Of a stretch of 48,797 nucleotides of DNA, positions 1 to 48,797 are shown piece after piece. Under the pieces are notes generated by a model, which made no database searches, was not told where the DNA came from, and saw only the letters and a program-made list of their open reading frames with translations. The DNA is from Nitrososphaeraceae archaeon. GTDB lineage: Archaea > Thermoproteota > Nitrososphaeria > Nitrososphaerales > Nitrososphaeraceae. The translations under genes and the position numbers were made by a program. The stretch covers positions 1 through 48,797 of the forward strand of contig JADDOW010000092.1 of the NCBI GenBank assembly GCA_016782225.1. Direction: 5' to 3'. Position 1 is the first letter of the stretch; each line of letters opens with the position of its first letter.

Positions 1-363
1 CTGAACCCTTAAATGAACAGAGCCGATATTAATGTATTATAAATATATATGTGATGTTAGTATGAAAAAAATGGTACTTGTATTTATATTAATATAGGTA
101 TATATTATTGGTTTTACAATGAGTTGTGTACAAATCCTAAATTGGACAATCGATTCAGTAGAACTTGCAGCGTTAATTTTTGATAATAAAAACAATCTAT
201 TGAATGTTGACAGATTACCTTTGTTGCTTAAACCCGTTTATTCGGTATTCTCTTGGATGTAGTGAAGGAAAGTGAAAATTTATATGAATGTTTTACTTAA
301 TAACTCAACAATAAATGTACTTACTTCTTATGCTGTTTTGAATTTAGGATCCGAGCAATACAA
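1..363. other. Intergenic, one possible 47-codon ORF
   Basis: No gene of normal length is visible in this AT-rich stretch. One short open frame on the + strand (119 to 262, ATG to TAG, 47 residues) has a protein-like composition and contains the segment NVDRLPLLLKPVYSVFSW. It could be a small protein or the remnant of a larger gene. I do not recognise it and see no clear promoter for it. No open frame runs in from the left edge of the window on either strand. Confidence 0.3.
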
Positions 364-720
364 ATGGAAAAAAAATTTATAAATTTATACAAAGAAGACA
401 GACCCTGGGGAAAGTTTGAACGGTTCATTGAAAATGAAAAATGCACTGTCAAAATCCTTTATGTAAACCCATACTCAAAAACAAGCCTGCAGGTGCACAA
501 AAAAAGGGATGAATTTTGGAAGGTCTTGGAAGGGTTTGCGCAGGTTGAGTTGGAGGATCGGGTATTCTCCGCATCCAAAGGCGACACAATTCAAGTTCCA
601 AAAAACCTAAAGCACAGAGTTACCACAGAAGATAAATCATGCGTTATCATGGAAATCTCATTAGGGGAATTTAATGAAAATGATATAGTAAGGATAGAAG
701 ACGATTATGATAGGTTATAG
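364..720 (+). CDS. Cupin protein, type II mannose-6-phosphate isomerase-like
   Basis: A single-domain cupin of 118 residues resembling the C-terminal isomerase domain of ManC/type II phosphomannose isomerases. The family opening RPWG is at residues 13-16. Cupin motif 1 is represented by SLQVHKKRDEFWKVLEG, which carries the metal-binding His and Glu, and motif 2 by PKNLKHRV with a second His. The C-terminal GEFNENDIVRIEDDYDR tail is typical of the family. The nucleotidyltransferase half is absent, so this is a stand-alone isomerase or sugar-binding cupin. Mannose-6-phosphate/fructose-6-phosphate interconversion is the family activity; the substrate here is inferred. The ATG gives the expected N-terminus. 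It is transcribed alone. Confidence 0.85.
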   Translation: MEKKFINLYKEDRPWGKFERFIENEKCTVKILYVNPYSKTSLQVHKKRDEFWKVLEGFAQVELEDRVFSASKGDTIQVPKNLKHRVTTEDKSCVIMEISLGEFNENDIVRIEDDYDRL

Positions 721-1055
721 TTTTGCATTTAAAATTACTTGCATACGGCAATAACAACAAAATTATTTACATATAATCGTTAATTTTTCAAAGAAGAATG
801 ATAGTAGCACAAATATCTTTAAAATAAGATTTATCCATACAGGGATATAATTTTCTAATATGTTTCACAAATAAAGACGACAATGGATGTTGCTTTTGCA
901 TCTAATCGATAAGAAATAGGATGTCTTTGTTGCACTTGGATTTATTCAATTCATTCAGTTATGCCAATCACATTCAATATTCTGTAAAAAGAAGTTACAA
1001 TATAATACAATCAACACTAATTTTAAATATGTTCAATTAGTTTAACTTCATAGAC
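721..1055. other. Intergenic, nothing recognised
   Basis: About 335 bases of AT-rich sequence between the cupin gene and the small zinc-ribbon gene. I see no open frame of useful length, no tRNA-like cloverleaf and no notable repeat. Confidence 0.5.
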
Positions 1056-1202
1056 ATGGCAAAATGTCCTTACTGCAGTGAAGTTATTGATTTAGGTCAA
1101 TTAAAAACAGAGGAATTTGAAGATGGTGATTTGTTGTTTAAATTTATAGGCCTAAGCTGCCCTAAATGCGAAAAGATTCTGAAAATCCAAAAAATTGATT
1201 AA
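1056..1202 (+). CDS. Small zinc-ribbon protein, 48 residues
   Basis: A short open frame from ATG to TAA encoding 48 residues. It has two CxxC knuckles, CPYC at residues 4-7 and CPKC at 35-38, separated by an acidic linker, which is the layout of a treble-clef or zinc-ribbon domain. The protein is essentially only the metal-binding module, so a role in nucleic-acid or protein binding is likely, but no specific function can be assigned. The regular Cys spacing and the stop soon after the second knuckle support a real gene despite the length. Upstream is AT-rich; no operon partner is apparent. Confidence 0.65.
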   Translation: MAKCPYCSEVIDLGQLKTEEFEDGDLLFKFIGLSCPKCEKILKIQKID

Positions 1203-1474
1203 AACAAACTGTCAAAATTTTATAATTGGATATCTTTTGCCATGTATATACAACTATATTAAAGGAAACTAAAAGAAAATGACAATTACATCCTTCATGC
1301 TAAAGTCATGTGGTTTAGGAAGCCCTGTACATTGCATTGATTTGAAGGCTAACATAGTTACGGTTTTATTTATTCACTAGATCTGTACATTAAAAATGGA
1401 ATAAAAATAATCAAGTTTCTATTTGACTATTGATGGTGCCTCTATAAGCACATAATGGCCTTAAAATTTATTTT

Positions 1475-1539
1475 TGACCAATTTTTTGACCAGAATGACG
1501 GGAAAATGACCAGAATGACCAAATTATTTTCTTTATAAG
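1475..1539 (+). promoter_or_regulatory. TGACC half-site array and TATA-like box
   Basis: Five TGACC/TGACG half-sites lie on the + strand at 1475, 1487, 1496, 1507 and 1516. The 13-mer TGACCAGAATGAC occurs twice with starts 20 bp apart (1487 and 1507), about two helical turns. A TATA-like TTTATAAG follows at 1532-1539, about 30 bp before the TTG start of the helix-turn-helix gene. The position directly upstream of the core promoter suggests an operator or activator site, perhaps for the encoded protein itself. Repeats and spacing are seen; regulation is inferred. Confidence 0.5.
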
Positions 1540-1569
1540 GGTGTTTGTACAACCATACTTTTTGTAAAT

Positions 1570-2448
1570 TTGAAAATAATTAAAACTACAATTGATCAAG
1601 TGATTCAAGGATGGTTAAATGGAAATACAAGAAACCAATTAGCAGAAGAACTCGGCATATCTTCAGGCTCTGTATCAAAAATATTAAAAGAGTGGGATCA
1701 GAATATAGGTCACCCTGAAGCTAAAGAATTAAGAGAATTTTCGGTTTGGGTCAAAAAATCAGGGATGACTGTTCCCCAGTTTGTTAAGGCATTTAGGATT
1801 CATCAGCTACTAAAAAATCTCATGGTTGAAGATGGGACTAACTGCAATGTTGAGGAGGATCTGGATAACTTTCATTCATTTGTCGTAGAGACCTTTAGGG
1901 GATGCAAGGATCTGGGAATTTCACCAAAACACCTTATTGAATGCATAGGTGATTTGATTGAATTCTCAAATTCAAACCCATCTTTAACTTCTTCTGCTAA
2001 TGATATAGATATGATTAACAATCAGGGTTCTGAAATGACCTCCAATTCCCATATAACAGATAAAAAACCTGCCTATATCTCCAAAATCTCAGAATACATA
2101 AATCAAAAAAGGCAACATAATGAGCAAATCGATCAACAAACATTGGTTTGTCAGGACGCAATAATCCATTATAGATGTGAGGCAATAATAGCTAAAAATA
2201 GACTTGATGGGATTTTAGAGGACAGCAATATCACAATAACCCATGTGCGCTGGCTGGATTCACTAAGAAAAGAGTTATCGCTAAAACGTGGAATCGATGT
2301 CATAGAAAAAGTAAAAGAGTTTGCAAAAGTAAAAAATGATTTAGAGTCTTTTGGGTATGATCCTAACCTATTGTTAAATCAGCTATCAAATAAAAACTCG
2401 CTTGAAGACGAACAAAAAGCCTACTTGATGATATCAACCATTATCTGA
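1570..2448 (+). CDS. Helix-turn-helix protein, N-terminal part of a split coiled-coil gene
   Basis: The N-terminus is a helix-turn-helix (NTRNQLAEELGISSGSVSKI, about residues 19-38), followed by a conserved helical region and coiled-coil-prone segments. From memory, such proteins form a multi-copy family in Nitrososphaerales and normally run to 500-600 residues as one chain. Here the frame stops at 292 residues, and the expected continuation (SLLDDINHYLIRRDTLRDEN) is in the -1 frame from base 2418, right after an A5 tract at 2414-2418. The gene is therefore probably the front part of a protein of about 534 residues, split by a one-base deletion, a sequencing error or programmed slippage. A DNA-binding regulatory role is inferred from the HTH. 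The start is TTG. Confidence 0.7.
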   Translation: MKIIKTTIDQVIQGWLNGNTRNQLAEELGISSGSVSKILKEWDQNIGHPEAKELREFSVWVKKSGMTVPQFVKAFRIHQLLKNLMVEDGTNCNVEEDLDNFHSFVVETFRGCKDLGISPKHLIECIGDLIEFSNSNPSLTSSANDIDMINNQGSEMTSNSHITDKKPAYISKISEYINQKRQHNEQIDQQTLVCQDAIIHYRCEAIIAKNRLDGILEDSNITITHVRWLDSLRKELSLKRGIDVIEKVKEFAKVKNDLESFGYDPNLLLNQLSNKNSLEDEQKAYLMISTII

Positions 2449-2462
2449 TAAGGCGGGACACC

Positions 2463-3173
2463 TTGAGAGATGAAAATTTTGATCTTGGGACTCAAAACAG
2501 CAAGAATAGGCAAATTCTGGCTGTTGTCAGTGAATTAAAACTTATGGGATTTGGGTTACATGAGCTAAAGCAACTAAAGTTTACTGTTGTTGAAATTGCG
2601 GAGGCAAACAACATTCCAGGTGACCTTGCTGTATCCCACTTTCTTAAGGAGGTAGAGAAGCACTATGACGATAAATTGGGTCTAGAAAACAAAGTTAATG
2701 AATGCAAAACCAAAATTTATAATTTAGATGATGAGATTGCCAATAAGCAATTTATTTTGCAGTTACATCCACTCATAGGACCAGCATTATCAAGGCTCCT
2801 TCAGAACGGAATGGGTGTGGAGGACATTATAGGCATTCACAATCTAGTCCAAAGCTGCAAAGAAAATACCTTTAATTTTGGTATGGACCGGGAAACAGAT
2901 AGAGAAAGCATCAAAGATACAGACAACAACAACAACAACAACAACAAAACCAATAGGCCATACTGCATGACACCACTAACAGATGAACTAAAAAAATATG
3001 GCGGTATCAAGTTGGCCATTAAAGCAAAATCAGAAAAATTAGACAAACTGAGCAAAGAAATCGATGTGTTAGAGAGACAAAAACAGGATCTCCTTGCCTA
3101 TTTCAAAGGTGCAAGAAATGCTATCAATACTGCAAATAGTATGTTTTTTTTACTCCAAAAAAATCTTGGATAA
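2463..3173 (+). CDS. Coiled-coil protein, C-terminal part of the split HTH gene
   Basis: The first usable start is TTG at 2463, but coding-like sequence extends back in this frame to about 2418, where it would join the preceding gene. Residues 10-60 contain QILAVVSELKLMGFGLHELK and VVEIAEANNIPGDLAV, then a long coiled coil, the segment LHPLIGPALSRLLQNGM, an asparagine run from an AAC microsatellite, and a second coiled coil to the end. This order matches the C-terminal half of the long thaumarchaeal HTH/coiled-coil family as I remember it. It lacks a DNA-binding domain of its own. If the frameshift is real, this half is either a separately started fragment or dead; if it is programmed, it is the tail of one protein. 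Confidence 0.6.
   Translation: MRDENFDLGTQNSKNRQILAVVSELKLMGFGLHELKQLKFTVVEIAEANNIPGDLAVSHFLKEVEKHYDDKLGLENKVNECKTKIYNLDDEIANKQFILQLHPLIGPALSRLLQNGMGVEDIIGIHNLVQSCKENTFNFGMDRETDRESIKDTDNNNNNNNKTNRPYCMTPLTDELKKYGGIKLAIKAKSEKLDKLSKEIDVLERQKQDLLAYFKGARNAINTANSMFFLLQKNLG
2923..2947 (+). repeat. (AAC)n microsatellite encoding Asn run
   Basis: A perfect trinucleotide tract of AAC units inside the coiled-coil gene, encoding a run of asparagines between two helical regions. It behaves as a flexible linker and is a likely site of length variation between strains. Confidence 0.8.
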
Positions 3174-3492
3174 TTTTGCCGGATGTGTAAAAGGCAAAAT
3201 CAATGTTACTTATTTTCTGTATTTGCCTTTACATGTTCATTTGATACGCCCTTCTCCTGTTTTCAAACGAAAGGATAAAAAAGAAAAAAAACACAAAAAG
3301 AAAGGAAAAGTGCGATTAAAGGATTAAGAAATAACATTATAACCTTTATGGTATTGTGTAACCATCCATCAAACAGCATTCTGGATTTTGCAAATTGCAA
3401 TAATGTATTTCTAGGATTCTTTAAATGAGTAGTCCAAAAGATTCTATGATAACCTATTAGTTAATAAGCAGTAAAAATACAAAATTGAATGT
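3174..3492. other. Intergenic, purine-rich tract
   Basis: This stretch between the coiled-coil gene and the phosphatase-superfamily gene holds a purine-rich run at about 3268-3315 and otherwise AT-rich sequence. An open frame of 77 codons across it (3094-3327) overlaps the upstream gene, has no family features and ends in a low-complexity lysine-rich tail, so I do not accept it. Confidence 0.5.
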
Positions 3493-4878
3493 TTGAATAA
3501 CAAAACCAATGGTTATAACAGGTCAAAATATGTTATTGTTTTGGATATTGTCGGACTAGAGGTTTCCCATATCACCTCAGGATTAATCCCATCGATTGCA
3601 AATATTGCAAACAATAACGGTGGTGAATACGGATACCTAAAGCCTGTTTTTCCTTCTGTCACATCCACTGTTCAAGCAAGCGTGTTATCAGGAAAACACC
3701 CAAATGAGCATGGCATAATATCAAACGGACTGTATGATAGATATAACTATCAGGTTATGTTTTGGGAGCAATCAAGCAAGTTGGTCCAAACTGATAGAAT
3801 ATGGGATTTATTAAAGAAAAAGAACCTAAATATAAAAACTGCGGTATTGTTTTGGCAAAACACAATGTTTGCAAATTCTGATTATGTAATTACACCAAGG
3901 CCCATACACCTAGAGAATGGGGGCATGGATATGTGGTGTTATTCCAGGCCACCTAACTACTATGAGGAGGTGGCATCGAAAATTGGTGAATTTGACCTAA
4001 AAAGTTACTGGGGTCCGTTTGCATCATTCAAATCAACTGAGTGGATATCAAAATCGGTTGAGTTTACCATTGAAAAAAACACGCCTAACCTATTATTCGC
4101 CTATTTTCCCCAGCTTGACTATTCTTCTCAAAAATTCGGCAAGAATAGCCCCAAAGTAAAGGATGACCTAAAGAAAATAGACGGGATTGTTGATTCCATT
4201 GTTAAAAAAACTGAGCAAATTGGGATAATTGATGATACCCAGTTTATCATTTTTTCTGAGTATGGGTTCAATGACGTAAATGACGGAATATCCATTAACA
4301 GGATACTAAGGGATAATGGGCTGCTTGCAACAAGAACAATCAACAACAAAGAGTACATTGACTTTGAATACAGTCAAGCATTTGCAATGGCTGACCACCA
4401 GGTAGCAAACATATATTTGAATAAGCCAGAGAATAAGAATTATGTAAAGAAAATACTGGAAGATGCACAGGGTATAGAGCGAGTTTGCGATGATAAGGAA
4501 AAGCAGGACCTAAAGATAGATAGTTACAGAAGTGGGGATCTCATCGCAATATCAAACAGGGACAAATGGTTTAGCTATTATTGGTGGAACGATGATGATA
4601 AAGCCCCAACCTTTACAAAAACTGTTGACATCCACAGAAAGCCTGGATATGATCCTTTGGAGCTGTTTATCGACATGCAGAAAAAAAGCATATCTTTTGA
4701 TACTCGGTTGGTTAAGGGCTCCCACGGCAGACCTTTCGATTTAATAACTGGTGAGGGCTTGTCAGCATATGTTTCAAATAAGAAAATTGAGAAGGATAAT
4801 CAAGACAACATATTCCAAAATAACAATATATTAAGCTGTATGGATTTGTTTGAAATCATAAATAAAAACTTCTCTTAA
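3493..4878 (+). CDS. Alkaline-phosphatase-superfamily hydrolase (nucleotide pyrophosphatase/phosphodiesterase type)
   Basis: A 461-residue, apparently cytosolic enzyme of the AP superfamily, without signal peptide or membrane segments. Asp18 in VIVLDIVG is the first metal ligand. FPSVTSTVQASVLSGKHP, with Thr57/Thr59, carries the nucleophile region, followed by the usual NEHGI. Later metal-site segments are FPQLDYSSQKFG, FSEYGF, MADHQVANIY and GSHGRP near residue 411, and VDIHRKPGYDP is a family block. The substrate is unknown; relatives cleave phosphodiester or phosphate monoester bonds. The gene begins with TTG and stands alone, with a Trm112-like gene and a TIM-barrel sugar isomerase downstream. 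AP and sugar-isomerase genes also sit together in bacterial ebo clusters, but shared function here is speculation. Confidence 0.85.
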   Translation: MNNKTNGYNRSKYVIVLDIVGLEVSHITSGLIPSIANIANNNGGEYGYLKPVFPSVTSTVQASVLSGKHPNEHGIISNGLYDRYNYQVMFWEQSSKLVQTDRIWDLLKKKNLNIKTAVLFWQNTMFANSDYVITPRPIHLENGGMDMWCYSRPPNYYEEVASKIGEFDLKSYWGPFASFKSTEWISKSVEFTIEKNTPNLLFAYFPQLDYSSQKFGKNSPKVKDDLKKIDGIVDSIVKKTEQIGIIDDTQFIIFSEYGFNDVNDGISINRILRDNGLLATRTINNKEYIDFEYSQAFAMADHQVANIYLNKPENKNYVKKILEDAQGIERVCDDKEKQDLKIDSYRSGDLIAISNRDKWFSYYWWNDDDKAPTFTKTVDIHRKPGYDPLELFIDMQKKSISFDTRLVKGSHGRPFDLITGEGLSAYVSNKKIEKDNQDNIFQNNNILSCMDLFEIINKNFS

Positions 4879-5445
4879 ATTTTATCAATTTGTTGTAGTT
4901 GGGCTCATTGTCTTAACATTAGTTGGATATAATGCATTTAAATTTTTAGTTGTTGTGTATACATTACATTATGAATATTGTTGCTCTGTCACTTTGTTAA
5001 ACCTGTTGTTATCAAATATTTGCATTACTAAAGAAAAGATTATTGTTTGATTTTGGATTTAATAGGAAATTTTGAAATGATCCCTAATAAATAACCATTA
5101 TTCTTTGACAATGCTTTATCTAGTTGGATATTGTTGTTGTGGTTGTGGTTGTGGTTGTTTGCTTAACTATGCTGTTCATGTTATTGTAAACAAAATATTT
5201 TAAATTACGAACAAACAAATATCATTTTGATTTCTTTATGGTATTGATAGAAATGCTTTAGTTACAGAAATAGTGCGCATTGTTGAACTTATAATTCTCA
5301 TTTATTATATTATTATTGTTGATGTTGTTTTGGTTGTTGCTTGCATATATGATTTCTCACTGAAAGTCTCAATACCATAAACTTATTTTTTACTATTATA
5401 GTGTAAGATAAGTATTAGTCTATAATACATTATAATTGAAACTAT
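4879..5445. other. Long AT-rich intergenic region
   Basis: About 570 bases without a convincing open frame or RNA gene. The sequence is AT-rich with a TTG/TGG simple repeat at 5131-5160 and a weaker GTT-rich patch near 5317-5342. I see no transposon ends. Confidence 0.5.
5131..5160. repeat. TTG/TGG simple repeat
   Basis: A degenerate microsatellite of TTG units turning into three GTGGTT-like hexamers. The opposite strand reads as CAACCA repeats. It is non-coding in all frames that I can support. A repeat-expansion origin is likely; no function is evident. Confidence 0.7.
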
Positions 5446-5838
5446 ATGATTCGACGCATGCTGGATGTTCTTGTCTGTCCATTTGATAAAGAGTCCGAAC
5501 TGGAGCTATTTGAGTTTAAAACAAGGCCTATGGGGAATATTGCTCAAAGTGAAGAAAAAAAAAGAAGATCCGAATCTGGTTTAAAATCAAATAACAACAG
5601 AGCACAAGGCTCTACCGTTAAACCCTGTAATACTGTTGATATGGATAACGATGTCGTAATCGAAGATGGTATGTTATTTTGTAACAGTTGCCTTCGGTTT
5701 TATCCAATAGTTGAGGAGATTCCAATAATTTTACCTGATGAACTTCGAGAGAAAAACAATGACCTTGATATTTTAAGGAAATGGAGTAATTTACTGCCAG
5801 AGAAAGTTGTAAAAAGGTCTTTACCATGGCATCTATGA
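5446..5838 (+). CDS. Trm112-like zinc-binding protein
   Basis: Matches the Trm112/UPF0434 fold: N-terminal MLDVLVCPFDK, then LFCNSCLRFYPIVEEIPIIL near the C-terminus. Trm112 proteins are small partners that stabilise and activate methyltransferases acting on tRNA, rRNA and release factor; that is family knowledge. Two features are odd. The first metal knuckle is CPFD instead of CPxC, so one usual zinc ligand is missing. About 50 residues of polar, low-complexity sequence (residues 28-70) are inserted between the two halves, giving 130 residues instead of about 60-100. Start could be residue 1 or the second Met at residue 5. A candidate client is not adjacent; a methyltransferase at 42.2 kb carries its own similar domain. 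Confidence 0.75.
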   Translation: MIRRMLDVLVCPFDKESELELFEFKTRPMGNIAQSEEKKRRSESGLKSNNNRAQGSTVKPCNTVDMDNDVVIEDGMLFCNSCLRFYPIVEEIPIILPDELREKNNDLDILRKWSNLLPEKVVKRSLPWHL

Positions 5839-6136
5839 ATAATTTGTTTTGGCAACTTTTCTCTTGGTTGACAATATGAAGACAAAATCTTTCCGTCAAT
5901 GGTTTTACTAAATTAAACAGTGATTAACTTTTAATATTGATGGGGTGTGATACTCTGAATTGTTTATGGTTTCCCTTTAATTTTTCTGATGCCATTAAAA
6001 TTTTAGTACTGTTTGTTTGCTTTGCACTTTATTGTTAACTACTTCAGTTAATAGGTCTTTAATCGTAAAAAATAATTTGAGATTTATTGTTATTTTATTC
6101 ACTATTTATATCGATTATATTTACTATACGCATTAG

Positions 6137-6973
6137 ATGGCTTTTTCATATTCTATCACTCTATCTTCTTTTTTAAATATTGAAGAAATCTGCAAAACTT
6201 TGGAAAAATTATCCGCAATAGGTTTTAACCAACTTGAAATGTTTGGCGAACCTGATGAAGCAAATTTAAAGCAAATAAGGGATGTTTTACTATCTTTTAA
6301 TTTTAAAGTCATAGGCGTTACCGGAATGTGGGGAAAGATAAGTCCTTTAGGATGGAAACGAAGGTTATTAAGTAATGATGTTTCCTTTAGAAAGTACTCA
6401 GAAGATTATGTGATAAAATGCATTGAGATGTGTAGTTATTTAGATGGGGATAAAATAAACATTTGTTTATTTTCAGATCCTATATATTCTTTTGATGTGA
6501 CTCACAGGCTTATTTCACGGAATGATAAAAGGAAGGTTCTTACAAAAAGTTTTTCTGTTCTGAATAGTTTAGCAAACCGCTCAAAAGAATATAAAATTGA
6601 TTTATTATTGGAGCCCTTAAACCGATACTCTACGCCATATTGCTCAAACCTTGAGGACGCATTATTTGTGGTAACTAACTGTGAAAATCTGGGCATTATG
6701 TTGGATACCTATCATATGAATATAGAAGAAGATTCTTTTGAGGACACTATTTTGAAATCAAAAGATTTCTTGTCCCATCTGCATTTTGCGGATAACAACA
6801 GGAAAATGCCAGGTTTTGGTCATATAGATTTTGAGAGAATCATATCAACTCTAAAGGATATGTCTTATTCTGGAACGATAAGCTTTGAGCCAAATGTTTC
6901 CTGCATTAACTATCAAAAAGATTTATCCTTGGGCATAAAGTTCCTGGAAAGTATTGAATTAAAATATCAATAG
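6137..6973 (+). CDS. Sugar phosphate isomerase/epimerase, TIM barrel
   Basis: A 278-residue protein of the xylose-isomerase-like TIM-barrel family (AP endonuclease 2 superfamily, related to D-tagatose 3-epimerase and IolE). The four expected metal ligands can be seen in order: Glu in LLLEPLNRYSTP, Asp in IMLDTYHMNIEED, His in LHFADNNRKMPGFGHIDF and Glu in ISFEPN. This arrangement normally binds Mn2+ or Mg2+ and catalyses ketose or inositol-derivative epimerisation/isomerisation. The exact sugar cannot be told from sequence. ATG start, soluble, no signal peptide. It is a monocistron by spacing, downstream of the Trm112-like and phosphatase-superfamily genes. Confidence 0.85.
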   Translation: MAFSYSITLSSFLNIEEICKTLEKLSAIGFNQLEMFGEPDEANLKQIRDVLLSFNFKVIGVTGMWGKISPLGWKRRLLSNDVSFRKYSEDYVIKCIEMCSYLDGDKINICLFSDPIYSFDVTHRLISRNDKRKVLTKSFSVLNSLANRSKEYKIDLLLEPLNRYSTPYCSNLEDALFVVTNCENLGIMLDTYHMNIEEDSFEDTILKSKDFLSHLHFADNNRKMPGFGHIDFERIISTLKDMSYSGTISFEPNVSCINYQKDLSLGIKFLESIELKYQ

Positions 6974-7132
6974 CAGCGGCATTATTAACATACCTATATA
7001 GTTATTTTGTATCCATTGACCAATTATTGTATTTATTATAAGTATTCAACAAACAATATAAATTTTAATTTGTTATTGCATATTATACACATATTTATTA
7101 ATAAAGGATGTTATTATTAGGATTATATTAAA

Positions 7133-7363
7133 TTGAGTGAAGCTTATCTATTGTTGAATGTAAACTATAAGAAACAACCTGATGTAATTGAAAAGGTAAA
7201 CCAGTTGTCTACGGTAAAATCTGTAAAAACCGTTTATGGGATTTACGATGTTTTAGTTGTTTTAGAATCTGAAAATTTACAGGAGGTAAAAAACGATATT
7301 GATAGCAATATATACAATATAGAGGGAATTGAAAATTTAACTACATTAATTTCGGTGTCATAA
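7133..7363 (+). CDS. Stand-alone Lrp/AsnC ligand-binding (RAM) domain protein
   Basis: A 76-residue alpha/beta protein matching the C-terminal RAM domain of Lrp/AsnC regulators: AYLLLNVNYKKQPDVIEKV, then VKSVKTVYGIYDVLVVLES and a final strand. There is no helix-turn-helix, so it cannot bind DNA itself in the usual way. Stand-alone RAM proteins oligomerise and bind amino acids or partner with full-length Lrp proteins (family knowledge). The start is TTG. Its stop lies one base before the GTG of the flavoprotein gene, so the two are almost certainly co-transcribed and could be functionally linked. Confidence 0.85.
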   Translation: MSEAYLLLNVNYKKQPDVIEKVNQLSTVKSVKTVYGIYDVLVVLESENLQEVKNDIDSNIYNIEGIENLTTLISVS

Positions 7364-7364
7364 T

Positions 7365-8456
7365 GTGGCAATTGAAGAATATGAAGTTATAATAATAGGG
7401 TCCGGTCCTGCTGGTCTTTCAGCGGGCATATTTGTTGCAAGGCAGAGGACGAAATGTCTTCTTATATCAAAGGACCTTGGAGGCCAACTAAACCTTATTC
7501 CTAAACTAGAAAACTATCCTGGTACAATAATGTCTAGTGGTCCACTTTTAGCAAGAACCCTTGAGAATCAATATTTGACATTTCATGGAGAAATGGTTTA
7601 CGATACTGTCGAATATATTGATGAATTATCACAAAATGATTCCCCCAAAAAGAGAGATCTTGATTCTATAGCCAAAGATACTGAACAATGGACAGAAATT
7701 GATGTAGCCGTAATGAATGAAACAAAAGAACCTATAAAGAGTTCAAATCTGTTAAAAGTGAAAACCTTGCGCTCAGAGTACCTTACCAAAGCTGTTATCT
7801 TAGCCCCTGGCAAGGTCCCTAATAACCTTGGAGTAGAAAATGAGACAACCTTCCAAAACAAGGGAGTACACTATTGCACAAAATGTGATGCCCCTTTTTA
7901 TCAGGGAAGAACCACAGCAACTGTTGGTGTGGGAGGATACCTGGTTGAATCGGGGATATTGTTATCACGAATGGCTTCAAAAGTCTATCTTGTCTATAGA
8001 GGGGGACAGCTTGGTGGAGACAAAGACCTGATAGAGTCAATAAAGAAAAAAAACAATGTAGAATTGGTACCAAATTCGTCTATTACATCGATTTCTGGTG
8101 GTAATGCATTACAGCAAATTCGTTTAAAAGATAATTCGGGGTTAGAAAAAACAATTAACGTTGACGGATTGTTTATTGAGATGGGCTCAAAAATCAATTT
8201 AAGCTTTGTTAAGCATTTAATCAAAATAAATTCAAAAGGCGAAATAGAGGTATCTGAAGGTGGTAAAACGACTCATCCTGCAATATTTGCTGCAGGGGAC
8301 GCCACAAATATACCATATAAGCAAATAGTTGCCGCGTGTGGAGATGGAGCTGCTGCGGGAATTTCTGCTTTTAACTATATAGAAAAATTAAAGGGAAAGC
8401 CAGGCATTCGTTCTGATTGGAAGAAAACTATAGGAGACACTATTTATCACTATTAA
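7365..8456 (+). CDS. Thioredoxin-reductase-like FAD flavoprotein
   Basis: A 363-residue two-domain flavoprotein. The FAD-binding GxGxxG is GSGPAG near residue 12, with GQLNLIPKLENYPG typical of thioredoxin reductases, and the C-terminal FAD motif AAGDATNIPYKQIVAACGDG. A redox-active CxxC is present as CTKCDAPFYQG. The NAD(P) domain is atypical: GVGGYLVES replaces GGGxSAxE, and YRGGQLGG replaces the HRRxxxR motif used to bind the NADPH phosphate. It may use NADH or another donor, as some archaeal reductases do. A polar insert of about 30-40 residues occurs around 85-125. The GTG start follows the RAM-domain gene by one base. Confidence 0.85.
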   Translation: MAIEEYEVIIIGSGPAGLSAGIFVARQRTKCLLISKDLGGQLNLIPKLENYPGTIMSSGPLLARTLENQYLTFHGEMVYDTVEYIDELSQNDSPKKRDLDSIAKDTEQWTEIDVAVMNETKEPIKSSNLLKVKTLRSEYLTKAVILAPGKVPNNLGVENETTFQNKGVHYCTKCDAPFYQGRTTATVGVGGYLVESGILLSRMASKVYLVYRGGQLGGDKDLIESIKKKNNVELVPNSSITSISGGNALQQIRLKDNSGLEKTINVDGLFIEMGSKINLSFVKHLIKINSKGEIEVSEGGKTTHPAIFAAGDATNIPYKQIVAACGDGAAAGISAFNYIEKLKGKPGIRSDWKKTIGDTIYHY

Positions 8457-8571
8457 ATTCTCTATAGAAATTTATTAGTATTGGTGTGTTATAGATGGTT
8501 TTATTTAAAATAAGAACAAGGCCTTTAATGTCCAAAAACTAAACACCTGGTAATTATTAAGTCTATAATTA

Positions 8572-8823
8572 TTATTGTTCCTCCTTATTTTGCTTGTAAG
8601 CCTCTTTGTTTTTTCTATAAAAATCATTTAATGATGTTTTATTTTTGTCATACTCGTATAAAACAATAAAAACGGTAAATTTTAAAAATTCATCGATATT
8701 TTCTGTATCCATTGATTTTGCTTGATATAATTCTTTAACAATCTTTTCAATCTTTATTTTCTCTTTATCATTTAAATATAATTTAATGTAGTTTTCATTC
8801 GTATTTTTATTGATTCTATTCAC
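8572..8823 (-). CDS. Small helical protein of unknown function
   Basis: An 83-residue lysine/glutamate-rich protein read from GTG. It is predicted to be almost entirely helical, with KEKIKIEKIVKELYQAKSMD followed by IDEFLKFTVFIVLYEYDKNK. The pattern of a charged N-terminal helix plus a more hydrophobic second helix resembles small conserved proteins of soil ammonia-oxidising archaea, but I cannot name a family. No membrane segment or metal site is visible. It converges on the flavoprotein gene. Real coding is plausible but not certain. Confidence 0.5.
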   Translation of the reverse strand: MNRINKNTNENYIKLYLNDKEKIKIEKIVKELYQAKSMDTENIDEFLKFTVFIVLYEYDKNKTSLNDFYRKNKEAYKQNKEEQ

Positions 8824-9419
8824 ATCTAGAACTTTATATTTTTGTCTATATTTTTTTTATTGTTTCATAATGTACTAAAATTAGAATTTAAATATCAATA
8901 CTGATAATCTTATGCACAACATCTAATGTCTATAACATGGCTAACAATTGTAACTATTGACTAGTCTTATTTGTTACCATACCTTATAGATATGGTCATG
9001 CAAAAATGCAAAAAATGCAATACTAAAACCAAATGGCATAACAATAAAACAATGGTTATTATCGGATACCTTTTCATAGACTGGAGACAAGTGAATGTTT
9101 AAAATAACAAATATGGATCTTCTAATAGTGTTAAAGCTTATTTGACCATGATGCCTTATTTTTAAAAGTAGAAAATCCAAATAAAAAACAACCGTTTCAA
9201 TGTTTAATAATTTAGCCAAACATCAATAAATGTTCAAATTATTAATTTAAAAGAGATTGCCTCAATAATGAAGAAGCAATGAGTTCAGATTATAGTGTTT
9301 GAGGCATATAGTATATCAACTTTTCGTGGAATTGTAGAGTAAAACTCTTAAGTTAAAATCCCGATTAGAAATTTGTTTATTTTAAGTTATTGATACTAGC
9401 TCCAAATACATTATAAATT
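8824..9419. other. Intergenic, nothing recognised
   Basis: About 600 bases of AT-rich sequence. An 81-codon frame on the minus strand (8974-9219) has an unlikely composition and no family features. No tRNA-like or repeat structure was found. Confidence 0.5.
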
Positions 9420-10154
9420 ATGTATCTTATCTTGTTGGTGTCTATGAGCAGTAAAAATATTATTTTAAAAAAAAACATGGGTTTTCTTTTAGTAGCGATA
9501 CTATCAGTAGGAATTGTTACAGAAATAAGTTTAATTTCATATGCCAGCGCCCTCAATTACTATTTTAATTGTGTTACAAAACATGTCAACAAGGGTCAAA
9601 ATTTTGAAATGCAAGATGCATTTGTATGCTACGATAATGTATTCAAAGGGGCTCAAAAATACTCAAATGAACCATATCAAAATCCCGATTTGACGAATCT
9701 AGATAATATTAAGCCAGTTGCAGACTATACTTCAGATGCTTCTACAATTGATGATGAAACAACAGATAAACCAATAATAACACCCTCCAAAGTGGAAGAG
9801 GAAGCCGAGACATCAAACGGCAATCCAGCAGCAGAAGGCGCAACTGAGACATCAAACGGCAATCCAGCAGCAGAAGGCGCAACTGAGACATCAAACGGCA
9901 ATCCAGCAGCAGAAGAAGAAAAGGATTTACAGTCAGGTGGAACTGAAAGCGACGCTAAACCACTTACATCGGAAGAAACTCCAAATGTCGGCATTGCAGA
10001 TAAACCATCTTTTGGACCTCAATCTCAAAGCCCTGTTAATGAAAACTTTAACACCAAAGATTCACCAAACCTAGGGTCAGATGCTGGTGTGTTTGAAATT
10101 TCACCATTTTACAAATCGTTTGATTTGCCATTCACAGCTGTAATACCCCAATAA
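9420..10154 (+). CDS. Secreted protein with 13-residue tandem repeats
   Basis: The N-terminus has a lysine-rich stretch followed by a hydrophobic signal sequence (GFLLVAILSVGIVTEISLIS) ending in YASA-L, a plausible signal peptidase site. Translation could begin at residue 1 or at Met9 (9444). The mature part starts with a short region holding two cysteines (FNCVTKHV and FVCYDNVF), then becomes acidic and Thr/Ser/Pro/Asn-rich. It contains a 13-residue unit, ETSNGNPAAEGAT, in two full and one partial copy. This looks like an extracellular, probably flexible or glycosylated surface protein. No catalytic domain is visible and no function is assigned. Confidence 0.7.
   Translation: MYLILLVSMSSKNIILKKNMGFLLVAILSVGIVTEISLISYASALNYYFNCVTKHVNKGQNFEMQDAFVCYDNVFKGAQKYSNEPYQNPDLTNLDNIKPVADYTSDASTIDDETTDKPIITPSKVEEEAETSNGNPAAEGATETSNGNPAAEGATETSNGNPAAEEEKDLQSGGTESDAKPLTSEETPNVGIADKPSFGPQSQSPVNENFNTKDSPNLGSDAGVFEISPFYKSFDLPFTAVIPQ
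9807..9917 (+). repeat. 39-bp tandem repeat, 2.8 copies
   Basis: Two identical 39-bp units (9807-9845 and 9846-9884) and a partial third (9885-9917) encode the ETSNGNPAAEGAT repeat. The units are identical at base level, so the duplication is recent or maintained, and copy number may vary between strains. Their GC content is visibly higher than the surroundings. Confidence 0.9.
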
Positions 10155-10370
10155 TTTTTTTAATAATCCATAACTTTCCAATAATTTTTATTTTTTCTAT
10201 ATAACCAATTCCACAAAAGCATTAAGTATAACTAACAGACGTTTCAATTATTACTATTTCTGTTGTTATTGTTTTTTTGATTTAGATACTATTGTGGTAG
10301 CCTTTTTTTAGCATAAAATAATGATGTTTTTTTTATGCCATTGTTACCATCTTCAATAATTTTATTTCAT
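10155..10370. terminator. T-rich convergent intergenic region
   Basis: This region separates two convergent genes and carries several T-runs on the + strand (for example near 10155-10162, 10270-10277, 10304-10310 and 10326-10334). Archaeal transcription commonly ends at such U-tracts without a hairpin, so this is a plausible terminator zone for the secreted-protein gene. Confidence 0.4.
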
Positions 10371-10946
10371 TTATCGGGGGATAAACTTTCTCAAGCTTTG
10401 TCGCCTATTCCTGTCTTTGAATAATATAACTAATCCTGCAATTAGGAAAAAGATACCACCTACAAAAAGAAATATCCCCACAATTAAACCTGTGAATACA
10501 CCCAATTCCAATTCACCATTATCTTTGAGAAACGGTAAAACCCCAAATAGTACATACAATGTGGTATTATCGCGAGGTTTATTCTCCAACTGAACGACTG
10601 ATAATTCATACTCTCCAGTTTTGTTTGGTTTTATTGTAGAAAAATACGTTTTTTGAAATGTGGTGTTTGAGATCACTTCCCCCGACGGTCCAGTCACAAT
10701 TTCTCTTAGTTTTAACTGATTGTTATTGATGGAATCTATAGATAAAGTGAGTGGTCTATCTATAGAATCTATATAAATACTGGTATTGTAGATATGCAAA
10801 GTGGTTAGTGTGATTTGGTTTGCGAATAAGCCTTGATTATTTGATATAAACAGCCCACTAAAAGTAATGCCCCATACTATAGAAATGCTTACGGATGTGA
10901 CAAATAAAATGCCGCTTACGACTAATATTCTGTGCCCTCTTTGCAT
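10371..10946 (-). CDS. Membrane-anchored protein with extracytoplasmic beta domain
   Basis: A 191-residue protein with an N-terminal membrane segment (ILVVSGILFVTSVSISIVWG) and a C-terminal one (TGLIVGIFLFVGGIFFLIAG) followed by the basic tail FKDRNRR. Between them lies a domain of about 100 residues rich in beta-prone, Thr/Asn-containing segments, including TIKPNKTGEYELSVVQLENK. That phrase resembles the end of a GOLD/emp24-like or other immunoglobulin-like beta sandwich, but this is only a suggestion. The likely topology places the domain outside the cell. It is divergent from the next gene, with 87 bp between starts. Confidence 0.65.
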   Translation of the reverse strand: MQRGHRILVVSGILFVTSVSISIVWGITFSGLFISNNQGLFANQITLTTLHIYNTSIYIDSIDRPLTLSIDSINNNQLKLREIVTGPSGEVISNTTFQKTYFSTIKPNKTGEYELSVVQLENKPRDNTTLYVLFGVLPFLKDNGELELGVFTGLIVGIFLFVGGIFFLIAGLVILFKDRNRRQSLRKFIPR

Positions 10947-11004
10947 TTCATATTGTGTGACATAGGAATTATTAAATATAATTCATTTTTTTTTTGTGAT
11001 AATC

Positions 11005-11015
11005 TAAATATATAG
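11005..11015 (+). promoter_or_regulatory. TATA-like box
   Basis: TAAATATATAG centred about 24 bp before the ATG at 11034 fits an archaeal TATA box driving a leaderless or nearly leaderless transcript. Confidence 0.5.
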
Positions 11016-11033
11016 TCATATTAAAAAGAAAAC

Positions 11034-11411
11034 ATGAAAATAGATTTTAAGTCAATGTATGACTATATTTTAAGTTTGGATAATAACGTTCGATTTATAG
11101 GTTTTATTGATGAGATGGGTAAACTAGTATATGGCGGAATGAGGCCTGGGAAGATATCCTTGGAAAATGAAACCGAATCAATTAAAATTTATATGGAATA
11201 TGCCCTGATAAACAAGATTCACACGGACTTTGATACTATGTTGGGGAAAGTTATCTATTCTTTGACTGTCAGGGAAAAGATTGAATTGTTAACCTTTCCA
11301 CTTGAAAAATACATAATTCGGGTTTCCCTTGAAAGAAACACTGATTCTCAAAAAATCCTGTATTCAATTTTGGATTATCTAAAGAAATTAGGCTACAACT
11401 CGACTATTTAG
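11034..11411 (+). CDS. Conserved thaumarchaeal protein, DUF6659-like
   Basis: A 125-residue alpha/beta protein. Landmarks are VRFIGFIDEMGKLVYGGMRP near residues 18-37, a helical segment with IKIYMEYALINKIHTDFD, and GKVIYSLTVREKIELLTFPL followed by the strand YIIRVSLER. This pattern matches small proteins numerous in Nitrososphaerota that I associate with DUF6659; the family label is from memory. The strand-helix layout is reminiscent of roadblock/profilin-like sensor folds. No catalytic residues are evident. It has its own TATA-like box and converges on the next gene. Confidence 0.65.
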   Translation: MKIDFKSMYDYILSLDNNVRFIGFIDEMGKLVYGGMRPGKISLENETESIKIYMEYALINKIHTDFDTMLGKVIYSLTVREKIELLTFPLEKYIIRVSLERNTDSQKILYSILDYLKKLGYNSTI

Positions 11412-11433
11412 TTTTTTGTTTTTTTGTTTGTTT
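11412..11433. terminator. T-rich tract between convergent genes
   Basis: Runs of T6, T7 and shorter T-tracts directly follow the stop of the 11034 gene and lie 4 bp before the stop of the convergent gene. It fits an archaeal U-tract terminator on the + strand. Confidence 0.5.
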
Positions 11434-11437
11434 CACT

Positions 11438-11794
11438 TTATAGATTCATACGACCTTTATAGGTTTGAATTATTTTTTCGATTGCATCCATTTCGTCTGA
11501 ACATGCCTTTTTAAATTCTTCATAGTTTCCATTTTCCTTTAACCTATCTATCCAAACAAGCATTTTGTCTAAAAAGCTAATGTTGGATTGCAGAAGGGAT
11601 TTTGCCTCTTCTTGGTTGTTTATTCCAAGAAAGAATTTCATCATGAAGCTGTGATAATAAAGCCTATTCAGCCTCATTTCCGCAAAAAGTTTTCTGTAGA
11701 TTGTCATTCTTTCGTTTTCCGATTTTATGTTAAATTCATCTGAATCTATATCTGGAAGCTCGTAATTCAACTGATATGTAGATGTTGTGTACAA
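11438..11794 (-). CDS. Small helical protein of unknown function
   Basis: A 118-residue soluble protein, mostly helical, read from TTG. Segments such as MTIYRKLFAEMRLNRLYYHS, NNQEEAKSLLQSNISFLDKM and EEFKKACSDEMDAIEKIIQ suggest a helical bundle. No cysteine pair, membrane segment or recognisable motif is present. I do not recognise the family. The even hydrophobic patterning and good codon continuity support a real gene. It ends convergently against the DUF6659-like gene. Confidence 0.55.
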   Translation of the reverse strand: MYTTSTYQLNYELPDIDSDEFNIKSENERMTIYRKLFAEMRLNRLYYHSFMMKFFLGINNQEEAKSLLQSNISFLDKMLVWIDRLKENGNYEEFKKACSDEMDAIEKIIQTYKGRMNL

Positions 11795-12303
11795 AAATTA
11801 AACTTTTAGTTTCTTGTGATGAAAATTATATCTATTAATTATTCTATTATTGATTTCATAATTAAAAATGACATAAATATTTTTTAAAATACGGATGTTA
11901 TCTATAAAGAAATGTATATACATTTTGGTTGGTTTAATAATTATGGATTTTTCATTATGAAAGTTATAACTAACAATAGGTAAAGGTACTAATGTAGGCA
12001 TCATTATTCGATTTAAACAATCAATACCTTAAATTATTGAATTTTAATATTTCAAAAACGTTTATTTGAAAAAAAGGAAAACCGGTATATACCAACATAT
12101 ATGCGTATATTGTGCTATTGCAATTTTATACTGTTGAGGAAAATGTTACAATAGAATATATAAAAAAGCCGGTGCGAATAGTGTTTAGTGTTCGTGGATT
12201 AACTTATCATAATGTTATTTTCTAAAAGCATAAATAAATAATGTATCCCTATAAAATTTTTAAAATAAATAGCAAAATACATTTGTGCTACATAAATAAT
12301 ATC
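11795..12303. other. Intergenic, small palindrome only
   Basis: About 510 bases without a convincing gene. A 68-codon minus-strand frame at its left end has unlikely composition. A 10-bp palindrome GGTATATACC lies at 12084-12093, next to alternating TA-rich sequence. No tRNA-like fold was found. Confidence 0.45.
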
Positions 12304-13989
12304 TCATGTTATCTTTTTTTCAATCTTTTGTATAACATTCTTTATCCCCAAATCTACAATGTAGTTACCTAATCGTGGGCCTTTTTCAGCATTGATCAGT
12401 ATCCTGTAAAATAGCCTGAAAAAATCCTTTGGTTGAATGCCGTTTTCCTTGGATTTTTGGAAGATGATTGTTTGTACTTTCTGATATAATTCGTCATTTT
12501 CAATAATTGCAGAAGACCTTTCCATTTCGTTTGCAATCGTGTTTAACTGTGACAATACTTCTGCTATCGCTTTTTTCTGCTTGTTTTCTAACTGTATTTT
12601 TGTTGAAATTTCTTCTTCAATATCTGCTTCATCATAAATTTCTTTAATCTCTCTTGCCCAATTGAGTGCAAGTTTTATTTTATTAGCTAGTTCAGTATCT
12701 TCTTCCTTTATTAGACCGTATTTTAGTAACCTTTCATTTATTTTTTTTATAGAGTCTATGTTTTGGTCAACAAATAATTCTGATTGTTGGATTAGTATTC
12801 TGTAAGGTATGTGAATCGATGGCATATGCGGTGGATTTAGGTTATTTACATACTCATAAACGCCTTTTATCTTGGTTGTTTTGTTCTTGTTTTTTTCCTT
12901 TATTTTATCAAAATATATGTCTTCGTATAAATCATATTCATCCATAAGATTTGGGATGTCCTCAATACTTACGTGCCTTGTTCCGGATATTCTTTTGTAT
13001 AGTAATAATAAAAGTGATTCAGGTGTTCCGTATTTGAGCCACATTTGTGGGGTCAATACGTTTCCAGCAGATTTGCTGATTTTTCTGCCGCCTTTATCTA
13101 AAAACATTTCATATTTTATGTGCAGAGGGTGATGAAATCCCAAAATTTCACTTGAAACCCAATCGTTGATTCTTACAGAATCCATTATGTCTTTACCAAA
13201 TGCTTCAAATTTCACATCAAAAGCATGCCATCGCGCGGCAAATTCTACCTTCCATGCCAATTTTCCATTACCATTGCCATTTCCAATCCGGATTTCTCCA
13301 CTATATCCACAGCCATCAATATGTTTCCTATTTATTGTATTTCCAATACAAGAATAACTTATAGTTTTTTCTTTGGGAAAATATTCCACAGCATTTGCCA
13401 CATAAAGCCTGCCGCATTGCTCACATATGGGAAAAAAAGTAAGAAATTTGGTATATTTTTGCTGACCTGTGGAGACTGCAATCTCATCACCTATAATTTT
13501 ACTGTTTTCTAAAATGTTGTGAATTTGATTTGATAAAACTCCGCTCTTATATACTTCAGTTCCGCTTTTAAATTTATAATCAACTCCAACTCTGTCAAGG
13601 CCTTCTAGCAATAGGCTACTCATATGCGAACCATAAGATTCATGACAGTCACCAAAAGGATCGGGTATTGAGGAAACGGGCCTACATAAATAATCATTTA
13701 ACCATTCTGGGAGCCCCTCTGGAACCTTTCTAAGACCGTCTAAATCATCTGAGAATGCTATTAATTCTGACTTATAACCCATATTTTGCAATGCAAGAGA
13801 AATTCCAAATGCCCTTACAGCGTCTCCCATACTTCCGATATGGGGAATTCCAGATGCCCCTAAACCACTTTCCACTTTAATCAAATCAACAGATCTACCA
13901 AGTTTTTTCTCTCTTTCTATAATGGTAAAAGCTACCTTGTCTATCCACGTTCCTTTACCAATTGTGATTTCTTCCAAAGAGTCTTCCAT
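12304..13989 (-). CDS. lysS: Class I lysyl-tRNA synthetase
   Basis: Charges tRNA-Lys with lysine in the cytosol. The 561-residue chain has the class I Rossmann signature PHIGSMGD in place of HIGH (residues about 50-57) and KISKSAGN as the KMSKS loop, which identifies the archaeal class I LysRS rather than the bacterial class II enzyme. Family blocks ESGLGASGIPHIGS and FGDCHESYGSHM are present. Two zinc-knuckle segments are seen, CEQCGRLY and a later Cys pair. The C-terminal helical domain is complete. Its ATG lies only 4 bp after the stop of elp3, so it is the distal gene of an elp3-lysS operon. Confidence 0.97.
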   Translation of the reverse strand: MEDSLEEITIGKGTWIDKVAFTIIEREKKLGRSVDLIKVESGLGASGIPHIGSMGDAVRAFGISLALQNMGYKSELIAFSDDLDGLRKVPEGLPEWLNDYLCRPVSSIPDPFGDCHESYGSHMSSLLLEGLDRVGVDYKFKSGTEVYKSGVLSNQIHNILENSKIIGDEIAVSTGQQKYTKFLTFFPICEQCGRLYVANAVEYFPKEKTISYSCIGNTINRKHIDGCGYSGEIRIGNGNGNGKLAWKVEFAARWHAFDVKFEAFGKDIMDSVRINDWVSSEILGFHHPLHIKYEMFLDKGGRKISKSAGNVLTPQMWLKYGTPESLLLLLYKRISGTRHVSIEDIPNLMDEYDLYEDIYFDKIKEKNKNKTTKIKGVYEYVNNLNPPHMPSIHIPYRILIQQSELFVDQNIDSIKKINERLLKYGLIKEEDTELANKIKLALNWAREIKEIYDEADIEEEISTKIQLENKQKKAIAEVLSQLNTIANEMERSSAIIENDELYQKVQTIIFQKSKENGIQPKDFFRLFYRILINAEKGPRLGNYIVDLGIKNVIQKIEKKIT

Positions 13990-13993
13990 TTTT

Positions 13994-15817
13994 CTATATT
14001 GCTTTTGTTACATAAGGTCCATTAATAACATATCCAAACTTTTTATAATATTCTCTAGTTCCTATAGCACTTATTACTGACAATTTTTTTATATCAAATT
14101 CTTCTCTACAGATTTTCTCTGCTTCCTTCAGTAAATTTTGCCCTAAACCTTTGTGCTGATAAATCAAATTTTCTTTTCTTTTCAGATTATTTCTATATTC
14201 CGTTGATTTTGATCCAATCTTTACCAATGGGCCGTAAACATGTAATTCCCTAACAATAGCTGATTGGAATGCTTTTGAATGCGTTGATGAAGAAATGGCG
14301 TTATTTTCCTCTGTGTCAACCAGTTCTTTTCTTTGGGGATATGACATGATTCTTAATCTCAAAAATCCAAAGAGATCTTCCTTATCTTTGGATTCAAATG
14401 AAAGGAATATCTCTTTGCCATCTGATGATAAGTATTCTGTTCTGAATAAAGTTAAATCTTCATGGGAATACTCCTTATCGGTGTCCTTTAGACCTATCTC
14501 GCGGCACCTGATACATTTACATTTTACTCCTTGTTTTTTTAACTCAAGTGAAACTAATTGTCTTAAGTTTCCAATCTTGGGCCCAGAAATTACATCATTT
14601 GGCTCTATTTCCCTTTGAATCCTCATTATCCTAACCCAAGGCGGTACTATCTTTTTAATATCAACTAAAATGCTAACTAAATCGTTTGTAGAATAACTAG
14701 TATATTTCTTTTCTTTATAGAGCTTATAGAGACCGGTATTTTTAATTACAACAGTTGGGTAAATTTTTAGCATATCGGGCTTTAATCTTTGATCATCAAA
14801 TAGCTTTTTAAAATCGCTAATGTCATGTTTCACCGATGATTTGGGTAAGCCGGGCATCATATGAGCTGTAATTTTATATCCACTATTTTTTGCCAAATAA
14901 AAAGACTCATACACATCATTTAAGTTATGTCCTCGATTGACTGCTTTGAATACTTCGTCATTGAGGGACTGGACACCTATCTCAATTCGTGTGGTTCCTA
15001 ACTCAAGCATCATATCAATATGTTCTTTTTTACAATAGTCTGGTTTAGTTTCAATGGTAAGACCAACACATCTAATACCGGCTTTTTCGTTCTTTTCTTT
15101 TGATTTTTCTAAGCTATCGCTTAACTCTAAATCTTTTGATAAGGTTTTGTGGTTAAGGTCAAAAATAAACCCGTTATTTTTTACCAGTTTCGTATTAAAC
15201 AAATTAAAAGCGTCATAACATTTTTTTACAAAATCTTTCTGATATTCTTTTGGATAAAAAGGGAATGTGCCTCCAACAATAACAAGCTCTGCCTTGTCGA
15301 CATTGTGCCCTCTTTCAATTAACTGAATAACTTTTGTCCAAACTTGCCTAAAAGGATCATAGTTTACTTGTTGGGCAATTTTAGTCACGGGTTCTGTGCC
15401 GATATAACTTAAAGGTGTGTTGTCCTCAACCCCGCCAGGACAATAAATGCATTTTCCATGCGGACATGCAAATGGCATTGGCATTACAGTTATAACTGCA
15501 ATACCCGATGAAGTTTTTGATGGCTTTAATTTTAGTAAATCTTTGAAATTGTTGCCCTCAGGTAAAAGCTTAAAGATATCTACATTTTTCGGAATTTTTG
15601 ATAACTTGTACTTTAAAGATTTGTTTTTTGTAATTTTAAATATTTCTTTTTTTATATGGGATGTTGAATTGCGAATATCTAAAGTTAATATTTCATTAGC
15701 AATTTCTTCACATGCGTTTTTATAGGAAATATCATTATTTGTTATATTTATTTTGTCGTTAATAGCTGATTTCAATAAAACATCTGATATTTGAATGATA
15801 TCTTTATCTTTAAGCAA
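13994..15817 (-). CDS. elp3: Elp3-type tRNA uridine-34 carboxymethyltransferase (radical SAM/GNAT)
   Basis: A 607-residue single-subunit Elp3. The radical-SAM cluster motif CPHGKCIYCPGG is near residues 117-128, followed by family blocks VGGTFPFYP, GIRCVGLTIETKPDYC and TRIEIGVQSLNDEV. The C-terminal third is a GNAT domain with LRELHVYGP-like sequence (VRELHVYGPLVKIG) and the acetyl-CoA loop HKGLGQNLLKEAE. Elp3 uses acetyl-CoA and SAM to make carboxymethyluridine at U34 of tRNAs including tRNA-Lys(UUU) (family knowledge). Translation starts at TTG. It directly precedes lysS by 4 bp, pairing the modification enzyme with the synthetase for one of its client tRNAs. Confidence 0.95.
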   Translation of the reverse strand: MLKDKDIIQISDVLLKSAINDKINITNNDISYKNACEEIANEILTLDIRNSTSHIKKEIFKITKNKSLKYKLSKIPKNVDIFKLLPEGNNFKDLLKLKPSKTSSGIAVITVMPMPFACPHGKCIYCPGGVEDNTPLSYIGTEPVTKIAQQVNYDPFRQVWTKVIQLIERGHNVDKAELVIVGGTFPFYPKEYQKDFVKKCYDAFNLFNTKLVKNNGFIFDLNHKTLSKDLELSDSLEKSKEKNEKAGIRCVGLTIETKPDYCKKEHIDMMLELGTTRIEIGVQSLNDEVFKAVNRGHNLNDVYESFYLAKNSGYKITAHMMPGLPKSSVKHDISDFKKLFDDQRLKPDMLKIYPTVVIKNTGLYKLYKEKKYTSYSTNDLVSILVDIKKIVPPWVRIMRIQREIEPNDVISGPKIGNLRQLVSLELKKQGVKCKCIRCREIGLKDTDKEYSHEDLTLFRTEYLSSDGKEIFLSFESKDKEDLFGFLRLRIMSYPQRKELVDTEENNAISSSTHSKAFQSAIVRELHVYGPLVKIGSKSTEYRNNLKRKENLIYQHKGLGQNLLKEAEKICREEFDIKKLSVISAIGTREYYKKFGYVINGPYVTKAI

Positions 15818-16080
15818 ATGTTAAAATGATTATACCTTTTGTGAATTAAAATGTTGTTATTAAATGTCCACATTAGTAAAGATATGAAGGTGATATAGCT
15901 TTTTCTTAGGACTAAACATCAAACCAAATTGGCATTAAAAAGCTAAGGTGTTTTAATAAAAAGAAAAAGACGACAAAAAAATTGACTTTGAAAAATTAAT
16001 AGAAAAATGATGCTAAAGTAACCATTTACTGGATGATTGTTTTCTTTTTTTGTTATTATAAAGAGTATACCGCAACAATG

Positions 16081-17157
16081 CTAGATCCTAAACATGTTAT
16101 TACTACTATTGATAATGGCATTCCCTTTACCATTTGATTTTATTTTTCCTATTACCTGGCATTTGAGACTATCTTTGTTGATAACCTCCATTATATCCTC
16201 AGCCTTGTCCTTTGAGGCAATAATGCAGAACCCAACACCCATGTTAAATGTTTTATACATTTCTGTTACATTTATTTTTCCATCCTTCATTATCTGTTTA
16301 AAAATACCTCTTATTTCCGGAAGGTTATCCAGAACATAATCAACATTGGAATTTAATCTGTTTAACTTTGTAAATGCCCCACCGGTGATATGAGATAATC
16401 CATGTATTACCTGAGTGTCAAATTCCTCAATTAGTTTTAGAATTGTTTTGGAATAAATGGCTGTGGGCTTAAGAAGTTCTTTTCCTAAACTAGTTTCTAA
16501 ATATTCGGGCCTATCGCTAATATCATATTTTTCTAAAAGCACTTTTCTTGCAAGAGTGTAACCATTAGAATGTAATCCCGAACTGTCAATCCCTATGATG
16601 ATGTCACCGCTTTTTATTTTGTTACCGAGAATCATTTTTTTTCTGTCATCTATAATGCCAAAAATCATTCCAGCTAAATCAAAGTTATAGTCAATTGCAT
16701 TACCTGTTATTATATCAGGTAATATAGCTGTTTCACCCCCCACGATAGCAACATTTGACAGCTTTGCACCTTTGATCAAACCTTTTGTTACCTCTTTTAA
16801 TAGTGTGTAGTTTGTTTTTTGTAATGCAATATATGACAAATAGCCTAAAGGTTTTGAGCCGACGCAAACAATATCATTAACGTTCATCGCTATACAGTCA
16901 ATACCTATTGTATCGTATTTTTTCATTAGTTGTGATATGAGTATTTTAGTCCCAACGCCATCAGTATGAAGTGCCATTATTTTATCCCCGATTTCAATTA
17001 AACCCGCATAATGTCCAAACCCTGAAATCACTTTTCCAAAATCAAGGAAGTGTAATGTTTTTTCTATATCTTTTCCTATTTGGTTTTGTATCTTTCTAAT
17101 TCTTTTTATATCGATTCCGACATCTTTATATTTTGTAGACTGCTCTTCTGACGGCAT
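16081..17157 (-). CDS. purM: Phosphoribosylformylglycinamidine cyclo-ligase
   Basis: AIR synthetase, the fifth step of purine biosynthesis: it closes formylglycinamidine ribonucleotide to aminoimidazole ribonucleotide using ATP. The 358 residues contain the family blocks GFGHYAGLIEIGDKIMALHT, DGVGTKILI, AMNVNDIVCVGSKPLGYLSY, VGGETAILPDII and SSGLHSNGYTLARKVL. Length is normal for the family. It starts with ATG and has a TATA-like palindrome ATTTATAAAT about 25-33 bp upstream (17181-17190). No other pur gene is adjacent; it lies next to citrate synthase on the same strand with 77 bp between. Confidence 0.97.
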   Translation of the reverse strand: MPSEEQSTKYKDVGIDIKRIRKIQNQIGKDIEKTLHFLDFGKVISGFGHYAGLIEIGDKIMALHTDGVGTKILISQLMKKYDTIGIDCIAMNVNDIVCVGSKPLGYLSYIALQKTNYTLLKEVTKGLIKGAKLSNVAIVGGETAILPDIITGNAIDYNFDLAGMIFGIIDDRKKMILGNKIKSGDIIIGIDSSGLHSNGYTLARKVLLEKYDISDRPEYLETSLGKELLKPTAIYSKTILKLIEEFDTQVIHGLSHITGGAFTKLNRLNSNVDYVLDNLPEIRGIFKQIMKDGKINVTEMYKTFNMGVGFCIIASKDKAEDIMEVINKDSLKCQVIGKIKSNGKGNAIINSSNNMFRI

Positions 17158-17180
17158 TATAAAAGTTTATTTATAAATAA

Positions 17181-17190
17181 ATTTATAAAT
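17181..17190 (-). promoter_or_regulatory. TATA-like box of purM
   Basis: ATTTATAAAT, centred about 28 bp upstream of the purM ATG on the minus strand, fits the archaeal TATA position for a leaderless transcript. A second similar TTTATAAATA overlaps nearer the gene. Confidence 0.5.
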
Positions 17191-17234
17191 ATTGGGGAAT
17201 ACGTTAAAATTTACTCCTATTCCATTTGGATAAA

Positions 17235-18428
17235 TTACTGTTTGTTATTTAACAACTTGTTTGGTTTTCTATTGATTATGTTGATATATTCACAACCCAT
17301 GGGTCCACAATATCTACCCACATAAACCGCCTTTGGTCTATATAGTGCTGGTTTTGGAGCTGCCTCTGCAAATTTTTCTTCTATTATATGGGCATTCCAT
17401 CCAGCTATTCTGGAGATGGCGAATAGAGGCGTATTTATGTCAACTGGAATCCCGAGACTATAATATAATGATGCACTGTATAGATCAACATTTGGATAAA
17501 TCATCATTTTCTTGCTTTCAAGCATAATCTGTTTTGTTATCTGTTCAACTTTTTCGGTCATATCATACCATATTGTATCCTTTTCTCTTGATATGGCTCT
17601 AGATAGTGCAGCAAGGACCTCAGAGCGCGGATCTGTCGTCTTATAAACCGCATGTCCCATTCCCATTACTCTCCCACCGCTTGCTAGTCTTTTTTTAACC
17701 CATGGTTCGACATTGTTAATATCTCCAATTTCTAATAACATCTTCATTACTTGTATATTGGCCCCTCCATGAAGCTCTCCAGATAATGCACCAAGTGCGC
17801 CTCCTACACATGCATATATACTAGCTCTTGTAGATGCAATCTCCCTTGCTGCAAATGTTGATGCATTAAAACTGTGTTCAGCATGTAGTATCAAGCTAAT
17901 ATCAAATATCTTAGAAACCTCATGCTTAGGTTGTTCCCCCTTTAGCATGAATAGAAAGTTATGAGCATGAGAATTGTCTTGTAATGGCTCAATTGCCTCC
18001 ATTTTGTTTCTTATCCTATCCCATGCTGCCACGATTGTAGGTATTTTGGCAATAAGGGAAATTGCTCTGGTTATGTTTGCTTCTTTTCCCTCATCTGACC
18101 GGTTAAAATCATAATCAGCTAATTCCAAAACAGATGACTGTAAAATATCCATAGGATGGGCATTAACAGGTTTATTTTTCATATTTTTTATCAAAGAATA
18201 TGGAATCTTTCTTGATTCTGTTAGTTTTTTGTTAAATTCATTCAGTTCCCCCGTATTTGGCAATTCTCCAAATAATAAAAGATACGCAGTTTCTTCATAA
18301 GTTGAGTGATTGGCTAGATCCAGAATGTCATAACCTCTATAGATAAGCTTACCGTTTTCACCGTCAATTGAGCATATCTTCGTATCTGCAACTTCGATAT
18401 TTCTTAAACCAATATTCCGTGTATCCAT
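17235..18428 (-). CDS. Citrate synthase
   Basis: Condenses acetyl-CoA and oxaloacetate to citrate. The 397-residue chain shows the catalytic blocks: HAEHSFNAST (first active-site His), MGMGHAVYKTTDPR (second His and substrate-binding Arg) and NVDLYSASLYYSLGIP (catalytic Asp). The N-terminal YRGYDILDLANHSTYEETAY block is typical of the type I/archaeal dimeric enzyme, whose usual length is about 370-400. In an autotrophic ammonia oxidiser it would feed an incomplete or oxidative TCA branch for 2-oxoglutarate supply (inference). Starts with ATG. Confidence 0.96.
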   Translation of the reverse strand: MDTRNIGLRNIEVADTKICSIDGENGKLIYRGYDILDLANHSTYEETAYLLLFGELPNTGELNEFNKKLTESRKIPYSLIKNMKNKPVNAHPMDILQSSVLELADYDFNRSDEGKEANITRAISLIAKIPTIVAAWDRIRNKMEAIEPLQDNSHAHNFLFMLKGEQPKHEVSKIFDISLILHAEHSFNASTFAAREIASTRASIYACVGGALGALSGELHGGANIQVMKMLLEIGDINNVEPWVKKRLASGGRVMGMGHAVYKTTDPRSEVLAALSRAISREKDTIWYDMTEKVEQITKQIMLESKKMMIYPNVDLYSASLYYSLGIPVDINTPLFAISRIAGWNAHIIEEKFAEAAPKPALYRPKAVYVGRYCGPMGCEYINIINRKPNKLLNNKQ

Positions 18429-18603
18429 CGAATATATTTCTATTATCTGGTTTCAATATTAAAGCGATTCTATCCATGGAGATTTTTTATTTAAACCGTT
18501 ATTGTTATCCTTATAATATCTGTTTTACCGTTAATTTGCTTTAAATATAAATTCTATATCAACAAATTTAATATTATCTTATCTTTACCTATTTTTTGTA
18601 TTA

Positions 18604-19392
18604 ATGGATGATTTTAATTTGATTGACAACTCTATTAATGCTTTTATCAAAAATCAGGTTCAGATAGGAAATGTTAATGGGGTGGTATTAGGATTATCTG
18701 GCGGAATAGACTCCTCGGTAGCAGCTTATTGTGCGTCCAATTCTTTAAGAAAGGAAAAAGTTTTTGGATTGATATTGCCTGATAAGGAAATAACACCTCA
18801 ACAAGACATAGACGACGCCCTAGAAGTTTGTTCAATTTTAAAAATAGACTATAAACTAATTTATATCAACAATATTAAAAATCAATTTTTGGATATCCTA
18901 GATGAAACAGATAACAATTTAGTTAAAGGTAATCTAATGTCACGCACTCGAATGTGTATACTCTATTATTATGCAAACTTAATGAATAGATTTGTTTTAG
19001 GAACTGCAGATAAATCAGAATTAGCAATCGGTTATTTTACAAAATTCGGTGATGGGGCATCCGATTTGTTTCCAATAGGTGATCTTTACAAGACCCAGTT
19101 AAAAGAATATGCCAAGTTCTTAAACATCCCTCATCAAATAATTTCTAAAAAGAGCAGCGCCAGATTGTGGAAGAACCAGGAAACCGAAAGTGAAATTGGT
19201 CTCTCATTTGATGATTTGGATTCTATTTTATCATTTATTAATAAACAAAATGACGATGATTTTGATTATTCGTTATTAAAAAAGATGTTCCCACATATAC
19301 CAGATATTAGGCTCAATTATGTTCTAAATCTAATTAGTAAAAATGAACATAAATTCTCATTTCCCCCAATATGTAACTTAAACCAATCATAA
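18604..19392 (+). CDS. nadE: NH3-dependent NAD+ synthetase
   Basis: Amidates nicotinic acid adenine dinucleotide to NAD+ with ATP and ammonia. The 262-residue chain has the PP-loop signature LGLSGGIDSSVAAY near residues 29-42, GLILPDKEITPQQDIDDA, and the conserved GTADKSELAIGYFTKFGDGA and FPIGDLYKTQ blocks. There is no N-terminal glutaminase domain, so it uses free ammonia, as is common in archaea. ATG start, monocistronic, oriented toward the shikimate cluster. Confidence 0.96.
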   Translation: MDDFNLIDNSINAFIKNQVQIGNVNGVVLGLSGGIDSSVAAYCASNSLRKEKVFGLILPDKEITPQQDIDDALEVCSILKIDYKLIYINNIKNQFLDILDETDNNLVKGNLMSRTRMCILYYYANLMNRFVLGTADKSELAIGYFTKFGDGASDLFPIGDLYKTQLKEYAKFLNIPHQIISKKSSARLWKNQETESEIGLSFDDLDSILSFINKQNDDDFDYSLLKKMFPHIPDIRLNYVLNLISKNEHKFSFPPICNLNQS

Positions 19393-19441
19393 TTCGGATG
19401 TGTCTTATACGGATATGCAGATCAATTAAAAACATATCACT

Positions 19442-19449
19442 TTTAAATA
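19442..19449 (+). promoter_or_regulatory. TATA-like box of the shikimate cluster
   Basis: TTTAAATA centred about 26 bp before the ATG at 19472 fits the archaeal core-promoter position for a leaderless transcript. It probably starts the ADH synthase-dehydroquinate synthase operon. Confidence 0.5.
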
Positions 19450-19471
19450 GGTTTATAATTTTCCTTTTATT

Positions 19472-20260
19472 ATGGTCCTTGGAAAAGATGTCCGGCTAAG
19501 TAGAATTCTAAACAATGGAAAAATGATATGCATTCCAATGGATCATGGAATAAGTAGCGGGCCATTAGAAGGCATTAAAGATATACACCGGTTTATTTAT
19601 GATACTGAAAACTCTGGTTTAAGTTGCGTTCTTATCAATAAGGGAATAATTAGAACTTTACCGAGACCACTAAAAGTAGGAATCATTGCACACATGTCTG
19701 CTAGCACATCATTGGGTCCTGACCCTAACAAAAAAGTTCTACTGGGATCTGTTAAGGAATCTATTAGATTGGGTGCTGATGCGGTTTCTTTACATATTAA
19801 TATTGGATCAAGTGAGGAACCAATGATGTTGTATACTCTAGGATTGATTGCGGATGAATGCAATGAATGGAATATGCCATTGATCGCAATGATGTATCCC
19901 AGAGGAGAGAATATCAAAAATCCAAATGATGCAACTACTATTGCCCATGCATCAAGAATAGGTGCTGAAGCCGGAGCTGATATAGTGAAAACTGTCTATA
20001 CGGGTAATATTGATACCTTCAAAGACATAGTAAAAAGTTGCCCAGTCCCAATAGTTATAGCTGGTGGGCCAAAATCCAAAACCAATCTAGATACCTTGGA
20101 AATGTGCCATGGTGCAATTCAAGCAGGTGCTATAGGAGTTACTTTTGGAAGGAATATATTTCAAAATTCTGATCCAAATAAAACAATAAAAGCGCTATAT
20201 GAAATTATTATTGAAAACAAAAAATTAGAGGAAGTGTTATATAAATTTGAAAGAAAATAG
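19472..20260 (+). CDS. 2-amino-3,7-dideoxy-D-threo-hept-6-ulosonate synthase
   Basis: The aldolase-type enzyme that opens the archaeal shikimate route (AroA', as in Methanocaldococcus MJ0400), joining a deoxy-ketohexose phosphate with aspartate semialdehyde. The 262-residue TIM barrel belongs to the DeoC/FbaB class I aldolase family. MDHGISSGPLEGIKD is the N-terminal signature, GADIVKTVYTGN holds the Schiff-base lysine, and PIVIAGGPKS and GAIGVTFGRNIFQ form the phosphate-binding end. The gene overlaps the next one, dehydroquinate synthase II, by 14 bp, the standard archaeal pairing, which distinguishes it from an ordinary fructose-bisphosphate aldolase. Confidence 0.93.
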   Translation: MVLGKDVRLSRILNNGKMICIPMDHGISSGPLEGIKDIHRFIYDTENSGLSCVLINKGIIRTLPRPLKVGIIAHMSASTSLGPDPNKKVLLGSVKESIRLGADAVSLHINIGSSEEPMMLYTLGLIADECNEWNMPLIAMMYPRGENIKNPNDATTIAHASRIGAEAGADIVKTVYTGNIDTFKDIVKSCPVPIVIAGGPKSKTNLDTLEMCHGAIQAGAIGVTFGRNIFQNSDPNKTIKALYEIIIENKKLEEVLYKFERK

Positions 20261-21437
20261 AAGACAAAAAAAAATTATTCTAAAACCTTCAAGTAAACCA
20301 AATACTTCAAAAGAAAACATTCTTAATTTTATTGATAAAGTCAAAGATAAAATTGACCTTTTGTATATCAATCCTTCTGAATATTTTGAATATCTTCAAA
20401 ATGACCTTAACTTGAGTATTATTTATCCATCAGACAAGGCTAATTATGTTGTGTTAGATAATGCTGAAGAATTAGAAAATCGTTCTTTAAATTATCTAAA
20501 AAGCATTGATAATAACAAAGAAAATGAAACAGAATTGATGACATCTAGTTTTAGAGAACAAGAGAACAAAAATAGGACATTTGTAAAAAAACAATTTGGA
20601 GTCTATAAAAAAGTAAAAAGCAATAAAGATGTAGAGGAAATAAAAACAATATCTGAAAAAGGGGCTAATTTTGTAATCATTGATGTAGAGGACTGGAAAA
20701 TTATTCCATTAGAGAACATAATAGCAACTCTTCAAGGAACAAATACAGAAATATTCGCATTAGCAAAGTCTATTGAAGAAGTGGAAACATTATTCTCTGT
20801 TTTAGAATTAGGTGTAGATGGCATAATTATTGAATCTGATGATGAGAATGAGGTTTCAAAGATACAGCATATTATCAGAAAATTTTCATTTAACATTGCT
20901 CCAGCAAAAATAATGGAGATTAAAGACATCGGTATTGGCGAAAGAGTTTGTATCGATACTGTCTCAATGCTTTGTGAAGGGGAAGGTATGCTAATTGGGA
21001 ACAAATCAAATTTTTTGTTTCTTGTACATAATGAATCTGTCGGTTCTTCCTTTACATCCCCAAGACCCTTTAGAGTAAACGCTGGAGCAGTCCATAGCTA
21101 TACAATCACACCTGATGGAACAACAAAATATCTATCGGAATTGGAATCGGGAAGTCAAATTTTAATAGTTAATGCTAAAGGGATGGCGAGAATTGTTTCG
21201 GTTGGACGAGCCAAAATAGAGTCACGACCTCTACGGTTATTCAAGGCAATTTGTGGTAGTGAAATTGGTACAATTATAGTTCAAAATGCAGAAACCATTA
21301 GATTTTTAGATAAGAATCACAAGATTTTACCTGTAACTCATACCAAAATAGGCGATGAAATAATGATATTTTCTAAGCGGCCTTCGGGAAGACATTTTGG
21401 AATGGAAATTCCTGACGAATACATACTAGAAAAATAG
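20247..21437 (+). CDS. 3-dehydroquinate synthase II
   Basis: Archaeal AroB' (MJ1249 type), which oxidatively deaminates and cyclises the ADH product to 3-dehydroquinate using NAD+. The N-terminal third is polar and lysine-rich; the conserved C-terminal domain includes IGERVCIDTVSMLCEGEGML, FLVHNESVGSSFTSPRPFRV, NAGAVHSYTITPDG and GRAKIESRPLRL. At 396 residues it is longer than the usual 330-360, mainly from the N-terminal half. The TTG start overlaps the preceding aldolase gene by 14 bp, implying translational coupling. Confidence 0.94.
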   Translation: MKENRRQKKIILKPSSKPNTSKENILNFIDKVKDKIDLLYINPSEYFEYLQNDLNLSIIYPSDKANYVVLDNAEELENRSLNYLKSIDNNKENETELMTSSFREQENKNRTFVKKQFGVYKKVKSNKDVEEIKTISEKGANFVIIDVEDWKIIPLENIIATLQGTNTEIFALAKSIEEVETLFSVLELGVDGIIIESDDENEVSKIQHIIRKFSFNIAPAKIMEIKDIGIGERVCIDTVSMLCEGEGMLIGNKSNFLFLVHNESVGSSFTSPRPFRVNAGAVHSYTITPDGTTKYLSELESGSQILIVNAKGMARIVSVGRAKIESRPLRLFKAICGSEIGTIIVQNAETIRFLDKNHKILPVTHTKIGDEIMIFSKRPSGRHFGMEIPDEYILEK

Positions 21438-21464
21438 TAAATCAAAACCTTTTTCATTGTTAAT

Positions 21465-21480
21465 CATTTTGATCAAAATG
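21465..21480. promoter_or_regulatory. Perfect 16-bp palindrome CATTTTGATCAAAATG
   Basis: A perfect inverted repeat with a GATC centre lies between dehydroquinate synthase II and the DNA methyltransferase gene, 53 bp before the methyltransferase ATG. It could be an operator for a dimeric regulator, a methylation-sensitive control site, or a weak terminator hairpin. No loop separates the arms, which favours a protein-binding site. Confidence 0.5.
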
Positions 21481-21532
21481 TTTACATTTTTAGACTATTG
21501 TAATTATGGACTTGTCATAAAAGCAAAAGTAA

Positions 21533-22408
21533 ATGCTGATTAGACCAGAATCACTATATGATAAAATTATTTTGGGAAATTGCGAAAAAATATTGAAAAA
21601 CTTTCCTTCTAACAGTATTCAATTAACAATTACATCTCCTCCGTATGGTAATGCAATTGATTATGACTTACATGTTTCAAAGAAAAACTTGGAATATTAT
21701 AGAGGCATAACTAAAGTTAGCTTGGATGATTATATCAATAATTTAGTTTCAGTATTTAACGAACAGGTTTATCGTGTTACAAAAGAGGGGGGATATTGTT
21801 GTATTGTTATTGCAAATGAAGTTGTAAATGGGACACTAATCCCACTGCCTCATTTACTTCTATCAAAATTAGTTTCACCTGATGGTAAATGGAATTTACA
21901 TGAGGAAATAATATGGCATAAAGTAACCGGTGGTACAAATAGATATGGTTCTTTTATTATCAATCCATATCCAAAATATTATAGAGCAAATATCATGCAT
22001 GAATTTATCCTGGTATTACGAAAAGGAGATGTAAAATCAGGTAGAACGCAAAGAAGAGAAATTCTTCCTGCTACCCATGAAGAATGGACAAAAGAAATTG
22101 CTAATTCAGTATGGCATTTGGCACCAGTTCCACCAGGTTTTATAGATCATCCATGTCCATTTCCCGAAGAAATTCCCTACAGGCTGATGAAATTATATTC
22201 CTATAATGAAGATATAGTTTTAGATCCATTTAATGGGAGTGGTCAGACTACAAAAGTCGCGTATAAACTAGACAGACATTTTTTGGGGATTGACATAAAA
22301 CAAGAATACATAGATTTAGCTCAAAATAGGTTATCCCATGAACCCCTTCATATTAGATCAGAGGCTTTGATTGCAAATTGGAAAAAAATAACATCGCATA
22401 CCGTATAA
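21533..22408 (+). CDS. Orphan site-specific DNA methyltransferase, SPPY type
   Basis: A 291-residue SAM-dependent DNA methyltransferase. Catalytic motif IV TSPPYGNAIDYD is near residue 35 and the SAM-binding motif I DPFNGSGQTT is near residue 229. That order, IV before I, defines the beta class. SPPY most often marks N4-cytosine methylation, although N6-adenine enzymes of this class exist. The middle segment with KVTGGTNRYGSF and PYPKYYRANIMHEFIL follows the type II pattern. No endonuclease, specificity subunit or helicase is adjacent, so it is an orphan that may mark the host genome. It sits inside the aromatic amino-acid cluster. ATG start. Confidence 0.9.
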   Translation: MLIRPESLYDKIILGNCEKILKNFPSNSIQLTITSPPYGNAIDYDLHVSKKNLEYYRGITKVSLDDYINNLVSVFNEQVYRVTKEGGYCCIVIANEVVNGTLIPLPHLLLSKLVSPDGKWNLHEEIIWHKVTGGTNRYGSFIINPYPKYYRANIMHEFILVLRKGDVKSGRTQRREILPATHEEWTKEIANSVWHLAPVPPGFIDHPCPFPEEIPYRLMKLYSYNEDIVLDPFNGSGQTTKVAYKLDRHFLGIDIKQEYIDLAQNRLSHEPLHIRSEALIANWKKITSHTV

Positions 22409-22485
22409 TTCATCAGGTTACAGTTTAAAGTACATTATTTATCTCACACAAGGAAAATATTAAAAATCATAATGCATAATTTATT

Positions 22486-23286
22486 TCATATAACAGCTTT
22501 ATCTTTTGAAATATTCGCTTTTATAACTAATATTCCTAAAAGATATAGCAATAGCATTGGAATTGAAATAAACCACATGGTGAGTCCACTCCCATCGGGG
22601 GTAATAACTGCACCGAAAATCACTATTGCTATTAGTGCAAACCTTAAATTCTTTAACCAAAATCTAGTGCCTATCAAACCAGTTAAAGATATGATGTACA
22701 TTATCAGAGGCAGCTGAAATGATACGCCAAATGCAATAAAAAATTGTAGAACAAAACTTACAAATTCATTTATACTCAGAAAAGACAAAATTCCTAAAGA
22801 TTGCCCATATTGGTATAAAAAAGTAAGTATAACTGGAATAGCAATAAAAAATGAAAAAATTATTCCTGTCAGGAATAAAATAGTTATGGGAACAATGAAT
22901 TTGAAAAGCGTTTTGGCTTTGGTTTTATTGGAAATTGCAGGGCTTACAAATCCAAAAATTTCTTTTACTATTATTGGAATTGTACCTGTAATACCCAATA
23001 AAATTGATACAGTAATCTGAGCAAACAACGATTGACCTGGGGCAGTTTGAATTAGTTTTACTCCTTCTGGAAGCAAACTATTACTTAAAAATAAAGTTAT
23101 TTGGCTTGCAATGTTATTATAGACAGCTGGATAAACAAAATAAAAAGAATGATTGTTTATAGTTACTAGCTGAATGCCAAATATTGATGAAAATAACACT
23201 ATAGAAATAGCAAAAACAATTACTCTTAGAAACCGTATTCTAAGTTCATTTAGATGATCGGTGAAAGACATCTCCGCTGGGGCCAT
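22486..23286 (-). CDS. tatC: Twin-arginine translocase subunit TatC
   Basis: The polytopic membrane core of the Tat exporter, which moves folded proteins with twin-arginine signals across the cytoplasmic membrane. The 266-residue chain begins with FTDHLNELRIRFLRV, the family signature containing the Glu that contacts the signal peptide. Six hydrophobic segments follow, including the loop region EIFGFVSPAISNKTKAK and the conserved FGVSFQLPLIMYIIS. Length is normal. No tatA is adjacent. It is read on the strand opposite to the surrounding shikimate genes, so it is transcribed independently. Confidence 0.95.
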   Translation of the reverse strand: MAPAEMSFTDHLNELRIRFLRVIVFAISIVLFSSIFGIQLVTINNHSFYFVYPAVYNNIASQITLFLSNSLLPEGVKLIQTAPGQSLFAQITVSILLGITGTIPIIVKEIFGFVSPAISNKTKAKTLFKFIVPITILFLTGIIFSFFIAIPVILTFLYQYGQSLGILSFLSINEFVSFVLQFFIAFGVSFQLPLIMYIISLTGLIGTRFWLKNLRFALIAIVIFGAVITPDGSGLTMWFISIPMLLLYLLGILVIKANISKDKAVI

Positions 23287-23383
23287 ATGTGATATAGGAT
23301 ATTTTTGTACTCAATAAAAAATATAAACCATACAAAAAGGAAAAGAAAATGTTATAATGTTAAATTTCACATAGAAAATCAAT

Positions 23384-24091
23384 TTGCTAATAGAAAAGAA
23401 AATTTGTGTTTCTATGCCTTTAGTTGATGAAGACCTATATTGTATTGAGAATAAGATTGAAAATCTATTAAAGGAAGATGTAAGTTTTATAGAATTTAGA
23501 TTCGACTTTCTAAAGGATTTTGACAACGTCGAATTAATCCTTGAGAAAATTACAAAATACAACAAGCAGTCCATTTATACTTTAAGACCTGTCACTGAAG
23601 GGGGAAAATATGCCGAGGATGATTCAAAAAGAATAATTCTGCTAAAGAAATTGGCATTAGCTAGGCCAATGTTATTGGACTTGGAGTATAATATCATATC
23701 AACAAATGATGAATTGGCAGACTTCATTGACGATAATGGCATTAGGACTCTAATATCATGGCATGACTTTGCAATTACTCCAAATCAGGAATTCTTGGTT
23801 GATTTGATTGATAAGATGAGGGTATTTAGCCATTTCATTAAAATAGTTACTACTGCTAACACTATTGAGGACACCATTCGTATCATGAAATTATATAAGA
23901 TAATAGGCTCAAGTCTCAATCTTATTGCATTTTCAATGGGTGAATTAGGCATCATATCAAGAGTTTTGTGCAATGTTGTTGGCGATTCACCGTTTACTTA
24001 TGCAACAGTTGAAAATGCAATTGCTCCAGGTCAACTCACTATAAACCAAATGAAATCGATATATTCGCTCTTTCATGATAGATTAATTTGA
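23384..24091 (+). CDS. aroD: Type I 3-dehydroquinate dehydratase
   Basis: Third shikimate-pathway step, dehydration of 3-dehydroquinate to 3-dehydroshikimate through a Schiff base. The 235-residue TIM barrel has ICVSMPL at the N-terminus, EFRFDFLKDFD, TLRPVTEGG, the catalytic-His block ISWHDF and the Schiff-base lysine in FIKIVTTANT. The C-terminal block is AFSMGELGIISRV. TTG start. It is separated from dehydroquinate synthase II by the DNA methyltransferase and tatC genes. Confidence 0.95.
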   Translation: MLIEKKICVSMPLVDEDLYCIENKIENLLKEDVSFIEFRFDFLKDFDNVELILEKITKYNKQSIYTLRPVTEGGKYAEDDSKRIILLKKLALARPMLLDLEYNIISTNDELADFIDDNGIRTLISWHDFAITPNQEFLVDLIDKMRVFSHFIKIVTTANTIEDTIRIMKLYKIIGSSLNLIAFSMGELGIISRVLCNVVGDSPFTYATVENAIAPGQLTINQMKSIYSLFHDRLI

Positions 24092-24109
24092 TTATTCTAA
24101 TATTTTTGA

Positions 24110-24307
24110 TTATTCTATATATTTTTTTATTTTGTATTTTTGGATTCTGGCATTATGTCTCAATCGGTATCCACAACAGGGACAAAACAATCCATTCCAT
24201 TTTATGAATATGTCGCAAATTTGACAACGCTTTTCATTTTCACCATAGCGAAGAGTCTTTGGTATTTTTTTAGATTTATGCCTTATGCAAATCCCCCTGC
24301 AAGTCAT
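24110..24307 (-). CDS. Small zinc-ribbon protein conserved in ammonia-oxidising archaea
   Basis: A 65-residue basic protein with CRGICIRHK at the N-terminus, CQICDIF in the middle and CPCCGYRLRHN toward the end, followed by a lysine-rich tail. The Cys pairs form a zinc ribbon. Very similar small proteins, with the same CRGICIRHK opening, are recurrent in Nitrososphaerota as I recall them; their function is not known to me, though nucleic-acid binding is plausible. It is convergent with aroD and opposite to the shikimate genes. ATG start. Confidence 0.75.
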   Translation of the reverse strand: MTCRGICIRHKSKKIPKTLRYGENEKRCQICDIFIKWNGLFCPCCGYRLRHNARIQKYKIKKYIE

Positions 24308-24458
24308 GCCTCTAAAAAAACTCCATATTTCGGGTGTATGTCAATTTTTATCTTTAATATAATATTTATTCAGTGATTTTTCCGCTAATATAATAGTATT
24401 CGAATTCAATAATTTTAAAATAATTAAATATAGACAAACCCAAATAACAGTATTCTTA

Positions 24459-25346
24459 ATGAATAAAGATGCATTTAAAGGAAATGAGGATTCGAGAAAA
24501 TCTTTCAAATCCTTTTGTATAATTGGCGACCCAGTTAGCCATTCTTTATCCCCTTTGATTCACAATTCGGCTTTTAGTTCTTTGAACCTGAATTATTCTT
24601 ATTTCGCATTTAGGGTTCCACAGACTGAGCTCGAGGAATCAGTTTATTCATTAAAAAAAACAGATATTGCGGGCTTCAATGTTACTTTACCGCATAAGGT
24701 AAATGTTATTAATTTCATTGACGGCATCTCAATTGAAGCACAAAAAGCAGGCGCGGTTAATACTGTTAATAATGAGAATGGAAAACTAATTGGATATAAT
24801 ACCGACATCCATGGTTTGATAGCCCCATTAGAAAAACGGCAAATAGATTTTGATGGTATTGAAATCTTAATTTTGGGTGCTGGGGGGTCTTGCAGGGCAG
24901 CATTGGTAGCGTTGTCAGAAAAAACCGGTATTAAAAAGATAAATATAGTTAATAGAGACAAAAAAAAACTTGGTAGAATAATATCTCAGGGCAAAGAAAT
25001 GGGTCTTAATTGTATTCCTTTAGACTATGATAATGATAATGTTTTAAAGGAAGTTTCACTAAATTCTAAAATAATAATAAATGCAACATCTATAGGATTA
25101 AATAATGAATTAAGTCCCTTAAAATCAAATTTTATGAGCGAGGGTGCTTTTGTTTTTGACATAGTTTATAGACCGGTATTTACGAATTTGTTAAATAATG
25201 CTAAAGATGCTGGGTGCAATTTAATTTTTGGCTATGAAATGCTTTTACATCAGGCAAAAAAGTCCTTTGAAATTTGGACTGGCTTGCAGGCCCCAATGGA
25301 CGTGATGGAAAAATCATTGTTTGGTATTTTTGGTGAACCAAAGTAA
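24459..25346 (+). CDS. aroE: Shikimate dehydrogenase
   Basis: Reduces 3-dehydroshikimate to shikimate with NADPH. The 295-residue chain has the substrate block GDPVSHSLSPLIHN near residues 23-36, NVTLPHK with the catalytic lysine, GAVNTVNNENGKLIGYNTD, the Rossmann loop GAGGSCRAAL and the C-terminal GYEMLLHQAKKSFEIWTG. All catalytic residues expected of AroE are present. ATG start; the end of the gene overlaps the start region of the shikimate kinase gene. Confidence 0.96.
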   Translation: MNKDAFKGNEDSRKSFKSFCIIGDPVSHSLSPLIHNSAFSSLNLNYSYFAFRVPQTELEESVYSLKKTDIAGFNVTLPHKVNVINFIDGISIEAQKAGAVNTVNNENGKLIGYNTDIHGLIAPLEKRQIDFDGIEILILGAGGSCRAALVALSEKTGIKKINIVNRDKKKLGRIISQGKEMGLNCIPLDYDNDNVLKEVSLNSKIIINATSIGLNNELSPLKSNFMSEGAFVFDIVYRPVFTNLLNNAKDAGCNLIFGYEMLLHQAKKSFEIWTGLQAPMDVMEKSLFGIFGEPK

Positions 25347-26193
25347 GTTGAAAAAGCCAACGACTACTTCCACAGTATATGGAGCAGTATCCATTATTAA
25401 TGCCATAGCGACTGGGAATGGCTCCACTTTGGGGATATCCCTAAAGGTTAAAGCAAAAATAACATTGGAGCCAGGTTTTACGGGAATTTCAAAAAACTTT
25501 GCCAACGATAAACTGGTTAATAGGATAATAAGATCAATTATTCCAAGTAAAGTACTAAATAATAATTTTATTTCCATAAACCTTACATCTGATATCCCTG
25601 CTGGCTGGGGATTAAAGAGTTCTAGCGCGGTTTCTAATGCTATTTCTCTAGCTTGTTATAAATTGATTAAAGAAGAGATCTATGATAGGGCTGTTCTAAA
25701 CACAGCTGTCAATTCGTCATTGTGGGCCAAGGTGAGTGTAACGGGCGCATATGATGACGCTTGTGCATGCTATTTTGGTGGAATCATTTTATCAGATAAC
25801 CATTATAAAAAATTAATTAAAAGAGAACCAATTAACAATGATCTGTGGGTAATAATCTTTTTGCCAAATGGAATTTATCGAGGGGATATAATGAAATTGA
25901 AATTGCATAAAGAACTTTTCAATCACGCATTCAAACTCGCAATAAAGGGTGATTATTGGAAAGCAATGAACCTAAATGGCATTTTAATCAATTCAATTCT
26001 TTATAACAATTATGATCCATTATTGTGTGCAATTGAAAATAATTGCTTAGCTGTAAGTTATTCTGGTAATGGCCCAGCAATCGCAGCCGTAGTTTATAAG
26101 GATAACATCGACAATATGAAAGCCTCACTTCAGAATTATGATGGGAAATTAATCGTATCTCAGGTTAACAATCTCAAGGCTTTTGTTGAATAG
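25333..26193 (+). CDS. Archaeal shikimate kinase, GHMP family
   Basis: Phosphorylates shikimate at the 3-hydroxyl. It is the archaeal GHMP-kinase type, not the bacterial P-loop AroK. Evidence is the N-terminal YGAVSIINAIATGNG block, the ATP-binding loop PAGWGLKSSSAVSNAISLAC, GAYDDACACYFGG and the C-terminal YSGNGPAIAAVVY. The start is uncertain: the frame is open from TTG 25321, and GTG 25333 or TTG 25348 are equally possible. I chose GTG 25333 because it gives a short N-terminus like other archaeal enzymes and a 14-bp overlap with aroE, the same overlap seen at the ADH synthase junction. Confidence 0.9.
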   Translation: MNQSKLKKPTTTSTVYGAVSIINAIATGNGSTLGISLKVKAKITLEPGFTGISKNFANDKLVNRIIRSIIPSKVLNNNFISINLTSDIPAGWGLKSSSAVSNAISLACYKLIKEEIYDRAVLNTAVNSSLWAKVSVTGAYDDACACYFGGIILSDNHYKKLIKREPINNDLWVIIFLPNGIYRGDIMKLKLHKELFNHAFKLAIKGDYWKAMNLNGILINSILYNNYDPLLCAIENNCLAVSYSGNGPAIAAVVYKDNIDNMKASLQNYDGKLIVSQVNNLKAFVE

Positions 26194-26234
26194 TTATTAA
26201 TACTAATTTTATTGAATTATAATGCTGGTATAGA

Positions 26235-27686
26235 ATGGCAAAAATAACTGTTAAAAAATCTCACTTGAGCGGGGAAATATCTTGTCCTCCAAGTAAAAGC
26301 TATTCTCATCGTGCAATAGTTGTTTCCTCATTATCAAATGGAGAATCCAATTTAAAGAATGTTCTTATCTCGAGGGACACAATTGCAACAATTAATTGTT
26401 GTAAAATGCTTGGAATCACAATAGAGACTGAGCCTTTTACCACAAGAGAACAACAACCATCATATGGCGCAGATCAGTCGCTTTCAAATGCAGTTAGACA
26501 TCTAAAAATATCAAGCAAAGGCGGTAGATCTGGATTTATTACTCCTGAGGATATTCTAAATGCAGAAAATTCAGGAACAACAATAAGGCTTTTATCGTCT
26601 ATGTGTTCATTAGTTAATAATGGCTTTACCGTTTTGACCGGGGACAAAAGTTTAAGAAAAAGACCAATGGGTGATCTAATCAAATCACTTAATCAATTAG
26701 GGGTTGAATGCTTTTCAACTAATATTCACAATACCCCACCGTTAATAGTAAAGGGTGGTGGAATGAAAGGTGGAGAAGCCATAATAAATGGGCAAATATC
26801 AAGTCAATTTATTTCATCATTGTTACTGTCTTGTATTTACGCCAAAACAAAAACTATAATAAAGGTTTTTGGAAATCAAGTCTCTAAGCCCTACATAAAT
26901 TCTACAATTTCAATAATGAAAAAATTCGGTATTGAAATAGAAAACAATCTAAACAAAACAGATAGAGAAAACTCCTTGTCTGATCCCATTCGTATCAAAG
27001 ACAATGCTTATTCTAATGGTGTAAAAATGGATGAGATAAACAATGCCATAACAGAATCTTATACCATCCCAAATGAAAAAGACTATTCACCCACAACTTT
27101 CAGAGTACCTGGGGATTTTTCAACTGCTGCATTGCTTATCTCTTCGGCGATATTGGGTGATGGCGAATTAACTATAGACAATCTAGACTTCTCTTTGCCC
27201 CAAGGGGATTCTAATATCATTAACATAGTAAAGGAGATGGGTACAGATATTATTGTAGACAAAAGTAATGGAAAAATAAAAGTTATTGGAACCAATTTCC
27301 TTGAAGGAGGTGAATTCAATTTGAAAGATGCACCTGATCTTTTACCTGTGGTCTCAATTCTATCATTAAAATGCAAAAATTCAATAAAAATTACTGGTAT
27401 ATCCCACGCCAGATATAAAGAAACAGATAGGGTTGCAAACATTGCTACTCAATTGAAAAAATTTGGGGCAGAAATTAAGGAAGAGTTTGATTCTATTGCG
27501 ATTAACCCACCAAAAGAAATTAAGAACGCATCAATAAACTCTTTTGAGGATCATAGGCTCTTTATGGCATTTTGTATTGCTTCATTGATGACGGAGAAAT
27601 CGGAAATTGATGGGGCAGAATTTGCAGATGTCTCATATCCCGGATTTGTTGGTGAAATGAAAAGACTGGGAGCCTCAATAGTTTAA
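26235..27686 (+). CDS. aroA: 3-phosphoshikimate 1-carboxyvinyltransferase (EPSP synthase)
   Basis: Joins shikimate-3-phosphate and phosphoenolpyruvate. Family blocks are PPSKSYSHRAIVVSSLSNG, AENSGTTIRLLSS, GDKSLRKRPMGDL, GQISSQFISSLLLS, PGDFSTAALLIS, HARYKETDRV and FEDHRLFMAFCIASL. The chain is 483 residues, about 50 longer than typical. Two polar inserts account for this: one around residues 58-85 in the first domain, and one around 235-280 with NLNKTDRENSLSD. Catalytic residues are retained, so it should be active. ATG start; 41 bp after the shikimate kinase gene. Confidence 0.95.
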   Translation: MAKITVKKSHLSGEISCPPSKSYSHRAIVVSSLSNGESNLKNVLISRDTIATINCCKMLGITIETEPFTTREQQPSYGADQSLSNAVRHLKISSKGGRSGFITPEDILNAENSGTTIRLLSSMCSLVNNGFTVLTGDKSLRKRPMGDLIKSLNQLGVECFSTNIHNTPPLIVKGGGMKGGEAIINGQISSQFISSLLLSCIYAKTKTIIKVFGNQVSKPYINSTISIMKKFGIEIENNLNKTDRENSLSDPIRIKDNAYSNGVKMDEINNAITESYTIPNEKDYSPTTFRVPGDFSTAALLISSAILGDGELTIDNLDFSLPQGDSNIINIVKEMGTDIIVDKSNGKIKVIGTNFLEGGEFNLKDAPDLLPVVSILSLKCKNSIKITGISHARYKETDRVANIATQLKKFGAEIKEEFDSIAINPPKEIKNASINSFEDHRLFMAFCIASLMTEKSEIDGAEFADVSYPGFVGEMKRLGASIV

Positions 27687-27906
27687 TCGATGTTAATAGC
27701 AAGAAATTTTTTCACAAGACCACTATATATCTATATTACTATATCTTCTAAATGATTAGTATATGAAAACATACCATGTTTTAGACGAACTTAAGCAAGA
27801 GCATGAAATTCCTGATTTTAATATATAACCTAATTTACTAGAGGTATGAAACATTATCAAATTTGCTAAGAATAATAATATATTGGAATTACAAATTTAA
27901 TTTTAT

Positions 27907-29031
27907 ATGCCTGCAAACACCATTGGAGATCGATTTTCAATTACAAGCTTTGGAGAGAGCCATGGCAAATGTATTGGCACTATTGTTGATGGATGTCCTG
28001 CGGGTTTAAAATTAGACGAATCAGACATACAGCCTTTGTTAGATTTAAGAAAACCAGGACAATCGACTATAACCACCCAAAGAAAAGAAGTCGATAAAGC
28101 TTCTATTTTATCTGGAGTCTTTAATGGATTTACTACTGGTGCTCCTATCTGTATAATAATTTGGAATAGTGATGCTGATTCGAGATCTTATGAGGAAATA
28201 AAGAATACTCCAAGACCAGGGCATTCCGATTATCCGGCGTTTATAAAGTATGGGGGTTTTGCTGATTATAGGGGAAGTGGAAGGTTCTCTGGACGTCTAA
28301 CGGCAACTATGGTAATGGGAGGGGCAATAGCATTAAAAATATTGAGCGAGGTGTTAAAAATTCGGATCATTAGTTATACGAAATCAATAGGAGATATTTT
28401 TTGCAATACTGAAAACATGTCTTTAGATGAATTATCAAACAAAAGATATTCAAATGATGTGCGTTGTCCTGATTTTGATGCTGCTTTTAGGATGAAAGAT
28501 TCTATACTATTGGCAAGAAAACAAGGCAATTCTCTTGGTGGAGTAATAGAATGCACCACCAGTAATATCCCAGCAGGTATTGGAGAGCCCATATTTGAGT
28601 CAATTGAATCAGAAATATCAAAAGGCTTGTTTAGTATTCCCGCGGTCAAGGGGGTTGAATTTGGTTCGGGTTTTGAAGGTTCAAGTCTATCAGGATCACA
28701 AAATAATGATACGTTTTATATAGAAAATAATTCAGGAGCAATATTGACTAGGTCAAATAATTCAGGCGGAATTCTTGGTGGCATAACCAATGGAATGCCC
28801 TTAAAGTTTAGAATTGCATTTAAACCTGCGGCGTCTATATCTATGACTCAAAGAACAGTAAATATAGAAAAAAAAACCGAAACCGATTTACAAGTCAAAG
28901 GGCGCCATGATCCTTGTGTTGTACCTAGAGCCCCACCTGTTGTTGATAGTATAGCTGGAATAGTATTGGTGGATCACTGTATAAAATGTAATTTAATACC
29001 AAGAGTACTAAAAGAATTGAATAATCGGTGA
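27907..29031 (+). CDS. aroC: Chorismate synthase
   Basis: Removes phosphate from EPSP to make chorismate, using reduced FMN. The 374-residue chain has SFGESHGKCIGTIVDGCPAG, LDLRKPGQSTITTQRKE, GGFADYRGSGRFSGRLTATM, GGILGGITNGMPL and KGRHDPCVVPRAPPVVDS, all family signatures, with conserved His residues in GESHG and GRHD. Length is normal. The ATG lies about 25 bp after a TATA-like ATAATATATT (27875-27884), so this gene may have its own promoter within the cluster. Confidence 0.97.
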   Translation: MPANTIGDRFSITSFGESHGKCIGTIVDGCPAGLKLDESDIQPLLDLRKPGQSTITTQRKEVDKASILSGVFNGFTTGAPICIIIWNSDADSRSYEEIKNTPRPGHSDYPAFIKYGGFADYRGSGRFSGRLTATMVMGGAIALKILSEVLKIRIISYTKSIGDIFCNTENMSLDELSNKRYSNDVRCPDFDAAFRMKDSILLARKQGNSLGGVIECTTSNIPAGIGEPIFESIESEISKGLFSIPAVKGVEFGSGFEGSSLSGSQNNDTFYIENNSGAILTRSNNSGGILGGITNGMPLKFRIAFKPAASISMTQRTVNIEKKTETDLQVKGRHDPCVVPRAPPVVDSIAGIVLVDHCIKCNLIPRVLKELNNR

Positions 29032-29034
29032 AAT

Positions 29035-29040
29035 GAGGAG
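29035..29040 (+). promoter_or_regulatory. Shine-Dalgarno-like GAGGAG
   Basis: GAGGAG lies 8 nt before the ATG at 29049 and just past the aroC stop. It supports this start for the chorismate mutase-aminotransferase gene and indicates translation from an internal position of an operon mRNA. Confidence 0.6.
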
Positions 29041-29048
29041 AAATTCAC

Positions 29049-30572
29049 ATGACTACTGAAAAACTTGATAGTTTAAGGAATGATATGAAAATAGTAACGC
29101 AGAATATAATATCTTTGATTAATCAAAGGATGGAAATTGCAAAAAAAATTGGCGAAATCAAAAGTGAATTGCAATTGAGAGTCGTTGACGATAAGGTAGA
29201 ACAAGAAATTAAGAATTATATTTTGCATAATTCCAACAATAAGGAATTAGACCCTGAATTTTTAGGTCGCATTATCAATATGCTAATAAAAGAATCCGTA
29301 TCTATCCAAAACAATGAAAAAAATAAAATGAAACTATTGTCTAATAATACCAATAACAATAATAATAATAACAATAACAAAATTATACCTGTGAGGCCTT
29401 CAGTTGCGGATAACAATGCTAATTATGAGAATGCTATTTCTAACATCAAAATTAAAACACATATGGATGTATTTAATAAAGCAAAACAATTAGATTCTTT
29501 GGGCAAAAAAATTATACATATGGAAGTAGGAGAGCCGGATTTTTTGCCTCCTCCTCAAGTTAAAGTGGAATTAATGTCCATTTATGACAAACATCGATAT
29601 CATTATACGGAAACTGCAGGCATATTTGATCTTCGAAATAAATTATCATTATATTTAACCCAACTAAGTGAATCGAAAGCAAATAAAATAAATCCTAACA
29701 ATATTATTACAACAGTTGGTGGCAGATTTGCAATTTTTTGTACTTTTTGTTCATTGCTTCATCCGGGTGATGAAGTTATAATTATTGAGCCTGCGTGGCC
29801 TGCATACAAGGATTGTGCTAGTTACCTGGGAGTTAAAGCAAAAGTAATAGAAACTAGTTTGGAACATAAATGGGAGCCAGACATATCTGCAATTGAAGAT
29901 TCAATAAATGCCAACACTAAAATTATTTGTTTAAATTATCCAAATAATCCTACCGGAAAAATATTGGACAAAAAAAAACTGCAATCCATAGTTCAAATTG
30001 CAGAGAGAAACAATCTTTATATCTTAAGTGATGAAGTTTACTGTAATTTTGCCTTTAAAAAGTTTTCAAGCATATTGAACACTCCGTCTGAAAACTCAAT
30101 TATGGTAGGCTCGTTTTCAAAAACTTATTCTATGACCGGATTTAGGGTAGGATTTGCCTATTCAGAGAACAAAAATCTAATTGATAAATTGATAAAGATT
30201 CAATCATTAACTTTGACCTCTGTATCTGAACCAATGCAGTTATGTGCATTGGCAGCACTATCCCACAATCCTTCAGAATACTCTCAAACTATGAAAAAAA
30301 GGATTGAATTTGTTTGTACCAGATTAAAGAAAATGCCATTTGAATTTTTCTATCCAGACGGAGCAATGTATGTGTATGCAAAAATAAATGAAGAATTGGC
30401 CATAGATGACTTGACTTTGATTGAAAAGTTATTACAAAAAGGAGTTGCCGTTGCACCTGGAAGCGGATTTGGTGACAATTATAAAAACTACATTAGAATT
30501 TCCACATGTATTGATGAGGATAGATTGGACACAGGCCTAAATATAATCAGCCAAACAGTAAACTCGTTGTAG
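29049..30572 (+). CDS. Chorismate mutase-aminotransferase fusion
   Basis: A 507-residue two-domain protein. Residues 1-90 are an AroQ-type chorismate mutase helix bundle (LDSLRNDMKIVTQNIISLIN, RMEIAKKIGEIKSE), which makes prephenate. After an asparagine-rich linker (about 100-112) comes a fold-type I aminotransferase: HMEVGEPDFLPPPQV, TVGGRFAIFCTFCSLLHPGD, NYPNNPTGKIL, SDEVYCNFAFK and the PLP-lysine block SFSKTYSMTGFRVGF. The enzyme therefore couples prephenate formation to a transamination. The amino acceptor may be prephenate (arogenate route) or phenylpyruvate/hydroxyphenylpyruvate; sequence alone does not decide. It lies between aroC and tyrA. Confidence 0.93.
   Translation: MTTEKLDSLRNDMKIVTQNIISLINQRMEIAKKIGEIKSELQLRVVDDKVEQEIKNYILHNSNNKELDPEFLGRIINMLIKESVSIQNNEKNKMKLLSNNTNNNNNNNNNKIIPVRPSVADNNANYENAISNIKIKTHMDVFNKAKQLDSLGKKIIHMEVGEPDFLPPPQVKVELMSIYDKHRYHYTETAGIFDLRNKLSLYLTQLSESKANKINPNNIITTVGGRFAIFCTFCSLLHPGDEVIIIEPAWPAYKDCASYLGVKAKVIETSLEHKWEPDISAIEDSINANTKIICLNYPNNPTGKILDKKKLQSIVQIAERNNLYILSDEVYCNFAFKKFSSILNTPSENSIMVGSFSKTYSMTGFRVGFAYSENKNLIDKLIKIQSLTLTSVSEPMQLCALAALSHNPSEYSQTMKKRIEFVCTRLKKMPFEFFYPDGAMYVYAKINEELAIDDLTLIEKLLQKGVAVAPGSGFGDNYKNYIRISTCIDEDRLDTGLNIISQTVNSL
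29343..29382 (+). repeat. AAT/AAC microsatellite encoding Asn linker
   Basis: A run of AAT and AAC codons encoding consecutive asparagines lies exactly at the boundary between the chorismate mutase and aminotransferase domains. It is a flexible linker and a likely length-variable site. Confidence 0.8.
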
Positions 30573-30575
30573 TTT

Positions 30576-30585
30576 TAGTATAAAA
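30576..30585 (+). promoter_or_regulatory. TATA-like box of tyrA
   Basis: TAGTATAAAA is centred about 27 bp before the ATG at 30608 and so supports that start over the TTG at 30602. Confidence 0.45.
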
Positions 30586-30607
30586 CCAATTTTGCAACTG
30601 GTTGAAA

Positions 30608-31555
30608 ATGAGAAACATTTTGATAATAGGAGCCGCTGGAAAGATGGGAAAATGGTTCTTTGAGTATTTTATTAATACTAAAAAAAAATTAAATCATAAA
30701 TATAGTGCTTCTGATCTGTCGATTGATAAAATCTTTCTTTACGATATCAAGAATATTGATTATGCCCTAAATTTCAAAGACATCAATATTGTTATCACAA
30801 ACAACATGTCCGAATCTGTTAAAATATCTGATATCATAATATTCTGCATTCCAGTCAACGAAATAATAAAAATAATTAACGGTAAAACTATTTCATTTAA
30901 ACATGGTACAATAATTATAGAGATTTCCTCTATCAAATCTGATATCCACAAGGTTCTATCAAACACCTCTATAAATTCAAATGTTACAAAATTGTGTATC
31001 CATCCAATGTTTGGGCCCGGTTCCTCTATTTCCGCAACAAACAAGATTATCCATATTCCTGTAGATAGAAACAAAAGTAAAAATGAAGAGGACATATTAA
31101 ATGAACTTTTTCCTTCATTTGAGAAAATTATAATCAAAAGCCCAGAAAAACACGATTTGGCTATATCGGTTATTATTAGTTTGATTTACTTTATCAATTT
31201 AGTTTTTTCAAAATTCATTGTAGAGATGTCTAATTCAAAAGAATTTCAATTTGAAGACAATATAATACATTTTTTGAAAAAAATATCAGGAAGTACATTT
31301 AAAATTCAATCTTTATTAAGTGAAAGTATCCTAACAGATGATGTTTCTCTTTTCTTAACCTTATTTATTGATAATGATAAATCTATAACAACTATTGACA
31401 GATATGGCCAACTCTTTAATAATTTGCTAAGTAAAATCGAGGAGAAAGATACGGAGCATGTAAAGGAATATATACTATCAACTAGGAACACTATTGAAAA
31501 AGATATCGATATAAATCAATCGTATTACTTATTGTATAAATTTTTAAACTCATAG
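30608..31555 (+). CDS. tyrA: Prephenate/arogenate dehydrogenase
   Basis: Oxidative decarboxylation of prephenate or arogenate toward tyrosine. The N-terminal Rossmann domain opens with RNILIIGAAGKMGKWFFEYF (GxxGxMG). DIIIFCIPVNEI, IIEISSIKSDIHKVL and CIHPMFGPG are the family blocks around the active-site His. The C-terminal half is helical and divergent, with YFINLVFSKFI. The frame also contains a TTG two codons upstream; I chose the ATG because a TATA-like box lies at the expected distance. The preceding gene is a chorismate mutase-aminotransferase fusion, which makes arogenate a possible substrate. Confidence 0.88.
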   Translation: MRNILIIGAAGKMGKWFFEYFINTKKKLNHKYSASDLSIDKIFLYDIKNIDYALNFKDINIVITNNMSESVKISDIIIFCIPVNEIIKIINGKTISFKHGTIIIEISSIKSDIHKVLSNTSINSNVTKLCIHPMFGPGSSISATNKIIHIPVDRNKSKNEEDILNELFPSFEKIIIKSPEKHDLAISVIISLIYFINLVFSKFIVEMSNSKEFQFEDNIIHFLKKISGSTFKIQSLLSESILTDDVSLFLTLFIDNDKSITTIDRYGQLFNNLLSKIEEKDTEHVKEYILSTRNTIEKDIDINQSYYLLYKFLNS

Positions 31556-31587
31556 ACATACAGTAGTGCATATCAAACACAATGTAA

Positions 31588-31595
31588 TATATAAT
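31588..31595 (+). promoter_or_regulatory. TATA-like box of ilvC
   Basis: ATATATAA lies about 24 bp before the ilvC ATG, the usual place for an archaeal TATA box of a leaderless mRNA. Confidence 0.5.
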
Positions 31596-31615
31596 CCATT
31601 TTTTATTTTAAAAAC

Positions 31616-32617
31616 ATGGTTGCAAAAAGGTGGTTAGATGATGAAGTATCATTAGATCCTATCAAAGACTTGACAATTGCAGTTCTTGGATATGGTATTC
31701 AAGGTTCTGCCCAAGCGTGTAATATGAAAGATTCTGGTATTAATGTTATTGTAGGGTTAAGGCCTGGTGGAAGAAGTTGGTCAAATGCTGAAAAGGATGG
31801 CCATACTGTTATGTCAGTTGCTGAATCTGTAAAACAAGCAGACATAATTCATATTCTTATACCCGATATGGAGCAGGAAAAAACGTTTAAAAATGAAATT
31901 GGCCCATCCTTATCCGCAAACAAAGCAATAAGTTTCTCACATGGTGCAGCAATCCATTGGAAATGGATTGTGTCACCTGAAAACGTTGATGTATTTATGG
32001 TTGCTCCAAAGGGTCCAGGTCAAAGAGTAAGAGAGTTGTACCTTGATGGATTCGGAACTCCATCACTTGTAGCTGTTCACCAAGATTACACTAAAAAGGC
32101 CTGGGATAGAGTTCTTGCATTAGCAAAATCTATAGGTAGTACAAGACCCGGTGTTCTACAAACAAGTTTTAAAGAAGAGGTTGAGACTGATTGGTTTGGG
32201 GAACAAGTTGATCTCTGTGGTGGAGTACACAATATGGTAGTAAAATCGTTTGAAACCCTTGTTGAGGCTGGATACCAACCGGAAATAGCATACTTTGAAT
32301 GTTTGCATGAATTAAAGCTAATTGTCGATTTGGTTCAGAAATACGGTATCACAGGAATGTATAATCGAGTCAGTGAAACTGCAAGGTATGGCGGTCTTAC
32401 CCGAGGCAAACGCACGATAGATCAAAACTCTAAAAACAATATGAAACAGATTCTAGATGAAATACAATCAGGACAATTTGCAAAAGAATGGGTTGAAAAT
32501 TATAGAAAAGATAGTAAAACAGCATTTGCTAAATTATTGGATGAAGTAGAAAAGCATGAAATAGAAAAGGTCGGCAAAGACTTAAGAAAAATGATGTGGC
32601 CAAATGAAGATATATAA
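31616..32617 (+). CDS. ilvC: Ketol-acid reductoisomerase, class I
   Basis: Second common step of valine and isoleucine synthesis: alkyl migration plus NAD(P)H reduction of acetolactate. The 333-residue chain has the nucleotide loop GYGIQGSAQACNMKDSG, cofactor loop GLRPGGRSWSNAEKDGH, FSHGAAIHWKWI, VAPKGPGQRVRELY, EQVDLCGGVHNMV and ECLHELKLIVDLV, with the acidic metal ligands of the knotted domain. Length marks it as the short class I form. It ends the aromatic cluster and has its own TATA-like box. Confidence 0.97.
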   Translation: MVAKRWLDDEVSLDPIKDLTIAVLGYGIQGSAQACNMKDSGINVIVGLRPGGRSWSNAEKDGHTVMSVAESVKQADIIHILIPDMEQEKTFKNEIGPSLSANKAISFSHGAAIHWKWIVSPENVDVFMVAPKGPGQRVRELYLDGFGTPSLVAVHQDYTKKAWDRVLALAKSIGSTRPGVLQTSFKEEVETDWFGEQVDLCGGVHNMVVKSFETLVEAGYQPEIAYFECLHELKLIVDLVQKYGITGMYNRVSETARYGGLTRGKRTIDQNSKNNMKQILDEIQSGQFAKEWVENYRKDSKTAFAKLLDEVEKHEIEKVGKDLRKMMWPNEDI

Positions 32618-32631
32618 TAAAAGCATCAGGA

Positions 32632-33069
32632 TTATTTTTTCTTTACGTTGTTTTGTATGTGGTTGATGATATCTCTAAGGGAAGTTCCAGGTCCAAAATT
32701 TCCAGTTATTCCTTCTTTTTCCAATAACTTTTTATCGGATTCTGGGATTACCCCGCCACCAACCAATAAAATGTCGTCGATATTTTTTTCTTTAAACAAT
32801 CTTGATACTTTGGGAAATAATGTAAGGTGAGCTCCATTTAATAAACTCATTGCTACAACATCAACATCTTCTTCTATAGCTGTTTTGACTATCTGTTCAG
32901 GAGTGCAAAACAAACCAGAATAAATGACTTCCATACCGGCATCTCTTAAAGCTCTGCATATTACAAGCGCACCCCTATCATGGCCATCCAAGCCTAACTT
33001 TGTTACTAAAACTCTAATTTTTTTTGTGGTCATATCGGATTCTTGCTGATGCGTTATTGCTGAAGACAT
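32632..33069 (-). CDS. Methylmalonyl-CoA mutase cobalamin-binding (small) subunit
   Basis: A 145-residue B12-binding domain protein. KIRVLVTKLGLDGHDRGALV carries the DxHxxG motif whose His coordinates cobalt. SLLNGAHLTLFPKVSRL and LLVGGGVIPESDKKLLEKEG are the remaining signature blocks. It matches the separate small subunit of archaeal methylmalonyl-CoA mutase, which in ammonia-oxidising archaea acts in the 3-hydroxypropionate/4-hydroxybutyrate CO2-fixation cycle. The large subunit is not adjacent. The frame is open from GTG 33090; ATG 33069 is preferred because a TTTTTTAAAC box lies about 27-34 bp upstream and the extra residues are not family-like. Confidence 0.93.
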   Translation of the reverse strand: MSSAITHQQESDMTTKKIRVLVTKLGLDGHDRGALVICRALRDAGMEVIYSGLFCTPEQIVKTAIEEDVDVVAMSLLNGAHLTLFPKVSRLFKEKNIDDILLVGGGVIPESDKKLLEKEGITGNFGPGTSLRDIINHIQNNVKKK

Positions 33070-33371
33070 ATAACTAAATAGTAATAACACAAAGGGTTTA
33101 AAAAATTTTATATCAAATAGAATTAAAATTTGGTATTCATTTTATCTAAATGACAAATAACGTTGTTTGCTTACCTGGTTTATTGTGTTTCTCATCATAT
33201 TACATTATTTTGAATCATTTATTTCACTTTCGCATTATTTTATGATTAAACTAATGTTTTTACTATGATTTTATCCAAGCAATGTTTTAAATTAAAAACG
33301 TAAAAGATGCAAATCAAAAGAAGCGCAATCCTTATTATTAATAGAGTCTTTCCTAAAATCAATATAAATTT

Positions 33372-34589
33372 ATGAATAAGTATACTGATTCAAATTATCA
33401 ACAAGTTATTCAAGATCAAAACCAAGAGATTCTCTATAAATTTTCTGAAAACAAAAACTTGGAAAATTTAGAAGTTACAAAATTTATTGAAAAAACAAGT
33501 ACAATCGATTTACTAAAGATTTCAAATTCCATTAGAAATAAAAACAATCCAGGCATTATTACTTATTCTAGAAAAGTATTCATTAATTTGATTAACCTAT
33601 GTAAAGACAGCTGTTCATACTGTACTTATAAAAAAGAGCCTACCGATATCAATTCTGTTATGCTAAAACCTTCCCAGGTTCTATCTATCGCTGAAGCAGG
33701 CAAAAAATTAAGATGCACAGAGGCTTTGATTGTGACAGGCGAACGTCCAGAATTAAAATACAGGGAAGCAAAAGAGTGGTTGAATAAATTAAACTACAAA
33801 ACATTGGTAGAGTTAATAGCGGACATTAGTGAAAGTATACTTCAAAAAACTGGTTTATTGCCGCATACAAATGCGGGAAGTTTAACAAAAAAGGAAATGT
33901 CAATGTTAAAATCAACAAATGTTAGTCTTGGTATGATGCTTGAAAATTCAAGTGAGTCGTTATTAAATGTGGGTGGACCTCATGAAAAGGCCCCTAGCAA
34001 AAATCCCAAGGTTAGAATCAAATCATTGATTTCTGCTGGAGAGCTAAAAATTCCCGTTACCACTGGTTTGCTAATAGGCATAGGAGAAAGCTTGTTTGAT
34101 GTAATTGATTCCCTGTTACTTATAAATGAATTAAATGAAAAATATGGGCATATTCAGGAGGTGATAATTCAAAACTTCGCACCAAAAGACGGAACTGGTA
34201 TGGAAAATTATATTCCTCCAACAAACGATTATTTTTTAAAATGCATAGCAATTGCCAGAATATTGTTAAAAAATATAAACCTACAAGTTCCACCGAATCT
34301 CAGTCCAAAAATATATGCGGGGTATATTGATGCAGGAATCAACGATTGGGGTGGAATTTCTCCTTTAACGCCAGATTATGTTAACCCTGAATACCCATGG
34401 CCTACAATAAAAGACATAACAAAGGTAACTAAAATGAAAGGTTTTACCTTACGAGCAAGATTGCCAATTTATCCTCAATTCATCAATAACTGTGTTAAAT
34501 ATGGCAATTTTGTGCCTAACAGTCTTAAGAAATTCATTGAAGATTTAATAGATAATTCCGGATTGGTTAAAGAGGAATATGCGAAATGA
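33372..34589 (+). CDS. cofG: 7,8-didemethyl-8-hydroxy-5-deazariboflavin synthase subunit CofG
   Basis: Radical-SAM enzyme that, with CofH, builds the deazaflavin (Fo) chromophore of coenzyme F420. The 405-residue chain has the cluster motif CKDSCSYCTYKKEP (CxxxCxxC) near residues 77-84, then TGERPELKY, LPHTNAGSL, GMMLENSSESLL, RIKSLISAGELKIPVTTGLL and GGISPLTPDYVNPEYPWP. These are CofG, not CofH, signatures. ATG start; its end overlaps the cofH start by 4 bp (ATGA), so the pair is translationally coupled. Confidence 0.97.
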   Translation: MNKYTDSNYQQVIQDQNQEILYKFSENKNLENLEVTKFIEKTSTIDLLKISNSIRNKNNPGIITYSRKVFINLINLCKDSCSYCTYKKEPTDINSVMLKPSQVLSIAEAGKKLRCTEALIVTGERPELKYREAKEWLNKLNYKTLVELIADISESILQKTGLLPHTNAGSLTKKEMSMLKSTNVSLGMMLENSSESLLNVGGPHEKAPSKNPKVRIKSLISAGELKIPVTTGLLIGIGESLFDVIDSLLLINELNEKYGHIQEVIIQNFAPKDGTGMENYIPPTNDYFLKCIAIARILLKNINLQVPPNLSPKIYAGYIDAGINDWGGISPLTPDYVNPEYPWPTIKDITKVTKMKGFTLRARLPIYPQFINNCVKYGNFVPNSLKKFIEDLIDNSGLVKEEYAK

Positions 34590-35833
34590 ATATCGATACC
34601 ATACTAAAAAATATCGATCCCGAAATTTCAAATATATTAGACAAATCATTAAGTAGTAAAGAAATTTCAATTTCTGATGCCATAAAGTTATTCAATAGTA
34701 AGGATTTGGAGATATCCATTATTTCGTTGATAGCCGATGAACTGAGACGAAGGGAAAATGGAAATACCGTGACATATGTAGTTAACAGAAATATCAACTT
34801 TACAAATGTGTGCATAAAACAATGCGGGTTTTGTGCGTTTAGTAGGGATTTCAAACAAGAAGAGGGGTATATTTTGCCAATTGAAGAAATAGTTACGAGA
34901 GCTAAAGAGGCTTGGAAATATGGTGCAACAGAAGTATGTATTCAAGCTGGACTGCCACCAAATATGGACGGATATTTATATGTGGATATATGTAAAGCTA
35001 TAAAAAAAGAATTGCCTGACATACATATCCATGCTTTTTCTCCTGAAGAAATTCTTTATGCCTCAATGAAAACAAATACTAGTGTCAATGATTATCTAAA
35101 AATGCTAAAGGAAGTCGGTATAGGTAGCTTGCCTGGAACGTCTGCTGAAATACTTGTCCAAGAGATCAGAAATAAAATATCCCCCGGCCGAATATCTGTA
35201 AAAGACTGGATTAACGTGATTACTACCGCGCATAAATTAGATATTCCCACCACATCTACTATTATGTATGGTCATTTGGAAACATATGATGATATTGCAA
35301 AACATCTGGACATTCTTAGAAAAATTCAAAAAGAAACAAATCATTTTACTGAATTTGTACCATTAAGTTTTATACACACTGAATCACCAATGTATAATTT
35401 GGGTCTGATACAGAACCTAAGAGGAGGTGCAGATGGGGCTGAAGTTTTGAAAATGCACTCAATCGCTAGAATCTTTTTTAACTTGCTAATAAAAAATATA
35501 CAGGTCTCGTGGGTAAAGGAGGGTCAAAAGTTGTCTCAAATTATGTTAAGCTCTGGTGCAAATGATTTAGGAGGCTGTCTAATAAATGAAAGCATATCCA
35601 CTTCTGCTGGTTCCCAATATGGACAACTACTAAGACCCAAGGAAATGAGAAAAATCATTAGTTCTGTGGGTAAAATTCCAGCTCAAAGAGCATCTAATTA
35701 TAAAATAATCCACAAATTTGAAACCGAAGAGGAGATAGAAAGTGAATCAATTCTAGATAAAATTGACCCAACTGTATTTGGTTCTTATAAGGAACTAATT
35801 ACCATCAATAAATTTAGGTACAAACACAAATGA
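34586..35833 (+). CDS. cofH: 5-amino-6-(D-ribitylamino)uracil-L-tyrosine 4-hydroxyphenyl transferase CofH
   Basis: The partner of CofG: it joins a tyrosine-derived radical to diaminouracil in Fo synthesis. Residues 70-82 contain the radical-SAM motif CIKQCGFCAFSRD, followed by GYILPIEEIVTRAKEAWKYG, EVCIQAGLPPNMDG, GSLPGTSAEILVQEIR and TTSTIMYGHLETYDD, all typical of CofH. The C-terminal GANDLGGCLINESISTSAG block is present. At 415 residues length is normal. It starts with an ATG overlapping the cofG stop by 4 bp. Confidence 0.97.
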   Translation: MNIDTILKNIDPEISNILDKSLSSKEISISDAIKLFNSKDLEISIISLIADELRRRENGNTVTYVVNRNINFTNVCIKQCGFCAFSRDFKQEEGYILPIEEIVTRAKEAWKYGATEVCIQAGLPPNMDGYLYVDICKAIKKELPDIHIHAFSPEEILYASMKTNTSVNDYLKMLKEVGIGSLPGTSAEILVQEIRNKISPGRISVKDWINVITTAHKLDIPTTSTIMYGHLETYDDIAKHLDILRKIQKETNHFTEFVPLSFIHTESPMYNLGLIQNLRGGADGAEVLKMHSIARIFFNLLIKNIQVSWVKEGQKLSQIMLSSGANDLGGCLINESISTSAGSQYGQLLRPKEMRKIISSVGKIPAQRASNYKIIHKFETEEEIESESILDKIDPTVFGSYKELITINKFRYKHK

Positions 35834-35892
35834 ATTATTTTATATTTGTCGTATAGTATTTTTTTTATTTATTCTAATTCAGAACCAAAAAT

Positions 35893-35899
35893 CTTTATA
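35893..35899 (+). promoter_or_regulatory. TATA-like box before the histidine methyltransferase
   Basis: The heptamer CTTTATA with the adjacent T lies about 25 bp before the TTG at 35921. That is the distance expected for a leaderless archaeal transcript and argues for the shorter protein start. Confidence 0.4.
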
Positions 35900-35920
35900 T
35901 GTGTTTTTTTTAAAATAAGT

Positions 35921-36901
35921 TTGTTTTTAGATAAAGGCAAAAATGAATTTAAAAATGATGTATTATTAGGTTTGAGTGATCCAATACAAAAATCAATCCC
36001 CTCGAAATACCTTTATGATGATGTTGGTTCGGAATTGTTTGAAAGAATTACTCTGCAACCAGAATATTATCCCACCAGAACCGAAATACTACTACTTGAT
36101 AGTTATTCAAATGATTTAGTAAAAGACATATCCAAAGAGATTATTTTAATAGAATTAGGTAGCGGCAGTTCAAAAAAAACAAGGTTTTTGTTTACTGAAA
36201 TAATAAAAAAACAAAACAAATTATATTATTTTCCTATAGACATATCTTTTAATTTTTTGAACTCGGTTGTATCCCATCTTCAAAATTCTATTTCAAATGT
36301 TATCGTTAAAGGTATCCCAGATGATTATATAAATGGCATTAACCATTGTAATAGGATTTTGTTTGAAAATAACTTTGAATTTAAAAATGTATGTAGATTT
36401 ATAGTGTTTTTAGGTTCGAGTATAGGTAATTTTGAGATTGATGATGCGTGTGATTTTTTAAATGATGTACGACTTCAAATTGCTAATGATGATTATCTCC
36501 TGATTGGCTTTGATCTTGAAAAAGATATTTCTTTACTTGAAAATGCATATAATGATAAAGAAGGTGTTACTGCTGAGTTTAACTTAAATCTGCTCAATAG
36601 AATAAATAAAGAGTTAGGGGGAAACTTCGGTATCGATAACTTTTCTCACTGTTCCTTTTACAACAAAGACAAAAAAAGAATAGAAATGCACATTTTATCC
36701 AATAAAAAACAACATGTTTTTATCTCTTCTTTGAATAAACGATTTTGTTTTGAGAAAGATGAGACCATTCATACAGAAAATTCTTATAAATATGGTTTAA
36801 ATGATATTGATCATATATCGAAGAAGGCGGGGTTTTCAATAGCAAAGGAATTTTCTGATGAGAATAATTGGTATAAGATGGTCCTCCTAAAACCCAAATA
36901 G
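35921..36901 (+). CDS. EgtD-like L-histidine N-alpha-methyltransferase
   Basis: A 326-residue SAM-dependent methyltransferase matching the EgtD family, which trimethylates histidine to hercynine, the first step of ergothioneine synthesis. Blocks seen are KYLYDDVGSELFERIT, QPEYYPTRTEILLL, the SAM loop LIELGSGSSKKTRFL, PIDISFNFL, FLGSSIGNFEIDDA, TAEFNLNLLNRINKELGG and RIEMHILS. The frame is open from TTG 35846, but residues before 35921 are hydrophobic and not family-like, and a TATA-like box supports 35921. No EgtB-type sulfoxide synthase is nearby, so the end product here may be hercynine or another methylated histidine; this is inference. Confidence 0.85.
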   Translation: MFLDKGKNEFKNDVLLGLSDPIQKSIPSKYLYDDVGSELFERITLQPEYYPTRTEILLLDSYSNDLVKDISKEIILIELGSGSSKKTRFLFTEIIKKQNKLYYFPIDISFNFLNSVVSHLQNSISNVIVKGIPDDYINGINHCNRILFENNFEFKNVCRFIVFLGSSIGNFEIDDACDFLNDVRLQIANDDYLLIGFDLEKDISLLENAYNDKEGVTAEFNLNLLNRINKELGGNFGIDNFSHCSFYNKDKKRIEMHILSNKKQHVFISSLNKRFCFEKDETIHTENSYKYGLNDIDHISKKAGFSIAKEFSDENNWYKMVLLKPK

Positions 36902-37319
36902 CAATTTTATTTCTAACTTTTGGAGAAAAACCGATAAAGCATAAATATGATATTGTTGATTACATGTCTTATATTGCAATTGGACCCATTCCTTCAAATT
37001 ACTTAATGATGACCACGATTTCAAATAGTAATATACATATTTTAGAACCATTATCGTTTTGTTATCAAAAGCTTCTATATATTTTCATTTTAAATAAGCA
37101 TTCGTATATAACATGATAAAAACTTAAAATAAACAATAAATTTGATAGTTACATTGTGGTATTTGAGGTCTGTATAAAACAATACAAAATCTAAAATCTG
37201 CATATATGACTTAAAATAAAAGATATATAATATTGCTAGTTATCGCGTAAACTTTCCCGAGCACAATAAGTTTTTTAGATGGTTGGAAAAATAGAAAAAA
37301 ATAAAAGATGTTCTATCGT
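36902..37319. other. Intergenic, nothing recognised
   Basis: About 420 AT-rich bases between convergent genes. A 51-codon frame near 36965 has no recognisable features. No RNA gene is evident. Confidence 0.5.
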
Positions 37320-39140
37320 TTATGATTCAATTAGAGTTAGTTTTTGTCGATCAATGTCCTCTTTTTCTATTTTTTTGAAGATTGGTTCTATGTTCTGATT
37401 TAATGAGTGACCTTTTTCAAAAGATATTTCAGAAGCAGAATACCAATCCTGTTTGGATAACTCGCTATAATAACCTAGCTGGTACCAAATCTTCTCTGCA
37501 GATGAAGGTATAAATGGATACAAAATGATTGCCAATGCCCTTGTTGCATTTATGGAAATCCATATTGTGTTATTGGAGGTATCTTTTGATTTCCATGGGT
37601 GCTTGTTTTGAAAATATTGGTTGAAATATGTACTAAACTGCAAAATACGTTTGATAGCTTTATCAATATTGTTATTGTATACCAAATCACCAGTCTCATA
37701 TGCTATGTTCTCTATTTGCGAAATGGCTTGTCTATCTGATTCATCAAATTCAAACGGTGATGGAACAACACCGTCAAACTGTTTCTTTGTAAAAGAAAGA
37801 GTTCTATTTACAAAATTTCCTATATTTGATATAAGTTCATTATTTATTTTTTCTTGGAAATTGTCCCAATCAAAATTGATATCTGATTGAGAATATGGAA
37901 TAATGGATGAGAAATAAAACCTAAGATAGTCTGGATTGAAATTCTTAACAAAATCCCCTAAGCCTATATACCAATTTTTGCTTTTGGATAATTTTCTATT
38001 TTGAAATAACAGATGACCCCTTGTTATTATTTTGTCTGGTAATTTGTATTCGTTATCAATTCCTATTCGTATCGAAGGCAAAAATAAATAATGGTGATAA
38101 ACTATATCCTTTCCAATATAGTGGTATATGTCCGATTCATTCCATAGTTTTTTTCCGTCTTTTTTTAATATATTGGATGCGAATGTTAAAAGTGATGATA
38201 TGTAACACAAATGATTGTCAAACCAGCCATAGAAAACCTTTTTTTCCTTGGCATCGGAATTATTTATATTTGGTATGGGGACACCCCAACTAAGATCTCT
38301 GGTAATATCCCAATCCTGCAATCCGGATTCAATCCAATTCAATACATATTTTACAATATCATGTTGAAGATTTTCATTTGTTACCAACCAATTCTTTAGA
38401 TCTTTTGAAAAATCGGATAATTTGAAAAAATAGTGATTGCTTTTTTTCTTCACCGGGTTATTTCCACAGATTGCACATTTTGGGTCAAGTATTTCCTCCG
38501 GTACTCTTCCACAAGATTCACATAGGTCAGAATATTGGTCATCGGCTTTACAAAAAGGGCATTTTCCAACAACATATCTATCCGGTAGATATTTGTCATC
38601 AAAAGGACAAAAAAACTGAACAATGGGTTTCTCTACAATGTGGTTGTTATCATATAACTTTAAAAAAACATATTGAACAAAATCAATATTTTCAATTGAG
38701 CTTGTTCTATAAAAAAAATCAAAGACAATTCCAACTGATTCAAAATCCCTTTTGTCCTTCTCGTTCCAAATTCTGACATATTCTTGAGGAGTTTTGTTTT
38801 CTTTTTCTGATTTTATAAGGATTGGAGTTCCAAAATCATCTGTTGCGCATATGTGATATATCTCACTACCTGTTGATTTTATAAACCGAGTAAAAATATC
38901 TGCTGGCAAATAGGTAGAGGCGATGTGTCCCAAATGTATTTCGCCATTTGCATATGGCAATGCTGAAGTTAATATTATTTTTTTATCTTTTATTTTGATT
39001 TGATTTTTCTGCGATAACTTTGGTTTATCGTTATCGGTTTGCAAATTATGCCCATAATCATTATCATTTGATTTGGAATTGCCATCTAAACCAAAACCTA
39101 ATCTAATATTACTTTTATTATTAAATGATAAATTATCCAT
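37320..39140 (-). CDS. metG: Methionyl-tRNA synthetase
   Basis: Charges initiator and elongator tRNA-Met. Class I core: ILTSALPYANGEIHLGHIAS with the HIGH-type HLGH, THICATDDFGTPI, the zinc-knuckle region CPFCKADDQYSDLCESCG plus CAICGN, and KLSKSKNW as the KMSKS loop. The C-terminal anticodon-binding helical domain is present, while the extra tRNA-binding domain found in some homologues is absent. Residues 1-50 are an Asn/Lys/Asp-rich extension with no family counterpart. A TTG at 39044 would give a 574-residue protein closer to the usual start, so the ATG at 39140 is not certain. Confidence 0.95.
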   Translation of the reverse strand: MDNLSFNNKSNIRLGFGLDGNSKSNDNDYGHNLQTDNDKPKLSQKNQIKIKDKKIILTSALPYANGEIHLGHIASTYLPADIFTRFIKSTGSEIYHICATDDFGTPILIKSEKENKTPQEYVRIWNEKDKRDFESVGIVFDFFYRTSSIENIDFVQYVFLKLYDNNHIVEKPIVQFFCPFDDKYLPDRYVVGKCPFCKADDQYSDLCESCGRVPEEILDPKCAICGNNPVKKKSNHYFFKLSDFSKDLKNWLVTNENLQHDIVKYVLNWIESGLQDWDITRDLSWGVPIPNINNSDAKEKKVFYGWFDNHLCYISSLLTFASNILKKDGKKLWNESDIYHYIGKDIVYHHYLFLPSIRIGIDNEYKLPDKIITRGHLLFQNRKLSKSKNWYIGLGDFVKNFNPDYLRFYFSSIIPYSQSDINFDWDNFQEKINNELISNIGNFVNRTLSFTKKQFDGVVPSPFEFDESDRQAISQIENIAYETGDLVYNNNIDKAIKRILQFSTYFNQYFQNKHPWKSKDTSNNTIWISINATRALAIILYPFIPSSAEKIWYQLGYYSELSKQDWYSASEISFEKGHSLNQNIEPIFKKIEKEDIDRQKLTLIES

Positions 39141-39258
39141 TTGTTTTCTTTCTTTTCTTTACTAGTAATATTGATTGGATTTTAATTTAACTATAATTCT
39201 ATTATCCACACCATAAAAAACATTTATAATTTTTAATCTATAAGTATATTTCCGTTAA

Positions 39259-39564
39259 ATGACTTGGGTAAGAATTGCAAATAAAAACGAAATCAAAGAG
39301 GGAAATGGAAAGGAAGTAAATATAAATGGTCAAAGAATTGCCTTATTTTTATCTAATAACAAATATTATGCCATAGAAGCTTTGTGCAGACACCAAGATG
39401 GGTCACTTGCTCCAGGTAAAATAGAGGGGGAGGTAGTGGAATGTCCATTACATTTCTGGCATTATAATATACGAACGGGTGAGTTGTTAGATTATCTGGA
39501 GGGTATTAAATTAACGACATTTAATGTAGAAATCAGAAAAAATGAAATTTACCTTGACATTTAA
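39259..39564 (+). CDS. Rieske-type [2Fe-2S] ferredoxin
   Basis: A 101-residue soluble Rieske protein. The cluster ligands are in CRHQDGSLAPG (CxH) and CPLHFWHYNIRTGE (CxxH), 16-17 residues apart. There is no membrane anchor or catalytic domain, so this resembles the small electron-transfer ferredoxins of dioxygenase or nitrite-reductase small-subunit type. Its redox partner is unknown. ATG start; divergent from metG and 32 bp before cysS, with which it may be co-transcribed. Confidence 0.9.
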   Translation: MTWVRIANKNEIKEGNGKEVNINGQRIALFLSNNKYYAIEALCRHQDGSLAPGKIEGEVVECPLHFWHYNIRTGELLDYLEGIKLTTFNVEIRKNEIYLDI

Positions 39565-39596
39565 TATTTATCCTGTAAAGCCCATATGCAAATCTA

Positions 39597-41003
39597 ATGA
39601 AATTATTTAATAGCCTTACGAATAAAATAGAGAATTTTACTCTCACAGATAACTCTGTGAAAATTTATTTGTGTGGTGTTACCGTTTATGATGATTGCCA
39701 TATTGGCCATGCGAGAACGATTATAGTTTTTGATGTATTGAGAAGGTATTTCTTATCTAAAAATTTTGATGTTGTATTCATACAAAATTTTACCGATGTT
39801 GACGATAAAATCATTAAAAAGGCTAAAGCAGAAGCAACCACTTATGACCTAATTTCGAAAAAATACATCAAAAGTTACTTTAGTGATTTTGATGCATTAA
39901 ATGTTATTAGATCCACATACTATCCAAAGGTTACAGAGCATATTGATGACATAATCAAATTCATTGATGGTTTAATAAAAAAAAATAAAGCCTATGTGGG
40001 GTTTAATGGTGTGTATTACAGGGTAAAATCATTTCCCCATTATGGTAAACTTTCTAATAAAAAAAGTGAGTTGTTAGAATCAGGTGCTCGCATTGAAGTA
40101 GATGAAACTAAAGACGATCCTAGAGATTTTGCATTATGGAAATTCCATTCGTCAGAGCCATTATGGGGCAGCCCTTGGGGATCTGGCAGGCCGGGATGGC
40201 ATATTGAATGCTCCACAATGGCGATAAAATTCCTCGGTCATAACTTTGATATCCATGGTGGTGGTCAGGACTTGATTTTTCCGCATCATGAAAACGAAAT
40301 AGCCCAATCAGAAGGGTTATTTGATGAAACATTTGCAAAAACATGGTTGCATATAGGAATGGTTACTATAAAGTCAGAAAAGATGTCAAAATCTATAGGC
40401 AATACAATAAAAATATCTGAACTTTTAGAAAAAATTAGCCCAAACATAATACGATTGTTTTGCTTGTCTGCTCATTACTCTAAACCTCTTGATTATTCTG
40501 AGGCGGTTATTGAGGAAATTAAAATAAGGTGGGGGCAAATAGAAAATGCATATTATGAATTAAAATACCGCATTGACAATGACTTACAATATACTCGAGG
40601 TTCTCAATTTGATTATGCTGTTTTTAAAAGTGAATGTATTGGCTATTATGAAGAATTTGAAGGTTTTATAGAAGAAAACCTAAATCTTTCAAATGCATTG
40701 ACCTCTTTTTTTAAATTCATTAGCAAAATAAACCGCATCTTCTCAATAGAAGTGGCGGATAAAGAAAAATCCTGTTTCATTTACAAACTTTTAGAAAAAT
40801 TCATGTTTGCATTGGGGTTGAAAATTGCCCCTGTTTTAGACAAAGACAAAGACAAAATTCAGGAATTGATTAAGAAAAGGGACACTTTTAGAAATCATAA
40901 AAACTATGAAGTGGCTGACGAAATCAGAAAGGAACTCTTAACTAAATTTAATGTAGAGTTAATAGACCATAAGGGTTTTACAGTGTGGAAAAAGGCTAAT
41001 TGA
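39597..41003 (+). CDS. cysS: Cysteinyl-tRNA synthetase
   Basis: Charges tRNA-Cys. The class I signature is YDDCHIGHART, with the zinc ligands in LCGVTVYDDCHIGH, in WHIECSTMA and in FPHHENEIAQSEG. EKMSKSIGNTIKI is the KMSKS loop. The C-terminal helical domain ends with KKRDTFRNHKNYEVADEIRK and the usual LIDHKGFTVWK. The 468 residues equal the normal length. Its presence shows that cysteine is attached directly and not only by the SepRS/SepCysS route. ATG start. Confidence 0.97.
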   Translation: MKLFNSLTNKIENFTLTDNSVKIYLCGVTVYDDCHIGHARTIIVFDVLRRYFLSKNFDVVFIQNFTDVDDKIIKKAKAEATTYDLISKKYIKSYFSDFDALNVIRSTYYPKVTEHIDDIIKFIDGLIKKNKAYVGFNGVYYRVKSFPHYGKLSNKKSELLESGARIEVDETKDDPRDFALWKFHSSEPLWGSPWGSGRPGWHIECSTMAIKFLGHNFDIHGGGQDLIFPHHENEIAQSEGLFDETFAKTWLHIGMVTIKSEKMSKSIGNTIKISELLEKISPNIIRLFCLSAHYSKPLDYSEAVIEEIKIRWGQIENAYYELKYRIDNDLQYTRGSQFDYAVFKSECIGYYEEFEGFIEENLNLSNALTSFFKFISKINRIFSIEVADKEKSCFIYKLLEKFMFALGLKIAPVLDKDKDKIQELIKKRDTFRNHKNYEVADEIRKELLTKFNVELIDHKGFTVWKKAN

Positions 41004-41007
41004 CTCG

Positions 41008-41373
41008 TCAATTATTTGGAAATGAAATATTGACGTCGTCTAATTCAAGTATTGGAACATATATTGAAAGCGTATCTAACCCAATATGGTCAACAAAATT
41101 AAATTCACCTGTTAATCTCTTTAACTGAACATATTTCTTTAACATGTTCTCAGAGGGGAGAAAATAATGAATTGTTGTTCCGCCTATGTTTCCAGTTTGG
41201 ATAAATAAAACCTCCTGATTATTCTTAACCGTGTGATAAAGCATAGGTATCAATCCTATTGGTGATTGGGATGAGTATAAGATGACCTTAAGCATATCTT
41301 CAAGTGATTTATATTTGAAAAATACTAAATTTTTACTGTATTCTGAATGGTTATTATTTCCATTGTTGCTCAT
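41008..41373 (-). CDS. Conserved protein of unknown function
   Basis: A 121-residue protein with a polar, Asn-rich N-terminus followed by an alpha/beta domain: FFKYKSLEDMLKVILYSSQS, VLFIQTGNIGGTTIHYFLPS and a C-terminal strand-rich part ending ILELDDVNISFPNN. The look is that of small proteins common in Nitrososphaerota, but I cannot name a family or function. ATG start. It converges on cysS with a 4-bp gap between stops, so any antisense overlap of the two mRNAs is likely. Confidence 0.65.
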   Translation of the reverse strand: MSNNGNNNHSEYSKNLVFFKYKSLEDMLKVILYSSQSPIGLIPMLYHTVKNNQEVLFIQTGNIGGTTIHYFLPSENMLKKYVQLKRLTGEFNFVDHIGLDTLSIYVPILELDDVNISFPNN

Positions 41374-42246
41374 GTCTTTAGTTTATTAATGCATTATAAA
41401 GATTTTTTTGTTATTTGGCCATTTGGATAAAATGACTTGAAGGTTTTTTAATTTAATCTATATTTACTGATAATGTTTAGTAGATAAACAACCTGTGAAA
41501 AATATTATACCATGATCACCATTATATGCGAACGAAAAATTCTTTTTGTATTTGCAATTAGCAAACTTTTACCATCAAGTGAAATTCCCAAAGATGGCCA
41601 ATCAAATAACTCAAAAACAAAATATGTAACCCGGCAAATTAATTTTTCACCATAAAGATGAACCCCGCTTGTGGAATTTGGGAAAATATCCTAATCATAC
41701 AATGAAGAGAATTACTAATACTACATATGTACTTGAAAATTCGCTGACCAACTTTAAAACTTTAGGACACCATTGCAAATTTAGAACATTAAACTGAGAA
41801 TTCCGTATAGTGGTTTTTAAAGAATCCAAAGAAAGGGTTGATAGTCATTTACGGAATTTTTTTTCATATACAAACAAATACGCTTAAAATGGTTTATACT
41901 TATATTTATACTTATATTTATACCAAGCATTAGACTTAAAATTGTACCTAATGCCATTAAGCTAGTAAGCAATTTAGATCGATAATTTTTTGAAAACTTG
42001 TTACACTTAAATATGTAAAAAAAGGTAAATCTCTTAGATTGCTTTTTTTTATAGCACATTAGAAATTGTTTGTTGAAAATATTATTGAGAAATCCGGGTA
42101 CGATGATTCATGTGGATTGGATGACAATTTAACCTATTTTCATAGTTATTTTTGGTATAATGTTCAATCTTTGATTATCTCTTATAATTGGAATTGCGCC
42201 AAACACCAAACAAACATCTATAATGCTTTATTTAAAATAGTTTATA
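41374..42246. other. Long intergenic region, possible gene remnants
   Basis: About 870 AT-rich bases. Two frames of 60-80 codons are open (41817-42059 minus and 42066-42272 plus), both with unlikely composition. A frame of about 55 codons (about 41636-41800, plus) reads as protein-like, including RLWNLGKYPNHTMKR and NFKTLGHHCKFRTLN, and may be a remnant of a lost gene. I could not identify it. Confidence 0.4.
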
Positions 42247-43233
42247 TTGAAAATAAACTTATCATCACATAATCATCTAACATGCATAAATCACAAAGAA
42301 AAAAAATTTTACCTTAGTTTAGAGAATTATATTGCGGACCCGCTAAACGACAATGAATGCAATGAGGGCATTCTAATATGTAATGATTGTTCTCAAAAAT
42401 ACCCCATCATTGATGGTGTAGCTATTATTGTACAAAATTTTGTTAGTTATTGCTCTGAAAGAATGATGACATTTGGCAAATGGCTTTTAGAGGTAAAAAG
42501 CGATAATCTAAAAGATTACCTTAAAGACGTTGCCAAAGACATCGAAAAAAAAAGCATTACAGGTAATAATTATGAAAGTGATGGACTATATTATCAAAGT
42601 TATAGGTGGCTTCATAACGAAAACTTTGAAAGTGATAAGTTTCTTCACCTATTAAGATGGAAAATAAAGCCATCAGACATATATAGAAAGTTAGCTTCAA
42701 ACGTAATTTTCAATCCAGAGGGAATAGGTTTGGACCTAGGATGCGCATTGGGGTTATCTACCTTTGAAATTGCGAAAAAATTTGCATTCGTTATTGGTGT
42801 TGACGCCTCCTTTTCTTTTATTAAAGAAGCAAGGAAAAAATCAAAGGACCAGGGAATAACAAATACCGAATTTATAGTTGCTGATATCTTAAACCTCCCT
42901 TTTAAAAGTCAAAAATTTGATCTAGTTTTTGGCCTCAATATCGTTGAGTTTGTTTCTTTACCTAGGTTACTAGAAGAAGTTCACAATCTTTTAAAACCAC
43001 ACTCCATTTTCATAATTACATCCCCATATGACTATAATCGCGAAAATTTCAATGAGCCTAAAATGGATGACATTTTAATAAGGAAAACTATTGAAAAAAA
43101 TGGCTTTGAAATTTCACACAGAACACAAAACGAATCATTTATACCTTGGATGCTAAAGATAAATGAAAGAACATATCTTTTCTATTTTCTGGATTTAGTA
43201 GAGGCCAAGAAAATTTCAAAACACAAGTATTGA
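42247..43233 (+). CDS. Methyltransferase with N-terminal Trm112-like zinc domain
   Basis: A 328-residue class I SAM-dependent methyltransferase. Residues 10-65 resemble a Trm112/UPF0434 zinc domain, with LTCINHKEKKFYL and LICNDCSQKYPIIDGVAIIV. The catalytic domain follows: LDLGCALGLSTFEIAKKF (motif I), VIGVDAS, FIVADILNLPFKSQKFDLVF and LNIVEFVSLPRLLEEVHNLL. The substrate is unknown. Because Trm112 normally activates such enzymes as a separate subunit, the fusion suggests a self-contained version. Starts with TTG. The stop overlaps the start region of the following pseudogene, implying that they once formed an operon. Confidence 0.82.
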   Translation: MKINLSSHNHLTCINHKEKKFYLSLENYIADPLNDNECNEGILICNDCSQKYPIIDGVAIIVQNFVSYCSERMMTFGKWLLEVKSDNLKDYLKDVAKDIEKKSITGNNYESDGLYYQSYRWLHNENFESDKFLHLLRWKIKPSDIYRKLASNVIFNPEGIGLDLGCALGLSTFEIAKKFAFVIGVDASFSFIKEARKKSKDQGITNTEFIVADILNLPFKSQKFDLVFGLNIVEFVSLPRLLEEVHNLLKPHSIFIITSPYDYNRENFNEPKMDDILIRKTIEKNGFEISHRTQNESFIPWMLKINERTYLFYFLDLVEAKKISKHKY

Positions 43234-43262
43234 CATATCATGCTTTTTATATCTGTATTACT

Positions 43263-44055
43263 ATGGCGATTACATCATATAAAAATAATGTAATTTTTTA
43301 CGAAAATTCAATAATAGCAGCGTCAGAAAAAAAAACACATATAATGAAAGTTGTGCTTGTAGACCCTACCCATACTTCATATTCTTTCCTTGATTGCAAT
43401 GAATCTAAAATTGAAGGTGGTTATACTTCAAATTGTTTGCTAAACCTTTTCGGGAAACCAATTATTACAAGAAACTTCATAATTGGCTCAATATGTGGAT
43501 GAGAAAATATTGATTCCAAAAGAGTTAAAGTTTTTGGCACCTATAATAAAATCTTCTTTCAAGTTTGTAATAGAAGAAGTTGACACGAGAATTTATAAAA
43601 AGCTGGTAAGCGCATGTTATATTAGGATGGGCGTCACAATAGATGACTTGTTAAAATAAAAGGTCCCTCTTTATATCGGAAAAGGAAGCCATATAGGAAT
43701 GGGTTCCTTAATAAGAAATAGTATACTTGAACATAATACTAGCATCGGATTTAATTGCGAAATCGGAAAATCCTATTTTGCAGGAAATGCAAAAATATCA
43801 CACCATAATGTCATTTTGGATAGTTTGATAGGAAAGGAGGTATGGTTTGTCGGGTATTCTGGGACTACAAATGTTTTACTAACGCGCAACAATATTCAAT
43901 ACATGGTTGATGGGAAATTGGAGGACACCGGAAAGAATCATTTTGGTGCCGTAATTTCATATAATAGTTCGATAGGTGCATCTGAAATCATTATGTCTGG
44001 TAGGAAAATACCGCCAAATACTATGATTCCTGCAGGAACCGTTTATAAAAAATAA
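43263..44055 (+). pseudogene. Decayed nucleotidyltransferase/left-handed beta-helix protein
   Basis: Three pieces line up as one broken gene. From ATG 43263 (or 43344) the frame reads VVLVDPTHTSYSFLDCNESK and LLNLFGKPIITRNFIIGSI, then stops at TGA 43500. Coding-like sequence continues in the +1 frame from about 43498 as DEKILIPKELKFLAPIIKSS, stops at TAA 43657, and resumes in that same frame as VPLYIGKGSHIGMGSLIRNS. The last part has the hexapeptide repeats of a left-handed beta helix, as in GlmU-like enzymes, ending IPPNTMIPAGTVYKK. One frameshift and one in-frame stop make a functional product unlikely. The intact form was probably a sugar-1-phosphate nucleotidyltransferase or acetyltransferase. 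Confidence 0.75.
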
Positions 44056-44118
44056 AAAAGCAATTTTGTTTGTATTATTATGGTAAAAGGGTTTGTAGCC
44101 GATAAGAATAAATAAATT

Positions 44119-45345
44119 CTATCGCATCAACCATGGAACTACAAAAGCTAATGCCACAATCACAATAGTACCTATTGTAAGGATTTTTGATGCATGTCTT
44201 AGGATGCCCTTTCTTTTCTCAGTTTTTTTATCTATAATAGTGTTATACAATTGACCACCATCCAATGGTCCTATTGGCAATGCATTGAATATCGCAACAT
44301 TAAAGTTGATAAACCATAGCCAAAAAAACAGGTTTGCAGGAATTGAAAAAAAAGATCCAAATACGGGGGATGAATATTTTTCCTGCATCATTCCTGAAAA
44401 CGGAACTAAACCCTGAGCCATTGTCGGAGGCGCTAACAATGCAAGGGGGTTTGATACAAACAAGGAATTGTAGTTATCTAATACTTTTTTTGGATCGGAA
44501 ACCGGAGCAGGTGTAAAGCCCAATATTCCACCATCTGCACGCCTTTCCTTTGGCAGGGTGGTTTGTTTGACAACCTTTTCTCCATCCTCATTTAACCATG
44601 TAATTGACACGGTTTTACCCAAATTGCTGCCCAAATTTTCTTGCAATTCGTCTAAGCTCCTAATTTCATTATTCTGAATCTGTTGAATAGTTGAACCCTT
44701 TGTTAATCCTAAAGATTCTGCTTGTGAATTTGGTGTTACGCTTATAACTGACACTCCAAAGATATTTGGGTTTAATGGCTGAGTTGTTGTTAAACTAGAT
44801 GTTATCAAAAACATAAAGAACAGAGATATACCAGCCAAAATTATATTACTCATCGGCCCGGCAGTCATAATGGAACTTTTTTGTTTTATGGATATCTTAT
44901 CAAGTTCATCTCTTTCAATATTTACAAAGGCACCAATAGGTAAACCCAAAAACAATACGATTCCGGTGGATTCAACTTTGACCCCGTGTACTCTGGCGAC
45001 TATCCCATGCCCCGCTTCATGAACTATTATTGTCAGCACCAAAGCTATCCATCCCTCAGCTATTGGCAGATAAGGGTTCAGACCTGGTATCAATAAATTA
45101 GATTGGGGACCTATGCCTCTTGCACCTTCACGAACGATTTCACTTGTAAAAAGTGTAATAATAGCACCCAATATTAAAAATAAAGCTAGAGCGGTTATAA
45201 GGGGCATTAAATATGTAGTGAATTTGGCGTAGAATTTTCCAGCTCCTGTACGCGCAATATTATCAAAAAATTTTAAACCAAATGGAGTATGAATTAATAT
45301 TAGTGGTAATTTTACATCAAACTTAATTTTTGATTGTTGTTGCAA
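44119..45345 (-). CDS. Site-2 protease family membrane metalloprotease (M50) with PDZ domain
   Basis: An intramembrane zinc protease of 408 residues. VLTIIVHEAGHGIVARVHG near residue 110 holds the HExxH zinc motif in a membrane helix. The C-terminal NALPIGPLDGGQLYN supplies the third ligand (LDG motif). Between them is a PDZ domain of about 90 residues with AESLGLTKGSTIQQIQN. Several other hydrophobic helices complete the membrane core. S2P-family enzymes cleave membrane-anchored regulators or signal remnants; the target here is unknown. TTG start. Confidence 0.93.
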   Translation of the reverse strand: MQQQSKIKFDVKLPLILIHTPFGLKFFDNIARTGAGKFYAKFTTYLMPLITALALFLILGAIITLFTSEIVREGARGIGPQSNLLIPGLNPYLPIAEGWIALVLTIIVHEAGHGIVARVHGVKVESTGIVLFLGLPIGAFVNIERDELDKISIKQKSSIMTAGPMSNIILAGISLFFMFLITSSLTTTQPLNPNIFGVSVISVTPNSQAESLGLTKGSTIQQIQNNEIRSLDELQENLGSNLGKTVSITWLNEDGEKVVKQTTLPKERRADGGILGFTPAPVSDPKKVLDNYNSLFVSNPLALLAPPTMAQGLVPFSGMMQEKYSSPVFGSFFSIPANLFFWLWFINFNVAIFNALPIGPLDGGQLYNTIIDKKTEKRKGILRHASKILTIGTIVIVALAFVVPWLMR

Positions 45346-45899
45346 TTAAATATTATAAAAATCAAATATTATTTAAATTGATCATATTTAATGCGTATTG
45401 ATATCCTAAACAATACTAAATATTAATTATTTCAAAGTGATGTTTGATTTGATAATTGGAAAAAATCAGTATACAAGGCATTTGCAACGCCTTCATTTGA
45501 ATTTATTCATCTTGCCTCAATACTGTTGCTAATTTGGTATTAATATATCGCTAATGAAAATTAAATAAACAAATGGAATCCAATTTGCCTTTACTATTTG
45601 TTTGCTTACAATTTGTTACATAAGCAGGGAGAGCAAAGCTATTTCTAAGCCTTTTGTGTTTTAATTGAAAAAGGTGGTAGAGAACTTTAATCTAAATAAT
45701 GACAATAATAATGATAAAAAACTGTATGAATGCCAATTGACGATGAAAACTTCACAAAAGTACAATAGAGCTGTTAATTTTATCAAAAGGGGGATTAAAA
45801 AGGCCAAATAAACAGAATATTACCGAAGAATTGAATGCAAAATAAACTACATTTATCTCAAGTTTATTTGCAAAATGCAAATGATGGTGTATGGTCTTA
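45346..45899. other. Intergenic with a possible 48-codon ORF and a hairpin
   Basis: About 550 bases. A + strand frame from TTG 45665 to TAA at 45809-45811 encodes 48 residues with a protein-like basic C-terminus (YNRAVNFIKRGIKKAK). It is too short to be sure. Downstream lies the inverted repeat at 45836-45872. Nothing else was recognised. Confidence 0.4.
45836..45872. terminator. Imperfect inverted repeat past the aIF5A stop
   Basis: TGCAAAATAAACT and AGTTTATTTGCA are complementary apart from a one-base bulge, giving a stem of about 12 bp with a 12-nt loop. It lies 28 bp beyond the aIF5A stop on its transcript strand, so a 3-prime-end hairpin or terminator is plausible. Confidence 0.4.
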
Positions 45900-46292
45900 T
45901 TAACCTTTGGCCCTGACTATTTTGACTCTGTCGAGCACCTTCCAATACTCTACCTCGCTGCCTTGAGTTATTTTATCTCGGATTTCATCTTCAACAGCAG
46001 AAGTTTCGAATACTTCAAAGGTCTCTAGATCCATTATCTGCAGAGTTTGACCGGATAAAGATATTATTTGCCCACTTTTTTTATTTATGAGTGGAACCTC
46101 AACATTTGCAGAAACTGGTGATACCATACTGTGTCTTGATCCATCAAAAACCCCAATAGCTGCAACTCTAGCTTTTGCAGAGCCATGCTTGCCTGGTTTG
46201 CTATGATCATATGAAACAATTCTACAAGGTTCTCCATCTATCATTATATAAGACCCAACTTTCAGACTACCCAGATCCATCGGTTTGCTCAA
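45900..46292 (-). CDS. eif5a: Translation initiation factor 5A
   Basis: aIF5A binds ribosomes stalled on difficult peptide bonds such as polyproline. The 130-residue protein has the hypusination loop SKPGKHGSAKAR with the modifiable lysine at Lys35, preceded by the SH3-like strands GSYIMIDGEPCRIVSYDH. The C-terminal OB fold ends with VEYWKVLDRVKIVRAKG. Normal archaeal length. Deoxyhypusine synthase is not in the window. ATG start, monocistronic. Confidence 0.97.
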   Translation of the reverse strand: MSKPMDLGSLKVGSYIMIDGEPCRIVSYDHSKPGKHGSAKARVAAIGVFDGSRHSMVSPVSANVEVPLINKKSGQIISLSGQTLQIMDLETFEVFETSAVEDEIRDKITQGSEVEYWKVLDRVKIVRAKG

Positions 46293-46513
46293 TAATATTC
46301 AAAAAAATTGAATTAGGAAGGATATTTAACAGTTATGTTGTCTTTCCAATTTATCCTAAATTCATATTAAAGATTTATTTGTGCCTTATCCGATTATCCT
46401 TATAGATCATGGGTTTAAACACTCTAAAAGAAAATAAAAATAAGATACACAATAATTAAATCGGCTTATTACCATCACTATCAAAAGATTAAAAAAGACC
46501 ACAAAATAGATAA

Positions 46514-46819
46514 TTGTTAAAATTGAAGGTAGTTGCAATAGGCAGTCGTGTTTTCATTACAAGTTTTCAATTAGCCGGTGTTTTTGGAATACAAATAGAT
46601 TCACCATCAGAGGCATTGGAACAAGTAAAAATAAATAGAAACAACAATGAAATTGGTTTAATTCTATTAAGTGATGATATTGGTCAGGAAATTAGGTCTC
46701 AATTAACTGATTTGAGGGCAAAAAAACCCATTCCGTTGATTTTTGAATTGCCAGCCCCTGGAAGCTCTAAACAAAAAGTAGATTACAGAGGCTTATTAAA
46801 ACAGATATTAGGGTTATAA
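46514..46819 (+). CDS. A/V-type ATP synthase subunit F
   Basis: A 101-residue protein matching the central-stalk subunit F of archaeal A-type/V-type ATPases: KVVAIGSRVFITSFQLAGVF, IGLILLSDDIGQEIRSQL and the C-terminal KPIPLIFELPAPGSSKQKVD plus helix YRGLLKQIL. In the complex it contacts subunit D and modulates rotation or inhibition. No other ATPase subunit gene is nearby, so this subunit is encoded apart from the main atp operon. TTG start. It is followed by thiDN with a 27-bp gap. Confidence 0.88.
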   Translation: MLKLKVVAIGSRVFITSFQLAGVFGIQIDSPSEALEQVKINRNNNEIGLILLSDDIGQEIRSQLTDLRAKKPIPLIFELPAPGSSKQKVDYRGLLKQILGL

Positions 46820-46846
46820 TCGTATTTTAATCAATGTCGATTTATA

Positions 46847-48199
46847 TTGATAAAAGCTTTAACTATTGCGGGAAGTGATTCATCTGGCGGTGCCGGGATA
46901 CAGGCGGATCTCAAAACGTTTTCAGCATTAGGAATTTATGCTACAACTGTAATAACCATACTTACTGCTCAAAATACAAAAACTGTTTCAGATGTATTTA
47001 TTATACCCCCGGAGTTCTTTAAAAGTCAACTTTTAACGACACTGGAAGATATCAAACCGGACATTATCAAAATTGGTGTGTTATATGATGATTCAATTAT
47101 TGAAATTGTGTATGATGCCCTAAAACATATAAATATTCCCATAGTTTTAGATCCAATTTTAATTTCTGGAACAGGGGTTAAACTTCTAAAAGAATCGTCT
47201 ATTGGCAATTTCAAAACAAAAATTGTTCCCCTTTCTTTTGTAATTACACCAAACTTAATTGAAGCAGAAATATTAATTGGAGATAAAATATCTACCGAAA
47301 AGGAGGTAATTGAGGCAGCATATAAAATAAAGAAACTTGGGGCTAGCAATGTAATAATAAAAGGCGGACATGATTCAAATCAAAATCAAAAAATTCTGGA
47401 TATTCTGGTAGAAAAAGAAAATGATAACATAACAAAATTGTACAATGACCGGTTAAAAATTGCTGAGACTCATGGGACAGGATGCAATTTTTCATCCGCT
47501 TTAGCATCATTTTTGGCTAAAGGTCATGATATCAAAGAATCTTTTTTCCTGGCGAATGACTACGTAAAGGAAGGCTTGAATGATATTGCTAAAATTGGAA
47601 ATGGCATTGGAGTAACAAATCCGCTGATGAACCTATACATTAATTCTACAAGGTATAAAGTATTTACCTCTTTGTACAAAAGTGTAAAGATATTGGAAGA
47701 ATTAAAAGGTTTTTATCTTTTAATTCCAGAGACCAAAACAAATTTTGTTTACTCATTGGAAAACCCAAAAAATATGCAAGATGTAGCGGGAGTAGTTGGT
47801 AGAATTACTAATATGGGGACCAAAATTAGAAGCCCAAACGTTGTGGAATTTGGGGCATCGAGTCACGTTGCAAGGGCAGTAATCTCAGCACACCAACTTA
47901 ACCATTTATTTCGTTCGGCAATTAACATTAAAAACGACCAAGAAATTTTGGATGTTTGTAAGGAAAATTTTGTATGTTCGGTTTATTCAAGAAATGAAGA
48001 AAAGATTGAAAATAAAGATAAAGAGGGCTTTACAGTAAGTTGGGGTATTAATAATGCAATGGAAAAACTGCACAATGCTGAAGTTGTGTATCATCATGGC
48101 GATTATGGAAAGGAGCCAATGATTTTGATTTTCGGTAAGGATCCATTTGAAATCATCGATAAAATCAAAATTATTATTTCTAAATTAAATAGCAACTAA
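46847..48199 (+). CDS. thiD: Bifunctional HMP kinase/phosphate kinase ThiD fused to thiamine-phosphate synthase ThiN
   Basis: Residues 1-260 are ThiD: LTIAGSDSSGGAGIQADLKT, IITAQNT-like ILTAQNTKTVSD, VLDPILISGTG and the catalytic anion-hole block THGTGCNFSSALASFLAKG. It phosphorylates hydroxymethylpyrimidine twice. Residues 275-450 are ThiN, the archaeal alternative to ThiE, with NMQDVAGVVGRITNMGTKI, VVEFGASSHVARAVISA and ILIFGKDPFEIIDKI. ThiN condenses HMP-PP with thiazole phosphate to thiamine phosphate. The ThiDN fusion is typical for archaea. TTG start. Confidence 0.95.
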   Translation: MIKALTIAGSDSSGGAGIQADLKTFSALGIYATTVITILTAQNTKTVSDVFIIPPEFFKSQLLTTLEDIKPDIIKIGVLYDDSIIEIVYDALKHINIPIVLDPILISGTGVKLLKESSIGNFKTKIVPLSFVITPNLIEAEILIGDKISTEKEVIEAAYKIKKLGASNVIIKGGHDSNQNQKILDILVEKENDNITKLYNDRLKIAETHGTGCNFSSALASFLAKGHDIKESFFLANDYVKEGLNDIAKIGNGIGVTNPLMNLYINSTRYKVFTSLYKSVKILEELKGFYLLIPETKTNFVYSLENPKNMQDVAGVVGRITNMGTKIRSPNVVEFGASSHVARAVISAHQLNHLFRSAINIKNDQEILDVCKENFVCSVYSRNEEKIENKDKEGFTVSWGINNAMEKLHNAEVVYHHGDYGKEPMILIFGKDPFEIIDKIKIIISKLNSN

Positions 48200-48234
48200 T
48201 GTTTTAAATAACATCCATTTTTTTATTAACTGTT

Positions 48235-48797
48235 ATGAAAGCGGTGATTTTAGCAGCAGGTCTTGGTACTAGATTACAACCCTATACTTTTTTTATACCA
48301 AAACCCATGTTGCCGTTGGGCAATAAACCCTTATTAGAATACCTAGTTGAGTGGCTATCCAATTCGGGAAAAATAGATCAAATAATACTGTGCGTTAGCT
48401 ATCTTCACAGAAATATAGAAGATTATTTTGAAGATGGATCTCGATTTGGTATCGAGATAAAATATGCCAGATCCGAAAGACCTTTGGCTACTGCGGGCCA
48501 GTTAAAAACAGCGTCTAGATCCTTGAACGAAACCTTTGTCTGCCTATATGGAGACTCTATATATGAATTTCCACTTGATGTGATGATTGATAACCATACC
48601 AGCTCCAATGCCTATATTTCTATGGCTCTTGCCAAATACAAAACCCGATTAAAATATGGATTTATAGATGTGGCCTATGACCAAAACAATGCTGTTGTAA
48701 CGGATTGGAGGGAAAAGCCTGAAGTTTCCGGGTTAATTAATATTGGTTGCTATGTATTTGAACCGGGGTTTTTAGATTTTATACCTGAATCCACTTC
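48235..48797 (+). CDS. Sugar-phosphate nucleotidyltransferase, truncated by window end
   Basis: From ATG 48235 the frame stays open to the window end (187 full codons). The N-terminal signature AAGLGTRLQPYTFFIPKPML, followed by PLGNKPLLEYLVEWL, defines NDP-sugar pyrophosphorylases that join a sugar-1-phosphate to an NTP. CLYGDSIYEF carries the metal-binding Asp, and VVTDWREKPE the substrate Glu-Lys pair. The protein probably continues with 50-200 residues, possibly including a left-handed beta helix. It could supply GDP-mannose or UDP/dTDP-sugars for surface glycans; the exact nucleotide is not clear. An intact relative of the decayed gene at 43.3 kb is conceivable. Confidence 0.9.
   Translation, partial: MKAVILAAGLGTRLQPYTFFIPKPMLPLGNKPLLEYLVEWLSNSGKIDQIILCVSYLHRNIEDYFEDGSRFGIEIKYARSERPLATAGQLKTASRSLNETFVCLYGDSIYEFPLDVMIDNHTSSNAYISMALAKYKTRLKYGFIDVAYDQNNAVVTDWREKPEVSGLINIGCYVFEPGFLDFIPEST

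Follow-up and report, generated by a model that had tools for sequence, protein, structure and literature searches.

Directional short repeats that are set at helical spacing beside the gene of their presumed binder are familiar from plasmid iterons and from the ParR-parC system, and region 4 of bacterial sigma factors reads the hexamer TTGACA. ArdK, a helix-turn-helix (HTH) repressor of plasmid R388 whose HTH resembles a sigma factor, binds direct repeats with TTGACA arms and a natural 4-bp spacer at promoters (PMC9723621). A different kind of precedent is fucA1, the interrupted alpha-L-fucosidase gene of Sulfolobus, in which relatives within the Sulfolobales have conserved the slippery region (PMC8211752). 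Here we describe a locus that invites comparison with each of these, in a 48,797-nucleotide stretch of a Nitrososphaeraceae genome (hereafter, the window). Our overall best explanation, to which we assign a probability of roughly 0.8, is that the window holds a pseudogene of a protein family most of whose members are preceded by a putative operator array of their own. On sequence grounds, the family appears to consist of lineage-specific, paralogous HTH and long coiled-coil proteins of Nitrososphaeraceae, which are soil ammonia-oxidizing archaea. The features of the locus are as follows.

1475-1520, forward strand: candidate operator of five TGAC half-sites, at 1475, 1487, 1496, 1507, and 1516 (spacing 12/9/11/9)
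1532-1538, forward strand: TATA-box-like TTTATAA, ~11 bp past the last half-site and ~32 bp ahead of the start codon
1570-2418, forward strand: 5′ part of the broken gene (HTH, helical N-domain, and start of the coiled coil), with a TTG start codon
Residues about 10-46 of the 5′ part: HTH, sigma4/homeodomain-like
2414-2418, forward strand: first lesion, an A5 tract shorter by one base than in the syntenic orthologue (the alignment has its gap at 2418/2419)
2418-3146, forward strand: 3′ part in the -1 frame, with the remaining coiled coil and the conserved block MGFGLxELKQL...AVxxFLKxVExxYDxKLG
3144-3151, forward strand: second lesion, a T8 tract with one base too many for the family frame (from the C-terminal alignment)
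3148-3327, forward strand: C-terminal tail, out of frame with 2418-3173 and lying within the open reading frame (ORF) 3094-3327

Two ORFs of the window, 1570-2448 (292 amino acids, with the C-terminus EDEQKAYLMISTII) and 2463-3173 (236 amino acids), connect through the -1 frame at A5; read from 2418, this frame encodes SLLDDINHYLIRRDTLRDEN and leads into the second ORF. A first-pass annotation of the window had proposed this split and join, and our searches bear it out. The join cannot be put down to chance, since both halves match the same intact relatives, in order. Searched alone, the 5′ half found matches in 30 of 61 related genomes and the 3′ half in 26 of 61; nearly all fell within one family (f1), and the exception, from elsewhere in the order, was weak. 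In the intact relatives, the two halves follow each other within a single ORF of about 540-660 codons. We aligned 27 uninterrupted relatives (549-658 codons), as the annotation had advised; they run through the junction in one frame and none is split at the A5 site. In one relative (L108), the junction segment is missing through an in-frame deletion. The annotation had also named the observation that would undo its proposal, namely homologues in which the halves are separate genes with their own starts. This arrangement was looked for and rejected, as no relative has separate starts at the junction.

Comparison with the sister species located the break. The syntenic orthologue in sister genome G001 (L072), which has the same flanks and 88.7% nucleotide identity, is one base longer at precisely the A5 site and reads in a single frame across it. 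L072 is itself broken by six lesions, none in common with the window copy, including a stop in its HTH; the gene has therefore apparently been lost independently in the two lineages. A custom frameshift-aware alignment, which we used to place the lesions, revealed a second one in the window copy, where an extra T in the T8 tract at 3144-3151 severs a C-terminal tail of ~59 residues. This tail, in frame 1 (codons 3148-3327), begins FYSKKILDNFAGCVKGKINVTYFLYLPLHVHLI and has 94% DNA identity to the G001 orthologue. Hence, the continuous product of ~534 residues that had been predicted from the healed A5 frame holds up as to continuity and fails as to completeness, because family members are ~50 residues longer and the difference is encoded past the second frameshift. 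Between the two lesions, at about 2920-2947, lies an ACA/AAC microsatellite encoding an Asn run, which differs in length by 12 bp (four codons) between the two orthologues.

Two marks of a pseudogene are found here: uninterrupted homologues, and more than one independent disabling lesion (A5 and T8). We consider it very probable that window positions 1570-3327 are a recently inactivated family member, which two independent indels, a one-base loss at A5 and a one-base gain at T8, would have broken. Loss of a base at A5 was among the readings first offered, and the extra base in the orthologue, the continuous relatives, and the independent lesion at T8 all speak for it. Also offered was slippage, by which, as in Sulfolobus fucA1, programmed -1 frameshifting or transcriptional slippage at A5 would yield the full-length protein. 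At this A-run, a P-site AAA can in principle re-pair, and -1 frameshifting does exist in archaea (PMC8211752). However, the 0-frame sequence A|CAA|AAA|GCC contains no X-XXY-YYZ heptamer, the RNA downstream is not unusually stable and forms no significant stem (fold z = -1.5), and the site is not conserved, no shift being used by the orthologue or the intact relatives. A slip at A5 would moreover leave the tail out of frame because of the T8 frameshift, and the lesions of other copies lie at scattered places. We therefore regard slippage as extremely improbable.

The remaining reading of the first-pass annotation was an error of sequencing or assembly at one or both homopolymers, the gene being intact in the organism. 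That both indels fall in homopolymer tracts (A5 and T8) and that the draft genome comprises 118 contigs are in keeping with such an error, but five neighboring genes compared with the sister genome contain 0 gapped codons in 1,222, and other copies in the same genome (C94, C77, and C23) are disrupted by in-frame stops and not just by indels. The dN/dS ratio of the window copy against its orthologue is likewise raised, at 0.42, relative to 0.13-0.31 for six neighboring genes, yet it is not 1. Together these observations make an error very unlikely. Both parts of the gene have a dN/dS of about 0.4 (0.41 for the N-part), values that may reflect past constraint followed by relaxation. Two other genes of the window drew our attention. 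A TIM-barrel gene at 6137-6970 has a dS of 0.55 to the sister genome where flanking genes have 0.04-0.13, possibly through local recombination or replacement, and the ORF at 9420-10154 encodes a tandem ETSNGNPAAEGAT repeat behind a possible signal sequence.

In the window, the candidate upstream switch persists, and a protein made from the gene would be cut short, keeping the HTH domain and half the coil. DNA binding by such a shortened HTH product is conceivable, and one may ask whether the 292 residues are functional alone, competing naturally for the array. In the window, nothing is broken in the HTH domain, the TATA-like site, or the array, and the dN/dS of the N-part is below 1; constraint can, however, predate the break, and the HTH of the orthologue has a stop. 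We find a working competitor improbable, and a pseudogene remains our reading of the coding sequence.

Decay of this kind is common in the family. Of the 60 copies we scored, at least 21 have multiple lesions (two or more), which are scattered along the gene; single lesions are less sure, owing to edge effects and to false frameshifts in diverged stretches. Within one and the same syntenic group, the gene is retained in some species and lost in others. In a group whose neighbor is RadA-like by eye, L100, L109, L118, and L122 are intact and L102, L106, and L116 broken, and in a group with a transporter-like neighbor, L098 and L108 are intact and L111 and L117 broken. The window's genome itself holds two intact copies (C78 and C93) along with the window copy and C94, C77, C42, C23, and C28, which are broken or fragments. 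No neighbor is common to all syntenic groups, each having its own.

The five half-sites at 1475-1520 form the sole array of this type on either strand of the window, and the array of the G001 orthologue is 20 bp shorter, with one pair gone. Regions upstream of family genes carry directional arrays of TGAC or TGAAC half-sites, whose spacing mostly alternates between 9 and 12 bp, giving a period of about 21 bp, or two helical turns. On the gene strand, the density of TGAC reaches 26/kb at -100 to 0, compared with 3-5/kb elsewhere, while the opposite strand has 3/kb; TGAC pairs 9 bp apart reach 7.2/kb within 100 bp of the gene start, are almost absent elsewhere, and are absent from the opposite strand there. 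Chains of three or more half-sites precede 36 of 50 family genes, as against 7 of 2,500 dinucleotide shuffles and none of the 123 upstream regions of other ORFs. Among upstream regions with a recognized TATA-like site, most have a gap of 3-5 or 10-15 bp between the end of the array and that site. Scans of 61 genomes placed about 26 of about 40 strict arrays genus-wide directly before a family gene (about 0.01 expected), a count that was assigned by hand from coordinates and excludes TGAAG-containing arrays, which are mostly coding-repeat-like.

About a dozen arrays have no adjoining family gene. Some of the remaining arrays overlie family-gene remnants (e.g., L209, L221, L222, L223, and L224), and the solo arrays comprise L208/L213 and a short repeat in genome G004. 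The first is a five-unit TGACC array conserved in two species with no family gene downstream (L208, about 4720-4790, G000:C35:31747-31790; L213, G001:C279:2728-2762), possibly a target in trans. The second is a repeat of ~110-210 bp headed by a TGACC array; G004 has five copies of it (L214, L215, L216, L217, and L218) without a family ORF, a transposase-like ORF lying behind the repeat in L218. In another genus of Nitrososphaeraceae, longer, near-perfect 21-bp repeat arrays (TGACCTATCTGACCTCTTATT) directly precede family genes (L228 and L229), from which it follows that the array is older than the genus.

What the proteins might do at these sites is suggested by their N-terminal domain, for which structure prediction returned helices only (mean pLDDT 81, pTM 0.54), with helices 5-16, 21-28, and 32-46 making the HTH; the full-length AlphaFold model (pTM 0.26) served for secondary structure only. 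Family members match HTH_23, HTH_28, and sigma-70 region 4 models with weak to moderate scores. From the sigma-region-4-like HTH, and from the binding of ArdK to TTGACA direct repeats, we infer that the TGAC array before a family gene is bound by the protein of that gene; the array, a candidate by sequence, is probably that protein's operator. In the mechanism we propose, the intact protein would bind its own array through this HTH, the coiled coil would hold an oligomer across direct repeats at intervals of about 9 bp (one helical turn) and 21 bp (two turns), and the protein would thereby control its own promoter, by repression or activation, and perhaps also a few solo arrays in trans.

The period of ~21 bp and the position beside the gene recall plasmid iterons and parC, and the arrays might instead be iterons or centromere-like sites, with the family representing plasmid-derived replication initiators or partition proteins scattered in the chromosome. 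Family copies are indeed dispersed, often broken, and frequently near contig ends, and a few adjoin transposase-like genes. Against this origin, the family matches no replication or partition family and none was found in viral contigs at the sensitivity used, and the arrays lie on one strand at a restricted position before the gene; we judge it unlikely. Viral origin was considered as well and rejected: viral contigs were unmatched with family query A2 at the sensitivity used, and PHROGs returned weak HTH matches only.

Rather than by the family protein, the TGAC arrays could be bound by another, shared regulator. Solo arrays exist without a family gene, and the link between residue and half-site described below could be phylogenetic. 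A single regulator would not easily explain why the half-site type varies by subfamily (TGACG, TGACC, TGAAC, and TGACT), nor does it sit well with the lack of an array in all 123 other upstream regions, so that we think this reading rather improbable and keep to binding by the family protein itself.

When mapped on a tree of the N-terminal domain, half-site type requires 10 changes against a shuffled mean of 24, TGAAC having at least two origins or losses. One position of the recognition helix is S/T in 17 of 17 TGACG proteins and F/Y/H in 10 of 10 TGAAC and 6 of 6 TGACT proteins, with TGACC proteins mixed; this link is not separable from common descent, as there are only two supported independent pairs. 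We lean toward a picture in which each paralogue has its own TGAC-type array, half-site and recognition helix change together and so insulate the paralogues, and gain and loss of copies go on in every species.

As far as the searched libraries and papers show, a family with self-linked arrays of this kind is undescribed. Matches in Pfam, NCBIfam, PHROGs, and PDB were confined to generic HTH or coiled-coil entries, no fold match reaching E 0.001; a scan of the genome contigs with the window protein as query gave no match, and the literature searched on the family, the arrays, and broken copies in these archaea contained nothing relevant. The frameshift itself is ordinary, and its lesson is that relatives should be aligned before an ORF split at an A-run is read as slippage. 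The part worth following is the family with its self-linked arrays: through the array, this large unnamed family of soil nitrifiers would acquire a predicted DNA target and a testable mode of action, and its paralogues form a natural set whose DNA specificities and operators seem to have diverged in step.

Set beside the described systems, the window gene shares with fucA1 an interruption, in an archaeal gene, at an A-run; it differs in having no heptamer, no conserved slippery region, a second lesion, and an orthologue without the shift. Unlike iterons and ParR-parC, the family arrays are chromosomal and dispersed, with no family match and no replication or partition partner gene seen. Cbp1, the archaeal CRISPR-repeat-binding protein, also has a multi-helix HTH and binds repeats, but its model spans 135 positions without a long coiled coil, and the matches to it are very weak and far below cut-offs (NCBIfam E 0.005; structure 2lvs). 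ArdK shares with the family an HTH and a TTGAC-type direct-repeat operator at a promoter, the family's operator being a candidate, and Foldseek gave weak matches to it (7bbq/7bca). The match to the KorA/ArdK model (PF16509) scores 14.7 bits, below the gathering cut-off of 26.7, and where ArdK, of the KorA family, has ~95 amino acids and acts at bacterial sigma70 promoters, these archaeal proteins have 540-660, mostly coiled coil, and their arrays place three to six half-sites before a TATA-like site. The likeness to ArdK would therefore be an analogy of mode, not one of family membership.
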